Shown: positions 1 to 64,000 of the stretch, in pieces
Numbering within the stretch: position 1 is the stretch's first letter
Layout of the letters: each line of letters opens with the position of its first letter
Assembly (NCBI RefSeq): GCF_000024765.1
Contig: NC_013422.1
Span: forward strand, 1,817,501-1,881,500
DNA length: 64,000 nt
Reading direction: 5' to 3'
From: Halothiobacillus neapolitanus c2
GTDB lineage: Bacteria > Pseudomonadota > Gammaproteobacteria > Halothiobacillales > Halothiobacillaceae
The notes under the pieces: model-generated
The model's input: the letters and a program-made list of their open reading frames with translations, nothing else
Told to the model about the DNA's origin: nothing
The model's database searches: none
Position numbers and translations under genes: made by a program

Positions 1-637
1 CACATCCCGGCACACCGGGCACGTTATCTACTGTATCCCCAACCAGCGTCAGGTAATCGATGAACTGAGCTGCGGTGATGCCATATTTCGCTTCGATAGC
101 CGCTTCATCCAGCACCGTATTGGTCATGGTGTTCACCAGACGTATTCCCTCGGTCACCAACTGCGCAAAGTCCTTGTCGGCGGTCGCGACCAGCACCGAT
201 TCACCGTTCTGCCGCGCCTGATGCATTAGTGTCCCGATCACATCATCGGCTTCCACACCCGAAACGCACAACAACGGAAAACCCAATGCTCGCACCAACT
301 CATGCACCGGCTCGATTTGCACGCGCAGGTCATCCGGCAGCGGTGGGCGTTGTGCTTTGTATTCGGGATAGAGTTCATCGCGAAATGTCGGGCCGGGCGC
401 ATCGAACACCACGGCCATACGGTCGGGATTTTCCTCTCGCCGAAGTTTCTGCAACATATTGATCACGCCGTGAATCGCGCCCGTCGGTGTGCCATCCGGT
501 GCCGTCAGCGGGGGCAGCGCATGGAAGGCACGGAACAGGAACGAACTACCATCCACCAGAATCAGCGATTTGGATTTCACTGTCGGTTCGGCGGGCTCGA
601 CTGGAAGGGCAACGTGCGAGGAAAAGAGATCATTCAT
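1..637 (-). CDS. polA: DNA polymerase I, N-terminal part (cut by window edge)
   Basis: This is the first 212 codons of DNA polymerase I, covering the 5'-3' exonuclease domain; the rest lies beyond the left edge. Near the N-terminus are [17 protein letters not shown], then [19 protein letters not shown] and [11 protein letters not shown], then [11 protein letters not shown]. These are the conserved acidic and basic patches of the PolA FEN-type nuclease used for nick translation and Okazaki-fragment processing. The ATG at 637 is the first start after an in-frame TGA four codons upstream, which fixes the start although no clear ribosome binding site precedes it. It is divergent from the LOG gene across about 150 bp. 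Confidence 0.95.
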
Positions 638-786
638 GGTTGGTCATCGAAATTTGGCTTCAAGGTCGGTACTATGCCACATGCTCTTGGGCATAGGCTG
701 CTGCCACGGGCGATTCGACCAAGACGGCTCATTGAACCGGGCTACAAATAAGCAAACCAGCTAAACACACCAGATGACATCCGCGC

Positions 787-1506
787 ATGAGTCCAAAAAT
801 ACCCAATCACCCGTCCCGTCTCGATAAAAGCGAACGACTGAGCCAGGAATCGTGGAAAATTTTCCAGATCATGGCCGAATTCGTGCAGGGTTATGAAACG
901 CTGGCCAGCATTGAACCTGCTGTTACCATTTTCGGTTCCGCCCGATTTGCGCCCGATCATCCCCACTATCTGATGACCGTCGAAATCGCCCGGCTCCTCT
1001 CGGACGGCGGTTTTGCGGTTGTCTCCGGTGGCGGGCCCGGCATCATGGAGGCCGCGAACAAGGGCGCGAAGGAAGGCGGCGCGCCGAGTGTCGGTTTGAA
1101 TATCACCCTGCCGCACGAGCAGCACGACAATCCATATCAGGATATTTCCCTGCATTTTCAGCATTTTTTTGCGCGCAAGGTCATGTTCGTAAAATACGCT
1201 TCTGCCTATGTCGTCATGCCAGGCGGCTTCGGCACGCTGGATGAAATGGCGGAGATACTCACGCTGGTGCAAACCGGCAAATCCCGCCGCATTCCCATCA
1301 TTCTGGTGGGCACTGCGTTCTGGAGCGGCCTGCTGAATTGGTTCAAACAGACACTGTTGACCGAGGGCACTATTGGCGAGGGTGATATGGATCTGATGAC
1401 CGTTTGTGATGAGCCACAAACCGTGGTCAGTACCATTTTCGATTTCTACCGCAACCGAAATTTGGGCGCGACCGCAGAAGAACAGAAGAAACTGCTCGAT
1501 CTGTAA
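787..1506 (+). CDS. LOG family protein (TIGR00730-type nucleotide phosphoribohydrolase)
   Basis: The 239-residue protein has a Rossmann-like lysine-decarboxylase/LOG fold. GGGPGIMEAANKG lies at about residues 81-93 and PGGFGTLDE at 145-153; the latter is the PGGxGTxxE signature that binds the nucleotide phosphate and catalyses base release. In plants LOG enzymes activate cytokinins. Bacterial members release free base from nucleoside monophosphates, but the in vivo substrate here cannot be told from sequence. Old annotations call such genes lysine decarboxylase, which is misleading. It stands alone between divergent polA and thrB. Confidence 0.88.
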   Translation: MSPKIPNHPSRLDKSERLSQESWKIFQIMAEFVQGYETLASIEPAVTIFGSARFAPDHPHYLMTVEIARLLSDGGFAVVSGGGPGIMEAANKGAKEGGAPSVGLNITLPHEQHDNPYQDISLHFQHFFARKVMFVKYASAYVVMPGGFGTLDEMAEILTLVQTGKSRRIPIILVGTAFWSGLLNWFKQTLLTEGTIGEGDMDLMTVCDEPQTVVSTIFDFYRNRNLGATAEEQKKLLDL

Positions 1507-1668
1507 GACAGCTATAAACTGGGGCGATAAAAACGAGCATCACTCCATTCAGAGAAACCATTTTTCACGCGAGCGGTTTTCGCTTACCCTGCCCGCCAAG
1601 CCTAGTCGGACCCGTCGACCTCGACGCGTCAACGCCTCGCCGAGCCCCCAAGACCGGAACGAATTACC

Positions 1669-2634
1669 ATGTCGGTTTTCACCACAGTACACGAACATCA
1701 ACTCAACCAATTCCTGACGCAATTCGATTGCGGTCGGCTCGTTTCCTTCGCGGGCATCGCGGCAGGCATCGAGAATACCAACTACTTCGTTACCACCGAT
1801 CGCTATGCGTTGGTACTGACGCTGTTCGAACACCATCAACCGGACGAACTGCACTACTTTCTCGATCTGATGGCGTATCTGGCAGAACATGACATTCCGA
1901 CCGCCCACCCGATGTGCAGCAAAAGCGGCTCCTATCTCGGCGAACTCAATGGCAAACCCGCTGCACTCGTCCGCCGCCTGACGGGCGGATCGCTGGAACA
2001 TCCCAATACCGAAGAATGCCGCACGATGGGCACCGCGCTCGGCCAGATGCATCGTACCAGCCCCGGTTTTGGCGGCTACCGCGAACCCGACCGGGCCTTG
2101 CCGTGGTTGCAGGAAACCGGTGCCATACTGGCGGCACATCTTGCCAAAGACATCGAAGGCGAAACCGTCGCCCTGCTTGAAGACGAGCTCGATTTTCAGC
2201 AAAACCACCCGCGCGGCCATCTGCCGCAAGGCGCCATTCATGCCGACTTGTTCCGTGATAACGCCTTGTTCGAACAGGGCCGCCTGACCGGCATCATCGA
2301 CCTGTACTACGCCTGCAACGACGCCTTGGCCTATGATCTGGCCGTCACCATCAACGACTGGTGCCGCGACGAGCAGGACGGCATTGACGAAACGCGCGCC
2401 CGTGCAATGCTGGCCGGTTACCAGGGCGAACGTCCGCTCAACGACGACGAACGCGCCGCTTGGCCCGGATTGCTTCGTGCGGCCGCCATGCGTTTTTGGC
2501 TTTCGCGACTCAAGGATCAATGTTTTCCTCGCGAAGGCGAAATGACTTATCAGAAAGACCCCGAAGTTTTCCGTCGCCTGCTGATCGCCCATCGAGCACA
2601 GGCAGACGCCACCCGCGCCTGGCTCAATGGCTGA
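1669..2634 (+). CDS. thrB: Homoserine kinase, ThrB type II
   Basis: The 321-residue protein belongs to the aminoglycoside-phosphotransferase-fold homoserine kinases (type II), not the GHMP family used by E. coli. The typical N-terminus MSVFTTV leads to a lobe with GIENTNYFV. The catalytic region is AIHADLFRDNALF, the HxDxxxxN loop, followed by GIIDLYYACNDALAYDLA, which holds the metal-binding aspartate. It phosphorylates L-homoserine in threonine synthesis. Its last 8 bases overlap the dusB start at 2627, so the two are probably co-translated. The 162 bp upstream should hold its promoter. Confidence 0.93.
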   Translation: MSVFTTVHEHQLNQFLTQFDCGRLVSFAGIAAGIENTNYFVTTDRYALVLTLFEHHQPDELHYFLDLMAYLAEHDIPTAHPMCSKSGSYLGELNGKPAALVRRLTGGSLEHPNTEECRTMGTALGQMHRTSPGFGGYREPDRALPWLQETGAILAAHLAKDIEGETVALLEDELDFQQNHPRGHLPQGAIHADLFRDNALFEQGRLTGIIDLYYACNDALAYDLAVTINDWCRDEQDGIDETRARAMLAGYQGERPLNDDERAAWPGLLRAAAMRFWLSRLKDQCFPREGEMTYQKDPEVFRRLLIAHRAQADATRAWLNG

Positions 2635-3628
2635 ATCGCCTCCGCTGCCGCCCATCATTCTGCACGGGCGAACCGGAGACCCGGTCATCATCGACCCACC
2701 GCTCGCGCTCGCCCCCATGGCCGGTGTTTCAGACCGCCCTTTCCGCCAGCTCTGCCGTGAATACGGCGCAGGGCTGGTGGTCACGGAAATGATGAGCGCC
2801 AAACCGGAACTGCAATCCAGCGCCAAAAGTCGCCTGCGCCAAATCGACAGCAACGACATCGAACCCCGTGCGGTGCAGCTGCTGGGCAATGATCCGTTTG
2901 AGCTGGCCGAAGCCGCCCGATTTGCAGTCTCGCAAGGCGCACAACTGATCGACCTCAACCTCGGCTGCCCTGCCAAAAAGGTATGCAAACGCGCTGCAGG
3001 ATCTGCACTCATGGCAGAACCGGATACCGTCGCCCGCCTTCTGGAAGCACTGGTGGCCGCCGTCGATTGTCCGGTTAGCCTGAAAATGCGCACCGGTCCG
3101 GACCGCGAGTGGCGCAATGCCGTTGCGATCGCAAAAATCGCCGAGAATGCCGGGATATCCATGCTGTCGATCCACGGGCGCACCCGCGCAGACCGCTACG
3201 AAGGCGAAGCGGAATACGACACCATTGCCGAAGTGGTTGCCGCCGTCGACCTGCCAGTGTTTGCCAATGGCGACATCACTACCCCTCAGAAAGCCCGTCA
3301 AGTGATCGCCCATACGGGCGCCGCGGGCATCATGGTCGGACGAGGCGCGTTTGGTCAGCCCTGGATTTTCTCCGCGTTAAAAGCCGAGCTCACCGGCCAA
3401 CCACTCCCCAGCCCCCCGGATCGCGCCGAACGTGTCGTTGCCATCAAAAAACAATTTGAAAAAATCTATCATCATTACGGCGACTCATTAGGAATTCGCA
3501 TCGCCCGAAAGCATCTGGGCTGGTATGCTGCGTCCCTTGAATTGGGTGAAGAAGATCGAGCTGTATTCAACCGCTTCGAGCACCCTGAACAGCAACGCCA
3601 ATGGTTAGCGCAGCACGCTAACGGATAA
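2627..3628 (+). CDS. dusB: tRNA-dihydrouridine synthase B
   Basis: DusB uses FMN and NADPH to reduce uridine to dihydrouridine in the tRNA D-loop. The 333-residue sequence opens its TIM barrel with APMAGVSDRPFRQLC. NLGCPAKKV carries the catalytic cysteine (C114), SIHGRTR is the usual phosphate/RNA contact strand, and NGDITTP and VGRGAFGQPWIF bind FMN. The C-terminal helical domain includes RKHLGWY. The ATG overlaps the 3' end of thrB, and fis follows after 34 bp, reproducing the conserved dusB-fis operon. Confidence 0.96.
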   Translation: MAESPPLPPIILHGRTGDPVIIDPPLALAPMAGVSDRPFRQLCREYGAGLVVTEMMSAKPELQSSAKSRLRQIDSNDIEPRAVQLLGNDPFELAEAARFAVSQGAQLIDLNLGCPAKKVCKRAAGSALMAEPDTVARLLEALVAAVDCPVSLKMRTGPDREWRNAVAIAKIAENAGISMLSIHGRTRADRYEGEAEYDTIAEVVAAVDLPVFANGDITTPQKARQVIAHTGAAGIMVGRGAFGQPWIFSALKAELTGQPLPSPPDRAERVVAIKKQFEKIYHHYGDSLGIRIARKHLGWYAASLELGEEDRAVFNRFEHPEQQRQWLAQHANG

Positions 3629-3662
3629 ACTCCCTTACCCGGCTGAACGAACGAATCCGCTT

Positions 3663-3983
3663 ATGAATGCAAAAACACCCACGGAAGAAATCCCTCTGGC
3701 CAACGGCCACTGGCAGTGTCTGAATACGGATGAAGCACATGGTGACAACCCCGTTCAGCAGGCCGTGCGTGCAGCGCTCGATGCCTTGTGGGAAACGTTG
3801 GAAGGCGACCAGCCCAGCAATCTCTACGACCTCGTTATCGCGCAGATCGAACGCCCCCTGCTGGAAACGGCGATGATGCGCTGCGAGCAAAATCAGTCCC
3901 GCGCGGCCGAATGCCTTGGCATCAACCGCAGCACCCTGCGCAAGAAACTCAAACAGCATCAATTACTGCCCGGAGAAGGCTAA
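3663..3983 (+). CDS. fis: DNA-binding protein Fis
   Basis: The 106-residue protein is slightly longer than E. coli Fis (98). The C-terminal helix-turn-helix is clear: LLETAMMRCEQNQSRAAE followed by CLGINRSTLRKKLKQHQLL. Fis is a dimeric nucleoid protein that bends DNA and activates rRNA and other growth-phase promoters; the N-terminal part carries the dimer and invertase-activation regions. The location directly after dusB is the standard gammaproteobacterial arrangement. A hairpin with a T-run at 4070-4101 is a likely terminator. Confidence 0.95.
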   Translation: MNAKTPTEEIPLANGHWQCLNTDEAHGDNPVQQAVRAALDALWETLEGDQPSNLYDLVIAQIERPLLETAMMRCEQNQSRAAECLGINRSTLRKKLKQHQLLPGEG

Positions 3984-4069
3984 AACTGGGCAAAATCATC
4001 TTGAAGAAGAGCCGCGTTCATACGGAGCAATTCTTCGGACACTTGGTTCGATCCGGCAAATCCTCCCCA

Positions 4070-4101
4070 GCCCCCTTTTCAAAGGGGGCGTCTGTTTTTT
4101 T
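4070..4101 (+). terminator. Hairpin plus T-run after fis
   Basis: A nine-base stem (GCCCCCTTT pairing with AAAGGGGGC, two-base loop) at 4070-4089 is followed within six bases by seven Ts. This looks like a rho-independent terminator for the thrB-dusB-fis operon. The stem sequence also resembles a dispersed C-rich/G-rich repeat found in many proteobacteria, so its origin may be a repeat element. Confidence 0.6.
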
Positions 4102-4157
4102 GAATGGACAGGCTTCCCCCCTCGTAAAAAGGGGATGAGGAAAAGACAGCCCCCTGT

Positions 4158-4196
4158 GGAGTTATTCAGGGGAGTTATTCAGGGGAGTTATTCAGG
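4158..4196 (+). repeat. Three perfect 13-bp tandem repeats
   Basis: GGAGTTATTCAGG occurs three times head to tail (4158-4170, 4171-4183, 4184-4196) in the noncoding stretch between fis and tcdA, directly before the dispersed palindromic repeat at 4199. No protein or known regulatory site explains it. The rest of 3984-4300 holds only the terminator-like hairpin and the palindromic repeat. Confidence 0.9.
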
Positions 4197-4198
4197 GG

Positions 4199-4322
4199 AA
4201 GCTCGAAATACCAGTCATTCCCGCGTAGGCGGGAATCCAGCGCCTTGATTTTTCCAGCGCTTTGATTTTTCTGGGTTCCCGCTTTCGCGGAAACGACGAA
4301 TCATGGGTATTTCGAAGTGTCC
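4199..4322 (+). repeat. Dispersed palindromic repeat, copy A (dRS3-like core)
   Basis: This copy shares its whole plan with the elements at 13352 and 53551: a CTCGAAA-type outer arm, the core ATTCCCGCGTAGGCGGGAAT, a GGTTCCCGCTTTCGCGG-type second hairpin and a closing GGGTATTTCGA arm. The 20-bp core fits the ATTCCC-N8-GGGAAT pattern of the Neisseria dRS3 repeat. Copy A has an internal duplication of about 18 bp (CCAGCGC[C/T]TTGATTTTT twice). Its right end encodes the last residues and the stop codon of tcdA. Confidence 0.8.
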
Positions 4323-5086
4323 TCAGACTGTTCAGAATCACTTTTCAGTACCAGCAATCGTCGAATAATCTCTCCGGCCACAATGTGACCGAAAATATTC
4401 GGCATGTAGCTGATTGTGCCATTGACGGCCCTCGGGCGAATACCGGTGTCTGTGGGCACATGCGGGGCGGGTTTGCTCGGCAGTTCGGTGGAATAGACGA
4501 CCGGGATATCCAGTGCGCAATCGAGTTGGCGAAGGCGCGTGCGCAGCACACGGGCAAGGCCACAGCCTTGCACTTCGGACAGTGTGCCGACCCGTACGGC
4601 GCGCGGATCGAGGCGATTCCCCGCACCCAGCGCCGTCATGGTCATGATGCCCCGTGCCCGGGCTTGTGCCAGCAATACGGCCTTGACGCCGATCGAGTCG
4701 ATACAATCGGCAATCGCATCCATGGGGTGCTGTTCCAATAGTTCGGTCACGCCGGATTCTTGCAAGAAATACGGCAGGGGCACGGTGGCAATGTCATTGC
4801 GGATCGATGCGAAGCGCGCTACGGCAACCTCTGCCTTGCTTTCCCCAATCACCGCTTCGGTTGACAGCATTTGCCGGTTGAGGTTCGAACGGCAGAATGT
4901 GTCGTGGTCGAGCAGGTAGACCGTACCCACACCGGCACGAACGAGCGACTCGGCGCACGCGCCGCCCACACCCCCCAAACCGGCGACAAGAACACGTGCC
5001 CGACGCAGCGCTTCCAAACCGTTTTCGCCAACCAGCAATTCAGTGCGCTCTTCCAATCGTTCAGACATCACTATCATTCCAGTCAA
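4301..5086 (-). CDS. tcdA: tRNA threonylcarbamoyladenosine dehydratase
   Basis: The protein is a ThiF/E1-like enzyme that cyclises t6A37 in tRNA to ct6A using ATP. ARVLVAGLGGVGGACAESL near residues 30-48 is the nucleotide-binding loop, LLDHDTFCRSNLNRQ is the DxD(x)4NxxRQ segment and DCIDSIGVKAVL follows. At 261 residues it is near the usual length (about 268 in E. coli). The ORF begins at 5086, but the second Met (5068, MSERLEERTELL) matches family starts better. The last residues (DTSKYP) and the stop come from a dispersed repeat, so the native C-terminus was probably replaced. Confidence 0.9.
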   Translation of the reverse strand: MTGMIVMSERLEERTELLVGENGLEALRRARVLVAGLGGVGGACAESLVRAGVGTVYLLDHDTFCRSNLNRQMLSTEAVIGESKAEVAVARFASIRNDIATVPLPYFLQESGVTELLEQHPMDAIADCIDSIGVKAVLLAQARARGIMTMTALGAGNRLDPRAVRVGTLSEVQGCGLARVLRTRLRQLDCALDIPVVYSTELPSKPAPHVPTDTGIRPRAVNGTISYMPNIFGHIVAGEIIRRLLVLKSDSEQSEDTSKYP

Positions 5087-5232
5087 AAGAACCTCATTAT
5101 GCGCAAAATTCCCGCATCTCGCCGTCTAACAACTAGAATCATCGTCATGGCTTTTATTCATGGTGTTGATTAAGCTTCATCAATGAATATTTTTTACTCA
5201 ATACAGGCTCATTCACGGATTTTCACAGCGCG

Positions 5233-8200
5233 ATGACAGCCCACCCAACCAACAATAATGACCAGCCACAACGTGATGACTCAGCCGCCGTGCAGCCCCT
5301 CGTTGAGAAGATGGAACGCCAGCAAGCGTTATTGCAATCCTTGCTTGGGCAAATCGACATCCTCATCTCTGCTGCCGACGAGCATGAGCTCCTGGATGTC
5401 GTTTGCACGCAATTATTGGCTTCCGGCTTGTTTGTTGGGGCATGGCTCGGTCAAGTAGCATCACCCAAGGCGAATGAATTTACGGTAATAACGGCCGGCA
5501 GTAATGGGCGAGCAATTCTGGATGTGCTGACCCAAGAGCAAGCATCGGTTTTGAGTGATTTTCTTGCGCGTGCTCAATTCAAAGATCAGGCACTCGTCGA
5601 GGAATCCGATCTTACCGCGCTCACCGAGCCCTGGCGACCGTTCGCGCCGAACAATGCCCATCTCAGCATTTTTTTCATTCCTATCTTTCGCAACGAATTA
5701 CCCTGGGCCGTGTTGGTGGTGGTGCACACTCACGATCAGCCATTAGACCGCCTTGTCAGCGACACTCTGACTCGCTTGGGTGAATTGATCGATACCGCCT
5801 TGGGCCAACTGGATTTGCGTAAGCAACTGAGCGAAGAATACGAACGCACGGCGTATCTGGCCTATCACGACGCGCTGACTTCGTTGGCGAACCGACGCTT
5901 TCTCGATGAAGAGCTTCCCAAGGCGATGGCACGCGCACAACGACACGAGCAATCGCTTGCGATCGTTATGCTCGATATTGATGATTTCAAACCGATCAAT
6001 GATCAATACGGTCATGCCGTCGGTGATGAACTGCTGGTCGACCTCGCCAACCGTTTAAGTAAAACCCTGCGTTCATCCGATTTGGCCGTTCGTCAGGGCG
6101 GCGATGAGTTTATTTTGCTCATTGAGGGGATTAACTCGAAAAATGAACTGACTCAGGGGCTCAATCGCATTCAAACAAGCCTGGATAAACCCTACGAGCT
6201 ACCCGAAGGCAAAACCCATGTCCGATTCAGTATGGGAATCACCGTTTTCCCCGAGGATGATGTTGCTCCCGATATCTTGATCCGTCATGCCGATGCCGCC
6301 CTGTATGCCAGCAAAGATCAAAAATACAAACGCCAACTCCCATGGCAGTTCTGGCATGAATTGGGAAGCGGCGATGCAAACACGCCTGTTGACTCGTTTG
6401 ATCGCATACCGGCCTACGGCCCGGAAGCGGCCGCATTGATCAAAAAAGTCTCGGCGGAAGTAAGACAGTTGACCGAAGGATTTGTGGATCGGTTTTACCG
6501 GGAGCTGGCTGCTGTCGACCGAGACTCGGGAAAAATCATCTCCTGGCTCAGTGCAGAAGAATATGAACATTTACGTTCAAGGCAAACCGAGCATCTTGAA
6601 TTTTTGCTCTCGGCCGATCTCACTGAAGAAGCACACTGCACCAAGGCACGGGCGGTTGGCGATATCCACGCGTTCATTGGTGTTTCGGCAAGCAGCCTGG
6701 TGCGTGCTATCACGGTGTACATGCACCAATTCGATGACGCTTCGCTGAAATTCCAGTTGGGTCGCAAGGATTTTAACAACCTGGAATCCATCATCACCTC
6801 CCGACTAAGCACCGAGCTCTCGGAAGAACTTGAAGCCGAAGAGCAAATAAGCGCGCAATTTCAAGAGGGCCTCAACGCAATCGATGCGTTAAGCAGAACC
6901 AACACGTCGTGGCAAAACTTTAACGAGCAATTACTTGAGATTCTCTGTGGCCTCCCCGCGATAAAGGCGGCCTGGATTGGCGCCCCGGATGACCTGGGCC
7001 AATTCGTCGTTAATTTTGAGCATTACGGGGACGAGATAGACAAAGTGCTCCAAGCGTATCCCGATCGGATCGAACTGCCGAGCGTCCTCACGCAGGCAAC
7101 CGGTTCGCAGGGCTCAACGGGCTTAGCATTTCGAACAGGCCAGGTGCAACGCATCAACAACTTCTCAACCAGCCTTAACGCTGAAAAATGGCGAAATGTA
7201 GCAAAGCATGTAGGTATTCGCAGTTCGGTTAGCGTCCCTATTCTGGATGCGCAACGCAATTCGATCGCTGTGCTCACGCTCTACGGCGCCTATCCGGGCA
7301 TGTTCGAATCGCCTCATCGCGCATCCTTCAGCCATCAACTGGGCTTTATCGTCAGTCAGACGTGGGCTCAATTTAATCAAGACTCAGACGCCACGATCTC
7401 GATTCATGAGATCAACCGATGGCGGGAAGCCCTTTATGGCGACGGTTTGCACTTCGTCTACCAGCCAATCATTGACTTACATACCGGCAAGCTCAATAAA
7501 GTTGAAGCACTCGCCAGACTGGATCTATCCGACGGCCGAACCATCATGCCTGGACAATTTATTCCAAGGCTCAATGAACGCCAGATTATTTATGTATTCA
7601 GAAAAGGCTTGGATTTTAGTTTGCGCCAATTAAGCGCGTGGCATGAAAGCAAAAAGATGAAGGGTATTGGCTTATCACTTAATCTGCCGTTGGAAGCGTT
7701 ATTAAATTCACACTGTATCGATTGGGTTCGCGATGCGTTAAGTCGCTTCAATGTATCGGCAAATCATTTATGGCTTGAAGTACTGGAACACTCCGAGACC
7801 GAAGATCACGTCCATATGATTGCGCAAATGCAAAAGTTAAATGAGCTTGGCGTGCATTTGGCGATGGATGATCTGGGCTCCGGTTACAGCAGCCTTATAC
7901 GCCTCAACAAGATGCCATTTGATACCGTTAAAATCGATCAGGCGCTTTTACGCTCAGCGTATGACGACCCACCAAGAATCATCAAGTTCATCAGTGCATT
8001 GATTCGTATGACACAAATCATTGATTTGGATGTCGTCGTCGAGGGTCTCGAGCATCCGGATCTGATCGAGACCGCTCGGATACTGGGTGCCAAGTTTGGT
8101 CAAGGATACGGCATTGCTTTCCCCATGCCACCCAATCAACTTGAAAACTGGCTGAATAATCAAAAACCAAATTCACCCATTAGCGCCCCAACAACACCCA

Positions 8201-8496
8201 TGGGCGCCTTGGCCACACATATGTCATACATTGAAAATGCGACTCATAAATGCGCGCCCATTCTGGAAGGAAAAGACCCGACTCTTTGCCCTGTTCATCG
8301 TTTCATTGAAGAACACGGTTTGATTGACAGCAAAATTGATCATGCCCATCGAGCCATTCATAAAACCAGTTCAAAAGATCAAAAGCTCTACGTTAAGTGC
8401 GCAAACAAATTCCAAGCACTACTGAGCCCGTTAATTATCGAGCCAGCATCGAAAATAGATATGGGAAAACCGCACGCAAACGATACTCACCGATGA
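5233..8496 (+). CDS. GAF-GGDEF-globin-GAF-EAL c-di-GMP enzyme with possible zinc-binding tail
   Basis: This 1087-residue, apparently soluble protein can plausibly both make and break c-di-GMP. Residues 25-195 look like a GAF domain. GGDEF is at 289-293 with an upstream inhibitory-site RxxD (R280-D283). Residues about 390-550 resemble a sensor globin, with FVDRFYREL and VGDIHAFIGV placing a candidate proximal haem histidine at H479. A second GAF-like region spans about 570-715. EAL is at 758-760, with the later catalytic segments MDDLGSGYSS, VKIDQALL and VVVEGLE intact. The tail has C1019, H1039 and H1043, in an arrangement that recalls CZB zinc-binding domains. The stop overlaps the cca start. 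The globin and CZB calls are from pattern only. Confidence 0.85.
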   Translation: MTAHPTNNNDQPQRDDSAAVQPLVEKMERQQALLQSLLGQIDILISAADEHELLDVVCTQLLASGLFVGAWLGQVASPKANEFTVITAGSNGRAILDVLTQEQASVLSDFLARAQFKDQALVEESDLTALTEPWRPFAPNNAHLSIFFIPIFRNELPWAVLVVVHTHDQPLDRLVSDTLTRLGELIDTALGQLDLRKQLSEEYERTAYLAYHDALTSLANRRFLDEELPKAMARAQRHEQSLAIVMLDIDDFKPINDQYGHAVGDELLVDLANRLSKTLRSSDLAVRQGGDEFILLIEGINSKNELTQGLNRIQTSLDKPYELPEGKTHVRFSMGITVFPEDDVAPDILIRHADAALYASKDQKYKRQLPWQFWHELGSGDANTPVDSFDRIPAYGPEAAALIKKVSAEVRQLTEGFVDRFYRELAAVDRDSGKIISWLSAEEYEHLRSRQTEHLEFLLSADLTEEAHCTKARAVGDIHAFIGVSASSLVRAITVYMHQFDDASLKFQLGRKDFNNLESIITSRLSTELSEELEAEEQISAQFQEGLNAIDALSRTNTSWQNFNEQLLEILCGLPAIKAAWIGAPDDLGQFVVNFEHYGDEIDKVLQAYPDRIELPSVLTQATGSQGSTGLAFRTGQVQRINNFSTSLNAEKWRNVAKHVGIRSSVSVPILDAQRNSIAVLTLYGAYPGMFESPHRASFSHQLGFIVSQTWAQFNQDSDATISIHEINRWREALYGDGLHFVYQPIIDLHTGKLNKVEALARLDLSDGRTIMPGQFIPRLNERQIIYVFRKGLDFSLRQLSAWHESKKMKGIGLSLNLPLEALLNSHCIDWVRDALSRFNVSANHLWLEVLEHSETEDHVHMIAQMQKLNELGVHLAMDDLGSGYSSLIRLNKMPFDTVKIDQALLRSAYDDPPRIIKFISALIRMTQIIDLDVVVEGLEHPDLIETARILGAKFGQGYGIAFPMPPNQLENWLNNQKPNSPISAPTTPMGALATHMSYIENATHKCAPILEGKDPTLCPVHRFIEEHGLIDSKIDHAHRAIHKTSSKDQKLYVKCANKFQALLSPLIIEPASKIDMGKPHANDTHR

Positions 8497-9731
8497 AAAC
8501 CATGCAATCACTTAACTGCCTGATTGTCGGTGGTGCAGTGCGTGATCGACTGCTGGGCCGCCCGATCCATGATCGCGACTGGGTGGTTTTAGGCAGCACA
8601 CCCGAAGCAATGCAGGCGCAGGGTTTTTTGCCGGTGGGTCACGATTTTCCGGTTTTTCTGCACCCAAAAACCCGTGAGGAATACGCCCTTGCCCGCACCG
8701 AACGCAAATCCGGGCGCGGGCATCAAGGATTCACCTTCAATGCCGATCCCAAGGTGACGCTTGAAGACGACCTACAACGGCGCGATTTAACCATCAATGC
8801 CATGGCGCAAACTGCCGATGGCACACTGATCGACCCGTTCGATTTCAAACGCGATCTCGATGACCGCATCTTGCGTCACGTGGGCCCGGCCTTTGCCGAA
8901 GACCCTTTGCGCGTGCTGCGCGTCGCCCGCTTTGCCGCCCAACTGGCGCCGTTGGGCTTTACCTTGGCGTCGCCAACCCGAGATCTGATGCAGGCAATGA
9001 CCAACGCGGGCGAACTCAACGACCTGACCGCCGAACGGGTTTGGCAGGAAACCCATAAGGCATTGGCCAGCCCTGCGCCCGCCCGCTACTTCGATATTCT
9101 GCGCGATGTCGGCGCACTGGCCGTGCTGTTCCCCGAAGTCGATGCCCTGTTCGGTGTGCCACAACCAGAAAAATACCACCCGGAAATCGACAGTGGCGTT
9201 CACACCCTACTGGCGCTGACGGCTGCCGCCAAGCTGACTGATGATGTTGGCATTCGCTTTGCCGTGCTCTGTCACGATCTAGGCAAGGCATTGACACCAT
9301 CGGATGAATGGCCACGACATATCGGACACGAAGCTCGCGGCGTGGCACCGGCCACCGCACTGAGCGATCGATTACGCGTGCCCAAAGCCATCAAGGAATT
9401 GGCGATTCTGGTCACGGCGCAGCACGGGCGCGTTCATCATGCGCTGGAAATGAAACCCGCCACCTTGGTGGACTTAATCGAGTCCCTTGATGGCTTGAGG
9501 CGACCGGAACGGATGGAAGCGGTGCTGCTGGCCTGCCACGCCGACGCACGCGGGCGCTTGGGCTCGGAAAACTGCGATTACCCACAAGCAGACCGCGTCC
9601 GTGCGGCCGCCGAGGTGATCCGTTCTGTATCGCCACAAGCGTTCGTCGCCCAAGGATTAAAAGGGCTTGCCATAAAAAACGCCCTGCATCAGGCGCGCGT
9701 GCAGCAATTGGCCGAGCAACTGCCGCGATAA
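8493..9731 (+). CDS. cca: CCA tRNA nucleotidyltransferase
   Basis: The enzyme adds or repairs the 3' CCA of tRNA without a template. From the ATG at 8493 the protein has 412 residues, the same as E. coli Cca. VGGAVRDRLLG is at about 12-22, the catalytic DxD is in HDRDW (D27, D29), and RRDLTINAM and DPLRVLRVARFAA are conserved. A C-terminal HD domain contains LCHDLGKA, as in gammaproteobacterial enzymes with added phosphohydrolase activity. The frame stays open to 8397, but that would overlap the GGDEF/EAL gene; the ATGA overlap at 8493-8496 supports the shorter form and translational coupling. Confidence 0.95.
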   Translation: MKTMQSLNCLIVGGAVRDRLLGRPIHDRDWVVLGSTPEAMQAQGFLPVGHDFPVFLHPKTREEYALARTERKSGRGHQGFTFNADPKVTLEDDLQRRDLTINAMAQTADGTLIDPFDFKRDLDDRILRHVGPAFAEDPLRVLRVARFAAQLAPLGFTLASPTRDLMQAMTNAGELNDLTAERVWQETHKALASPAPARYFDILRDVGALAVLFPEVDALFGVPQPEKYHPEIDSGVHTLLALTAAAKLTDDVGIRFAVLCHDLGKALTPSDEWPRHIGHEARGVAPATALSDRLRVPKAIKELAILVTAQHGRVHHALEMKPATLVDLIESLDGLRRPERMEAVLLACHADARGRLGSENCDYPQADRVRAAAEVIRSVSPQAFVAQGLKGLAIKNALHQARVQQLAEQLPR

Positions 9732-9868
9732 GTAGCGGCGGATTAAAAGCCGCTAATTAAATCCAGAACAATAAACGATCTGTACGCCGTGTTCGTCCAA
9801 CGGCTGAACCTAATTTCATTTCGAGTTCATCGTCAAGAATGAATCAATTTCACGCACCCTCACCCTGA

Positions 9869-9891
9869 CCCTCTCCCATTAAGGGAGAGGG
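9869..9891. repeat. Nine-base hairpin, dispersed CCCTCTCCC-type repeat
   Basis: CCCTCTCCC and GGGAGAGGG pair across a five-base loop. The context CACCCTGACCCTCTCCC is a widespread proteobacterial intergenic repeat. It lies between convergent cca and the histidine phosphatase gene and may end transcription in both directions. A weaker hairpin, TAGCGGC/GCCGCTA at about 9733-9755, sits directly after cca. Nothing else is seen in 9732-9951. Confidence 0.6.
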
Positions 9892-9951
9892 CGCCCATAT
9901 TCTTGCCCATTGCGGCAGAACCCAAAAACCAAGGCCCAAACCAAGCTTTAT

Positions 9952-10557
9952 TCAATCGTTCAGTAATTCCAACAATGTAGGCTGCTCGCCTCGCCACTGA
10001 AGACGCAGCAGGCAGGCATATTCTGTGTCCACAAAATGCGTGGCGACGGGCGGCGCGTTGAGAGCCCAAACAGCCGCCGTTCGAATCACCACCGCATGAG
10101 CCACAACCAATGTTTTGCCATCGGATGGTTGCGCCTTGGCATGGTGAGCAAGTGAACCGGTGACTCTTGAGAAGAAATCATCCATGGCCTCACCGCCGGT
10201 GGGCATGCCCCGATCCGGGTCGGCTTTGTATGCCCGATAATCAGCCGCGAAGCGTTCCTTGACTTCCCGGTGGCTCAGCCCTTCCCAGCAGCCAAAACCA
10301 CGCTCACGCAGGTTGGTGTCGACCTGAAGCGGCAAACCGCGCTCGCCAGCCAGCGCTTCGGCAAATGCCCTACAGCGGATCAACGGGGAGGAGACGATCT
10401 GCGTCCAGTTTGCTTTGCCTGCCGCCTCCAGTGCGTCTACGCGGTCGCGCATTTGCTTCCAACCCATCTCACTTAATGGATCATCTACCCGATCGCCACG
10501 ATAGCGCTTGCCGCCCGCAGGTTCGCCATGACGTAGCAGATCGATTTGTCCCGGCAT
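9952..10557 (-). CDS. Histidine phosphatase family protein (CobC/GpmB-like)
   Basis: The 201-residue protein starts IDLLRHGEP, the RHG signature whose histidine is phosphorylated. SSPLIRCRAFAEAL and ERGFGCWEG supply further active-site residues, and VVAHAVVIRTA supplies the second catalytic histidine. This pattern fits alpha-ribazole phosphatase (CobC)-like members, but no other cobalamin gene is near. The start at 10557 overlaps the ampE stop (TGATG), so it is read as the third gene of an ampD-ampE operon. The frame is open farther upstream but would lie inside ampE. Confidence 0.85.
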   Translation of the reverse strand: MPGQIDLLRHGEPAGGKRYRGDRVDDPLSEMGWKQMRDRVDALEAAGKANWTQIVSSPLIRCRAFAEALAGERGLPLQVDTNLRERGFGCWEGLSHREVKERFAADYRAYKADPDRGMPTGGEAMDDFFSRVTGSLAHHAKAQPSDGKTLVVAHAVVIRTAAVWALNAPPVATHFVDTEYACLLRLQWRGEQPTLLELLND

Positions 10558-11570
10558 CAGCGCAACCAACCGGACAATGTGAACAGGGCGACGATGCCCA
10601 AACCGATCATCAGGGCCCGCAAAACAATGGCTGAGGCATTTTTGTACCAACGGGACTGATCGGCCAGGCACACCGCGCCCTCGGCGCAATCATCCTCACG
10701 TTCCAGCTCAAGCGATGCGTTACCCACCCGACCAATCAGGTCGGCATTTTTTTCTGCCAATGAAAGATCGTTTTTGATGGGGCCATTGAGCCAGGCATCC
10801 AAACCGCGATTAAAACCGCCGGCCAGCAATAACAAAAAGGCGTATAAACGGGCGATCGGCCAATCGAGCAGCGCCAAAAGCCGTGCGGGTAACGCGTCAA
10901 TGAATGAGCCAGTTTGCGCATGTGGACTCGGCAGTGACTCGTTGATCGCACCGGCGTTAGCGGTGGTGTTGGCGCCGGAGTTGACCGCAGAGTTGATAAT
11001 GGGCGGCGGCTGCGCAAACCAATCGGTCAGCCGATAAAACAATGCGCCCGCCGGACCCAAAACAACAAACCAGAACAGAACCGCGAACCATTCGTTAAAG
11101 CCCAGTGTGATAATCCGTTCGGCCAGTTGTTGTGGACTCGCTTCTTCAATTGAATCGGCCTGTTCGATCGGATCAGCCCCATCGCGCCATAACTGGGCAC
11201 GGCATTGCGCGGCGTGCTCGGCATCTTCTTGCTGGCAGGCTTGTGCCAGTGCCTTGGCTTTTTTATGGGCCTGACCAGGCGCCACCAAAAGCAATAACGT
11301 GGCAATTGATACAACAAGGTACAGCAACACGCCCAACAAGGAGCCCTGATCTGCGTCAATCCAGGCCAGAAACCAGGCCAGAAACCATGCCAGAATCAGC
11401 GGCGGCACGAACCAAACAACCAGCAGGGCCAATGACTCGCCCAGCACCGCAGACAGGCGCTGCCGCAGCGATAAGACCCTTTTTTGCACGCCGCGGTCGG
11501 CACACCAGCGGGCCAGTGCTGTCCAGGATCGTTCGAGCACGACAACGACCAGCAGAATAAACAGTTTCAT
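10557..11570 (-). CDS. ampE: Membrane protein AmpE
   Basis: This integral membrane protein of the CbiB-like AmpE family is 337 residues, longer than E. coli AmpE (284). The start MKLFILLVVVVLERSW is typical, followed by several hydrophobic segments, one with a FLAWFLAW duplication. A middle soluble section contains GFNEWFAVLFWFVVLGPAGALFYR, the family's conserved core. AmpE is linked to beta-lactamase regulation with AmpD, but its exact role is not settled. GGAG lies before the ATG at 11570; ampD is upstream in the same operon. Confidence 0.88.
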   Translation of the reverse strand: MKLFILLVVVVLERSWTALARWCADRGVQKRVLSLRQRLSAVLGESLALLVVWFVPPLILAWFLAWFLAWIDADQGSLLGVLLYLVVSIATLLLLVAPGQAHKKAKALAQACQQEDAEHAAQCRAQLWRDGADPIEQADSIEEASPQQLAERIITLGFNEWFAVLFWFVVLGPAGALFYRLTDWFAQPPPIINSAVNSGANTTANAGAINESLPSPHAQTGSFIDALPARLLALLDWPIARLYAFLLLLAGGFNRGLDAWLNGPIKNDLSLAEKNADLIGRVGNASLELEREDDCAEGAVCLADQSRWYKNASAIVLRALMIGLGIVALFTLSGWLR

Positions 11571-11647
11571 GTCAAAGGCTCCGAAGGCGGGAAGTCAGAA
11601 AACCCATGGTACAGGCCAATGGTATAGACAATAACGCCGCACAACCA

Positions 11648-12208
11648 TCAGGCGAAACGCAGGCCATCGGGCAGCCGCCCGGCCAGATGCCCCCAATTGA
11701 ATGCAGGCCCCGGGTCAGTTTTGCGGCCCGGCGCTATTTGCTCATGCCCGCGCACGTCAGCCAGATCGGGATAACGCTGTTTCAATGCCGCAAGCACTTC
11801 CACTAACTGATCGTATTGCACCGAGGTGTACCGGTCGGTATCGGTGCCTTCAAGCTCGATGCCGATGGAAAAATCGTTACAGCGTTCACGGCCGTTGAAC
11901 ATCGATTCGCCCGCATGCCAGGCCCGCCGCGTGAATGGCACAAACTGGATCATCGAACCATCCCGCCGGATAAACACATGCGCCGACACCTGAAGGTGGG
12001 CGATTTGGGCATAGTACGGGTGTGCGTTCGGGTCCAACGTACCGGTGAACAACTGCTCAACACCATCGCCGCCATACTCGCCCGGCGGCAGAGAAATACC
12101 GTGCACGACGACCAGCGAAATGGCCAGCTCCGACGGCCGATCATCGCAAGAAGGCGAACGCACGAAACGTACGCCACTGAGTGTTTCGGTTTTAGGATCA
12201 ACGATCAT
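11648..12208 (-). CDS. ampD: 1,6-anhydro-N-acetylmuramyl-L-alanine amidase AmpD
   Basis: This cytoplasmic zinc amidase of cell-wall recycling cleaves the peptide from anhydro-muropeptides, so its loss induces AmpC where AmpR exists. LVVHGISLPPGEYGG carries the first zinc histidine, and VRGHEQIAPGRKTDPGPAF the second histidine and the aspartate. QVSAHVFIRRDG and NDFSIGIELEG are typical of the amidase_2 fold. The ORF is open to 12271, but AAGGAGG lies just upstream of the ATG at 12208, giving 186 residues (E. coli 183). The gene is divergent from the TetR gene. Confidence 0.94.
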   Translation of the reverse strand: MIVDPKTETLSGVRFVRSPSCDDRPSELAISLVVVHGISLPPGEYGGDGVEQLFTGTLDPNAHPYYAQIAHLQVSAHVFIRRDGSMIQFVPFTRRAWHAGESMFNGRERCNDFSIGIELEGTDTDRYTSVQYDQLVEVLAALKQRYPDLADVRGHEQIAPGRKTDPGPAFNWGHLAGRLPDGLRFA

Positions 12209-12306
12209 GATTGCCTCCTTACGGCTACTAGGGAATCCATTCAAAGACATTCGCATTTTAGCGCTTGCCATTCTACATCGCTTGATCTAAAGTCAAACGC
12301 AACATG

Positions 12307-12322
12307 CATACCGGTCGGTATG
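12307..12322. promoter_or_regulatory. Palindromic operator candidate upstream of the TetR gene
   Basis: CATACCG and CGGTATG form a perfect 7-2-7 inverted repeat 32 bp before the TetR ATG, in the ampD/TetR divergent region. The inner ACCG-NN-CGGT motif recurs at 13494-13503 before the carboxymuconolactone decarboxylase gene. TetR-family regulators commonly bind such palindromes in their own promoter. Binding is inferred. Confidence 0.6.
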
Positions 12323-12353
12323 TTGATCGAAATTTGAATGGGAAAGTACATCA

Positions 12354-12971
12354 ATGCACAGCCCAGCACCCAATATGACGCCCGATCTGACGCGCGAGAA
12401 AATCCTGCACGCAGCTGCCGCGGAAATTCATCGGCAAGGTTTTCAGGCAGCCAGCATCGCCCATATTTTGGCCTCGACTGGGCTCACCAAGGGCGCGCTC
12501 TATCATCACTTCCCATCCAAGCAGGTTCTGGGTCTTGCGGTAGTAGATGAAGTGATTCGCAGCGGGCTGGAGGAACGCCTGTTCACCCCCTTGCGCGAAG
12601 CGAACGATCCGCTCGACACCCTGTTGGCGTACATGGATCGCCGCATCCGCGACCTGACCGACGACGCTTTCGAACTCGGTTGCCCGCTGAATAACCTCGT
12701 GCAGGAAATGAGCCCCGTCAATGAGGCGTTCAAAACCCAGCTCGACCAGATCCTGCAAACTTGGCAAAGCGTGATTGAGCAAACCCTGATCACGGGGCAG
12801 GCGCAAAACCGGATTCGACAGGAAGTTGATTGTGAAGCGACGGCAATGTTTATCGTTTCTGCCTGGGAAGGTTGTTGGGGGATGGCGAAGAATCGACAAT
12901 CAGCACAGACATTCCGATTGTGCATGGCGCAATTACGTCAATTTGTACTGAGCCTCGCGCCCGCAACATAA
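12354..12971 (+). CDS. TetR/AcrR family transcriptional regulator
   Basis: The 205-residue protein has an N-terminal helix-turn-helix: REKILHAAAAEIHRQGFQ, then ASIAHILASTGLTKGALYHHF and PSKQVLGLAVV. The ligand domain begins with the CPLNNLVQEMSPVNEAFK segment seen in a subgroup of repressors that respond to small reactive or aromatic compounds. Its own upstream region and the promoter region of the downstream gene at 13559 carry related palindromes, so it probably represses both. A second in-frame Met (MTPDL) could also be the start. Confidence 0.88.
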   Translation: MHSPAPNMTPDLTREKILHAAAAEIHRQGFQAASIAHILASTGLTKGALYHHFPSKQVLGLAVVDEVIRSGLEERLFTPLREANDPLDTLLAYMDRRIRDLTDDAFELGCPLNNLVQEMSPVNEAFKTQLDQILQTWQSVIEQTLITGQAQNRIRQEVDCEATAMFIVSAWEGCWGMAKNRQSAQTFRLCMAQLRQFVLSLAPAT

Positions 12972-13041
12972 AGCTCGGGCTAAGTGAAACCAGTACCAAA
13001 AAGATAGTTAAGAGAATCCGAAAAGCCCAGATTGGGTTTTT

Positions 13042-13226
13042 GGGTACCTCGAAAAACCGTAACGAGCATGTTCGAGTGCAAGGAGCCGCGGGCTTGCGCC
13101 AGCTTTGCGTTCAGTGAGCAACGAGACATATCAAGTAGATAGGCGAGGCGCGAACGAGCACGCGACGCCGCAATCGGACAGTGGGCTGCCGCCAGCTTCG
13201 CGTTCAGTAGGTTTTTCGAGGCACCC
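13042..13226. repeat. 185-bp element with 17-bp terminal inverted repeats
   Basis: GGGTACCTCGAAAAACC at 13042-13058 and the inverse of GGGTGCCTCGAAAAACC at 13210-13226 match at 16 of 17 positions. Inside, two 26-bp direct repeats (13090-13115 and 13183-13208) differ at three positions. No ORF is credible. The terminal CTCGAAAAACC is shared with the palindromic repeats at 13352 and 53551, so the elements look related. It resembles a MITE but no transposase is visible. Confidence 0.6.
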
Positions 13227-13351
13227 TTTTTTCGAACGGCATCTGGGTGAGTAGCCATTGCGGGCGGCTCGACAGGTACATCGCGAACCGGACCGAACAA
13301 GGCTGACCAGTGCCCACCAAACTGTTCAAGCCGAATCATTTCAGGGGGGAA

Positions 13352-13456
13352 TCTCGAAAAACCCGTCATTCCCGCGTAGGCGGGAATCCAGCGCCTTGAT
13401 TTATCTGGGTTCCCGCTTTCGCTGGAACGACGAATCACGGGTATTTAGAGGTGCCC
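13352..13456 (+). repeat. Dispersed palindromic repeat, copy B (dRS3-like core)
   Basis: The plan is the same as the copies at 4199 and 53551: outer arms CTCGAAAAACCCGT and ACGGGTATTTAGAG, core ATTCCCGCGTAGGCGGGAAT, and a second hairpin GTTCCCGCTTTCGCTGGAAC. It lies in the long gap 12972-13558 between the TetR gene and its presumed target. This gap also holds the 185-bp element and the second operator-like palindrome, and no gene. Confidence 0.8.
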
Positions 13457-13490
13457 AGGGTTTGGGTGCACGATTTTTTGGGCGAATCTA

Positions 13491-13510
13491 CATACCGAAC
13501 GGTCGGTACA
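13491..13510. promoter_or_regulatory. Second TetR-type palindrome, before the AhpD-like gene
   Basis: The stretch contains ACCG-AA-CGGT (13494-13503) and a neighbouring CGGTACA, echoing the CATACCG/CGGTATG site at 12307. It sits 49 bp upstream of the ATG at 13559, where an operator would cover the promoter. Regulation by the adjacent TetR protein is inferred. Confidence 0.5.
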
Positions 13511-13558
13511 TTAGATGTTTGTTTTCCTTGTTCAGGCTATTTTTCAGGAGAGTTCATC

Positions 13559-14092
13559 ATGTCTTTGATTAAAATTACCCCACCAGAACAGGCTGAAGGC
13601 CAGTTGGCCGAAACCTACCGCGACATCCAGAATCTGTTCGGCATGGTGCCCAACGCACTGCAAATCAGCAGCGCTAACCCCGAGTTGTTGGCCAATCGCT
13701 GGCAGGCGACGCGGTATTTTCGCAATCACCCCACCCTGGGCAGAGCCTTGCTGGCCACGATTCGCCTGCTGGTTTCCGACGCCAATCATTGCGCCTACTG
13801 TGTTGACTTCAATGCCGCCATGCTCATCAACGCCTGCGACCAAACTCCGGAGCAAGTCGCCGCCACACGGCAAGATCCAAGTCAGGCACCGCTGTCTGCC
13901 AAAGACAAGGCGCTGTTGTTGTTCACGCTCAAATCCCTGCACACGCCCGCAGATGTCAACAGTGAGGACGTCGCCGCCCTGCATGCGTTGGGCTGGACTG
14001 ACCGCGATCTGCTCGATGCAGTCACGCATGCGGCCTATAACCGCGCGGTGGACATGATTCTCAACACCTTCAAGGTTGAACGAGATTTTTAA
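13559..14092 (+). CDS. Carboxymuconolactone decarboxylase family protein (AhpD-like, CxxC)
   Basis: This 177-residue all-helical protein of the CMD/AhpD superfamily contains NHCAYCVDFN with C78-x-x-C81. That is the redox pair found in AhpD-like alkylhydroperoxidases and peroxidase-related proteins, so a thiol-based reduction of peroxides or electrophiles is likelier than true decarboxylation. AGGAG-type spacing before the ATG at 13559 decides the start; the frame upstream runs through the repeat and operator. It is probably controlled by the TetR protein upstream, with a transporter and a second CMD protein following. Confidence 0.85.
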   Translation: MSLIKITPPEQAEGQLAETYRDIQNLFGMVPNALQISSANPELLANRWQATRYFRNHPTLGRALLATIRLLVSDANHCAYCVDFNAAMLINACDQTPEQVAATRQDPSQAPLSAKDKALLLFTLKSLHTPADVNSEDVAALHALGWTDRDLLDAVTHAAYNRAVDMILNTFKVERDF

Positions 14093-14120
14093 TCCGCCAC
14101 GCTAAAAATCGAAACAACGA

Positions 14121-14140
14121 TAGACAAATTATCTTGTCTA
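14121..14140. promoter_or_regulatory. Inverted repeat upstream of the DMT transporter gene
   Basis: TAGACAA and TTGTCTA are perfect 7-base arms with a six-base spacer, 41 bp before the transporter ATG. The symmetry and position suit a dimeric regulator, but the sequence differs from the TetR-type palindromes nearby. It could also be a weak hairpin after the AhpD-like gene, though no T-run follows. Confidence 0.4.
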
Positions 14141-14180
14141 CCCCCACCACCTGTTGTGTCACCCTGTTCTGGAGAACACC

Positions 14181-15089
14181 ATGAATCTTGCGGGCGTATA
14201 TGCCTTAATTATCTTATCGACCTTCTTTTGGGGGGCGAATTTCGTGCTGGCCGGATTTGTCCTGACCGATCTATCGCCCACCTGGTCGGCCGCTTTGCGC
14301 TTCGGTCTGGCCGCGCTGATCCTGCTGGGGGTCGCAGTCAGCCAAGGGGCACCGCTCGGTACACTGATCCGTCGACATGGCAGCAGCTACTTCACCTTGG
14401 GTCTCATCGGCGTGGCGGGGTTCAACCTGCTTTTTTTCTTTGCGCTGCAAACCACCAGTGCCGACAACGCCGCGCTGATCATGGCCACCAATCCACTGCT
14501 GACAACGTTTCTGGCGTGGTTGATTCTCAATGAACATCCCGGTTTGCAGCGCTTGCTTGCCTTGCCCGTTGCGCTACTGGGTGTCTCGGTGGTGATTTCC
14601 GATGGTCATCTGGCCCACGTGATTGATCTGCATATCGTACAGGGTGACTGGCTGATGCTCGCGGCGAATCTGTGCTGGGCTTTTTACAATGTTTTGAATC
14701 GCCGCCTGATGCCCAAAACGGTCAGTCCGACCGTCAACACGGCCCTGATCGTATCGGCAGGTGCGCTGGTTCTACTGGTCGTGGCCGGGTTCAACCCACA
14801 AGGTCTTCACCCACTCTCGCTGCAAGCCGGCTTTGCCTTGACCGGGCTCGTCATTGGCGGCACCGTACTCGCCTATCTACTCTGGAATACCGGCATCGCC
14901 CGTCTGGGCGCGGGTCGCACGGCCCTGTTCATGAACCTGATTCCGGTCTTCGCCATGCTGAGCGCCATCACCATCGGCACCTATCCCACACCCATGCAGT
15001 TGCTGGGCGGCGCGATCGTGTTCAGTGGTTTGTTCATCAGCATGATCCCGAACCGGAAGAAACCAACGGTCGTGCTTGAAGCAGCCTGA
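14181..15089 (+). CDS. EamA/DMT superfamily transporter
   Basis: The 302-residue inner-membrane protein has about ten hydrophobic helices arranged as two EamA repeats. The first repeat begins ALIILSTFFWGANFVLAG and the second GDWLMLAANLCWAFYNVLNR. The family exports amino acids, metabolites or drugs; the substrate cannot be assigned. The ATG at 14181 follows GGAG. Its position between two CMD-family genes suggests export of a compound handled by them, which is inference only. Confidence 0.88.
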   Translation: MNLAGVYALIILSTFFWGANFVLAGFVLTDLSPTWSAALRFGLAALILLGVAVSQGAPLGTLIRRHGSSYFTLGLIGVAGFNLLFFFALQTTSADNAALIMATNPLLTTFLAWLILNEHPGLQRLLALPVALLGVSVVISDGHLAHVIDLHIVQGDWLMLAANLCWAFYNVLNRRLMPKTVSPTVNTALIVSAGALVLLVVAGFNPQGLHPLSLQAGFALTGLVIGGTVLAYLLWNTGIARLGAGRTALFMNLIPVFAMLSAITIGTYPTPMQLLGGAIVFSGLFISMIPNRKKPTVVLEAA

Positions 15090-15155
15090 GTGTTTGGGAC
15101 ACAATCCGTCCAGTCACTGACGCCAGAGATCGAATTGGAACCACAGGAGCAAGCC

Positions 15156-15551
15156 ATGCCATCAGAACGAGCCGAACGCGGTATGGATATTTTGCGACAG
15201 ATCAATCCGCAGTCGGCGCAGGCGCTTTTTTCCGAGCTGGAATCCATCGCCCCGGATTTGAGCCGGTTCGTCGCCGAATTTGCTTACGGCGACATCTATG
15301 CCCGACCCGGCCTTACCCTTCGCGAGCGCGAAATGATCACCGTGGCCGCCCTCACCGCTCAGGGCAATGCCGCACCGCAACTCAAATCGCATATTGTCGG
15401 CGCATTGAATTCGGGCTGCACCGAACAGGAAATCATCGAAATCATGCTTCAGATGGCGGTTTATGCCGGTTTTCCAGCCGCCATCAACGGCATCATGGCC
15501 GCCAAAGAGGTCTTCACGGCCCGAAAGGCAAACGAAACCGATCCCGCCTGA
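15156..15551 (+). CDS. Carboxymuconolactone decarboxylase family protein (PcaC-like)
   Basis: This short 131-residue CMD protein contains [35 protein letters not shown] and [15 protein letters not shown], the typical hexameric PcaC-like helices. It lacks the CxxC pair of the neighbouring CMD gene; only one cysteine (GCTEQEI) sits at that helix. Its substrate is unknown. CAGGAG before the ATG at 15156 favours this start over a longer GTG start at 15090. It is read after the transporter, probably in one transcript. Confidence 0.85.
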
Positions 15552-15561
15552 AACCTCTGGA

Positions 15562-16131
15562 TTACTGAGAATCTGGTCGCACCAGACCATGTACGTGCTC
15601 GATCACCCCGTTCAAGGCCGCCACCACCGCCTGCTGGCGAACTGATGCCCGATCGCCCTCGAACCGGAATCGGGTCGCCCACGCATCGCTGCTCTCACCC
15701 GGTATTGATGAGCCAACCCGGAACCGCCACGCAATCCACACCGTGCCCACCGGCTTTTCCACCGAGCCGCCCCCCGGCCCCGCAATGCCGCTGATTGCCA
15801 CCGAATAATGCGCGGTGCTGTTCGCCAACACCCCAGCAGACATTGCCAATACGCACTCCCGACTCACCGCGCCGAATCGCGCGAATATCGACTCAGGCAC
15901 GCCCAGTAATCGGGTCTTGGCCGCATTGCTATAAGTGATAAAACCACATTCGAACCAAGCCGAGCTGCCAGCCACCTCGGTAATCGTCGCCGCCAACCCG
16001 CCGCCTGTGCAGGATTCGGCCACGCTGATTATCTGCTGATTGGCCGCCAGCAAAGCGCCCAATCGACCGGATAGGCGCAACACCTCGGCTGTTGGGTTAT
16101 CAATCGACGGATCAAGCTGCACGTTACTCAC
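15562..16131 (-). CDS. pncC: Nicotinamide-nucleotide amidohydrolase PncC (CinA C-terminal domain)
   Basis: The enzyme deamidates NMN to nicotinic acid mononucleotide in pyridine nucleotide recycling. The single-domain protein of about 189 residues contains VAESCTGGGLA, EVAGSSAWFECGFITYSNAAK, and AISGIAGPGGGSVEKPVGTVW, all hallmark segments. The start is uncertain: GTG at 16131 begins just after the YchJ stop, while an ATG at 16164 would overlap YchJ by 32 bases and has no ribosome binding site. It is the third gene of a three-gene minus-strand cluster. Confidence 0.9.
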   Translation of the reverse strand: MSNVQLDPSIDNPTAEVLRLSGRLGALLAANQQIISVAESCTGGGLAATITEVAGSSAWFECGFITYSNAAKTRLLGVPESIFARFGAVSRECVLAMSAGVLANSTAHYSVAISGIAGPGGGSVEKPVGTVWIAWRFRVGSSIPGESSDAWATRFRFEGDRASVRQQAVVAALNGVIEHVHGLVRPDSQ

Positions 16132-16132
16132 C

Positions 16133-16534
16133 TCATTGTTCAGAGCCAATCTCACCATCCACATAAAACCAGCGGCCCTGCTCTTTCACAAACCGGCTGC
16201 ATTCGACCAACCGTTGTGCCTTGCCGCCGCCGACACGCCAGCGCGCCACAAAGCAGACCACACCGTGCGCATAGCCGATGCCGCCCGCCTCGACCCGATC
16301 GATTCGCAACCCCAGCCACCTCGTCGGCTCGTCCTGTTCAAGATCAAGCGATGGAGGCCGCGTGGAGGCGTGCCAACTCGCCAGCAGATAAGGCTCGTCC
16401 GCCTGCGTAAACGCCGTATAGCGCGACCGCATCAATTGCTCGGCCGTTTCGGGCAAAACGCCCTGATCGATAAAGCGGCCGCAGCACAGGGCATAACCCC
16501 TGCCGGAACCACAGGGGCAGGATCGTTCAGCCAT
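16133..16534 (-). CDS. YchJ family protein with SEC-C motif
   Basis: The 133-residue protein begins with CPCGSGRGYALCCGRF, a SEC-C zinc-binding motif (CxC...CC), followed by the NTF2-like YchJ domain with AEQLMRSRYTAFTQADEPYLLASWH. The biochemical role of the family is unknown. Its start overlaps the 3' end of the thiamine-binding gene by 8 bases, so the genes are co-translated. Confidence 0.88.
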   Translation of the reverse strand: MAERSCPCGSGRGYALCCGRFIDQGVLPETAEQLMRSRYTAFTQADEPYLLASWHASTRPPSLDLEQDEPTRWLGLRIDRVEAGGIGYAHGVVCFVARWRVGGGKAQRLVECSRFVKEQGRWFYVDGEIGSEQ

Positions 16535-16817
16535 CGTTGCGCAACGCCTTGCCCGCCAGCGTCGGTTCTTTGTCCGTCCGCGTCTCCAGCTTCAAATAGC
16601 TCACCAGCCGCACACTCCCTTCACGATGCAAGACTTCATGCACCTGCCCCACCGCGGCAAGAATCGCATTCATTTCGCCCTCGATATTCGTACCTGAAGC
16701 GTGCGTCTCAACCAGAAAATCATGCGCCTTGAGCAACCCGACAACACGAGTCACCTCCTCACGCACCGATACCCCGTTACCAATAGGAATCACTTGCAAC
16801 TCTGCCGTAGCTTTCAT
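16527..16817 (-). CDS. MTH1187/YqgV family thiamine-binding protein
   Basis: This 96-residue ferredoxin-like protein belongs to the UPF0045 family, some members of which bind thiamine or HMP. It starts ATAELQVIPIGNGVSVREEV and includes ETHASGTNIEGEMNAILAAV, the conserved ligand loop. Its role is probably binding or transfer of a thiamine precursor in the cytoplasm. It is first in a minus-strand cluster with ychJ and pncC, and a long leader with a stable hairpin lies upstream. Confidence 0.82.
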   Translation of the reverse strand: MKATAELQVIPIGNGVSVREEVTRVVGLLKAHDFLVETHASGTNIEGEMNAILAAVGQVHEVLHREGSVRLVSYLKLETRTDKEPTLAGKALRNDG

Positions 16818-16863
16818 GTCTGGTTATTCTCCGAAATTTGAAGCCGCGCTATCGCCCATCTAC

Positions 16864-16897
16864 TCAGATGTCGGTGCTATCTCCGCACGACATCTGA
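16864..16897. other. Stable hairpin in the leader of the thiamine-binding gene
   Basis: TCAGATGTCG pairs with CGACATCTGA, and an inner TGC/GCA extends the stem past a one-base bulge to about 13 pairs with a seven-base loop. It lies 47 bases before the ATG at 16817 on the minus strand. No T-run follows on either side. By eye it lacks the conserved TPP-riboswitch segments. The rest of 16898-17164 is AT-rich and holds no gene I can support; it must contain the promoter of the protease at 17165. Confidence 0.5.
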
Positions 16898-17164
16898 TTT
16901 GATGCGGACACATCGAATTTCCGATCCAAACACCGGTATTTTTCGCGGGAATTAAAAAGGCACACTCTGAATGCAAATAATGTTTAACCATCGCTGACTT
17001 GGTCTTTGGAGCACAGTAAAACATCAACGAACCAATCAGCACGCTGAATTCGTCATTTTCTGTAAAAAAATGCGAACTGTCATTTTGAAATGCAAGAAGC
17101 TATGTAAAATCGACAGAGCAAAACAAACGGAATCGGACAACGACAAATAGGACGCTTTAGCAAC

Positions 17165-19378
17165 ATGACATTACGCCACACTCTCTATACAAAATGCGCA
17201 CTTGGCCTGCTGTGTGCGCTCGCCCTCAACCTGCCCGCCCAGGCCGGCCTGCCCGTTTCAACAACGAATATCGCACTTCCGGCACCCTCTGCCGCCAGCT
17301 CATACAAGCCCGACACAGTGGTCCCCAACGAGGTTCTGGTTAAATTCGGCAGCACGCTATCGGCACAGAACATGACCCCCACGCTGAATAGCATGGCGAG
17401 CAGCGTCAAGCAGATCAACCGTTCGGGTTTGACCTTGGTCAAACTCACGCCCGGCACCGAAACGATTTCATCGGCGATGGCCACGTTACGCGCCATGCCG
17501 GGTGTGATTTCCGTCCAACCGAACTTCATTTACCACAGCACAGCCCTTCCCAACGATCCCGAGATTGGCCAACAGTGGGCGCTGAAAAATATAGGGCAGA
17601 CTGTCTCGAACGCGACCTATGCCACCAGTAATCCGGGCACACCTGGGGATGACATTGATGCAGAAAGCGCCTGGCAATACCAATCCGACTGCTCGTCGGT
17701 CACGGTCGCCGTCGTCGATACAGGTATCAACTACACCCAGCAGGATCTGGTCAACAGCATGTGGAATGGTGGGACTCAATACCCACACCACGGCTATGAT
17801 TTTGTCGATAACGACAATGATCCCTATCCCACAACCGGTGATGAACTCCATGGCACCCATGTGGCAGGCATTATCGGTGCTGAGGGCAACAATGGGATTG
17901 AAGGCTCCGGCGTCTGCCAGAAAGCCAGCATCATGTCCGTGCGCTCGCTGGACTCATCAGGCGGCAGCACAGCAAGTGTAGTTCAAGGCGTTTACTTTGC
18001 CATTGATCATGGCGCTCGAATCATCAATATGAGTCTGGGTGGCAGCGGCGGTTTCGACCAAGACTTCTCCGACGCAATCAGCTACGCCCAAAGCAAGGGG
18101 GCGCTGGTCGTTGTTGCTGCAGGCAATGGCGATGCAAATGGAAATGGCGTTGACGTCGATCAAACCCCTTTTTATCCCTGCGCTTTCCCGCAAGATAACC
18201 TGATCTGCGTCGCTGCGCTGGATCAATCGTTCCAGCTCGCCAGCTTTTCTAATTACGGCGCCACCAGCGTGGATGTGGGTGCGCCGGGAACGAATATTCT
18301 CAGCACGTTTGCAGGACCGACTCTGACAACGGATTTTTCCAGCGGTTGGACGGCCAGCCTGGGTACCAGCACGGGCTGGGGTTACGGGAAAACCACATCC
18401 GGTATCCCGATACTTGTTAATCCGGTTGATTACGGCAAGAGCAATTATGCACCGAGTACAGATGATCGTATCTGGACCGACTTTACGTTTGCACCCGGTA
18501 CACAACACGTTGCTTTAAATTATTACCTGCAAGGGCGCATGGCTACGGGTGATTATCTCAATTCTGGCGTCGCCGTCGGAAGTAATACGGATCCGTTTGG
18601 AAGCAGTGGCACCCAACTCCAACACGAAACGGACACCCTCAGCTCCCCAGCGGCTGCGTACCCGATTGATCAGTGTGCTGGCAAAACGTGTTCGATCGGC
18701 TTCCAGTTGACCAGCACGCCCGTAAGTGCAGGCGACACCGGCCCGCTGATCGCTTTTTTCGAGCTCAATACCGTTGCAACCAACACCCATGAGATGGGTA
18801 TTGAGAACGGCACATCAATGGCGGCGCCCGTCGTCTCCGGCATTGCCGCCTTGTTGATGGCCTCCGACCCGGCCGCCAGCGATATCGACGTCGTCCAGGC
18901 AATCAAAAACTCAGGCATACCGGTGCCTACCCTTTCGGGTGTCACCACAACGGGCAAGGCTGTCAATGCCATGCGCGCGCTTGCCAATCTGCACCTGAGT
19001 GTTACTGGCCTTGCTGACCAAACGGGTACTGCCGGACAACCGCTTTCTGTCACATTCTCCATCAGCGGCTTGAACGCGCTAGCTGTTTCCGCGAGCAGTA
19101 GCAATACTTCTGTATTGGCCAACACCGCAATTACAGGTCAAAACAGTTGCACACAGACAGGGGGCTGTACGCTCCAGCTTCTCCCGGCAATGGGTGGTAC
19201 TTCTACGATCTATGTGACCGTAAGCGACACATTCGGCCAACAGTCGACGGGCAGTTTCCTGCTGACAGTTCCCTCTTCCGGTGGTGGTGGCGGCGGCAGC
19301 ATGAACTGGACTTTCCTGCTGGTACTGGCCGTCATTCTGGCTGCCGGTCAATGGCGCAGGCGAGGGTTGGAATCATGA
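17165..19378 (+). CDS. Secreted S8 serine protease (subtilase) with GlyGly-CTERM anchor
   Basis: The 737-residue preproprotein opens with a signal peptide (about 1-28, ending LPAQA) and a propeptide-like domain (about 52-122, ending VISVQPNFIYH). The subtilisin catalytic domain has the triad D185 (AVVDTGINY), H229 (LHGTHVAGI) and S551 (GTSMAAPVV). An insert of roughly 120 residues separates the sheet core from the serine segment. After an Ig-like stretch the end is a glycine run, a hydrophobic helix and WRRR: the GlyGly-CTERM sorting signal processed by rhombosortase and linked to type II secretion. The stop overlaps the start of a lipoprotein gene. Confidence 0.93.
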   Translation: MTLRHTLYTKCALGLLCALALNLPAQAGLPVSTTNIALPAPSAASSYKPDTVVPNEVLVKFGSTLSAQNMTPTLNSMASSVKQINRSGLTLVKLTPGTETISSAMATLRAMPGVISVQPNFIYHSTALPNDPEIGQQWALKNIGQTVSNATYATSNPGTPGDDIDAESAWQYQSDCSSVTVAVVDTGINYTQQDLVNSMWNGGTQYPHHGYDFVDNDNDPYPTTGDELHGTHVAGIIGAEGNNGIEGSGVCQKASIMSVRSLDSSGGSTASVVQGVYFAIDHGARIINMSLGGSGGFDQDFSDAISYAQSKGALVVVAAGNGDANGNGVDVDQTPFYPCAFPQDNLICVAALDQSFQLASFSNYGATSVDVGAPGTNILSTFAGPTLTTDFSSGWTASLGTSTGWGYGKTTSGIPILVNPVDYGKSNYAPSTDDRIWTDFTFAPGTQHVALNYYLQGRMATGDYLNSGVAVGSNTDPFGSSGTQLQHETDTLSSPAAAYPIDQCAGKTCSIGFQLTSTPVSAGDTGPLIAFFELNTVATNTHEMGIENGTSMAAPVVSGIAALLMASDPAASDIDVVQAIKNSGIPVPTLSGVTTTGKAVNAMRALANLHLSVTGLADQTGTAGQPLSVTFSISGLNALAVSASSSNTSVLANTAITGQNSCTQTGGCTLQLLPAMGGTSTIYVTVSDTFGQQSTGSFLLTVPSSGGGGGGSMNWTFLLVLAVILAAGQWRRRGLES

Positions 19379-19779
19379 AATGTGGCCGTCTAGTCTCTGC
19401 TTCTGTGCTCGCCTTGCTGTTTTCTGGTTGTCAGGGTGTCGGTGGCACCCAGATGACAGGCAAGCCCGTGGCCGACACCCATACTGAGCACAACACCATG
19501 ACCCCTTCCAATCAACCCGTCGCGGGAGAATACCTGATGACGCTCAAGCCGGGCGTGCCGGAAGACGCTCAGACGCTTGCCGATCTTCGGCGTGATCTTG
19601 GCAACTTACCCGTAGTTGCCTTGTCTTCTCTGGGGCACAGATTATATTTGGTCAAAACTCACCCGGACCCGGGTCTGAAAGCGATCCTAGGTACTCTGTC
19701 AAACAGCTCGCTCGTCACATCGATTCAGGAAAATCGGCACTATGGCATTAATCCGCCGGATAGACGGGTGCTGTACTGA
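19375..19779 (+). CDS. Small lipoprotein resembling a detached subtilase propeptide (I9-like)
   Basis: The 134-residue protein starts at the ATG in the ATGA overlap with the protease. The N-terminus is a lipoprotein signal (LLFSGC, lipid-modified Cys at C19). The mature part follows the same pattern as the protease's own prodomain: GEYLMTLKPG aligns with NEVLVKFGS, and LYLVKTHP...TSIQENRHY aligns with LTLVKLTP...ISVQPNFIY. Such domains fold subtilases and inhibit them. A membrane-tethered inhibitor or chaperone for the adjacent protease is therefore a reasonable inference. No catalytic residues are present. Confidence 0.75.
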   Translation: MKCGRLVSASVLALLFSGCQGVGGTQMTGKPVADTHTEHNTMTPSNQPVAGEYLMTLKPGVPEDAQTLADLRRDLGNLPVVALSSLGHRLYLVKTHPDPGLKAILGTLSNSSLVTSIQENRHYGINPPDRRVLY

Positions 19780-19846
19780 CCATCGATTCGGAAGGCATCG
19801 CCTGCACCTACACGGTCAACTCATAACGCGCGCTACCGATCGTTTT

Positions 19847-20356
19847 TTATCCCCGAATGAGCAGGCCCGGCAGCAGGAGCAAATCGGTCTCCCCGAAATC
19901 CACGCCCTGTTGCGCTAACAAGGTAGTGATTTGCCCGCGATGGTGCGTCTGGTGATGAAACAGATGCAGCAGGGCATCACCCAAACGAATCCGGCGTGGC
20001 TCAGGCGAGAGCAGACTCGTATAGCTGAACGCTATATCCAGTGAGGACGGTTCCAGACAGGAGACAAAGACGGTCAGATCGTCATCGGTCCGAATACGCT
20101 CTGCGGCCAATTCGTGCCAGTCATCATACAAACAGTCATCAAGCCGGCTAACGGGATAGCTTAGACCCTGCATTCGTGCGAGCCAAAGCCGATCGACCAA
20201 CAGCAGATGATTGAGCGTGCCCGTAATCGAATGAAAAAAAGCACCCAAATCCTGATTCAGCAGATCTGGGGACAAAGCGCCACAAACTGAATATAACTGC
20301 CGATTCATCCGTTGATTATATTCATTTTGCAGTAAAAACTGCCGATGTTCGCTCAT
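19847..20356 (-). CDS. DinB family protein
   Basis: The 169-residue protein shows the DinB four-helix bundle with metal-binding histidines: ITGTLNHLLLVDRLWL (first His) and LLHLFHHQTHHRGQI (second and third). Members act as thiol- or metal-dependent transferases or hydrolases; the substrate is unknown. Its ATG overlaps the stop of the NTF2-like frame (20353-20356), so it is the last gene of a three-gene set. The 3' gap 19780-19846 shows nothing notable. Confidence 0.87.
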   Translation of the reverse strand: MSEHRQFLLQNEYNQRMNRQLYSVCGALSPDLLNQDLGAFFHSITGTLNHLLLVDRLWLARMQGLSYPVSRLDDCLYDDWHELAAERIRTDDDLTVFVSCLEPSSLDIAFSYTSLLSPEPRRIRLGDALLHLFHHQTHHRGQITTLLAQQGVDFGETDLLLLPGLLIRG

Positions 20357-20744
20357 ACGGATAACTTCTCTGGGTAGTAAACGGCGGCGCGGTGAACACG
20401 ACCTTCCTCATCGAACCAAAAAACCTCTGCTGTGATTTGCTGATTGATCCCTCGATAATAAATCATCAGGCTATCCACCCCCTTAAGTGTGCTAATCAAC
20501 GAGAAGTGGAGCGTCGGAAATTTTTCAGGCCAGCTGCCCAATAGTCTGCAATCGCCGAATGACCACTCAAATAAGCCTTGTTCTCGCCCTGCACGCGCGC
20601 GATCAGAGGTGAGTAGAGCACAACGTCTTCCCGATAATGCGCAAGAATCCGGGGTAGATCGTGGGCATTCCACGCCTCAATCCAGGAAGCGGCAAACTCA
20701 GCAGCGGGCGGAATCTGCGCTGCAGCGGAATAAAATATTTTCAT
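20353..20744 (-). pseudogene. NTF2-like (SnoaL-fold) protein gene, frameshifted
   Basis: Two overlapping frames make one NTF2-like protein of about 130 residues. The first, from the ATG at 20744, reads AASWIEAWNAHDLPRILAHY and GHSAIADYWAAGLKNF, then hits a stop near 20496. The second, ending at 20353, continues with FPTLHFSLISTLKG and ITAEVFWFDEEGRVHRAAVYY. The join is at an A5T3 run near 20516-20523, and one missing A would explain it. The gene is ATGA-coupled to its neighbours on both sides. Either it is broken or the base is a sequencing error. The family folds as a small alpha-beta barrel and the function is unknown. Confidence 0.75.
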
Positions 20745-20872
20745 GAATGAACAACACGGAAATGAAACAGTTCCGATTTAAGCCACTGGGCCAAAGGCGG
20801 ATAGTTTCCGGCTGCTACCGTCAACACCATGAGAATCAGTAACCATACAATGCTCATGTAAAGCCACTTCAT
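20741..20872 (-). CDS. Small single-pass membrane protein, unknown function
   Basis: From ATG 20872 (GAGG nine bases upstream) the product is 43 residues: MKWLYMSIVWLLILMVLTVAAG forms one membrane helix and a short basic tail follows. The stop overlaps the start of the NTF2-like gene (ATGA), which supports it being real. Longer in-frame starts exist up to 20977 but would run through the promoter of the divergent MocR gene. No family recognised. Confidence 0.55.
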   Translation of the reverse strand: MKWLYMSIVWLLILMVLTVAAGNYPPLAQWLKSELFHFRVVHS

Positions 20873-20956
20873 CGAGTCCATCCTCATCAATCTGTACGGG
20901 AGGATCAGATTAACGCCGGGCGCACGTGCAATACAGATACAGAAAAAATTATTTGA

Positions 20957-20992
20957 ACCGGTACAATGAGGGTTCAATTATTCTGTACCGGT
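20957..20992. promoter_or_regulatory. Operator-like inverted repeat overlapping the MocR promoter
   Basis: ACCGGTACA (20957-20965) and TGTACCGGT (20984-20992) are perfect inverted 9-base arms, centre to centre about 27 bp. A possible -35 (TTGAAC, 20953) and -10 (AATTAT, 20975) for the MocR gene overlap the site. MocR/GntR regulators often bind repeated half-sites in the divergent region with their target. The minus-strand small-gene operon starts on the other side. Confidence 0.6.
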
Positions 20993-21001
20993 AGACAGCC
21001 C

Positions 21002-22438
21002 ATGACACGATACCAGCAGATCGCCAGCACACTGCGCGCTCAAATAACCCAGGGGCAATACCCCGTGGGCGCCCGCCTGCCGGGCATCCGACAGTTGGCT
21101 GTGCTGACTGGAGCAAGCATCACTACGGTACAAAGCGCCTGCAATCTGCTGCAAGATGAAGGCCTGATCGAAGCCCGGCCTCGGGCCGGTCTCTATGTTT
21201 GCCCTCCACGACAGACGAGCCTTACGCCAGTTCATCAGGCACCGCAACCCCGAGCACCGATACTATTGACGCCGACCTCAATCACCGCCGAGGTGATGCA
21301 GCAAAGCCTCAATCCGCAGCACATCCCTTTGGGTGCAGCCATTCCTGAAGCCGACTTTCTGGGCATGGATCTGCTCAATCACATCCGCAGACGACGCACG
21401 CACCAAGGAAATGAGGATGCCAAATACGCCGTACCGCCGGGTTCTGCCGAACTGCGACAAGCCATCGCGCGCAACTACGCCACCCGCGGCGCACCCATCG
21501 CCGCGGAATCGATCATTATCACCAACGGCTGCCATGAAGCGCTCGTGCTCGCACTGCGCTGTGTGACGCAGCCTGGCGATACGGTCGCTATCGAATCGCC
21601 CAGCTATTACGGCTTCTTGCAGGCGATGCAGGGATTGGGGTTGAATATCCTGGAGATCCCGAATCATCCGGATACGGGGCTGAGTCTCGAAGCCCTCGAT
21701 TTTGCTCTCGCCCGCTGGACCATCAAAGCCGTCATCGTCACACCGAATTTCAGCAACCCGATGGGCTCACAGATGCCGTCGGACCGCAAGTCAGCCTTGG
21801 TTGCGCGGCTGCGGGCGTTCGATACGGTGTTGATTGAGGACGACATCTACAGTGAACTTTTTCATCATGGCACTCGGCCGGATACCTGTCTTCAATACGA
21901 CGAGGCTGGCGATACCGTGATCCATTGCAGCTCGGTATCCAAAACCCTAGCGCCTGGGCTTCGGATCGGCTGGGTCATCAGCCCACGCTTCGCGCCGCAG
22001 CTCATTGAGCAAAAAATCCTGCTGAATATCGCGACCGCCAGCCTGCCACAGGCCTGGGTGGCCCAATAACTGATCAGCGCCAAGTGGCAGCAACACCTGA
22101 GCTTGGTTCGACGTCGTCATGCACTGGCGATGGCTAAAATGCAGCAGGCGGTCATGACGTTTTTTCCGGAAGGCACCCGCATCAGTCAACCGCGTGGTGG
22201 ATTTGTCTTATGGGTCGAATTGGCAGCGTCTCTGGATGGCACAGCATTGATGCGCCATGCGATAGAACACCACATTTCGATTACACCGGGTGCGCTGTTC
22301 GCCATCAATGGCGCGTTCCGGCACTGCATTCGACTGAACGCGGCCGTCCACTGGTCCGCGCAGGTGGAGGCCGCCATCGCATTTTTGGGACATGCCGTGC
22401 GCGATCCGATCTTCCATCGATCAGCGGACAAACGATAA
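21002..22438 (+). pseudogene. MocR-type GntR/aminotransferase regulator, broken by in-frame TAA
   Basis: The N-terminal GntR winged helix (QIASTLRAQITQGQYPVGARLPGIRQLA, residues 5-32, written here in part as GQYPVGARLPGIRQLA) is followed by a PLP-dependent aminotransferase fold: IITNGCHEALVLALR, IESPSYYGFLQAM and HCSSVSKTLAPGLRIGW with the PLP lysine. A TAA at 22067-22069 is codon 356 of an otherwise open 478-codon frame. The remaining part (MVRRRHALAMAKM, then PRGGFVLWVEL) is plainly the same domain in the same frame. The stop replaces a position usually aromatic in the family (WVAQ[Y/F]L). A truncated 355-residue protein may still bind DNA but is probably inactive as a sensor. Confidence 0.85.
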
Positions 22439-22550
22439 CAGCACATGAGGTAGCGTATGTCCTGAGCCCGTAAGGCTACCGCATTGGGCGGCTGTTTGTT
22501 CAGGCTAACGGAATGCTGACTATATCGAGTTTGGCTGTGTTTGGATAAGA

Positions 22551-23690
22551 TCAGCGCACTCGCACGAGCATCGCCAATACCTCACTGTGTGCCGTGTGTG
22601 GAAACAGATCGAATACCTGCGCCTTTACCAGTTCAAAGCCAGGCATCATAACGAGATCACGGGCCAGACTCTCGGGATTGCAGCTGGAGTAGATGACGGT
22701 CTGCACCACCGATTCATCCAGAAAGGCGCACAGACCGACACCCAATCCCCGTCGTGGCGGATTGACCACGACCAAAGCCGGCATCTGTGGCAGGCTTACC
22801 GCCTGATCAATAAATTCGTTGGCTCCGAGCGCATGAAACGATACGTTTTTCAAACCCAGTTCCAAAGCGGACTGCTGCGCACTGGCGATTGCTTCGGCGC
22901 TGATTTCAATCCCTGTGACCTGTCCCGGAATCACATCGGCACAGTGCAATGCAAAACCGCCGACACCGCAAAACAAATCCCACATGTGTACAGGTGCGAC
23001 CTCGGCCACCCAGCTACGGGCCGTGGCATATAACTGCTCCGCCACGCGGGTGTTTGTCTGAAAGAAGCTCTTGGGTCGAAGGTGAAACGGCAAGCCATTC
23101 AAATGCACTGTCAGGGTTTCCCGATCCGTGAGAATCACTTCCTGCTCGCCCTCAAGGATGGCCTGATGCACGGGCTGAATATTGACCGAAAGCACGGCTA
23201 GGTGTGGCAAATCAGCGGTCAATGTGGATAAGTCTGCCCGCAAACGCTCGATCCATATATCCGAACGCAAAACCAGCCGGACCATCAGTGAATCGTCGTC
23301 TTCGGACACCGTAATCAGCAAATATTTCAATTCACCTTGTCGCTTTTTGACGTCATAAGGTGGAATACCCAATCGACGGATCATCTGCTTGAGCGGTTCG
23401 AAAGCCTCGGTAATGGCAGTGGGGTACAACGGGCAATTTGATAAATCGATACCATCATCGTCGGCATCGAGAATACCCAGACAAGGCGAGGATGCATCGC
23501 CGCAAACAACCATTTTTGCCTTGTTCCGAAAAGCAGTTTCGGCGCTGGGGACAATGGGCAACCACACGCCACCCAAACCCGTCAAGGCTGATTGACAGCG
23601 CGCCATCTTTCGCTGCAACTGATCGGCATAAGGATCGGCCAACCAGCCACAGGAACGACAGGTTCCACGTTCAAAATAAGCACAATGCAT
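22551..23690 (-). CDS. rlmC: 23S rRNA (uracil-747-C5)-methyltransferase RlmC
   Basis: The 379-residue SAM-dependent methyltransferase belongs to the RumB/RlmC type. An N-terminal iron-sulfur cluster is bound by CAYFERGTCRSC and a fourth cysteine in SNCPLYP. LWDLFCGVGG-like motif (MWDLFCGVGGFALHC) binds SAM, VNPPRRGLG is conserved, and YSSCNPESLARD carries the catalytic cysteine. The N-terminal TRAM domain of RlmD is absent, which favours RlmC. It methylates U747 of 23S rRNA. The gap 22439-22550 shows nothing further. Confidence 0.92.
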   Translation of the reverse strand: MHCAYFERGTCRSCGWLADPYADQLQRKMARCQSALTGLGGVWLPIVPSAETAFRNKAKMVVCGDASSPCLGILDADDDGIDLSNCPLYPTAITEAFEPLKQMIRRLGIPPYDVKKRQGELKYLLITVSEDDDSLMVRLVLRSDIWIERLRADLSTLTADLPHLAVLSVNIQPVHQAILEGEQEVILTDRETLTVHLNGLPFHLRPKSFFQTNTRVAEQLYATARSWVAEVAPVHMWDLFCGVGGFALHCADVIPGQVTGIEISAEAIASAQQSALELGLKNVSFHALGANEFIDQAVSLPQMPALVVVNPPRRGLGVGLCAFLDESVVQTVIYSSCNPESLARDLVMMPGFELVKAQVFDLFPHTAHSEVLAMLVRVR

Positions 23691-23795
23691 GAGACCTTGA
23701 TCCCGACGGGATACCCCGAACTATCCAAATATCAACCTAAACACTCGAATCAATAACAAGTAGGTTTCAGGGAACCTCAGAAAAAAACAATAAAA

Positions 23796-23819
23796 AAAGG
23801 GGAGATAACTCTCCCCTTT
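23796..23819 (-). terminator. Rho-independent terminator of fimV
   Basis: A ten-base stem (AAAGGGGAGA/TCTCCCCTTT, four-base loop) begins about 20 bases after the fimV stop. On the minus strand it is followed by a run of seven Ts (23792-23798). This is a strong intrinsic terminator for the leuC-to-fimV direction. Confidence 0.85.
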
Positions 23820-23838
23820 AGATAATGGAGTGTGCGCC

Positions 23839-25986
23839 TTAACTGAACTTCTGTTCGATTTTCTTCAAGGCAGCTATCAAGGCTGGATTGCCTTCCGATT
23901 CAATTTCTTCTGCAATCATCTTGTAGCTTTCCTGATCACCCACGCCGAGGAAGGCTTCGGCCAAGCCTAAGCGGGTATCATCCTGAACCGATGTTTCAAC
24001 TTCAGGCTCAAGATCTGGCAAGGCTTCCTCAACTGTCTCAGGGACCTCGTGGGTATTATCACCCAGCTCAAGATCAATGTCGTCAAGCGTGGGAGCAGGC
24101 TCTTCAGCACCCTCCAACGAGAGTATTTCAAGATCGCTCTCAGCCTCGACTTCTGGGGAATCCTGATTCGGTTCATCGAAGTCCAACGATGTATCAGCTG
24201 ACTCTTTGCTCGGCAAATCCAAATCTGCATCGAAAGAAAAGGCGCTATCTGGAATGGCATCCAGCGCATCCGATTGGTCAGGTGCAGAAACCTCGGTGCC
24301 TGCTTCTGCGCTTTCCATTTCCAGCATCGTCGGCGCCGGGGAATAAATCGCCAGCTCCTCATTGTTTGGGCGATGCTCTGGACCGAATTTTTCATCGATG
24401 CGCGTCAATACTTTTTCTAACTCAGCAGTATTGTTCGCTTCCGAATACATCCTTGCAAGCTCTTGATAAAGCGACAATTCGTTCGGTTGCTGGGCTATTG
24501 CGTCTTCAACCAGATCATGAGCTTGCGTGTGAAGGTTATAGGAGATGAGTAATCGCGCTTCATCAATAACAGACTTCGAATCTGCAACGACGCTGGCAGA
24601 AGGAACGGTTGGTGCCTTAGGCGCAACCTCTGCAACCACGCGCGGCTCCATCTCGACTTTAGGCTGCGTTGCCAGAGCACCGGCACCAGCAACGGCCCCG
24701 GTCGTCGAGTAAATGGTTGATTCAACGGGTTCGCGCTTGCGACCTCGTGAAATTGCCACCAACAACAGGATGATGATGAGCAGACCTACCCCACCCATCA
24801 GATATGGTGCCCATTGCAACCAGAAGTTATTGTTCTGGGCTTCCAGTTGTTTCTTGAGCAACTGGGTTTGCTCATTGGATTCCTTGATCTTCTGCTGCAA
24901 CTGCTCAATGTTTTGATTTCGCTCGGAAACCAGGCCCTGAACTTGTTTGAGCTGGTCATTCAACATTGAAATCTGCTTGCTCATCACCTCGCTTTTCGCA
25001 TCGATGGAGGCAATGGCTTCATTGTTCTGCTGCATAGTATCGGCGGTCGGCGCGGCCGGAGTATCGATAGCTGGCAGCACGCCAGTCATCTCACCTCCAG
25101 TTACTGTCCCCGCTGCTGGAGCGGCTGCCTCTGGGGTTGCAGCAGTGGCTTTTTCCTTATCGGGCTCAACGGCAAGCAGTTGCAGTTTGGGCTTGGCTTC
25201 GGTGCTCGCTGCTTCCGGCGCTTGAACACCAGCGGCTTTTTCCGTTGCGGCAGTTGCTGCGGCAACTGTAGCGACCGCTGCGCGCTCTGGAACTTTGAGC
25301 TTTGAGCCTGCTTTCATCAAATTGCCGTTACCATCGATAAAGGCGTTGGGGTTGGCATTGATGATGGCTTGCATCATGGGACGTACAGGAACCGACTTGT
25401 CGGCGACCGCCGTTTTGGCGATGTCGTAGAGCGTATCGCCGCGTTTCACATGGTAGGTGCCGCCCATCTTGACGTCCGGCACATTGGCGACGGGTGTCCA
25501 CGAAGATGTCGACTGAACGGGGCGGCTAGTCTTAGCAGGTTCGGCTACATTGCCAGTGAAAGAATTCTGGGATGCTGCCATTGCACGGCGTTCAGCGTGA
25601 ACCGGGGGATCAAGCAGAAAGTCAAATTCCTTGACCTGCGATCCATCTCCAGCGTTGATCTGGATCAGCAGACTCAGGATCGGATTGGAGATGGCCCGCT
25701 TGGAACGGACGATGACGTAATTACGCTTACCTTCGGAAGTGATCTGAAACGTAATGTTTCCAGCCAGACCATCAAGAGACAAGCCAGCCTGTTGATAGTA
25801 CTTCTCAGGCGCCAGTCGCACCTTGACCTGATCGAGCGACACGCCATTAAGCCCAGTAATCGGGATTTTAACGTCGAGTCGTTCGGTCAGATGTGAGGCT
25901 ATCTTGGCATCACCGAGTTCCGCTGCATGAACAAAAACCGGGGCACTACACAAAATACCGGCAATAATCCAACTCAACTTCCGCAT
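23839..25986 (-). CDS. fimV: FimV/HubP family polar-landmark protein
   Basis: The 715-residue inner-membrane protein has a signal peptide (1-21, VHA), the FimV N-terminal domain (AELGDAKIASHL to about residue 130), a LysM peptidoglycan-binding domain (about 176-233, YHVKRGDTLYDIAK) and an Ala/Pro-rich linker. A coiled coil at about 325-390 precedes one membrane helix near 395-415. The cytoplasmic tail is very acidic and ends in GLAEAFLGVGDQESYKMIAEEI, the TPR-like FimV C-terminus. HubP/FimV proteins organise cell poles and type IV pili. The gene follows asd after 174 bp, a typical order. Confidence 0.92.
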   Translation of the reverse strand: MRKLSWIIAGILCSAPVFVHAAELGDAKIASHLTERLDVKIPITGLNGVSLDQVKVRLAPEKYYQQAGLSLDGLAGNITFQITSEGKRNYVIVRSKRAISNPILSLLIQINAGDGSQVKEFDFLLDPPVHAERRAMAASQNSFTGNVAEPAKTSRPVQSTSSWTPVANVPDVKMGGTYHVKRGDTLYDIAKTAVADKSVPVRPMMQAIINANPNAFIDGNGNLMKAGSKLKVPERAAVATVAAATAATEKAAGVQAPEAASTEAKPKLQLLAVEPDKEKATAATPEAAAPAAGTVTGGEMTGVLPAIDTPAAPTADTMQQNNEAIASIDAKSEVMSKQISMLNDQLKQVQGLVSERNQNIEQLQQKIKESNEQTQLLKKQLEAQNNNFWLQWAPYLMGGVGLLIIILLLVAISRGRKREPVESTIYSTTGAVAGAGALATQPKVEMEPRVVAEVAPKAPTVPSASVVADSKSVIDEARLLISYNLHTQAHDLVEDAIAQQPNELSLYQELARMYSEANNTAELEKVLTRIDEKFGPEHRPNNEELAIYSPAPTMLEMESAEAGTEVSAPDQSDALDAIPDSAFSFDADLDLPSKESADTSLDFDEPNQDSPEVEAESDLEILSLEGAEEPAPTLDDIDLELGDNTHEVPETVEEALPDLEPEVETSVQDDTRLGLAEAFLGVGDQESYKMIAEEIESEGNPALIAALKKIEQKFS

Positions 25987-26160
25987 GTCTATCAGCTCCT
26001 TCTAAAACAGATCTCTTGTGACCCCGGTGCAATCCGACAAACATCCATGCACAGCAGGGATCAGATTGATGCCCAGTATCCACCGTAATCGGATTGTGCC
26101 ACAGATCAGCGACAATTCAGCCATAATTCAGCCATATTCCGGCCAGGGATCAGACTGGCA

Positions 26161-27183
26161 TCAAAGATAGTCGCGCGCCAAGCACTCTGCGATTTGCACG
26201 CTGTTCAACGCGGCACCCTTGCGCACATTATCCGACACGACCCACAGGTTCAAGCCGCGCTCAATCGAAATATCTTCGCGGATACGCCCGACATAAACAG
26301 GGTCCGTTCCTGCCGCATCCGATTGCGCGGTCGGCCAGCCGCCGTCTTTGCGTTCATCGACCACTTTAATGCCCGGCGCCTTCTTCAGCAGCGCGCGCGC
26401 ATCCGCCGCCGTGATCTTATCGCGCGTTTCAATATGAAGCGCTTCCGAGTGGCCGTAAAACACGGGCACGCGAACCGCTGTCGGGTTGACCATGATGCTA
26501 TCGTCGCCCATGATCTTGCGGGTTTCCCACACCATTTTCATTTCTTCTTTGGTGTAGCCGTTGTCCATGAACACATCAATTTGCGGCAGCACATTAAATG
26601 CAATGGTCTTCGGATAGACGACGGGTTCTTTACGATCACCACCCAACAGCGCCGCTGTTTGTCCCGCCAACTCCTCGATTGCCTCCTTGCCCGTGCCGGA
26701 AACAGCCTGATAGGTGGCGATATTGAGCCGAGTGATGCCCACCGCGTCGTAAATTGGCTTGAGCGCGACCAGCATCTGGATTGTGGAGCAATTCGGGTTG
26801 GCAATAATGCCGCGATTCTTGTACTGGGCAATCGCTTCGGGATTAACCTCTGGCACCACAAGTGGAATATCGTCGTCGTAACGGAATTGCGAGGTGTTAT
26901 CGATCACCACGCAGCCCGCCGCCGCCGCCTTTGGCGCGTAAATGGCGGATACGGATGCCCCCGGAGAAAACAGGCCAATCTGCACCTTCGAGAAATCGAA
27001 CGTGGCCAGGTCTTCAACCAGCAGCATCTTGTCACCAAAAGGCACCCGTTTGCCCACGGAACGCTCGGAAGCCAAGGCGTACACCTTGCCAACAGGGAAT
27101 TTCCGTTCGGCAAGAATTTCCAGCATGGTCTCACCCACGGCACCGGTTGCACCCACGACAGCCACATCAAATACACGACTCAT
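26161..27183 (-). CDS. asd: Aspartate-semialdehyde dehydrogenase
   Basis: This NADP-dependent enzyme converts aspartyl phosphate to aspartate semialdehyde for Lys, Thr, Met and diaminopimelate synthesis. FDVAVVGATGAVGETML is the nucleotide loop, NPNCSTIQM carries the catalytic cysteine (C132), and GHSEALHIET holds the active-site histidine. The ATG at 27183 gives 340 residues, the family length; the frame is open 15 codons farther but that start lacks support. It lies between leuB and fimV on the minus strand. Confidence 0.95.
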   Translation of the reverse strand: MSRVFDVAVVGATGAVGETMLEILAERKFPVGKVYALASERSVGKRVPFGDKMLLVEDLATFDFSKVQIGLFSPGASVSAIYAPKAAAAGCVVIDNTSQFRYDDDIPLVVPEVNPEAIAQYKNRGIIANPNCSTIQMLVALKPIYDAVGITRLNIATYQAVSGTGKEAIEELAGQTAALLGGDRKEPVVYPKTIAFNVLPQIDVFMDNGYTKEEMKMVWETRKIMGDDSIMVNPTAVRVPVFYGHSEALHIETRDKITAADARALLKKAPGIKVVDERKDGGWPTAQSDAAGTDPVYVGRIREDISIERGLNLWVVSDNVRKGAALNSVQIAECLARDYL

Positions 27184-27256
27184 AAAAATAGTTTCACTCT
27201 CAGGTTCTAAATGTATTGCGCGCCACACTCCATAAAAGTGAGCGCCTGAATAAGTA

Positions 27257-28330
27257 TCAGTCTAACGCAGCAACGACCGCATCGCCCATTTGCGTGGTAG
27301 AAACTTTGCGATCTTGCGGTGTGCAGATGTCGGCCGTACGCAATCCTTGATCCAGCACATGGCTTACCGCCGCCTCGATCTTGTCGGCCAGATCACCGCG
27401 CCCGAAACTGTAGCGCAGCAACATGGCAGCCGAAAGAATCGTTGCCAGCGGATTGGCGATGCCTTGCCCCGCAATGTCTGGCGCTGAACCGTGGCTCGGC
27501 TCATACAGGCCTTGGCCTTTATCGTTCAGCGAGGCCGAAGGCAGCATGCCGATCGAGCCGGTAAGCATGGAGGCCTGATCGGACAAAATATCGCCGAACA
27601 GGTTTTCGGTCACCATCACGTCGAATTGCTTGGGCCAGCGCACCAACTGCATAGCGGCGTTATCAACGTACATGTGCGTGAGCTCAACTTGGGGATAATC
27701 CTTGGCAACGCGAATCATGATTTCACGCCACAACTCAGAGGTTTCCAACACATTGGCCTTGTCCACGGAGCACACTTTTTTATTGCGCTGCATGGCCGCT
27801 TCGAACGCGACGCGGCCAATGCGCTCAATTTCCGCTTCGTTGTAATGCATGGTGTTAAAACCTTCGCGCTGGCCGTCTACTTCACGGATGCCGCGCGGCT
27901 GGCCGAAATACACGCCACCGGTCAATTCGCGCACGATGAGAATATCCAAACCGGCAACCACTTCCGGTTTCAGCGATGAGCTGTCGGCCAGTTGCGGATA
28001 CAAAATCGCCGGACGCAGGTTGGCGAACAACCCCATCGCAGAGCGAATACCGAGCAAACCACGCTCCGGACGCAAGGGGCGATCCAGATTATCGTACTGA
28101 GGACCGCCGACAGCACCGAGCAGAACAGCATCGGCAGCCATCGCGGCCTTTTTGGTTTCTTCGGGGAAGGGATGACCGGCGGCATCGTACGCCGCGCCAC
28201 CGATCAATCCATCGACAAAATTAAGCGCCAAATCCGACCCGTCTGTGACGGCTTTAAGCACCCGAACGGCCTGCTCGGTGATTTCCGGACCAATCCCGTC
28301 ACCGGGCAACACCAAAATACTTTTCTGCAT
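27257..28330 (-). CDS. leuB: 3-isopropylmalate dehydrogenase
   Basis: LeuB oxidatively decarboxylates 3-isopropylmalate with NAD in leucine synthesis. [12 protein letters not shown] begins the fold, [11 protein letters not shown] and the [17 protein letters not shown] segment bind substrate, and [19 protein letters not shown] binds NAD. GAGG six bases before the ATG at 28330 decides the start (357 residues); ATGs three and twelve bases upstream are alternatives. The DMT gene immediately upstream ends 7-19 bases before it. Confidence 0.96.
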
Positions 28331-28348
28331 CATCAACCTCAATCCATC

Positions 28349-29275
28349 TCAATTAATCGACATGTCGGCCAGCGCGATCATCACCACGCCAACCGCCACC
28401 AAAAACAAGGCGAACACTTCATGGCGGGTGAAGCGTTCCTTCAAATAAAAATGGCCGAACAACAAGGTGAACAGCACTTCGATTTGCCCCAAACCGCGCA
28501 CCAGCGCCACTTGCGTGAGGGCGAAACCGGCAAACCACGCTGCCGAACCCAAGGCAGACAGCAAACCAACCGGTAAGGCACGTCGCCAAACCACCATGCA
28601 TTGCCGCAAATCGCGACGTGCGAATTTGAGCATGTATGTGCCCTGAACCAACACCTGAATACTGTTGGTCACCAACAGAACAAGCAGTGCCTTAATCAAC
28701 ACCGGCGTCTGCTCGCCCAAGGTCAGGCTGGCTTCACGCAAGGCCAGCGCCGTCAGTGCAAAGGCCAACCCAGCGCCCAAACCAAACAGGGCCGCTGGTT
28801 GCATAGAAATCTTAAGCCAACCCAAAAACGTAAATTTCTCCGTCGGCAAGGCCAGCCACAATACGCCAATCATGGCCGTCACGGCACCGATCACTGCCCA
28901 CTGGGGCAGCGCAATACCGAACACGAGCACCGAAATCAGCACCAATTGTACCGCTTCGGTTTTCGCATAGGCCGTGCCGACCAGATAGTTGCGATGCCCG
29001 AAGGCGGAAATCAGGAAAAAAGTGCCGAAGATCTGCGCCACACCGCCAGCCAAACAGTACAACACGAACGCGACGGACAACGACGGCCATGAACCAGACA
29101 ACCACCACAGCGCCAGAACGAGCATGAACACATCAAGCGGCAGTGCGTAAAAATAGCGGACAAACGCCGCCCCACTTGCCGTCAGTTCATGACGCAGATT
29201 TGCTTGCAGCGCCGTGCGCCACGCCTGAAAAAACGCAGCAACCAGCGTGATCGGTATCCAGGCGGGGATGTCCAC
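28349..29275 (-). CDS. DMT/EamA-like permease inside the leu cluster
   Basis: The 308-residue membrane protein has about ten helices in two halves: WIPITLVAAFFQAWRTALQAN begins the first (AAFFQAWRTALQANLRHEL) and ALFGLGAGLAFALTALALRE the second. Export or import of a small metabolite is likely, but the substrate is unknown. It sits tightly between leuD and leuB (15 and 18 bp), so it is co-transcribed with leucine genes; a link to branched-chain amino acid or keto-acid transport is a guess. Confidence 0.82.
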   Translation of the reverse strand: MDIPAWIPITLVAAFFQAWRTALQANLRHELTASGAAFVRYFYALPLDVFMLVLALWWLSGSWPSLSVAFVLYCLAGGVAQIFGTFFLISAFGHRNYLVGTAYAKTEAVQLVLISVLVFGIALPQWAVIGAVTAMIGVLWLALPTEKFTFLGWLKISMQPAALFGLGAGLAFALTALALREASLTLGEQTPVLIKALLVLLVTNSIQVLVQGTYMLKFARRDLRQCMVVWRRALPVGLLSALGSAAWFAGFALTQVALVRGLGQIEVLFTLLFGHFYLKERFTRHEVFALFLVAVGVVMIALADMSIN

Positions 29276-29290
29276 AGGCTCCCCGAGCCA

Positions 29291-29941
29291 TTACGCCTGT
29301 TTGTCGAGAAACAACCACGGTGCGGTTTGCTGACGGCGAGATTCGTAAGCGCGGATGTCGGCGGCGTGTTGCAAGGTCAAACCGATGTCATCCAGCCCTT
29401 CGAGCAAGCAATGCCGACGGAAGGCATCGACTTCAAATGGGATCACCGAGCCATCGGGCTTGATGATCTGCTGCTTTTCGAGGTCAACCGTCAATTGATA
29501 GCCTTTATCTGCCGCCACTTCTCGGAACAGTTGGTCGACCACCTCTTCTGGCAAGGCGATGGGCAACAAACCCGTCTTGAAGCTGTTGTTGAAGAAAATA
29601 TCGGCAAAGGACGGCGCGATTACCACCCGGAAGCCAAAATCGGTGAGCGCCCACACCGCGTGTTCCCGCGAGGAGCCGCAGCCGAAGTTGGTACGGGCCA
29701 AAAGGATCGTGGATTGATCATACGGCGGTTGATTCAGGATGAAATCCGGGTTTTTTGTGCGCTGGCTGTGGTCCATGCCCGGCTCGCCCGGTTCAAGATA
29801 ACGCCAGTCATCAAAGGCATTCGGCCCGAATCCGGTTCGCTTGACCGATTTCAAATATTGTTTGGGGATGATGGCATCGGTATCGACATTTGCGCGATCA
29901 AGCGGCGCGACAATACCGGTATGAGTTGTAAAAGCTTGCAT
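29291..29941 (-). CDS. leuD: 3-isopropylmalate dehydratase small subunit
   Basis: The 216-residue subunit pairs with LeuC to isomerise 2- to 3-isopropylmalate. Start [20 protein letters not shown] is typical, and [18 protein letters not shown] is the conserved swivel-domain signature near the active site. It lies 34 bp after leuC on the minus strand. Confidence 0.96.
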
Positions 29942-29975
29942 GGTATTTCCTTACTTAACGTGATCGGGTGACGGC

Positions 29976-31382
29976 TCAGTTGATCTGGCGCACATCGACG
30001 AAATGGCCAGCAATCGCGGCGGCGGCGGCCATCGCCGGGCTGACAAGATGCGTTCGCCCGCCCTGCCCTTGGCGGCCTTCAAAGTTGCGATTGCTGGTGG
30101 ACGCGCAGCGCTCGCCCGGTTCTAAGCGATCCGCGTTCATCGCCAAACACATCGAACAACCCGGTTCCCGCCATTCAAAACCGGCGTTCAGGAAAATCTT
30201 GTCCAGGCCTTCTTTTTCCGCCTGCTCACGCACAAGGCCAGAACCCGGCACGACCATGGCGAGCTTGACGTTCGAAGCCACCTTGCCATCGCCGATCACG
30301 GCAGCGGCAGCGCGCAAGTCTTCGATGCGCGCATTGGTGCACGAGCCGATGAACACTTTATCGATGGCGATCTGTTCCATCGGCGTGTTGGCTTTCAAAC
30401 CCATATAGGCCAAGGCTTTACGCATACCATCGGCCTTGACGGGATCGGTTTCGTTCGCCGGATCGGGCACGGCTGCCGACACGGGAACGACCATCTCCGG
30501 TGAAGTCCCCCAGCTGACTTGCGGCGCAATCTCGGCCGCATCCAACACGACGACTTTATCGAACACCGCATCGGGGTCGGATTTGAGCGTGCGCCAGTAA
30601 GCCGCTGCTTGTTCGAACAGCTCGCCCCGAGGCGCGAACGGTCGGCCACGGAAGTACTCGATGGTTTTTTCGTCCACCGCGACCATACCGGCACGCGCGC
30701 CGCCTTCAATCGCCATGTTGCACACGCTCATGCGCCCCTCGATCGACAGCGATTCGATGGCTGATCCGGCAAACTCGACGGCATAGCCCGTACCGCCGGC
30801 TGTGCCGATCGTGCCGATGATCGCAAGCACGACATCCTTGGCGGTCACGCCCGCGCCAAGTGCACCATCTACGCGAATTTGCATGGTCTTGGCGCGCTTT
30901 TGCAACAGGGTTTGCGTCGCCATGACGTGCTCGACCTCGGACGTGCCGATGCCGAACGCCAGCGCGCCGAATGCGCCGTGCGTGGAGGTGTGCGAATCGC
31001 CACAAACAATCGTAGTGCCCGGCAAGGTAAACCCTTCTTCCGGCCCGATGACGTGCACGATGCCTTGGCGTTTGTCATTCATCGCGAATTCCTGCACGCC
31101 GAATTGGGTGCAGTTGCGATCCAAGGTTTCAACCTGCTCGCGGGAAACAAGATCGTCGATGCCGCGCAGCCGATTCGTGGTCGGCACGTTGTGATCCGGC
31201 ACGGCCAGCATCGCGCCCACGCGCCACGGTTTGCGGTTCGCCAAGCGCAAGCCTTCAAACGCTTGCGGGCTTGTTACCTCATGCACCAGATGACGGTCGA
31301 TGTACAAAAGCACCGTGCCATCTTCCTGCTCGCGCACGATGTGTTCATCAAAAATCTTGTCGTAAAGGGTTTTGCCAGACAT
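29976..31382 (-). CDS. leuC: 3-isopropylmalate dehydratase large subunit
   Basis: The 468-residue aconitase-family subunit carries the [4Fe-4S] cluster. The cluster cysteines are in [13 protein letters not shown] and in [11 protein letters not shown] (CxxC). The N-terminus [16 protein letters not shown] is canonical, and [14 protein letters not shown] is the substrate-binding segment. It is first in the leuC-leuD-DMT-leuB-asd run and is divergent from a LysR gene that may regulate it; leuA is not in this window. Confidence 0.97.
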
Positions 31383-31506
31383 GAGTCGCTCCTTTGGGCA
31401 TGTGCACCGAATGTGAAGACGAGCTTAACCGCTGCCATATAAAACCAAAAATAGTATTTTTTCATATAATCTATTCCCGATGGTTATATCAAAAGAAGCA
31501 AAGCGC

Positions 31507-32391
31507 ATGAATCCCGCCCATATCGATCATCAACAGATTCTGGCCTTTTTGAGCGTGGCACAAACCGGATCGTTTTCGGCCGCAGCGCAGCAACTTCATC
31601 TGACGCAACCGGCCGTGAGCAAGCGCGTCGCCCTGCTCGAATCACAGGTGGGTGCCGCCCTGTTCGAGCGTCTGGCCAGACAGGTTGTGTTGACGGAATT
31701 CGGTGCGCAGTTTCTGCCCGCCGCCCAGAAGGTGCGACAGGCTATGGATGATCTGGCGGCGGTCACCTTGGACAGTTCACGTCCATTGAGTGGGCGGCTG
31801 GCGATTGCACTGAGTCATTACGTCGGCCTGCATTTACTGCCATCGGTGTTGGAAACCTTCAGTCGACGGTATCCGGATGTCGTGCTGGATCTGCGATTCA
31901 TGGACTCCGAAGCGGCCATTGACGCCGTGGCCCAGGGATCGGTTCGATTGGCGTATGGCACGCTGGGTCATAGTGCGCCTTCCACGGTCGAGACAACGCC
32001 GCTCTGGCAGGAAAAACTGGTGCCTCTGGTCGCCCTGCGCCATGCAGAACAGCACACACCCACACTCCATGAACTGGCCCAACACCTGCCCGTGATCGCC
32101 CCGGCAGCCCATACGAGCACCCGTCAATCCATCGATATCTGGCTGAACGCACTGCAGATCAGGCCACTTGCAGTGATCGAAGTGAACCAACTCGATTCGA
32201 TCGCGCTTCTGGTCGGCACCGGAATCGGTTGGGGCGTGCTGCCCGAAACCTTGCAGAATTCGGATTTAGCGCGATTGCCGGATACCGCGCTGGCACCGCC
32301 TGAACGTCAACTGGGTTTGATTACCCAAAAAAATCGCCCGACCCATCGGCTGGCTCAGGCGTTTATGGATTGCGTGACCGAAAGCCAATAA
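31507..32391 (+). CDS. LysR family transcriptional regulator divergent from leuC
   Basis: The N-terminal winged helix ILAFLSVAQTGSFSAAAQQL and LTQPAVSKRVALLESQVGAA is a textbook LysR domain; a periplasmic-binding-like effector domain follows (about 90-295). From ATG 31507 the protein has 295 residues. The 124-bp intergenic stretch shared with leuC is AT-rich and should hold both promoters. By position it probably controls the leu genes, in the style of LeuO/LysR regulators; the effector is unknown. Confidence 0.88.
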   Translation: MNPAHIDHQQILAFLSVAQTGSFSAAAQQLHLTQPAVSKRVALLESQVGAALFERLARQVVLTEFGAQFLPAAQKVRQAMDDLAAVTLDSSRPLSGRLAIALSHYVGLHLLPSVLETFSRRYPDVVLDLRFMDSEAAIDAVAQGSVRLAYGTLGHSAPSTVETTPLWQEKLVPLVALRHAEQHTPTLHELAQHLPVIAPAAHTSTRQSIDIWLNALQIRPLAVIEVNQLDSIALLVGTGIGWGVLPETLQNSDLARLPDTALAPPERQLGLITQKNRPTHRLAQAFMDCVTESQ

Positions 32392-32444
32392 CAAAATCAG
32401 GGCATAGAATCTGGGCCCAAAATCTGGGCACAGAAGGCTGACAA

Positions 32445-33536
32445 TCAGCCCGAATAGATGGGGTAGTCGGTATAGCCTTTGCTGTCGCCACCATAGAACG
32501 TGCTGGCATCAGCTTCATTCCAGGGCGCATCCAGACGAATGCGATTAACCAGATCAGGATTGGCGATAAACGGCACACCGTACGCGACCGCATCGGCGTG
32601 GCCTTCGGCAATGGCAGCTTCACCGCTGGCTTGCGTGTAGTGGTAGTTGACCATCAGCTTACCTGGCCATAATGGGCGCAGATCGTTCAAATCAAAATGC
32701 GGCCCTGCCGCGCCCGGCTGATCGCTACCCATACCGGCAACGTGCAAATAGGCCAATGGATAAGCGGCCAGTTCCTTGACGACATAAGAGAATGTGCTCC
32801 AAGGATTGCTGTCGCTCATGCCGTTGGCAGGCTGGAGCGGGGAAATCCGAATCCCCGTGCGGTCGGCACCCACGGCGGCTGTCACCGCCTCGACTACTTC
32901 ACGGATCAGCCGGAATCGATTTTCCAGAGAACCGCCATAAGCATCGTCACGATGGTTGGTGCCGTCGCGCAGGAATTCATCGAGCAAATACCCATTGGCC
33001 GCGTGAATTTCCACGCCATCGAAACCCGCTTCGATCGCATTCTTCGCAGCCTGAACATAGGTCGCGACGATACCGGGCAATTCGGCCAGCTCAAGAGCAC
33101 GCGGCGTTTCATACGGAGCCTTGCTAAAATCCGCGGTGCGGCCCTCACCCGCAATGGCAATGGCCGAAGGCGCGACCGGTAACTTGCCACCCGGTTGAAA
33201 ACTCGAATGCGACACACGACCGACATGCCACAGTTGCAACACCATCTTTCCACCGGCTGCGTGCACGGCCGAGGTGATTTTTTTCCAGCCCGCGATCTGC
33301 TCGGCACTATGGATACCCGGCGTGCTCGGATACCCCTGCCCTTCGGGCATGATTTGCGTCGCTTCACTGATGATCAAGCCCGCACTGGCCCGCTGGCGAT
33401 AGTATTCAACCATCAGATCTGTGGGCACATTACCCTCGCCCGCGCGACAACGCGTTAATGGCGCCATCACCATGCGATTTGCCAAACTGATCTGCCCCAG
33501 CGTGATGGGCTGCAACAATGCGGAATTCGAACTCAT
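32445..33536 (-). CDS. Old Yellow Enzyme family alkene reductase (NemA-like)
   Basis: The 363-residue FMN enzyme reduces activated C=C bonds or nitro compounds with NAD(P)H. MAPLTRCRAGEGNVPTDLM opens the barrel, QLWHVGRVSH contributes FMN contacts, and GVEIHAANGYLLDEFLRD contains the HxxN pair that binds the substrate carbonyl. YGGSLENRFR and AVAYGVPFIANPDLV are conserved. It is a detoxifying enzyme similar to E. coli NemA. It stands alone, convergent with the LysR gene. Confidence 0.92.
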   Translation of the reverse strand: MSSNSALLQPITLGQISLANRMVMAPLTRCRAGEGNVPTDLMVEYYRQRASAGLIISEATQIMPEGQGYPSTPGIHSAEQIAGWKKITSAVHAAGGKMVLQLWHVGRVSHSSFQPGGKLPVAPSAIAIAGEGRTADFSKAPYETPRALELAELPGIVATYVQAAKNAIEAGFDGVEIHAANGYLLDEFLRDGTNHRDDAYGGSLENRFRLIREVVEAVTAAVGADRTGIRISPLQPANGMSDSNPWSTFSYVVKELAAYPLAYLHVAGMGSDQPGAAGPHFDLNDLRPLWPGKLMVNYHYTQASGEAAIAEGHADAVAYGVPFIANPDLVNRIRLDAPWNEADASTFYGGDSKGYTDYPIYSG

Positions 33537-33617
33537 GAATCGTCACCTCGAAAATAGATTGCCTGCGAATAGTTAGCCAAATAATGAATGGCTTGAGATA
33601 AATTAGCACATCGGCGA

Positions 33618-33995
33618 TCACTCCACAGGCGCATCGTTGGACGAACGATCCTGAATGAGCACCCAGGGCGTGACGACCACGCCCCAAAGGTCGGCGGCAT
33701 CCGAAGACCAGTGACGTGCAATATCGGTGGGCAACAGCACGAAATCACCGGATGCCATCCAGTCTGCGACGCGCGACTTATCATCCTCGGCCACGGCGAC
33801 GGCGACTTCAACCAAATCAAGTGAGCTGCCCACGTGGATCACCTGCCCACGTGCGAAGAAAGGTTCGATTTGTGCCCAGCCAATCGGAGCAGTTTGCCCG
33901 AAAAACAGAGCCCAGCGATCCAGCGGTTCTTCACAGGCTATGCTCGTGGATACCGTGTCGCGCGGTTCGTTTTCGGGATTCATGGGTAAATTCAT
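33618..33995 (-). CDS. DUF2288 family protein
   Basis: The 125-residue protein has W-x-x-I-x-x-F-F-A-x-G-x-V-I (WAQIEPFFARGQVI), then LDLVEVAVAV and ADLWGVVVTPWVLIQ, the conserved core of DUF2288. No function is known for the family. GGAG upstream supports the ATG at 33995; an ATG at 34037 and one at 33983 are alternatives. It is divergent from the cupin gene and unlinked to obvious partners. Confidence 0.8.
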   Translation of the reverse strand: MNLPMNPENEPRDTVSTSIACEEPLDRWALFFGQTAPIGWAQIEPFFARGQVIHVGSSLDLVEVAVAVAEDDKSRVADWMASGDFVLLPTDIARHWSSDAADLWGVVVTPWVLIQDRSSNDAPVE

Positions 33996-34104
33996 GGTCA
34001 AACCGTTCTCCAAGAAGTGATAATCTGCCGCCAGCATTTTTACCGGATACCGTTACACGTATCTTTAAAACAGGGGCTCTGTCGAGCATAGCCAAGCGAC
34101 TTCG

Positions 34105-34503
34105 ATGACAAAATCCGCACGGCATAAACGCCGAACGCCAATTCAGGGCGCATTTTATCTCAAACACCGGGCTGATTGCCCGGTAGTCACGCAGGCAGAC
34201 GGCCTGACGCTAAGGTATTTGCTGCCCCAGAACAGTGTGGAAAAAAGCACGACGACAATAGGCCTGCAGGAAGTGGAACTGCAACCGGGCACACAAACCG
34301 ACGGACACTCCGCTGCGGGCGAGCAGATCGTGTGGCAAATCCTGCAAGGTGCGGGGCTGATGAATTTGGGTGAAACGCAGTTTGCGGTCGTGCCCGGCGA
34401 CATCATCCTGATTCCAGCGGATCAACCCTATCGTCTCACCAACAAGTCTGAAGTTGCATTACGGCTCAATCAGATCACAACGCCAATCCCCAACCCTTCT
34501 TAA
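34105..34503 (+). CDS. Cupin-like protein with degenerate metal site
   Basis: The 132-residue single-domain protein has cupin spacing: VELQPGTQTDGHSAAGEQIV for motif 1 and VPGDIILIPADQPYRL for motif 2. The usual HxH...E and second-motif His are mostly replaced (only one His in motif 1; Tyr/Arg in motif 2), so metal binding is doubtful. The role may be ligand sensing; the N-terminus (KSARHKRRTP) is basic. A small membrane protein gene follows after 16 bp. Confidence 0.7.
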   Translation: MTKSARHKRRTPIQGAFYLKHRADCPVVTQADGLTLRYLLPQNSVEKSTTTIGLQEVELQPGTQTDGHSAAGEQIVWQILQGAGLMNLGETQFAVVPGDIILIPADQPYRLTNKSEVALRLNQITTPIPNPS

Positions 34504-34519
34504 GTTCAAAGGATTTTCT

Positions 34520-34801
34520 ATGCGCATTCAACGTTCAACATTCGATTTTTTGATGATCAGCGCCATTCTTGGCAGCATCGCTCTGGTGACGAGCTACTTT
34601 GGTTACGGCGCAGGCACGTTGGTGATTTTATTTTGGGTTTTGGTGATCCTTAGTCGACTTAAAAAGAGTAAAAACACCGATTCAGTACAAGAAAGTACAC
34701 GCGGGCACACGGATCAGTCCACCAACCAATCGACAGGTGATCGAAACCCAGCACGCAGTGACGCAGGCAAAGACAATGATAGCGATGGTGGCGGCGACTA
34801 A
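34520..34801 (+). CDS. Small two-helix membrane protein, unknown
   Basis: From ATG 34520 (AAAGGA upstream) the product has 93 residues. Two hydrophobic segments, FLMISAILGSIALVTSYFG and GTLVILFWVLVILSRL, form a hairpin in the membrane, and a hydrophilic Ser/Thr/Asp/Asn-rich tail of about 40 residues ends in DNDSDGGGD. No family recognised. It is probably co-transcribed with the cupin gene and ends exactly where the palindromic element at 34802 begins. Confidence 0.6.
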   Translation: MRIQRSTFDFLMISAILGSIALVTSYFGYGAGTLVILFWVLVILSRLKKSKNTDSVQESTRGHTDQSTNQSTGDRNPARSDAGKDNDSDGGGD

Positions 34802-34942
34802 CCGGTTATTGAAAAAGGGCTTTCCTGCCGGTTTTCCACTCGCCTCGTCGCGGTACGCGCCCGCGACGAGTCCCGATCCATTCCCGACGGAGCGATCGAG
34901 CAATCCATGGTTTGCCTTAGCAGGGTGGTTTTCAATACCCGG
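34802..34942. repeat. 141-bp palindromic element between convergent stop codons
   Basis: CCGGTTATTGAAAA (34802-34815) and the inverse of CCGGGTATTGAAAA (34929-34942) match at 13 of 14 positions. A central hairpin has perfect 10-base arms CTCGTCGCGG/CCGCGACGAG (34844-34870). The element begins one base after the small membrane protein gene's TAA and ends one base before the kdsB stop. It could be a bidirectional terminator, a MITE-like insertion, or both. Confidence 0.65.
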
Positions 34943-35713
34943 CTAAACCCGCGTTTGCAGCACGTCCCGTACCCGCTCCAGATCTGCGGGCGTGTCCACG
35001 CCTGCGTGGGGAATCATCTTGGCCACTGCCACGGCGATTGACTCGCCCATGGCCAAAGCGCGAAGCTGCTCCAATTTTTCCGCCCTTTCCAGCTCGGCCA
35101 TCGGCGCTGCAGTGAAGCGTTGCAAGAATCCGGCACGATAGGCATAGATTCCCAGATGTCGATAACCGAGCACGGCGCCATGCTCCGGCAACCCATCACG
35201 ATGGAACGGAATCGGCGAGCGAGAGAAGTACAGGGCTTTACCCGTATCACTGGCCACGACCTTCACGGCCGAGGGGTCATTGAACTCATGCGCATCGATG
35301 ATTGGCACCATCAGCGTCGCCATGGCCGCCTCTTTCTGAGCAACCAATAGGCCAGCCACTTGCCGCAACAATTCGGGATGCATCAGCGGCTCGTCACCTT
35401 GCAGATTCACCACGATTTGATCTTCGGGCAGGTCCAGTTGCGTGACCACTTCAGCCAGCCGGTCGGTGCCGGATTCGTGATCGTTACGCGTCAGTACGGA
35501 ATGAGCCCCGAATTGCTGGGCCACTGCATGGAGGTCGGCGTCGTCCACGGCCACAATGATGCGCTCGGCACCACTGGCTTTGGCACAATCGTGCACCCAT
35601 GCCAACATCGGACGGCCGTGAATATCGGCGAGCGGTTTGCCGGGCAACCGCGTCGAGCTCATCCGTGCCGGAATAATGACGCAGAAATCGCCATCGAAAG
35701 TCACTTCACTCAC
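34943..35713 (-). CDS. kdsB: 3-deoxy-manno-octulosonate cytidylyltransferase
   Basis: KdsB activates Kdo with CTP for LPS inner-core synthesis. The 256-residue protein has [20 protein letters not shown], the CTP-binding start, then [14 protein letters not shown] and [13 protein letters not shown]. Its ATG overlaps the stop of the Trm112 gene (35710-35713). It is the last gene of an envelope operon with msbA and lpxK. Confidence 0.96.
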
Positions 35714-35928
35714 GGGGCGATTGGCTCGGCAGGATGGGCTTTGCGCAGTTTCTCGTACTCTTCGTCCTCAAGCGGACGGGCATCCGTTTCCAGCATGATC
35801 GGAATGTCGTCACGAATCGGATAGGCCAAACGGGCCGATAGCGAAATCAACTCATTGCTGTCTTGTTGATAAATTAATGGCCCCTTGGTCACCGGGCACA
35901 CGAGAATTTCAAGCAAACGTTTATCCAC
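35710..35928 (-). CDS. Trm112 family protein (YcaR-like)
   Basis: The 72-residue protein starts [18 protein letters not shown] and includes [13 protein letters not shown], the standard short bacterial Trm112 form. The usual zinc CPxC is only partly present (CPVTKG, no second Cys), as in E. coli YcaR. Bacterial function is unclear; it may assist a methyltransferase. It lies between lpxK and kdsB as in many gammaproteobacteria. Confidence 0.9.
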
Positions 35929-35998
35929 AAAAATCCCCTCATAAAATTAGACGTTTTCGCCTTATCCACACCACAAAAAACCGTTGGTCATCTCATCG

Positions 35999-37021
35999 TC
36001 AAGTCGGGCATTCAGGTCGGGGCGGTAGTTTGTCCAAAATGGCACGAACCAATTCGTCTGGCAACCGGATTTGTCCGATAACAGCAAACACCTGGCCTGG
36101 GCGAACATGCCAAGGCAGGCGGTTTTGCTGCCACTTCACCGCATCTTTCTCTGTCATCACAATCGGGCTGCCTACCCGGCGAAGATAATGAAGCAATGCC
36201 GGAGGTACGGGTTGATGATCCTCCAATGCATAGGTTTCCAGACTAAGACCCCGGTCACGCAACGCAGTGAAGAACTTTTCGGGGTGCCCAATACCGGCCA
36301 ATGCGACGACGGTTTGGTCGCCCAATCCTAGTATGAAATCGTCCACGCTCTGGATGCTCTGATCGAACAGATCGCGCACCCGCGTCAATTCGAACTGAAC
36401 GGCCCATTGATCATCAGAAAACTGTTCGCCGTTGACGATAACGAAGTCGACGTCATCGAGGGTTTTTGCCGATTCTCGCAGTGGCCCCGCCGGCAGGCAT
36501 AATCGATTGCCCAATCTACGAACGCCGTCGATCACCACGATTTCGACTTCGCGGGGCAAGGCGTGATGCTGCAAGCCGTCATCACTCAGGATGACATCCA
36601 CCTCCGGGTGTCTGGCGCGCAATTGTTCGGCCGCCCGCACTCGGTCTGGATGAACGAACACGGGCACGTTCAGGGCATGATGGATCAACCAGGGCTCGTC
36701 GCCAACGGCATCAGGCCCGGCGGCTTCGGACACATCGCGCGGCTCGATCCCGATTCTGGCACCGTAGCCCCGACTGATCACCCCCACCCTGCGTCCGTGC
36801 TCGGCAAGCGCGCGCGCCAATGCGATCAGCACCGGCGTTTTGCCGGTTCCGCCCACGGTGATATTACCGATGACGACCACCGGGCAACCATCCTGTAGAC
36901 GCGCTTCGCCGCGCTCGGCAGCAGCCCGCCGCCGCCGCGCGACCATACAGGTAACGAGCGAGAGCGGCCAAAGCAACCAACTGCGCAATCCGCGCCGCTG
37001 CCAAAAATCGGGATACCGCAT
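35999..37021 (-). CDS. lpxK: Tetraacyldisaccharide 4'-kinase
   Basis: LpxK phosphorylates the lipid A disaccharide at the 4' position on the inner membrane. The 340-residue protein has an N-terminal hydrophobic helix and the P-loop [44 protein letters not shown] and [11 protein letters not shown] follow, with the catalytic DDG. Its start abuts the msbA stop, so the flippase and kinase are co-expressed. Confidence 0.96.
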
Positions 37022-38827
37022 TTACGAAGACATGGCCACAGTTGAGCCCGATGCCGAATCGGATTTGAACTGCAAGCGATGCAGCGCGGCATAAGCACCA
37101 TCGGCTGCCAGCAGTTCAGAATGCGTACCGGTTTCAACGATTCGTCCCTTGTCGAGCACCACAATCATATCGGCGTGTTCAATCGTGGACAGCCGATGGG
37201 CGATCACCAGCGTTGTCCGCCCACGACTAAGGTTATCCAAAGCCGCCTGAATATACCGTTCCGATTCGGTATCGAGCGCCGATGTCGCCTCATCCAGAAT
37301 CAGAATCGGTGCATCGCGGTACAGGGCGCGGGCAATGGCCAATCGCTGCCGCTGGCCTCCAGATAGCAATACGCCATTTTCACCCACTTCGGTGTCGAAC
37401 CCCTGCGGGAGCCGCTCGATGAAATCGAGGGCAAAGGCTGCTTCTGCCGCGGCGCGCACACGCGCTTGATCTTCCTGTCCCCCATCGCTGTAGCCGATAT
37501 TGGCGGCAACCGTCGTGTTGAACAGAACGGTGTCCTGCGAGACATAGGCAAATTGCCGGCGCAGATCAGTCAGCTTCAACGTGGAAATGGGGTGATCATC
37601 GAGATAAATATCGCCCCGATCAATATCCACAAAACGCGGCAGGCTGGCAATCAGGCTGGATTTGCCCGCACCGCTGCGCCCGACCAGCGCCACGGTTCGC
37701 CCCGCATTGATGTCCAGAGAGATATCCGAGAGCACCCAAGGTGCCTGTTCGCCTGTCGCGTAGCGCAGACCGACCCCATCAAAACGAATCCGCCCCGAAA
37801 CCCGTTCGATGGGTACAGGCATTGGTGCATCGTGTTCGCGTGGTTCGTCCATCAGGCCAAACAGGCTCTCGCCCGCCGCAATGCCCTTTTGCAGCACGGC
37901 ATTAACACCGATCAGACGCTTCATGGGCGTCAGCATCAGGCTCAGTGCCGTAATGAAGGACACGAAGGTACCGACACTGATGGTCTGCATCCGATCCCCG
38001 GTCGTCGCAAACCAGACGATGCCAGCAATGCCAATCGCCAAAATGAACTGTGTCAGCGGCGATGAAGCCGCCGTGACGGCCTGCATCCGCATGAAATCCT
38101 TGAAGTTGCGCTGATTGATGGCGGCAAAACGCGCCGCTTCATAGGCTTCCCCACCGTAGAGTTTGACCACGCGATGACCGCCCACCACTTCTTCGGCCAC
38201 ATGGGAAACCTGCCCCATGGAGTTCTGAATCTGGCGGGCATGGCGGCGGAATGCCCTGGAGATTCCGCCAACCAGCACGACCAGAACGGGCGCAAGCACG
38301 ACGAGAAACAAGGCGAGTTGCCAACTCAGATAAAGCATCCATACGAGCAACCCGAACACGGTAATCGTGTCGCGAATCAGCGTCGTCAGCGCGCGCGAAG
38401 CTGCCTCTGAAACCTGTTCGCTCTGGTAATTCAACCGCGTCAGAATTTCACCGCCGGGCACACGATCGAAATAACGTACCGGCAGGTGCAATACCTGATC
38501 GAACACGTCGCGTTTAAGGTCACGAATCACGGATCGACCGACCCAGGCCATGCCATAGCCGGAAGCGAATTCGGCCACAACTCGCACCAGAAAAACGACG
38601 AGCAGCAGTGCGGGCATGAGATGGATCGTGGTGGGGTCACGGCTCACGAAACTGCCGTCAAGCAGCGGCTTCATCAGGGCAGCGAAAGCGACTTCGGTCA
38701 GGCCGGCCGCCACCATGCCGATGATGGCGAGGATCAGCACACGCGTGTATTGGCGCGTATAGCGCAGCAAACGTCGGTAGGTCGCCCAGCCCGATGCGGG
38801 CGTCTGCGTGGAATCGTGTGCCGTCAT
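37022..38827 (-). CDS. msbA: Lipid A export ATP-binding/permease MsbA
   Basis: The 601-residue half-transporter flips lipid A-core across the inner membrane. Six helices fill about residues 20-310; the ATPase domain has Walker [10 protein letters not shown], signature [15 protein letters not shown], Walker [13 protein letters not shown] and VIAHRLSTI. The ATG at 38827 overlaps the TGA of a small repeat ORF (38824-38970), and only a weak AGGG precedes it, so translation is probably coupled. lpxK follows directly. Confidence 0.95.
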
Positions 38828-38970
38828 GCCCTGCCCGGTTTGTGAATTCTGTCTTGGCTTAATTCATGGTTCATTTCATGGTTCATTTCATGGTTCATTT
38901 CATGGTTCATTTCATGGTTCATTTCATGGTTCATTTCATGGTTCATTTCATGGCTCATTTCATAGCTCAT
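38824..38970 (-). CDS. 48-residue repeat ORF (MNHE) between exbD and msbA
   Basis: On the minus strand the first ATG lies two bases after the exbD TAA. The frame reads MSYE, MSHE, then MNHE seven times, then [12 protein letters not shown], and its TGA overlaps the msbA ATG. Start next to a stop and end in ATGA suggest translation by re-initiation from exbD and coupling to msbA. The 12-bp unit keeps the frame whatever the copy number. The peptide is rich in Met, His, Asn and Glu. It has no recognisable homology and may be only a translated spacer; expression is unproven. Confidence 0.4.
   Translation of the reverse strand: MSYEMSHEMNHEMNHEMNHEMNHEMNHEMNHEMNHELSQDRIHKPGRA
38863..38970. repeat. 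Nine 12-bp tandem repeats upstream of msbA
   Basis: Unit TTCATGGTTCAT (plus strand) repeats nine times without a break. Seven copies are identical; the two nearest exbD (38947-38958 and 38959-38970) differ by one and two bases. Such arrays expand and contract by slippage. Each minus-strand unit carries two ATGs and overlapping stop/start signals. Confidence 0.95.
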
Positions 38971-38972
38971 TT

Positions 38973-39371
38973 TTAGGGGGGCGTCGTCCCAAGGCCAACC
39001 TTGGTTATGCCTGCACTGCGCACCAGATCGAGCACGGAAATGACCTTCTGATTGATCACTTCCGCATCCGCCCAGACCACGACCGGGCGACCGTCTTTGG
39101 CAATGGCCTTCAGCTGCGGCAACAAGGCATTGCTCGGCATGATGTGTCCATCCAGTGCAATCCGACCATCCTTGGCAATCTCGATCACGTGATCCTTGAC
39201 CGGGGCGCGCTGCTCACTGCCTTGATCCGATACCGGCAGCGTGACATTCAATGCCCGGTCATGAATGAATGTGGTCGTCAGCATGAAGAAAATCAGCAGC
39301 ATGAAGATCACATCAATCAGCGGGATAAGATTCAGCTCAAGTTCCTCTCGCGGTCTTTGGCGGAATTTCAT
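38973..39371 (-). CDS. exbD: ExbD/TolR family biopolymer transport protein
   Basis: The 132-residue protein has a short cytoplasmic N-terminus, one membrane helix LNLIPLIDVIFMLLIFFML with the proton-path aspartate (PLIDV), and a periplasmic domain ending TKVGLGTTPP. With ExbB it converts the proton gradient into work on TonB or a related partner; no tonB is in this window. The ExbBD pair at the head of msbA-lpxK is a common gammaproteobacterial arrangement. Confidence 0.94.
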   Translation of the reverse strand: MKFRQRPREELELNLIPLIDVIFMLLIFFMLTTTFIHDRALNVTLPVSDQGSEQRAPVKDHVIEIAKDGRIALDGHIMPSNALLPQLKAIAKDGRPVVVWADAEVINQKVISVLDLVRSAGITKVGLGTTPP

Positions 39372-39381
39372 GGCGATTCCC

Positions 39382-40005
39382 TCAGCGCTTACCGGATTCG
39401 GTCGGATGAATCATGTCAACCAGTCGAATGGCCTCACGCTCCATTTCGATGATGCGCTCGTCCACCAGACCACGGAAATAGCGGTGAAAGATGTAGGCAG
39501 GCACGGCGACCATGATGCCGCCTGCCGTCGTGACCAGTGCCTTGGAAATCCCCCCGGCCAGCAATTCGGGATTGATCCCCGCAGCACCGCCACTGGCCGT
39601 AATCGACTGGAACACATCGATGATGCCTACAACCGTGCCCAGCAATCCGAGTAAGGGCGAGATCACCGCGATGGTGCCGAGCGTATTGAGATAACGCTCC
39701 ATCTGATGCGCGACATGACGACCGGCATCTTCGATCCGGTTGCGCATGGCCTCGGCACTGCCGACATCCTGCAAGCCAGAGGCGAGCACAACACCGAGTG
39801 GCGACATGCGCGCCAATTCAGAAACCTTGTTCTGCGTCAATTGCTTACTTGCGATCCAGCTTTCTACCGTTCCGACGGGATCTCCACCCATCAGTCGGCT
39901 ATGGCGTAACGCCCACAACCGCTCGAATATGATCGCCAGCGCGATAATCGAGGCCAGAATAATGGGAATCATCATTCCGCCGCCCGCCAATACCAGTTCC
40001 ATCAT
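39382..40005 (-). CDS. exbB: MotA/TolQ/ExbB proton channel family protein
   Basis: The 207-residue protein has a membrane helix near the N-terminus (MIPIILASIIALAIIFERLWAL, in part) and two more toward the C-terminus: LNTLGTIAVISPLLGLLGTVVGII and ALVTTAGGIMVAVPAYIFHRYF, which are the conserved ExbB channel segments. It forms the stator with ExbD, 10 bp downstream. It is first in the exbB-exbD-msbA-lpxK-Trm112-kdsB operon. Confidence 0.94.
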   Translation of the reverse strand: MMELVLAGGGMMIPIILASIIALAIIFERLWALRHSRLMGGDPVGTVESWIASKQLTQNKVSELARMSPLGVVLASGLQDVGSAEAMRNRIEDAGRHVAHQMERYLNTLGTIAVISPLLGLLGTVVGIIDVFQSITASGGAAGINPELLAGGISKALVTTAGGIMVAVPAYIFHRYFRGLVDERIIEMEREAIRLVDMIHPTESGKR

Positions 40006-40051
40006 GTCGCGTTACTCCCTGAATAAATCACACAATCCATCTCAAATCGAC

Positions 40052-41926
40052 TCAAAGGCCGGATAAGGTTTTATCACTTGGCCAGCGTAAGCGAAAGCCG
40101 AAATTAAGCGTGATTTTCTGGCCCGGCTTGATCTGGTTCGACCAGGCCCAAACGCCATCGATCCCGTCGAACTGTTTGGTCGTCGGCGGCGTGGTATCGG
40201 CCAGTGCTTCAACTGAAATCTCGCTATCTTCGGCAATCGGCAGATTCATGATCACCGTGACCGCTACAGGTTCTTTGTGCTGGCTTTGCACTTCGACCAC
40301 CGTGCGGCGCACCATCTGGGTCGATTTACCGATAACGCCGTTTTCCTCTCGCTGATCCGGTTTCTGGTCGACGGTAACCTGGATACGCTGATCGGCACCG
40401 AATCCCAGAGTCATCTTCTTGGATGGGGCTTGAGCCTGCCGGAATGCCGAGCCCAGTTGCGCGCCATTAACGAAAAAATCCCAGCGTCCTGCCGGAAGCG
40501 GCAATGGATTGTTGAGGTCAAATGTACCGGTCAGCACACCCAGAGGTGATTGTGTCGGCGCAATAAGAACCGTCGCGTTGGCGGGCACTTGTTCGTGCTG
40601 CAATGGAATCACGGTGGTGGTTTCGCCGCTGTTGATGGAAAGCGGTTGATCACTTTTGTACTCCGCATTGAAGCCCGTGGCATCAACAGGCCGCGCCGCG
40701 GGCGCCGCCATCATGTTCATGGCAAGTTTTGATCGGACCTCCTGAACAGGCGCTACTGGCTGATGACGCTCAAATCCAATCGTCCAGCGCGGCAGTTTGG
40801 GCGCGGGATAGTAGCGCTGAGCGTCGATGAGCGACAGCGTAATCGGCACATGCGTCCAGTCTTCGCCACTGTTCTGATGCACGCTGGCAGAAAAAGACCA
40901 GTCGAGCCGTGCATTTTCGTCACCAATCGGGTTGGCGTGCGCGCTGGCATTTGCCACCGGTAACGCAGTTTTTTCTGGCGTATTTTTGGCAGAAACAGAT
41001 GTCGGTAGCGTAGTGATCAAATTGGCACGATAAACCGGTTGCCAGCCCGCATCGCTGACTCGGTAGCGCAGATAGACAGGAAGAATTCCTGAACCCACTT
41101 TGCCGCTCGCTGACTTTTTTCGCTCAAGCGGCACAATCAATTTCATTTTTTCCGGCTGTTTGCGAAGCTCGGTCAGTTTGGCCTGCTGTTTGGCTATTGC
41201 ATCGTTAACCTGATCGAGGTCGTTTCGAGCTTTGTGCTGAGCCGACATTAAATCTGCCAGCAGCTTGTCGAATGACTGACGCGCGCCGGACTGAGTAAGA
41301 AACGCACCGGCCTGATGACCGGCCTTGGTCGTCACGGTAGCTGGCGCACTCATCTGTGCCTGAAAAATATTCAGGCGAATGCGCGCAACCTCAAGTGCAT
41401 CACGCGCATCCGCCTGTTGGCGACGCAGGGCATCGATTTGTGCTTCGATTGCAACATAATCCGGCGCGGTTTCCACGGCTTGTTTCTGCCATTGCAGCGG
41501 CCCGGACTGAAACAGATCAGCGGAAGAAATCTGCACGCTTTCCTGATCGATATTTCCCGGCAGATCAAGCACGGTAACCGATTTACCGGCTTGCTCATTG
41601 TTTGAGCCGTCCGCACGATGAGCTTCAACAGGCACCGTGGCGATCGGAACATCGATTCGACGCGTAACCCAAGCCCCCTGGGGTAAGACGGTCACTTCTG
41701 TGATTCGGCTCATCAAACCAGTCGCTGCCGGTTCGCCCTGTTTGACAGAGTCAGGCTTAACATCCAAAGCGGCTTCGGTCACGGGCATCAGCCATACAGA
41801 CCCCATCGCCAAGCAGAGTAGCAACAAAGGCAACGCCATGCGGGATTGCCGAACGGCGGGTCTAGATAGGTTGCAACTAAACTCATCGTTCAACTTGGCG
41901 TTGCTAACTACCCTGTTCTGGCTCAT
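40052..41926 (-). CDS. DUF4139 / mucoidy inhibitor MuiA-like protein
   Basis: The 624-residue protein is probably exported: a hydrophobic segment (ALPLLLLCLAMGSVWLMPV, residues about 31-49) precedes TEA. It then shows the MuiA/DUF4139 plan: ITEVTVLPQGAWVTRR, a long coiled coil (about 155-265), LRYRVSDAGWQPVYRANL, and a C-terminal beta-rich DUF4139 region ending ITLNFGFRLRWPSDK. The family's biochemical role is unknown; the name comes from a colony-mucoidy phenotype. It sits just upstream of exbB on the same strand. Confidence 0.85.
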   Translation of the reverse strand: MSQNRVVSNAKLNDEFSCNLSRPAVRQSRMALPLLLLCLAMGSVWLMPVTEAALDVKPDSVKQGEPAATGLMSRITEVTVLPQGAWVTRRIDVPIATVPVEAHRADGSNNEQAGKSVTVLDLPGNIDQESVQISSADLFQSGPLQWQKQAVETAPDYVAIEAQIDALRRQQADARDALEVARIRLNIFQAQMSAPATVTTKAGHQAGAFLTQSGARQSFDKLLADLMSAQHKARNDLDQVNDAIAKQQAKLTELRKQPEKMKLIVPLERKKSASGKVGSGILPVYLRYRVSDAGWQPVYRANLITTLPTSVSAKNTPEKTALPVANASAHANPIGDENARLDWSFSASVHQNSGEDWTHVPITLSLIDAQRYYPAPKLPRWTIGFERHQPVAPVQEVRSKLAMNMMAAPAARPVDATGFNAEYKSDQPLSINSGETTTVIPLQHEQVPANATVLIAPTQSPLGVLTGTFDLNNPLPLPAGRWDFFVNGAQLGSAFRQAQAPSKKMTLGFGADQRIQVTVDQKPDQREENGVIGKSTQMVRRTVVEVQSQHKEPVAVTVIMNLPIAEDSEISVEALADTTPPTTKQFDGIDGVWAWSNQIKPGQKITLNFGFRLRWPSDKTLSGL

Positions 41927-41983
41927 CTTTCTGATCCTGGTTTGGTCGGATGAAATTCATCACTCACCGTATCATTGCATCGA

Positions 41984-43087
41984 TCAATGCGCTGGCTGCT
42001 CATGACTTGCACAAACATCAACCAGTACACCGCCGCCTGCTCGTCGAATCCGCACCGCCTCGGCCAAACGCTGGATAACGCCCACACTGTCTTCCCAGGC
42101 GATACAGGCATCGGTGATGCTCTGCCCGAAGACGAGCGGACGATCCGGATGCACATCCTGCCGTCCACCAACCAGATGGCTTTCGATCATTGCCCCGATG
42201 ATACCGGCATTGCCCGCGGCGATCTGCGTGGCGACCTCTTCTGCCACCTGAATCTGTCTTGCGTGCTGTTTTTGACTGTTGGCGTGGGAAAAATCGATCA
42301 TCAACCGCTCAGGCAATTCAGCACCACGCAGCTTTTCTAGTGCTTCATTGACGCTGTTGGCGTCAAAATTCGGTTTTTTGCCGCCACGCAAAATCAGGTG
42401 GCAGTCTTCGTTGCCCGCAGTCGAAAAAATAGCCGACTGCCCGGCCTTGGTGACCGAGAGGAAGTGATGCGGACGTGCCGCGGCCCGAATCGCATCGATC
42501 GCCACCTGCAAACCGCCATCGGTACCGTTCTTGAAGCCAACGGGGCAGGAAAGGCCGGATGCCAGCTCACGGTGCACTTGGGATTCAGTCGTCCGTGCAC
42601 CGATTGCGCCCCAGGCTACCGCATCGGATACATATTGCGGGCTGATCAGATCCAGATATTCCGTCGCAGCAGACACGCCCATATCCGCAAGATCAACCAA
42701 CAAATGACGCGCTACACCGAGCCCTTTGTTGATTTCGAAACTGCCGTCGAGGTTCGGATCGTTGATCAAACCCTTCCAGCCGACGGTCGTCCTGGGTTTT
42801 TCGAAATACACCCGCATGACCAGCAGGATGTCGTCTTTTACTTCATCGGCGAGTGTTTTCAGTCGCGATGCGTATTCACGCGCGGCTTTCACATCGTGGA
42901 TCGAACACGGCCCCATGACGACCAGCAATCGATCATCGTCGCGGCTCAAAATGGCCTTAATCGCCTGACGCGTCTCGTATACCGTCTGCGCACCGCGCTC
43001 GGTCAGTGGAAACTGCGCACGAATTTGCTCGGGCGAAACTAGGTTATGGATATCGAGAATACGTAAGTCATCGGTGCGATGCGTCAT
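41984..43087 (-). CDS. aroG: 3-deoxy-7-phosphoheptulonate synthase (AroG-type)
   Basis: This class I DAHP synthase condenses PEP and erythrose-4-phosphate at the start of aromatic synthesis. The 367-residue protein starts THRTDDLRILDIHNL, close to the E. coli AroF/G/H N-terminus used for feedback binding. LLVVMGPCSIHD, FEKPRTTVGWKGLINDP, GARTTESQVHRELASG and DFSHANSQK are the active-site and metal segments. Which aromatic amino acid inhibits it cannot be told. The 298-bp gap upstream (43088-43385) holds no credible gene and no clear attenuator. Confidence 0.95.
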   Translation of the reverse strand: MTHRTDDLRILDIHNLVSPEQIRAQFPLTERGAQTVYETRQAIKAILSRDDDRLLVVMGPCSIHDVKAAREYASRLKTLADEVKDDILLVMRVYFEKPRTTVGWKGLINDPNLDGSFEINKGLGVARHLLVDLADMGVSAATEYLDLISPQYVSDAVAWGAIGARTTESQVHRELASGLSCPVGFKNGTDGGLQVAIDAIRAAARPHHFLSVTKAGQSAIFSTAGNEDCHLILRGGKKPNFDANSVNEALEKLRGAELPERLMIDFSHANSQKQHARQIQVAEEVATQIAAGNAGIIGAMIESHLVGGRQDVHPDRPLVFGQSITDACIAWEDSVGVIQRLAEAVRIRRAGGGVLVDVCASHEQPAH

Positions 43088-43385
43088 GGTCTGCGGCCTG
43101 CTACAAAATCGAAATGGGCGTCTAATTGCACAACCCTAAACCGCTAATAGTACTTGGCTTGACGATGTACGTCATCCCAATCCATAGGCCAATCTCAAGA
43201 CTGGACCAATCTACAATGGCGCCTGATGCCATCAACTCGTCCGGACGGTGTTTTTGTTCCGTACAACATCGCGCTTCTTATTCAAAATTTCAGCTGATTG
43301 TTCTGATCGGTGAGTACCGAAGAACTGCAAGGCATGGGAGCAAAATTGGCTGATAGTTTGTCGAACAGGCTATCGAAAATTCGAT

Positions 43386-44270
43386 TTATGACTTCAGCCG
43401 GCGCAAGTCCAGAACCGGAAATTGCTGACGGACATGCGCCTGTGCTTCGGCATCGATTTCCGCCATGACGAAGCAATCGGCCAGGGTTTTGGCATTGGCG
43501 AGCACCGTTCCCCACGGATCGACGACCATACTGTGACCGAAGGTTTTGCGCCCGCTGGCATGAACGCCCACTTGTGCCGATGCGACCATGTACACCTGAT
43601 TTTCGATGGCGCGGGCACGCAACAAGGGTTCCCAGTGCGCGCGCCCCGTGGTTTCCGTGAAGGCCGAAGGCAGACATATCCATTCGGCGCCCTGATCGGT
43701 TAAGCGGCGAAACAACTCGGGAAAACGCAAATCGAAACAGATGGCCATACCCAAACGACCAGCTGGCGTCTCGACCAGTACCAACTCGGTGCCGTGCAGG
43801 AATTGATCCGACTCCCGATAGGATTCAGCGGTCGCCGATTGCGCGGACCGACGAGGCGGCACATCCACATCGAACAAGTGAATCTTGTCGTATTTGGCTT
43901 GGATTTCACCCTTTGAATCGATGACATAACTGCGCGACCATAATTTGCCTTCATTCGAACCGCCATCAGCCCGGATGGGCAATGTACCGGCCACCAGCCA
44001 GACACCCTTGAAGCGAGCCAACGTCTGCAACCAGTCCAGTGGGGCATTTTCACCCTCAGCCCCGAGGCCAAGTGCCAACAGCTCGTGCGGATTCGCTGGC
44101 ATGGCATACAGATTTTCCGGCAGGACGATCACCTCAGCACCAGCCTCCGCGGCGTCACTCACCAGACGGGCGATCACCGGTTGATTTTCAGCCCATGTTG
44201 CTTTGCCGTTCAGCTGGATAGCGGCAATTTTTGATTTTTTCATGCGAATGCCTTCAGAAGGAGTGGTCAT
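43386..44270 (-). CDS. Carbon-nitrogen hydrolase (Nit1-like, deaminated glutathione amidase type)
   Basis: The nitrilase-superfamily amidase has its Glu-Lys-Cys triad in VIVLPENLYA, AKYDKIHLFDVDV and MAICFDLRFPELFR. KIHLFDVDV and DLRFPELFRRL are typical of Nit1-like deaminated-glutathione amidases. The ATG at 44270 overlaps the yhdP stop (ATGA); an internal ATG, MKKSKIAAIQL, nine codons later matches family N-termini equally well. It ends the leuS-to-yhdP gene run, the place tldD occupies in E. coli. Confidence 0.9.
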   Translation of the reverse strand: MTTPSEGIRMKKSKIAAIQLNGKATWAENQPVIARLVSDAAEAGAEVIVLPENLYAMPANPHELLALGLGAEGENAPLDWLQTLARFKGVWLVAGTLPIRADGGSNEGKLWSRSYVIDSKGEIQAKYDKIHLFDVDVPPRRSAQSATAESYRESDQFLHGTELVLVETPAGRLGMAICFDLRFPELFRRLTDQGAEWICLPSAFTETTGRAHWEPLLRARAIENQVYMVASAQVGVHASGRKTFGHSMVVDPWGTVLANAKTLADCFVMAEIDAEAQAHVRQQFPVLDLRRLKS

Positions 44271-47200
44271 GGGGTGGAGCGATCCGAAGCGGCGTCGGCG
44301 GTTTTGACGACGGGATCAGCGATGGTTCCGGTGACCCGGTAAACCAGCGTCGGTGCCGGATTTTTATCAATGGTCTTGAGTGCCTGCTGAAGTGCCAGCA
44401 CAGCGCCACCGACAATCGGGCCACCGGCCACAGTGCCGATAATGGGCAGGAGCATGCCGATATCAGCGTAGACTTTAACGGTGTAGTCGAGGCTGTTGTC
44501 GCTTAGGTGGGTTTGTCCTGATGCCGTCAATCGCAATGAGGCATTTTTGAGTGTCAGAGGATCAATCGCCAGCAATCCCTGCTTTAGGGTCCAGTCGGCG
44601 CTGAGCGAATCGAACGACAAACCCTGATCGACCACATCGCTAAAATCCAGTCGCAATCGACGGGTTATCGCCCCCAGACTGAGTAACCCGGCCAGTCGCC
44701 CTGCGCCGGGATTGACCTCGTTAAGTTGACCATTCTGCATGACAAACGCGCCGGAGCCACTCAGCCGCTCAAGGGCGAATGCCGCCGGCGAACCGGGCCA
44801 GGATAGAGAGAACAAAGACGACTTGAGATCCCCATTGCTGATGGGTGAGTTCTCGCCGGCCACCTGCTTGAACACCGCGCCAAGGTCTGCCCCCTGTGCC
44901 GACAGGTTCAAGTTTGTTTGCTGTTTGTCGCCCTCTTTGGCTACCGAACCCTGACCGATCAGGCGAAAACTCGCCGTCGGTTGCCAGTCGATGGTCGGAA
45001 TCTCGAGCGTGTCGTGCCCAGGCTTTGCAGCCTCGCTATTGAGCACGAGTTTGCCCAGTCGGTGCTTGCCGAACCGCAGATCATCAATGATCACCTGTGC
45101 ACTGGGAATCTGTTTCAAATCCCAGGAGCTTATTGGTGTCACGCGATCGGAAGATACCGAATTGGATGAAGACTGATCTTCAACATGGAACCGTTTGAAC
45201 TGCATGGCGATCTGGCCAGCCGGATGGGCGACATTGGGCTGCTGATAGTTCAGGTTGCCGTCCAAGTCATCGCCACTGGCTTTGATACGATACCGTTCAT
45301 CCGCAAAGCGAACATTCAAGCGCGTCGGGCCAAACTGCACACCGGCCACCTTGAGACGATCGGTCTGAATATTTAGATCGAAGGGCGCGACGGGCGTGCT
45401 GGAAGTTGCTTTTTCCGGTCGGGAGAACGCGGCACTACTCAGAATTGGCTGCCATGCGTCCAAATCCAGCACTGGTGTATTTAGATTGATCGCCAGTTTC
45501 GCCGAATTGTTGGAGGAGCGATCAGCACTGTCAGCGCGATTACTGACATCGCCCCCACTCAGTGCGCCGCGGTCATTGAACCCCAGATTGGCTTGCCACG
45601 GTTCGCCGCCTTGCGATTTAAGATCCAATTGCCGCAAGACGCCACCGGTAAAAGTAAGATCGGCACTCAATGGCCATACCGCATCGGCAGCTTTGCCGAA
45701 TGGTGGCGGCAACTGGCTCGAAACGCCGGTAAGATCACTGTTCGCCTGAACTGTAAATTGATCGCCATGATGAGGAATATTGAGCTCGATCGTGGTATCC
45801 GCCTTGCCACGAACCCGATCAAGCAGAGGCCCAAACGCCGTGGCAGACTTTTCGCGCAACGCGAACAAGGGATCAAGGCGGGTTTGCAGGCTCACTATGG
45901 TCGAATCGTCCGATGTGCTGGGCTTCAATGTCATCGTTGCCGGTTCGTCATCAAAACGGGCGGAGATGTTTCTGGCGGTAAAATCCGCGTTATGGAAATC
46001 GATGGCACCGGAAATCCGGCTCAATTTGATCGGTGTTTTGTCGAGAGACAAGCCATTATTTTTCAGGACCAAATGACCGTTTACATCGGTCTTCTCGCCT
46101 TGCTTCAACCCCGCGCGAACCGAGACATCCAGCCCGGCCTGACCCGTGACCTTGAGCGCGTTCAAACTGCCGGCACCCAAAAGCGGGGTTTGCCCAACAA
46201 ACCCGAGCAGTTGGCTCAAAGGCGCTTTTGCTGTTACGGCAATATCGAGTGCGGCCTTGTCCAGATCAAAAATGCTCACCCGCGACCCATCCACCGGCAC
46301 GTCCGCCAGCGTTCCGTGGTCAATTGATGCGTGGAACTGCTGATTGACGAATGCGATATTGCCATCGGCATCCTTGAGCGCCGGCCAATCAGGTAGAAAA
46401 GGCAAAACCAGATGTTTGAAATCAAACACCACGGAGAACCACCCGCCGCCTTTGATAAACGGGAATCGAGCCGGATCACCATTGAATACGAAATGGCCAC
46501 GATCCACTCGACCAGGTTGCCCGCCCCCTTGCTCGGGCAACTCAAGATTCGTATCCAGCCAGTGCAGCACGTTCTTGCCCAGCAGGTTCCGTGGCAAATA
46601 CGCCGGAACACGCGCAACATGGATATCGCCGAATGCACTGTCGATGGCAAGTTGAGCCGGATGATCCTTGTCTGCGGCCTGATAGCGGAAGCTTGTATCC
46701 GTGAACAGATCGGCATTCTTGATGCGCAACCCCGGGCTATAGATCAGAAGCCGCCCTGAATCGGCATCGTGCAGATAAACATCCCCCTTCAGGGCATCGA
46801 TGGTCATCGGTTCGCGGAACATGCCCGGCACGGCGAGTACCAGATTCGATTGATCAAAACGCGCCAGCCATCCGGATGGCTGTTTGTAGAGTTTGAGGTT
46901 CAGCCCCCCGAGACCATCGGACTGACCGATGACCGGCCACAATCGCCGCCCCGGCACATTGCCGAAGTGCTGCAATTCGAGATAACCCGCCACAAGCGTA
47001 TTGCCGACCAGATGCAGTCGGATATCCCGAGCATCGCCACGCAATGCGTTTTCTCCCAGCAACTTCAGGAATGATTTGGGCAAAGGCGCGGTCGCCAACC
47101 AGACGGCAAGCTGATGCAGGTCGACGTAACTCGAGGCGTAATAGGTCTGGTCTCCGGCATGGATCAGATGGATGGAATGAGCGGGCCACTCGGTATCGGC

Positions 47201-48307
47201 CGTGGTCGCGACGCGAACATGATCGGCATCCAAACGCCAGCCGTCTGTCGTTTTCTGCCAGAGCAACCGCCCGCCAATCCGATGCAAAGTCGCCTGAGAC
47301 TGAGTCGATGCCAGCGCCCCGATACCCGCAATCTTCGCCATCCGGCTGACCTTGAGGCTGGAAATATCAAAATCGGCCGAAACCGAGCGCAGGCTCGTTC
47401 CGGCAAAGCGTAACCACAACTCGCCGGAGAGTTGCCCTTGATTGACAAGCGGCATCCCCGCTGAACAATCCAAGCCTTCGACATGCTCGGCGCAGCCACC
47501 GATCTCAGCGCGCACCGATCCATGTGTAAAATCGCGAATCGCCTGCTGCATGGCGGGCAGGTTCCAGTTATGGGCACCCAGATACACCTCGGCATTTGGC
47601 TCGTCACCCAAATGTCCGTCCGCCCGTAAACGAACGGGCGAATTGCCGAAACCGGGCGCAAACAATTCCCCGGAAAGCGACCAGCCATGCGCCGCCAGCC
47701 GCGCGGTCGCGTTCAGGTTAATTGTCTGACGGGATTCATGAAGATCGGATGTTGCCGGTCGAATCCAGGAAACCACGGCTTCATTAATGGATACATCGCC
47801 CAAATCAGGCAATCTGGACAACCAGTCTGCCCATGAATTTGCCGTCTTTTCCGGATCGTTTTGCGGCGATGTTTGCGGCGCGCCGGAGAGTGTCCATTTC
47901 CCATCGGCCTGCTGAATGAATGCCAGATGCGGCTTGTCGATCACGATCTTCCCGGCGACCCAATGCCGGGCAACCAAACTGCGCCAGGGCGCAAGCGACA
48001 CACCAAAGCGCGAGATGACCGGGCCATTGTTTCCCAACCGCAGATCGGTCAGCACCAGCTGCGGGCGATAATTGACAAACGCCACATCGATCGAACCGAA
48101 CTGCACCGGTGCGCCCCATGCCTTGGACAACACAGTCTGCGCTTCTTCTCGATAATTGGTCATATGCGGCAATACGACGCGCAATACGCTGAATGCAAGG
48201 GCGAGCAAAACCAGAATAACGGCCACAGACGCCAGCAAAAACCGTATCAATCGGCGCAGCGGGCGAGAAGAGAGGTGAATGGCGTGGGGCAGATGAATAT
48301 GCGTCAC
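44267..48307 (-). CDS. yhdP: YhdP family AsmA-like envelope protein
   Basis: The 1346-residue protein has one N-terminal membrane helix (about 21-46, LLASVAVILVLLALAFSVL) and a long periplasmic beta-rich body of the YhdP/AsmA-like family thought to move phospholipids between membranes. Family features include the start region TNYREEAQTVLSKAWGAPV, GNNGPVISRFGVSLAPWRSL, and the C-terminal KTIDKNPAPTLVYRVTG. Length matches E. coli YhdP (about 1266). Gene order maf-rng-yhdP is the same as in E. coli. Confidence 0.93.
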   Translation of the reverse strand: MTHIHLPHAIHLSSRPLRRLIRFLLASVAVILVLLALAFSVLRVVLPHMTNYREEAQTVLSKAWGAPVQFGSIDVAFVNYRPQLVLTDLRLGNNGPVISRFGVSLAPWRSLVARHWVAGKIVIDKPHLAFIQQADGKWTLSGAPQTSPQNDPEKTANSWADWLSRLPDLGDVSINEAVVSWIRPATSDLHESRQTINLNATARLAAHGWSLSGELFAPGFGNSPVRLRADGHLGDEPNAEVYLGAHNWNLPAMQQAIRDFTHGSVRAEIGGCAEHVEGLDCSAGMPLVNQGQLSGELWLRFAGTSLRSVSADFDISSLKVSRMAKIAGIGALASTQSQATLHRIGGRLLWQKTTDGWRLDADHVRVATTADTEWPAHSIHLIHAGDQTYYASSYVDLHQLAVWLATAPLPKSFLKLLGENALRGDARDIRLHLVGNTLVAGYLELQHFGNVPGRRLWPVIGQSDGLGGLNLKLYKQPSGWLARFDQSNLVLAVPGMFREPMTIDALKGDVYLHDADSGRLLIYSPGLRIKNADLFTDTSFRYQAADKDHPAQLAIDSAFGDIHVARVPAYLPRNLLGKNVLHWLDTNLELPEQGGGQPGRVDRGHFVFNGDPARFPFIKGGGWFSVVFDFKHLVLPFLPDWPALKDADGNIAFVNQQFHASIDHGTLADVPVDGSRVSIFDLDKAALDIAVTAKAPLSQLLGFVGQTPLLGAGSLNALKVTGQAGLDVSVRAGLKQGEKTDVNGHLVLKNNGLSLDKTPIKLSRISGAIDFHNADFTARNISARFDDEPATMTLKPSTSDDSTIVSLQTRLDPLFALREKSATAFGPLLDRVRGKADTTIELNIPHHGDQFTVQANSDLTGVSSQLPPPFGKAADAVWPLSADLTFTGGVLRQLDLKSQGGEPWQANLGFNDRGALSGGDVSNRADSADRSSNNSAKLAINLNTPVLDLDAWQPILSSAAFSRPEKATSSTPVAPFDLNIQTDRLKVAGVQFGPTRLNVRFADERYRIKASGDDLDGNLNYQQPNVAHPAGQIAMQFKRFHVEDQSSSNSVSSDRVTPISSWDLKQIPSAQVIIDDLRFGKHRLGKLVLNSEAAKPGHDTLEIPTIDWQPTASFRLIGQGSVAKEGDKQQTNLNLSAQGADLGAVFKQVAGENSPISNGDLKSSLFSLSWPGSPAAFALERLSGSGAFVMQNGQLNEVNPGAGRLAGLLSLGAITRRLRLDFSDVVDQGLSFDSLSADWTLKQGLLAIDPLTLKNASLRLTASGQTHLSDNSLDYTVKVYADIGMLLPIIGTVAGGPIVGGAVLALQQALKTIDKNPAPTLVYRVTGTIADPVVKTADAASDRSTP

Positions 48308-48397
48308 TGCGGCAGATTACCTTAGGTGAAATTACCGTCGACACAGTATATCAGCGCCCCATGCCACTCCGGTGAACTGGGGCCTTAAGCGAAGCAT

Positions 48398-49888
48398 TCA
48401 CATAAGAACGATATCGTACTGTTCCGGCAGATAATGGACATCGGCCTGCAAGCGCAAGGGGACGCCGATGAATTCCTGCAACTCGGCCAGCGAGGTCGAA
48501 TCCTCCTCTCGCAGACGATCGATAACCGAGGATGATGCGATGACCAGCATCTGCTTAGCGTGGTACTGACGCGCCTCGCGAGTCACCTCGCGGAAAATCT
48601 CGTAGCAAACGGTTTCGGCCGTTTTGACCGTACCACGCCCGCTGCACGTCGGACAGACCGTGCAAAGGATATGCTCCAACGATTCGCGCGTGCGTTTGCG
48701 GGTCATTTCGACCAAACCCAAGCCGGAAACTTCACACACTTTGGTGCGCGCGTGATCGGCTTCGAGCGCGCGTTTGAGCGTTTCCTGCACGGCAAGACGG
48801 TGATCCGGCTCGATCATATCGATGAAATCAAGAATGATGATGCCGCCCAAATTGCGCAATCGCAGTTGGCGCGCAATGGTGCTTGCCGCTTCCAGATTGG
48901 TCTTGAAAATGGTTTCTTCGAGATTTTTAGAACCCACAAAACCACCGGTATTCACGTCGATCGTGGTCATCGCCTCGGTCTGATCGATGATGATATACCC
49001 ACCCGATTTGAGCGGCACGCGGCGCTCCATCGCATTGACGATTTCCTGCTCGATATTGTGCATGTCAAACAATGGGCGTTCGCCGGGGTAATGTTCAAGT
49101 ATCGGCAGAATATCCGGCACCATTTCCTGAGCGAACTGAATGGCACGATGGTAGGTTTCGCGCGAATCGATACGGATTTTCTCGACGTAACGGCCGAGCA
49201 CATCGCGCAAAGTCCGCAGTGCAATCGGCAGATCTTCGAAAATCAGCCCCACGCCGTTGGTCTGACTCTGGCGTTCCTGGACACTGGCCCACAAACGCAG
49301 CAGAAAGTCGTAATCCTGTCGCAGCGCTTCGGCAGTCGCACCCTCAGCAGCCGTTCTCAAAATGAATCCACCGATCTCATTCTCGCCAACCCGCTCGATC
49401 GATTCGGCCATGAATTCGGCCAGAATATCCTTGAGGCGATCGCGCTGCACCGGGTCTTCAATCCGGCTTGATACACCGATATTCCGACCATTGGGCAAAT
49501 ACACGAGATAGCGTGACGGGATGGTGATTTCGGTCGTCAGGCGGGCGCCCTTGGTGCCCAGCGGGTCCTTGATAACCTGCACGATCAGATTTTGCCCCGT
49601 TCGCAGCAGGTCGTAGATCATCCGCGGGCGCGTCTCGACACCGGTTTCCTTTTCCTCCGGCTTGAGCTCGATATCCGAGACATGCAAAAACGCGGCACGC
49701 TCCAGGCCGATGTCCACAAACGCCGCCTCCATGCCTGGCAATACCCGACTGACACGCCCCTGATAGATATTGCCGACGATGCCGCGCGACCGTGAGCGCT
49801 CAATGTTGATCTCTTGCAACACCCCGTTTTCGACATAGGCAATACGGGTTTCCTGCGGGGTCACATTGATGAGGATTTCTTCACTCAT
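48398..49888 (-). CDS. rng: Ribonuclease G
   Basis: The 496-residue endonuclease matures 16S rRNA 5' ends. The S1 domain (GNIYQGRVSRVLPGMEAAFVDIG, in part NIYQGRVSRVLPGMEAAF) is near residues 38-90. The catalytic metal aspartates are in TIDVNTGGFVG and IILDFIDM. CTVCPTCSGRGTV holds the zinc-link cysteines. There is no long scaffold tail as in RNase E. It lies between maf and yhdP on the minus strand. Confidence 0.96.
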   Translation of the reverse strand: MSEEILINVTPQETRIAYVENGVLQEINIERSRSRGIVGNIYQGRVSRVLPGMEAAFVDIGLERAAFLHVSDIELKPEEKETGVETRPRMIYDLLRTGQNLIVQVIKDPLGTKGARLTTEITIPSRYLVYLPNGRNIGVSSRIEDPVQRDRLKDILAEFMAESIERVGENEIGGFILRTAAEGATAEALRQDYDFLLRLWASVQERQSQTNGVGLIFEDLPIALRTLRDVLGRYVEKIRIDSRETYHRAIQFAQEMVPDILPILEHYPGERPLFDMHNIEQEIVNAMERRVPLKSGGYIIIDQTEAMTTIDVNTGGFVGSKNLEETIFKTNLEAASTIARQLRLRNLGGIIILDFIDMIEPDHRLAVQETLKRALEADHARTKVCEVSGLGLVEMTRKRTRESLEHILCTVCPTCSGRGTVKTAETVCYEIFREVTREARQYHAKQMLVIASSSVIDRLREEDSTSLAELQEFIGVPLRLQADVHYLPEQYDIVLM

Positions 49889-49923
49889 ATCCTGTTTCTC
49901 GTCATGGACAAGGTACTCATGGA

Positions 49924-50547
49924 TTAAATCTCGTTGGTTTTTTGCCAGAAAGGGCGAATGCCGAATGCGGCCAGCAATTGCGCCGTCTCAAACTGAGGCA
50001 GACCGACCACCGCACCCCAGGAACCACAGATCCGTTCGACGAACTGGGCAGCCATGCCTTGCAAGGCGTAGGCACCGGCTTTGCCCTGCGGCTCGCCGGT
50101 GGAAAGGTAGGCGGCAATCAGCTCCTCACTGAGCGGCATCATCGTGACATCCGTTTGCACAATCACCGACTCACAACGCTGGCGATCGGCGACAGCTATG
50201 GCAGTTACCACGGCATGTGTCTGTCCGCTCAGGGCCGACAGCATCGCGGCCGCTTCGCGTTCATCAACCGGCTTGCCGAAAATACGACCTTGGTGGATCA
50301 CGACAGTATCTCCGGCCAACACGAAGCTGCCGTCAGGCAAATCTGCCGTGGACAATGCCATTGCCGCCTTGCTGCGCGCTAACCGCTCGACCAGTGCCCA
50401 TGCCGATTCGTTCGCTTGCGGCGTTTCATCTATAGCACAGGCATCGGCGGGCAAAACGTTAAATTCAAACCCCATATCTGACAGCAACTGAGCGCGGCGC
50501 GGCGAACTAGAGGCCAGGAACAATGCTTTGGGGTGAATCATCTGCAT
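49924..50547 (-). CDS. maf: Maf family nucleotide pyrophosphatase
   Basis: The 207-residue protein starts ALFLASSSPRRAQLLSDMGF, the Maf P-loop-like motif, and has VLAGDTVVIHQGRIFGKP with the catalytic aspartate and GKAGAYALQGMAAQFV near the C-terminus. Maf (YhdE type) hydrolyses dTTP/UTP and modified nucleotides. It starts right after the rlmH stop; ATG 50547 or 50541 could be used. Confidence 0.94.
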   Translation of the reverse strand: MQMIHPKALFLASSSPRRAQLLSDMGFEFNVLPADACAIDETPQANESAWALVERLARSKAAMALSTADLPDGSFVLAGDTVVIHQGRIFGKPVDEREAAAMLSALSGQTHAVVTAIAVADRQRCESVIVQTDVTMMPLSEELIAAYLSTGEPQGKAGAYALQGMAAQFVERICGSWGAVVGLPQFETAQLLAAFGIRPFWQKTNEI

Positions 50548-51018
50548 TCATTCACGGTGATAAGGATGTCCGTTCAATAACGACCACGCCCGGTAAAGCT
50601 GCTCCGCCAGCAATACACGCACCAAAGGATGCGGCAGGATAAGATCGGACAGGCGCCAGAGCCGGTCGGCTGTCTGGCGAAAATCGTCCGTCAGGCCATC
50701 AGCGCCGCCAACGACCACGGCCACATCGCGCCCCGATTGCATCCAGTCGGCCATTTGAGCCGAGAGTTGAGCGGTCGACCACGACTTGCCCCGTTCATCG
50801 CAGATGATTTTCCAGGCGCCTTTGGGGATTTGCGCTTCGATCCGCGCGCATTCTTCTGACTTGGCGCGTTCGGTGGCAATGGTTTTACCCCGTTGCACGG
50901 CGGGCACTTCGTGCAACTGGACCGGGCAGGCGGGCGGCATCCGTTTCAGGTACTCCGCCGTGCCCGCATTGGCCCAGTCGGGCAAACGCGTCCCGACGCT
51001 GATCAGATGAATTTTCAA
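50548..51018 (-). CDS. rlmH: 23S rRNA (pseudouridine-1915-N3)-methyltransferase
   Basis: The 156-residue SPOUT methyltransferase acts on helix 69 of 23S rRNA in the assembled 70S ribosome. KIHLISVGTRLPDW, VVVGGADGLTDDF and the C-terminal knot segment HPLVRVLLAEQLYRAWSL, ending GHPYHRE, are diagnostic. It follows rsfS after 20 bp, the standard order. Confidence 0.97.
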   Translation of the reverse strand: MKIHLISVGTRLPDWANAGTAEYLKRMPPACPVQLHEVPAVQRGKTIATERAKSEECARIEAQIPKGAWKIICDERGKSWSTAQLSAQMADWMQSGRDVAVVVGGADGLTDDFRQTADRLWRLSDLILPHPLVRVLLAEQLYRAWSLLNGHPYHRE

Positions 51019-51038
51019 TGGACGTTTTCAGGGCTTGA

Positions 51039-51560
51039 TTACTTGGGTATGGAAGAACCACGAATCTTGTCAATCGCCGTTGCGTAGGCCGCAGGGGCAT
51101 CGGCTGCTGTTGCAGCTTTGTTCGATGCTTGGTTGGATTGGGCCGACCAGAGTTTTTCCAGCTGATAATGGTCACGCGTTTCCGGCAGCATGATGTGTAC
51201 CAAAACATCAATCGCATCGACGAGTACCCATTCTGTGCTGGGCACGTCATCACCTTCCACGCCCATGGGCCGCACGCCGTGGGCCTTGAGTTGCTCGACG
51301 ACGCTGTTTGCCTGCGACTTGAGGTGCCGGTCGGAAGTGCCCGATGAAAACACCATGAAGTCGGCAAAATTGCACAAACCACGCACATCGAGCACACGGA
51401 TGTCGATGCCCTTGAGGTCTTCCAGCGCGGCGACCACCCAATCCGCTACCGTTTGGGCCTCCGGGTAGTCAGCCGGGCTGTTTGCCGTGCTATTTACCGT
51501 ACTGTTTATTTGGGCAGAGGCTGCGTCGTTTGCAGCCGGGGAATTGTCTTTTTGGGTCAT
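51039..51560 (-). CDS. rsfS: Ribosomal silencing factor RsfS
   Basis: RsfS binds uL14 and blocks subunit joining in starvation. The core (about residues 35-140) contains LEDLKGIDIRVLDVRGL, DFMVFSSGTSDRHLKSQA and EWVLVDAIDVLVHIM. At 173 residues it is longer than E. coli RsfS (105) because of a low-complexity Ser/Asn/Thr N-terminus (AQINSTVNSTANSPADY) and an Ala-rich C-terminal tail. It lies between nadD and rlmH. Confidence 0.95.
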   Translation of the reverse strand: MTQKDNSPAANDAASAQINSTVNSTANSPADYPEAQTVADWVVAALEDLKGIDIRVLDVRGLCNFADFMVFSSGTSDRHLKSQANSVVEQLKAHGVRPMGVEGDDVPSTEWVLVDAIDVLVHIMLPETRDHYQLEKLWSAQSNQASNKAATAADAPAAYATAIDKIRGSSIPK

Positions 51561-51584
51561 GGTTCAGCTTTCTAGTAGAAAAAA

Positions 51585-52274
51585 TTAATGGGTATTCAAC
51601 CCAGAATCCAGATCAGAATAATAGGCTTGCAGGGGGTTTAGCAAACAATCCGGCACAAGGTAACGCACCGAGCGCCCGGCATCGAGCGCGGCGCGAATCG
51701 CGGTGGCGGAAATATCCAGCCGGGTGATTTCCAGCGCCACAACTCCGCCCGCCCGCTGCCGGGCGAGTTGCTCCGGCTGAAGTCGCCGCTCGGCCAGCAA
51801 TGCGGCGACCTCACCGGTGGCCGCAGCACCCGGGCGGTTGGCGACGGCGATATGTGCCCAATCGAACAGTTCCTGCCAACGATGCCACTGGGGCAGTCCA
51901 TTGAAGGCATCCATGCCCAGTATCAACACCCGATGATGCTCGGGAAACTCAGCCGCAAAAGACTTGAGTGTATCCACGGTATACGAAACACCGGCGCGTT
52001 CAAGCTCACGCCCATCGGCGATAAAACCCGGATGATCGGCAATGGCCGCCTGAACCAACGCCAGCCGTTGTTGCGGCCCGAGTGACGGCTGAGGGCGATG
52101 CGGCGGCACGGCGGATGGCACAAAATGCACCGCAGCCAAATCCAATGCCTCGCGTACTTCTTCGGCCAGGCGCAAATGCCCCAGATGAATCGGATCGAAG
52201 GTGCCGCCCAGAATCCCGAGCAGCGGTGCCTTTACGTGATTTACCGGAGCATCAGCCACGGATATGACCATCAC
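51585..52274 (-). CDS. nadD: Nicotinate-nucleotide adenylyltransferase
   Basis: NadD joins nicotinate mononucleotide to ATP in NAD synthesis. [21 protein letters not shown] gives the GGTFDPxHxGH nucleotidyltransferase motif near residue 22, [13 protein letters not shown] binds substrate, and [21 protein letters not shown] carries the ISxTxIR motif. The ATG at 52274 overlaps the 3' end of proA by 23 bases, and an ATG one codon later is possible. Confidence 0.95.
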
Positions 52275-53529
52275 CCAATACGATGTATTTTTGCGATGTT
52301 AAACCCAACAGGCCCACCGGCCCACGCGCATGAATCTTGTCGGTCGAAATGCCGATTTCCGCGCCCAAGCCATATTCAAAGCCATCGGCAAAACGCGTGG
52401 AAGCATTCACCATTACCGAGGCGGAATCCACTTCACGCAGGAACCGGCGGGCGGTGGTGTAGCTTTCCGTGATGATCGAATCGGTATGGTGCGAACCGTA
52501 GGTCTCGATGTGGTCGATGGCCTCATCGAGCGAATCGACCACGCGCACGGCCAGAACGGGAGCGAGATATTCCGCGTACCAGTCCTCGACTGTAGCCGCG
52601 ACGACGGACTCGCCCAGGATTGTCCGTGTCTTCGGGCATCCGCGCAACTCGACGCCCTTATCAAAGTAATACGGGGCCACCATCGGCAAAAACCGCTCGG
52701 CAACCGCCGCATGCACCAGCAGGGTTTCCATCGCATTGCACACGCCATAACGATGGGTTTTGGCATTAACGGCCACAGCGACGGCTTTATCCAGATCGGC
52801 CTGCTCATCGACGAAGACATGACACACGCCATCTAAATGCTTGATGACCGGCATCCGAGCCTGCTCGGTGACGAGCGCCACCAGCCCCTTGCCACCACGG
52901 GGAATCATCACGTCGATGTACTCATGCATGCCCAGCAGAATCGATACCGCCGCTCGATCGGTCGTCGGTACGATCTGCACGGCATCTTCCGGCAAATCGC
53001 CCGCCTTCAAGCCGCTGCGAATCACATCCGCCAGCGCCTGATTGGTAGCGGCCACTTCCGAGCCGCCGCGCAGAATCGTGGCATTGCCCGATTTAAGGCA
53101 CAGCGCCGCTGCATCGATGGTCACGTTCGGACGCGATTCGTAAATAATGCCGATGACACCGAGCGGCACGCGCATCTGCCCCACCTGAATGCCCGTGGGG
53201 CGGAATACCATATTGCTGATTTCACCAACCGGATCAGGCAGCGCCATGATTTGCCGCACGCCTTCGGCCATTTGCGCCACGCCGTTGGGCGTGAGGGTCA
53301 GCCGGTCGATCATCGCCGCATCCAAGCCACGCGCCCGCGCGTTCGCAACGTCCACCGCGTTGGCGGCCAACAACTGCGTTTGGGCGGCGAGCAGCGCGTC
53401 GGCAATCGCCAGAAGCGCGCGATTCTTATCCGCCGTGGTCACACCAGATAGCGCGCGCGAGGCCCGACGAGCCCGCTGGCCCATCTGAGTCATCATCTCG
53501 ATCAAATTTTCATCTACATTATTTTGCAT
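52252..53529 (-). CDS. proA: Gamma-glutamyl phosphate reductase
   Basis: ProA reduces gamma-glutamyl phosphate in proline synthesis. [34 protein letters not shown] and [15 protein letters not shown] (catalytic Cys) are diagnostic, with [14 protein letters not shown]-type ending ([14 protein letters not shown]). The frame is open to 53637, but those 36 extra codons are simply the translated palindromic repeat (ESGNP...[10 protein letters not shown]). ATG 53529 gives 425 residues, the family length. No proB is in the window. Confidence 0.95.
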
Positions 53530-53550
53530 CTGTCCACTCACTAATGGGAA

Positions 53551-53655
53551 GCTCGAAAAACCCGTCATTCCCGCGTAGGCGGGAATCCAGCGCCTTGATT
53601 TTCCTGGGTTCCCGCTTTCGCGGGAACGACGAATCACGGGTATTTCGAGGTGCCC
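53551..53655 (+). repeat. Dispersed palindromic repeat, copy C (dRS3-like core)
   Basis: This is the cleanest copy: CTCGAAAAACCCGT and ACGGGTATTTCGAG outer arms pair with one mismatch, then ATTCCCGCGTAGGCGGGAAT and GGTTCCCGCTTTCGCGGGAAC-type hairpins. It lies between proA and holA and its end touches the holA stop codon (53655-53657). Copies at 4199 and 13352 share about 90% of positions by eye. Confidence 0.85.
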
Positions 53656-54662
53656 TAATTTCGGGCCCGACTGCCACCGCAGGCCGCAAGGGCCACCCGA
53701 TCCAGCATTTGCCAGGGTTCACCTGCTGCAATCCCCTTGATACTCCGGTCAATCTCGGCGCAGCGTCCCAGCAGTTTAAGCCAGTACGCCGCCGGGGCGC
53801 GTCGTGCCGCCCGCGCATAAAGGGGTCGGCGGCCTTTAGGCACCGGCAAACGATCAATGGCCGCGGGATCATCTAGTCCAGCCAATAGGCGCAGTTCTCG
53901 GCTGAGCACCCACAGAATCAAGATGGCATCGACGCCCTCTTCCCGCAACCGGGCAAGCAGATGTCCCGCACGGGAGCGGTCGCCATCCAACAAAGCATCG
54001 CCCAGATCAAACGGGTTGAACCGAGACTGATCGGTAATATTTTCAAGCAGCATCTGCGCCGTGAGCGGATTGGGCAAGTTCAGCAAGCTGAACTTGTCGA
54101 GTTCCTGTTTGGCGGCGAGCAGGTTGCCTTCAACCCGCTCGGCAATCAGTTGCGCGGCATCCGGCAGTATCCGCAAACCGAGCTTGGCACCGCGCGACTC
54201 GATCCAGCGCGGCAGATCACGCAAACCAATCGGCCAGAACTGGATGGTGACGCCCGCCTGACTCAAGGCACTAAACCAGACCGACTTCTGCGCATTCATG
54301 TCCAGTTTCGGCAGGCTGATCAACCAGACATCGTCCGTCTCATCTGCGTTCGATAACTGGGCAGCCAGGGTTTTGAGCGCTTCGCCCCCCTCCTTGCCCG
54401 GTTTGCCGCCGGGAATGCGCAAATCGACCAAGCGCCGCTCGGCGAACAGAGACAGATTCGCACCGACCGACTTCAGACTGCCCCAGTCAAAGCGCCCCTC
54501 CACCTCGAACCGCAGGCGCTCGGTCACGCCTGCCGAACGGGCCTGTCGGGCGATGGATTGACGGGCCTCATCCAGTTGCAACCAGTCGTCGCCCACCAGC
54601 ACATAGAGGGCGGCCAGTTTTTTGGCCAGTGCCGCATCCAGCTGTTCGGCACGCAGATTCAC
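53655..54662 (-). CDS. holA: DNA polymerase III subunit delta
   Basis: HolA is the clamp-loader subunit that opens the beta clamp. The 335-residue protein has [37 protein letters not shown] and the C-terminal [20 protein letters not shown], typical of gammaproteobacterial delta. It lies 3 bp after lptE on the minus strand. The palindromic repeat begins at its stop codon. Confidence 0.94.
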
Positions 54663-54665
54663 GGA

Positions 54666-55229
54666 TCAGTGCGCCGCCGCTGGCGGTTCCATCTTCACGG
54701 GCGCACTCAGGCGGTAGAACAACAATCGGGCCAGTGTTTCGGCCAGCTCCTGACGAATCTGCGCCTCGTTACTGGTGGAAGCAATGACGCCGGTCGGATC
54801 GTAATTGTAGTTGCGCGCCTGACCAATCGTCTGCTCAGGTGAACGCCGTCCGTCTGACAGCTCGATGTGATAGGTAATCCGCTGATACAACTCATATTGC
54901 TGCACGGTTGCTTGTGGTGTAACCACGGCGACACGCTGTTCGACCGTATTCCTGTCGATCACAAGGGTGGCCGAAGCCTTGCTCGGGTCGGTCACGAGGG
55001 TGCTGTTCGTGTTCAGGAACAGACGTTGCAACTGCTGGTACACCGGATCGCTGGTACTCATGCCCTGCACATAAACCGCTTGATAAACCGGATCGAGGCT
55101 CGTCACGCCACGCAGGTGGTAGCCGCAGCCACCCAATGCGAGCGTTGCAAGAACGGCCAGCGCACCAAAAAAAGCGATGGCGCGCGATGGCAGGAAACGG
55201 GCAAAAAAAGAAAAATTCTGGCTGGTCAC
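54666..55229 (-). CDS. lptE: LPS-assembly lipoprotein LptE
   Basis: The 187-residue outer-membrane lipoprotein plugs LptD. The lipobox is LALGGC (Cys about residue 35) followed by GYHLRG, the family hallmark. ATSNEAQIRQELAETLARLLFYRL-type C-terminal helix is present (SNEAQIRQELAETLARLL). It sits between leuS and holA, the conserved rlpB location. Confidence 0.94.
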   Translation of the reverse strand: MTSQNFSFFARFLPSRAIAFFGALAVLATLALGGCGYHLRGVTSLDPVYQAVYVQGMSTSDPVYQQLQRLFLNTNSTLVTDPSKASATLVIDRNTVEQRVAVVTPQATVQQYELYQRITYHIELSDGRRSPEQTIGQARNYNYDPTGVIASTSNEAQIRQELAETLARLLFYRLSAPVKMEPPAAAH

Positions 55230-55232
55230 AGG

Positions 55233-57761
<2,529 letters not shown>

Positions 57762-57796
57762 CTACTGCCCCAAAAAACCGTGTCTGAGTACATGAA

Positions 57797-57981
57797 CCTA
57801 GTGTACTGTTTCGCTCTTGGAGGTACTTTCAGAGTCCTCCGAATGCGTCAGGACAAGGCGCCGTGCGCAGGCAATGGCCATACCCTTGTCAAGCACGGCA
57901 ACGCCGTCATGGCGCATTCGGAGGGCTCCCTTCGGGCGAGCCGCTGAATGTGCCTCCAAGAACGAAACAGTACACTCTAGG
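57797..57981. repeat. Nested palindromic (MITE-like) element, about 185 bp
   Basis: The outer arms run from TGTACTGTTTCG to GGAGG on the left (57802-57826) and their inverse on the right (57950-57974), about 26 bases with two or three mismatches. Inner arms beginning CCTCCGAATGCG (57836) and ending CGCATTCGGAGG (57912-57923) continue the symmetry. CCTA at the left and CTAGG at the right flank the ends. No ORF is credible. The gap 57690-58018 contains only this element and the start region of the next gene. Confidence 0.75.
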
Positions 57982-58018
57982 TGTATGCTGAGCGCAGATC
58001 TTCAGGAGGAATCGCAAC

Positions 58019-58408
58019 ATGTCTACCGACGAACAAACCAAAAATACAGCCCACGAAAGCTTGAGCGACCGTTACTACCACTGGCTGGGCACCATCTACG
58101 CCCGCCTGCTGGACGATGAAAGCCGGGCCATTACACGCCACAGCGATGAAATTATTGACGAATCACGTGCTGCGCTGGCCGATCACGAATATCACCCAGA
58201 TCTCGTGGACAACCTCCGCATAGACATCGCCAAAGCACAAACCACCCTGCGGCAGGATCGAGAAGCCTTCGCGAAAGAATGGCAAAATATTGAGCAAGAT
58301 CTTGCCAATAAATTGCTGTCGATTGCGGACAAGACCGATATCGAACTCAATGCGATGCGCGAAGAGGCGAGCTTGAAGCGTCCCGACAACAAGCATCAGG
58401 ACAAGTGA
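58019..58408 (+). CDS. Hypothetical 129-residue helical protein
   Basis: AGGAGG ten bases before the ATG gives strong support. The protein is charged and predicted mostly helical: SDRYYHWLGTIYARLLDDES and IDIAKAQTTLRQDREAFAKEW look like amphipathic or coiled-coil helices. No signal peptide or cysteines. No family recognised. Its stop overlaps a GTG of the next frame, and the small lipoprotein gene follows, so they are probably one operon started just downstream of the palindromic element. Confidence 0.75.
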   Translation: MSTDEQTKNTAHESLSDRYYHWLGTIYARLLDDESRAITRHSDEIIDESRAALADHEYHPDLVDNLRIDIAKAQTTLRQDREAFAKEWQNIEQDLANKLLSIADKTDIELNAMREEASLKRPDNKHQDK

Positions 58409-58419
58409 GGAGGCTACCA

Positions 58420-58605
58420 GTGAAGCGTCGTTTCTTCTGGATTTTGCCCGTACTTGTCGCCATTGCGCTTTCGGGTTGTGCATCCACTGCCTGGCGTTCG
58501 GGCGGCTCATCGAGTTACATCAGCGGATTTTCCTCTGACGCGTCCCGAGAGTCGCCTCGTGTGTACGGCCAGATCAATTCCTCCTACACCCATCGGACCA
58601 ATTAA
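58420..58605 (+). CDS. Small lipoprotein, 61 residues, unknown function
   Basis: GAGGAGG seven bases before the GTG at 58420 decides the start. The N-terminus KRRFFWILPVLVAIALSGC is a lipoprotein signal with lipobox LSGC, followed by a short Ser/Gly-rich mature peptide (ASTAWRSGGSSSYISGF) of about 40 residues. A longer GTG start at 58405 would overlap the previous gene. No family recognised. Confidence 0.65.
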   Translation: MKRRFFWILPVLVAIALSGCASTAWRSGGSSSYISGFSSDASRESPRVYGQINSSYTHRTN

Positions 58606-58624
58606 CTGGATCAAACTTTGGCAA

Positions 58625-58662
58625 TAAAAAAACCCCGCAACCGTTTCCGGCGCGGGGTTTTT
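58625..58662. terminator. Bidirectional rho-independent terminator
   Basis: CCCCGC pairs with GCGGGG around an inner CCG/CGG, flanked by a run of As before and Ts after (AAAAA...TTTTT), so it can terminate both the lipoprotein gene on the plus strand and sodA on the minus strand. Confidence 0.9.
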
Positions 58663-58683
58663 AGCTTTAAGACTACGACTGGA

Positions 58684-59292
58684 TTACTTCGCAGCAGCGT
58701 ACCGATCGCCAACCGCATCCCAACTGATAACATCCCAGATGGCCTTGAGGTAATCCGGGCGGCGGTTCTGGTAACGCAGATAGTATGCGTGTTCCCACAC
58801 ATCAATACCGAGGATGGGCGTGCCCTTGATCTCGGCGATGTCCATGGTGGGGTTGTCCTGATTCGGCGTTGAGCAGACGGCGAGTTTGCCCTGTGCGTCC
58901 AAAATTAACCAGGCCCAGCCGGAACCAAAACGCGTGGCGCCAGCGGTGCTCATCTGATCTTTCAATGCACTGAAGGAACCGAACGTGGCGTTGATGTCAT
59001 CGGCCAGATCGCCTGATGGCGCATCACCACCGTTCGGGGAGAGAATCGACCAGAACAGCGCATGATTGAAGTGTCCGCCGCCATTGTTGCGCACGGCTGG
59101 CGGGAGTTTGGACACATTCGCCATGATCTCTTCGATGGACTTGTCATCCCATTCGGTGCCGGCGATGGCATTGTTGCAGTTGGTCACATACGCGCCGTGG
59201 TGCTTGCTGTAGTGAATTTCCATGGTTTGCGCATCGATGGATTTATCGAGTGCGCCGTAATCGTAGCTGAGTTCCGGGAGTTGAAAAGCCAT
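58684..59292 (-). CDS. sodA: Superoxide dismutase, Mn-type sequence
   Basis: The 202-residue protein carries the four metal ligands in [21 protein letters not shown] and [20 protein letters not shown] and STPNQDNPT (the Gly and Gln positions) match the manganese type; iron enzymes usually have AAQ and an NAG segment there. Metal use in vivo cannot be proved. AGGAG before the ATG at 59292 decides the start. The promoter region 59293-59420 has two GGTTATTTATA direct repeats about 14 bp apart and an inverted repeat GTTAT-TT-ATAAC. Confidence 0.93.
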
Positions 59293-59625
59293 ATCGTGCT
59301 CCTGTTCTGGGTTGAGAAAGTTAGCAGTGGTTAGCAGGGAAAACTGCCCAAACAAAAAGTCGATGGGCAGACTGGGTTATTTATATCCGGTTATTTATAA
59401 CATAGTAGAAGCAGGCTTATTTGCGCTACCCCCGAGAAATTGACCGAAGGACAGGTCGAAAACCGAATGCACGGATCAAGTACAGCGTAACACGAAGCGG
59501 GCTTCAGGCTGGCGCACTGCTCTCGAACTGGCGAATACAACGCTGGCGTCCGGCCATAACGGTTTTTCGAGGCGATATGAAGATAATGAGCGAAGTGAGC
59601 GCTCCGACCAGGGCGAAACGCCCCA

Positions 59626-60315
59626 CTACATCCGCAGTCCGCGCAACCATTTGACGACATTGAGCACCGAAGACAACGCTTGGGCGACATAGGTGAAAGC
59701 GGCCGCACGCAGAATCTGCCGTGCCGGTTTTTTTTCGGCCTTACCGAGCCAGCCGCATTCTTCAAGCATGGGCAGCGCGCGCTTGAAGCTGGCGTCCAGC
59801 TCGATAGGCAGGTTCGATAACTGCGCGACCAGCGGCACTGCCATCGTCAGCACACCGACGACCAGCATCACCAAAGCGGGCGCGGGTTGCTTTTCGATCA
59901 GCGTCACCGCCGGAATTGCCACCAGAATCCAACCGGCCACGCGTTGCGCCCAGGCGCTGCGTTCGACCATCTCTTGGCGTCGCGCGAAGGCCGGATCGCC
60001 CTCGGCATGTTGCAAGGCATGGCCCACTTCATGCGCCGCCACGGTGATGGCCGTGAGTGATCGACCGCTGAAATTTGCCGGCGACAAACGCACGCTGCGC
60101 GCATGGGGATCGTAATGATCGCCCTCCTTGGTGGCCTCGACCGTCACGTCACTCAATCCGCGTCGATCCAGCAGATAACGCGCCAGATCCCCGCCGGAAA
60201 AAGGATAGCGGTCGGCCGGTTGGGCATGGCGCGCCATCACCTGTCCTACCCACCAGTTCGGCCACCAAGATAACAGTGCCAGTAGGCCCATCGCGGCCAG
60301 TAACAAAATCAACAT
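59626..60315 (-). CDS. Membrane zinc metallopeptidase (YugP-like)
   Basis: The 229-residue protein of the Zn_peptidase_2 family has an N-terminal membrane helix, the zinc motif HEVGH (H95-H99, AAHEVGHALQHAEGD), and two more hydrophobic segments near 125-165. The substrate is unknown. Its ATG overlaps the tamB stop (TGATG), so it is co-translated with tamB. The gap 59356-59625 has no supported gene. Confidence 0.87.
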   Translation of the reverse strand: MLILLLAAMGLLALLSWWPNWWVGQVMARHAQPADRYPFSGGDLARYLLDRRGLSDVTVEATKEGDHYDPHARSVRLSPANFSGRSLTAITVAAHEVGHALQHAEGDPAFARRQEMVERSAWAQRVAGWILVAIPAVTLIEKQPAPALVMLVVGVLTMAVPLVAQLSNLPIELDASFKRALPMLEECGWLGKAEKKPARQILRAAAFTYVAQALSSVLNVVKWLRGLRM

Positions 60316-63300
60316 CAGTGAATCCGGTAGATCAGATCACCGCCGGTCGCGTCTGGACTCGTGGTGATTTCGATTGAAAACAGATTGCTTAATTTGTATT
60401 GCGTGATGAGTTCACTCAAGCCATTGACCACACCCACCGCGTACCGCACGAAGAGACGGTCACCGATTTGTTTACCTAGGGAAAGCTGCGTATCGCCAAA
60501 TCCCCCGGAGGTGTCCAAACCAACCGAATCAAAGCCGAACTTCTGGCCGATGTCGCGCACGATATCGTTGCCCTGCGCCACACCGAGACCGGCAATAGCA
60601 TTCATCAGCATGGCCCGATCCCCCGATCCCGAATCGCTCAAGGGCTTACCAGTCAGCAGTATCGACAGGGCATCGGATTCGGGCAAGGAGGGCGATGAAA
60701 ACACGGTTGTTTTGGGTTGATACAGCGTGCCAGTGATGTTCAGCCCGACCGTGGTGTCACCAACGACCCGTTGCGCAGTGGCCGCAATACCCGGATCGCC
60801 CAACGGCCCGACAAACTGTAACCGCCCCTGTTTGACGGCCAGATTTTGCCCATAGGCTTTGTACGTGCCGTTGATTAAATCAATTTCGCCGAATGCAGCC
60901 AAGGGCGCGTTCGGACGCAGGCGCAGGTTAAGCGTACCGGTCAAACCGGTCGAAAAACCCATGCCGGCGAGCGAAACTGCTTGGCCCAGAATCAGTTTGA
61001 TATCCGCTGTTACGGGATAAGCCGTTGTGGGGGTAAGTTTTTTCTCACCCACAATCACCAAATCATTGGTTGATTTGACCACCGCGTCGGGGAGTTTTTC
61101 AATGCGCGCGGTCACCGTGGGCAGTGTGATCGAACCGCCGATTTTTGCGCCCGCCTTGCTGGCATCCAGCGTCAAATCAGGACTGGCATCGATCAGAAGG
61201 CTTGGCAGACGCAATACCGGAACGTCTTGCCCTTGAATCTGCGCCTGCACCTCCCATTGAGGCAGCTTGGCCAAATCGCCAGTCCCTTGAATACGCAGAT
61301 GGCCCTTTGCGACCGCCGATGGCTGCTTGTTTGCCGGTATTGTATTGGCACTGTCTTGGGCCACCAAACCGTTCAAACCACCGGAAAAAACAAGTTGTCC
61401 GTTGCTGTCGATCTGCGCATTGAGCGTGCCTTGATCGTAAGCCACTCCGGTATCGGGCAGGGTGAACGCCAATTGATCGACCGTGAGCTTTCCACTGGGC
61501 TTGGGTTGATCCAGCGTACCGGCAACCTTGAGATCGGCACGCGCCTGTCCCTTAAGCCCAGCAACTTGCGGCAAGAAGCCTTGTAAAACGCGCACGCTGG
61601 GCAACGCTGCCGTAAGATCGAGCGCCAGGGGTTTTGCCCCGGCTAGCCCCACGGTGCCACCGCCTTTGATGTTGAGCAATTGCGGTACATCAGCGGCAAC
61701 TGCTACATTCACGACACCCGATTGAACACGGGCGGTCAGATCCACGTTCTTGTAGTGGTAGGCTTGATTATCCAAAGTGTCAGGCAGACGAAATTCGCTG
61801 TCGGGCAAGCTCAATTTCAGCGAGCCGCCCAGTTGCCCCGCCGTGATCGACCCATTGGCTGTTACGCGCACGCGTCCGGGCAAATCAGCGGCAATCGGCA
61901 GCCAGGGCGTGATCAGCGCCAAGGGCAAATCGGCATCCATCTGACCCTTGCTTTTTTCCTGACTCGCCAAGTTTCTGGCTAGGTCAATGCACAGATGACC
62001 CGACTGGTATTTTTTACTCGCATCCGTGGCCAGACACGTTTTACCCAAGGTTTGTTGCTGCTTTGATAAGGTCAGATCTGCGGGTTTTTCAAGATGCCAT
62101 GACGGTATCGATTTACCTTCAAAGCGCGCGGGCAGTACGTCCAGGTGTTTGATTTGCCCGCTCCAACTCAATATGGGTGTACTCCCAATTTGAGCCAGTA
62201 AACCATCAATCGCCAGGCGCACTTCCCCCTGCGGGCTCTGCGCAGTCAGCCTAAAACGCTGCGCTGCACTGAAGCCGCCTCCAACATCGGCGCTTTGCGC
62301 ATTGAACACAAATTGCGGCCACTGGCCTTGTGCATCCAAAGTGAGCTTATTCAAACGCACATCAGCGGTTTTTTTGGCATTCTCTTGCGTCAGCTGATCG
62401 GCACGCAGGGAAAGATCGTAGACAGATGTCTGCTGCTGTTTCACCCGCCCGTTCAGGCTCAAGTTAGCCAACTGCCATTGCGCGTAGGCTAGCTTACGGG
62501 CGCGCAAATCAACGGTGGCGTTCGGTTGCTGCACGCTGCCCGTTACCTCGGTTTTAAGCTCAATACTGCCGGTTAAATCGGGCAGATTGAATGCCTGCCA
62601 GGGAATCTGCGCGAGTTGCGGGATGTGGGCATTCACGGTCAAATCGACGGGCGTATTTTTCGCCAAATCCGCCATCGTCACGCGGCCTTTGGCATTTATG
62701 GACGCATCGGCCAGATTGATTTTTGCCTGCTTCACATCAAGCCGCTGATCGGCAAAACTGCCGTGTAACGCCAATGACAACGGCACCCGAACCGTTTTTT
62801 GATTAGCCGCAGTTGCAGGCATAAGCAGCACCGTGCTCGGTATTGACCAGTCAAAACTTATTTGAGCATCCCGCAACGGATCGATACCCAATGAACCGTT
62901 CACTTTAAGATGCGTGCTGATCGCTCCCTCGGCGACCACGCCAGTTGATGCCAACATATCGCGCAGGGCTCCTCGATCCAAATCCAGCGAGAGCGCCACG
63001 GGCCGTGCGCCGGTCAAGCCCAGTTCGCCCTTTGCCTTGAGCGCACCGCCCGCCAATGTCCCGTTGCTGATATCCAGCGAGACCTGTTGATTCGCCATCG
63101 AACCATCCACCGTTAGCCCATCGAAGGGCAGCTTGGCTAGATGCCCTCCAAGCTCAGTGAGCTTAAATTGCATCTCAGGCGTTGTGGGCTTACTTGCCTT
63201 GTCGTCTTTTTGGGCAAATGAAAACTGGTAATCAAAGCCCACCTGCCCCGCCGCCGCGGGCGCAAGCCTTGCCGGATTCAAACCCCTTGCCTGCCCGTGA

Positions 63301-64000
63301 ATAGTGGCTGTGAGCTGGGGGGCAAAATCCACGCTGCCCCGCCCACAGAGCGATCCATCGAGGGTATCGATGTGCAATTTTTCCAATGACATGCGCTGCG
63401 GATTGATCAGCGCATCGGCTTGCAGCGTAGCCGTCGGCGTCGTAAATCCCTCTCAACGACCGTTTAGCTGCGTTTTAATATTAGCCAGATTGCCGCCCAG
63501 TGCCATCTGCGCCAACGCCCACCCTTGTGGCATTGAAACAATCGTCGCTAAATGGCCTTGAATTTGATGTGGCGTTGCCACTGCTACGCGCAGCGCGCCC
63601 TGCCCTTCAATGGTTGTTTTGTGCGCGGCCTCATCGGTGTACCCATCGGCGACAGCCTGGGCGGGCATACCCGCCACAATCTTGTTTATTTTTAATGAAA
63701 TCATCTCTGCATCCGCACGGCCCTCGGCTTGCAAGGTCGTGAGCATTAGGCTGGGTTGCGGATTGGGCTCATCTTGGCTTTGCTGCACTAACGTGAAGTA
63801 ATCGAGCTGCAGATGCGCCACCTGAATACCCACCGGCAGTTTCAACGGCAAATCAGCCAGATCAAACGGCTTGGCTGGCGCTGTTGATTTACTGGGCGCA
63901 GGCAGTCGCAAAACCACATCTTTGGCGGTGAGGTTTTTTATGAGCAAGTTAAAGTGCCAGAATTGCCGCCAATCGAGCGCCAGATCGGCCTTGCCGATAT
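60315..64000 (-). pseudogene. tamB: Translocation and assembly module TamB, in-frame TGA, cut by window edge
   Basis: The C-terminal DUF490 domain is clear (GTYKAYGQNLAVKQGRLQF, then QKFGFDSVGLDTSGGFGDTQL and VRYAVGVVNGLSELITQYKL), preceded by long AsmA-like beta repeats. The same frame continues past 63392 to the window edge (FWHFNLLIKNLTAKDV), interrupted by one TGA at 63453-63455, within NGR*EGFTTPTATLQADA. A single base change would explain it. The truncated 1025-residue part could restart at 63392, but without the N-terminal membrane anchor it would not be exported. A sequencing error is the alternative. Confidence 0.85.

Follow-up and report, generated by a model that had tools for sequence, protein, structure and literature searches.

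A predicted lipoprotein related to subtilase prodomains and encoded beside a secreted subtilase in Halothiobacillus neapolitanus: a probable protease-inhibitor gene pair

What is the role of a small lipoprotein gene that begins within the stop codon of a secreted subtilase gene, and whose product resembles the prodomain of that protease? We asked this question for a stretch of 64,000 nucleotides (the window) of Halothiobacillus neapolitanus c2, whose genome has 2,582,886 bases in a single contig. The features on which the argument draws are listed here; the pair is flanked by unrelated genes on both sides.

17165..19378, + strand: secreted S8 subtilase of 737 aa (Pfam PF00082, Peptidase_S8, E 1.8e-47)
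17288..17542, + strand: own prodomain of the protease, residues 42-126 (PF22148, Fervidolysin_NPro-like, E 1.6e-5, residues 42-120)
19271..19375, + strand: predicted GlyGly-CTERM tail, with a Gly-rich motif, a hydrophobic segment and RRR, from the sequence
19375..19378, + strand: ATGA shared by the protease stop and the lipoprotein start, from the sequence; kept in the Halothiobacillus orthologues
19375..19779, + strand: putative prodomain-mimicking lipoprotein of 134 aa (sequence, profile comparisons, AlphaFold)
19375..19431, + strand: predicted lipoprotein signal peptide and lipobox LLFSG-C19, with Gln at +2 (sequence)
19519..19752, + strand: prodomain-like domain of I9 topology, residues 49-126 (AlphaFold block with pLDDT 89-93 over residues 51-120; co-linear with prodomains)
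19726..19734, + strand: Q118-x-N120, equivalent to the helix-capping Glu69/Asp71 of the BPN' propeptide (alignments; role from PMC6993865)
19741..19758, + strand: tail Y123 (P4) G I N126 (P1), then P127 P128 (P1', P2'), with putative active-site entry and resistance to cutting (tail table and register)

The protease and the overlapping lipoprotein gene

The protease has the layout of a subtilase, with a signal peptide, a prodomain, a split catalytic domain, a C-terminal region and a GlyGly-CTERM tail; both the Peptidase_S8 domain and the prodomain by which we assign it to the S8 subtilases are present. AlphaFold models its prodomain as E-H-E-E-H-E (mean pLDDT 79), and cleavage is predicted after residue 126, that is, at Asn120 +6, a register taken from solved cleaved prodomain chains and from PMC6993865.

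The preliminary description of this locus had called the protease a GlyGly-CTERM subtilase. Its C-terminus, PSSGGGGGGSMNWTFLLVLAVILAAGQWRRRGLES, does have the tripartite GlyGly-CTERM layout, and the genome encodes a rhombosortase (TIGR03902, G000:C1:172499-172951) that scores 151 bits against a cut-off of 84; the same model passed its cut-off in none of the 14 control genomes. When the protease was scanned with NCBIfam, no curated GlyGly-CTERM model matched and the one match was a weak MYXO-CTERM hit (E 0.066). From the tail layout and the rhombosortase, the name probably fits the protease of the window, but the tail does not hold as a part of the two-gene system. Several paired proteases outside Halothiobacillus lack it, which argues that the proposed guard goes with the subtilase and not with the sorting system. 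Paired proteases of other genera (at L041, L069, L085, L086 and L087) often stop near one shared point (PPTGVxAT..), the sorting tail being absent.

The ATG of the lipoprotein gene at 19375 sits within the protease stop (TCATGAAA). The overlap of stop and start was thus described correctly, coordinates included, as the ATGA at 19375-19378. An alternative lipoprotein start at 19147, from the listed open reading frame, was rejected because it is merely an upstream extension. The linker of the lipoprotein is about 30 residues long, and the nearest named relatives are found on two Halothiobacillus MAG contigs, with 94% identity. Scans with Pfam and NCBIfam left the lipoprotein without any match. 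Neither Inhibitor_I9 (PF05922) nor Fervidolysin_NPro-like (PF22148) matched the window lipoprotein or its 16 relatives, so we do not assign it to these Pfam families. Comparison of close relatives gave a dN/dS of about 0.12 in the lipoprotein gene and 0.13 in the protease gene, and both are therefore under constraint. The lipobox pattern was matched in the window and in 15 other rows of the 18 that were compared, and was unmatched in the genomes G147, which has no lipobox, and G878, where it is atypical; anchoring is thus not universal.

Two repeats were seen elsewhere in the window. A 12-base tandem repeat (TTCATGGTTCAT; 9.2 copies, 97% matches) lies at 38863-38972, between an ABC transporter (MsbA-like) gene and an ExbB/TolQ-like gene. 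A short dispersed repeat containing CGTCATTCCCGC occurs at 4213, 13364, 53563 and 53620 (four copies, 0.84 expected), and open reading frames run across it.

Relation of the lipoprotein to subtilase prodomains

The preliminary description had proposed, from the window pair, that the mature lipoprotein follows the protease prodomain in the order of its elements and shares with it the strand motif V-x-S-x-Q-x-N-x-x-Y. The motif is indeed present in both, as VISVQPNFIY in the protease and VTSIQENRHY in the lipoprotein, preceded each time by LVK. An HMM built from lipoproteins only was compared with 2,245 ORFs. After the lipoproteins, the only ORFs that fell below the inclusion threshold were the adjacent proteases (E 1.4e-5 to 4e-3), and the best of these matches align to the prodomain from its first through its last strand (residues 47-126 of the window protease). 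Alignments of lipoproteins and prodomains compared with hhalign gave probabilities of 97.0% (12 against 9 sequences) and 97.9% (17 against 13), with E values of 1.2e-10 and 4.9e-13 as given for one comparison. The match in order is thereby upheld. With the Halothiobacillus sequences alone, hhalign gave a probability of 6%, which is not significant; relatives from outside the genus were needed for a significant profile comparison. The likeness read from one sequence pair was therefore correct, yet unprovable from that pair.

In a search of the PDB (177,635 sequences) the top match of the lipoprotein profile was 9rk9_A, a 97-aa chain of a subtilisin-like protease, although its E value of 0.24, or 0.053 with a larger profile, is not significant when taken alone. 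Four of the five matches of the larger profile below E 10 are short chains under protease names, with E values of 0.053 to 1.4.

The fold was also predicted for the mature lipoprotein alone. AlphaFold gave, with high confidence, the elements E52-57 H65-75 E80-87 E90-95 H101-108 E114-119, that is, the I9/prodomain topology that had been expected of it. The order is the same as in the protease's own prodomain, and the topology is also common to other ferredoxin-like families, so that a fold search alone is not specific. Searches with the lipoprotein model (Foldseek and VIA-align) returned generic ferredoxin-like matches; POIA1 ranked 41st and PCSK9 stood in row 50. In a control search with the protease's own prodomain, most matches were generic folds as well, yet 8c4x_B, fervidolysin and pro-subtilisin E appeared in the list. 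The fold search therefore neither proves nor disproves the relation.

In a joint tree, lipoproteins and prodomains are split with a support of 100/100, and the Halothiobacillus rows branch alike in both halves. The lipoproteins thus form a clade of their own, which speaks against their having arisen lately by duplication of the cognate prodomain, an origin that we reject; we take them to be an old family. Judging from the profiles, the mature part of the lipoprotein is homologous to subtilase prodomains of the fervidolysin/I9 type.

Linkage and distribution of the gene pair

The lipoprotein is present in seven of the ten Halothiobacillus genomes of the family sample, and the same seven carry a close homologue of the protease (split over two contigs in one of them), while the other three have neither. 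Within the genus identity falls to about 35% for the lipoproteins and remains near 60% for the proteases; the ATGA overlap is kept. No second S8 peptidase was found in the window genome (G000), and in G016, G017 and G018, too, the paired protease is the sole S8 found. G012 and G019 lack the mimic; the S8 genes that they carry are different ones. A match in G003 (E 0.043, with one stop) was rejected since the profile gave it no support.

Relatives were sought by profile searches that are blind to gene context. They were found in nine further families, and in eight of these a subtilase gene is the direct neighbour, with the same orientation (a rough binomial estimate puts the chance of this at about 7e-23). 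Hence the two-gene linkage, known at the outset from one locus, is conserved in Halothiobacillus and eight further families. The mimic gene lies downstream of the subtilase with a 4-base overlap in G266, G211, G071, G335 and G848; it follows the subtilase after 3-11 bases in G061, G807 and G878, and lies upstream in G181 and G147. In G807 the two genes are in frame with each other; at all 18 loci the mimic is a separate ORF outside the protease precursor. The orphan is found in G737 (L068:7279-7674), after hemC/hemD/hemX/hemY-like genes, and the only S8 of that genome is on another contig, in an open frame of 1858 aa. This mimic away from any S8, like the three Halothiobacillus genomes without the pair, counts against the inhibitor reading proposed below.

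The mimic family is rare: about a dozen matches came from two samples, one of the class and one of the phylum, each with several hundred genomes. Weak matches from these samples (G325, G344, G287, G382, G502 and others) align chiefly with the N-terminal part of the model and were set aside as signal-peptide matches; G325 and G344, which were inspected, proved to be unrelated lipoproteins.

Some loci have further genes around the pair. In G211 (L041:5127-5531) and G071 (L042:9530-9958) a third gene, for a small lipoprotein that is fibronectin-III-like by eye, overlaps the protease start and makes up a three-gene set with protease and mimic. A similar fibronectin-III-like sequence is seen in G807 at the end of the ORF directly upstream (L086:3370-4443). 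The protease gene of G071 (L042:7757-9533) is apparently frameshifted and its mimic gene intact.

Tail anatomy and proposed function

In complexes of subtilases with their prodomains, the prodomain sheet packs onto two helices of the catalytic domain, which are capped by a Glu and an Asp two residues apart (Glu69/Asp71 in BPN'), and the prodomain tail occupies the groove of the active site, P4 being at Asp +3 and P1 at Asp +6, as for Asp211, Val214 and Asp217 of PfSUB1 (PMC6993865). Prodomain tails bind like products and influence inhibitory potency (PMC10580911). The chain lengths of 1scj_B, 1spb_P and 9rk9_A, which we read from these lengths and their names as cleaved prodomains, agree with an end at +6.

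By alignment and register, the mimics have both the capping pair and a tail that reaches P1. The Q/E-x-N pair is kept in 16 of the 18 mimic rows and a Tyr at +3 (P4) in 17. In G211, G071 and G335 the protein ends exactly at P1, and five lineages (Halothiobacillus, G266, G147, G878 and G807) have a Pro at P1', often Pro-Pro; G181, G061, G737 and G848, four of the 11 genera, have neither, which counts against the inhibitor reading. A stop at P1 or a Pro at P1' is thus found in seven of 11 genera and in none of nine lineages of cognate prodomains (Fisher 0.004; for the Pro at P1' alone, 0.015), where numbers are small and the tails Pro-rich. This anatomy, taken with the product-like binding of prodomain tails, suggests that the lipoprotein is a cleavage-resistant inhibitor acting in trans.

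We therefore think that the two genes probably form a protease-inhibitor pair, in which a membrane-anchored, free-standing relative of the prodomain would inhibit the neighbouring subtilase in trans. The reading is based on homology, predicted fold, linkage, co-occurrence, a single clade, purifying selection and the tail register. Binding, inhibition, resistance to cleavage, location and the protective role of the lipoprotein are what we infer; for inhibition and self-protection we rely on the analogy to known prodomains and on the anatomy of the tail.

The system could work as follows. Protease and lipoprotein would be translated together through the ATGA overlap. While crossing the inner membrane, the protease would be a zymogen that its own prodomain keeps in check, and the lipoprotein would be lipidated and stay in the envelope on its linker. 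If the protease matured too early, its own prodomain being cut off and destroyed, the sheet of the mimic would dock on the two surface helices and its Q/E-x-N would cap them, with its Tyr filling S4 and its tail lying product-like in S4-S1. This tail would be poorly cut because it ends at P1 or has a Pro at P1', and the producer's envelope would in consequence be protected until the protease exits the cell.

A Cys-Gln start favours sorting of a lipoprotein to the outer membrane by the Lol system (the +2 rule). The lipoprotein is thus predicted at the outer membrane, where a periplasmic orientation is the default, and from this position its likeliest action would be to guard the periplasm during export, rather than to hold the enzyme on the surface. 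The protease would pass the periplasm during its export; if its GlyGly-CTERM tail works as in Vibrio (PMC6219818), type II secretion and rhombosortase would be the route.

An alternative, which we consider unlikely, is that the lipoprotein is a helper of folding or export, a membrane-anchored chaperone whose inhibitory effect is incidental. Co-translation and strict co-occurrence fit a helper equally well, and lipase foldases are an example of membrane-anchored, dedicated chaperones of secreted enzymes. Prodomains of mesophilic subtilases, moreover, double as chaperones and inhibitors (PMC10580911). However, every paired protease whose N-terminus is in our data keeps its full own prodomain, so that a second foldase is not needed, and tails that end at P1 or carry a Pro at P1' suit occupation of an active site, not folding.

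It is less probable still that the lipoprotein is an anchoring or stabilising subunit that keeps the mature protease active at the outer membrane, as PrcB would for PrtP in the dentilisin of Treponema. Binding to the catalytic domain would be expected of a prodomain-like fold, and the dentilisin subtilase has operon-encoded lipoproteins that interact with it and stabilise it (PMC8167434). The conserved residues of the mimics, though, include the P4 position and a tail by which the active site would be blocked; the Halothiobacillus protease has a sorting tail of its own and the genome a rhombosortase, which makes an extra anchor unnecessary. Finally, an unrelated ferredoxin-like lipoprotein, prodomain-like by fold only and placed in the operon for some other reason, would agree with the generic fold comparison and with the missing Pfam/NCBIfam prodomain matches, but is strongly disfavoured and very improbable, given that sequence profiles match prodomains specifically and co-linearly and that the gene lies beside a subtilase in eight of nine further families.

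The inhibitor reading has counterparts among known systems. Stand-alone prodomain-like inhibitors occur in fungi, plants and apicomplexans (PMC6993865); POIA1, the yeast proteinase B inhibitor, Arabidopsis SPI-1, TgMIC5 and Plasmodium SUB1-ProM are, like the mimics, free-standing proteins of prodomain fold. SUB1-ProM also has a Glu-x-Asn capping pair and a product-like tail, and its gene adjoins subtilase genes (PMC6993865). These eukaryotic I9 inhibitors differ in having neither lipid anchor nor operon, and their inhibition has been shown, whereas that of the mimics is expected from their anatomy. The mimic sequence is too distant from theirs for a Pfam I9 match.

Among bacteria, SpeB of Streptococcus pyogenes is a C10 cysteine protease, not a subtilase, and thus belongs to another clan with an unrelated fold. 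As in our pair, the small gene of its inhibitor Spi, reported to be a propeptide analogue, adjoins that of the protease, and protection of the producer has been suggested (PMC2873492). In Bacteroides fragilis, Bfp protease genes are co-transcribed with small inhibitor-like bfi genes, two of them for predicted lipoproteins, but the Bfi proteins are staphostatin-like putative inhibitors of C10 proteases without identity to propeptides (PMC2873492). PopC of Myxococcus xanthus is likewise a bacterial subtilase restrained by a dedicated partner, PopD; the latter blocks PopC secretion and is degraded on starvation, and in the available part of the account it is not described as prodomain-like or lipid-anchored (PMC6434023). 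Dentilisin (PrtP/PrcA/PrcB of Treponema denticola) shares a subtilase with operon-encoded lipoprotein partners; PrcB, however, is required for detection of PrtP, as a stabiliser would be, and has no homologues outside oral treponemes (PMC8167434).

In the open-access literature we found no description of a bacterial stand-alone or lipid-anchored subtilase prodomain inhibitor or mimic; stand-alone prodomain inhibitors were found described there in eukaryotes only. There being no Pfam or NCBIfam model for the family, its genes are probably annotated as hypothetical lipoproteins, which a profile from the 17 gathered sequences would name.

Subtilases find heavy use in industry as proteases, and their prodomains serve as the textbook case of temporary inhibitors, destroyed on activation. 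The recurrence of the gene pair in distantly related bacteria points to an undescribed self-protection from one's own protease. Tentatively, we suggest that envelope-anchored prodomain mimics may be a bacterial family of immunity proteins for co-encoded subtilases, their tails fixed as a ready product or made uncuttable by the P1' Pro, so that a permanent local inhibitor would stand where an ordinary prodomain is digested. If this is true, a separate, lipid-anchored and apparently cut-resistant prodomain would account for the survival of Gram-negative producers when the protease is activated early, in the periplasm, and the family would correspond in bacteria to SUB1-ProM and TgMIC5 and be a source of natural templates for stable subtilase inhibitors.
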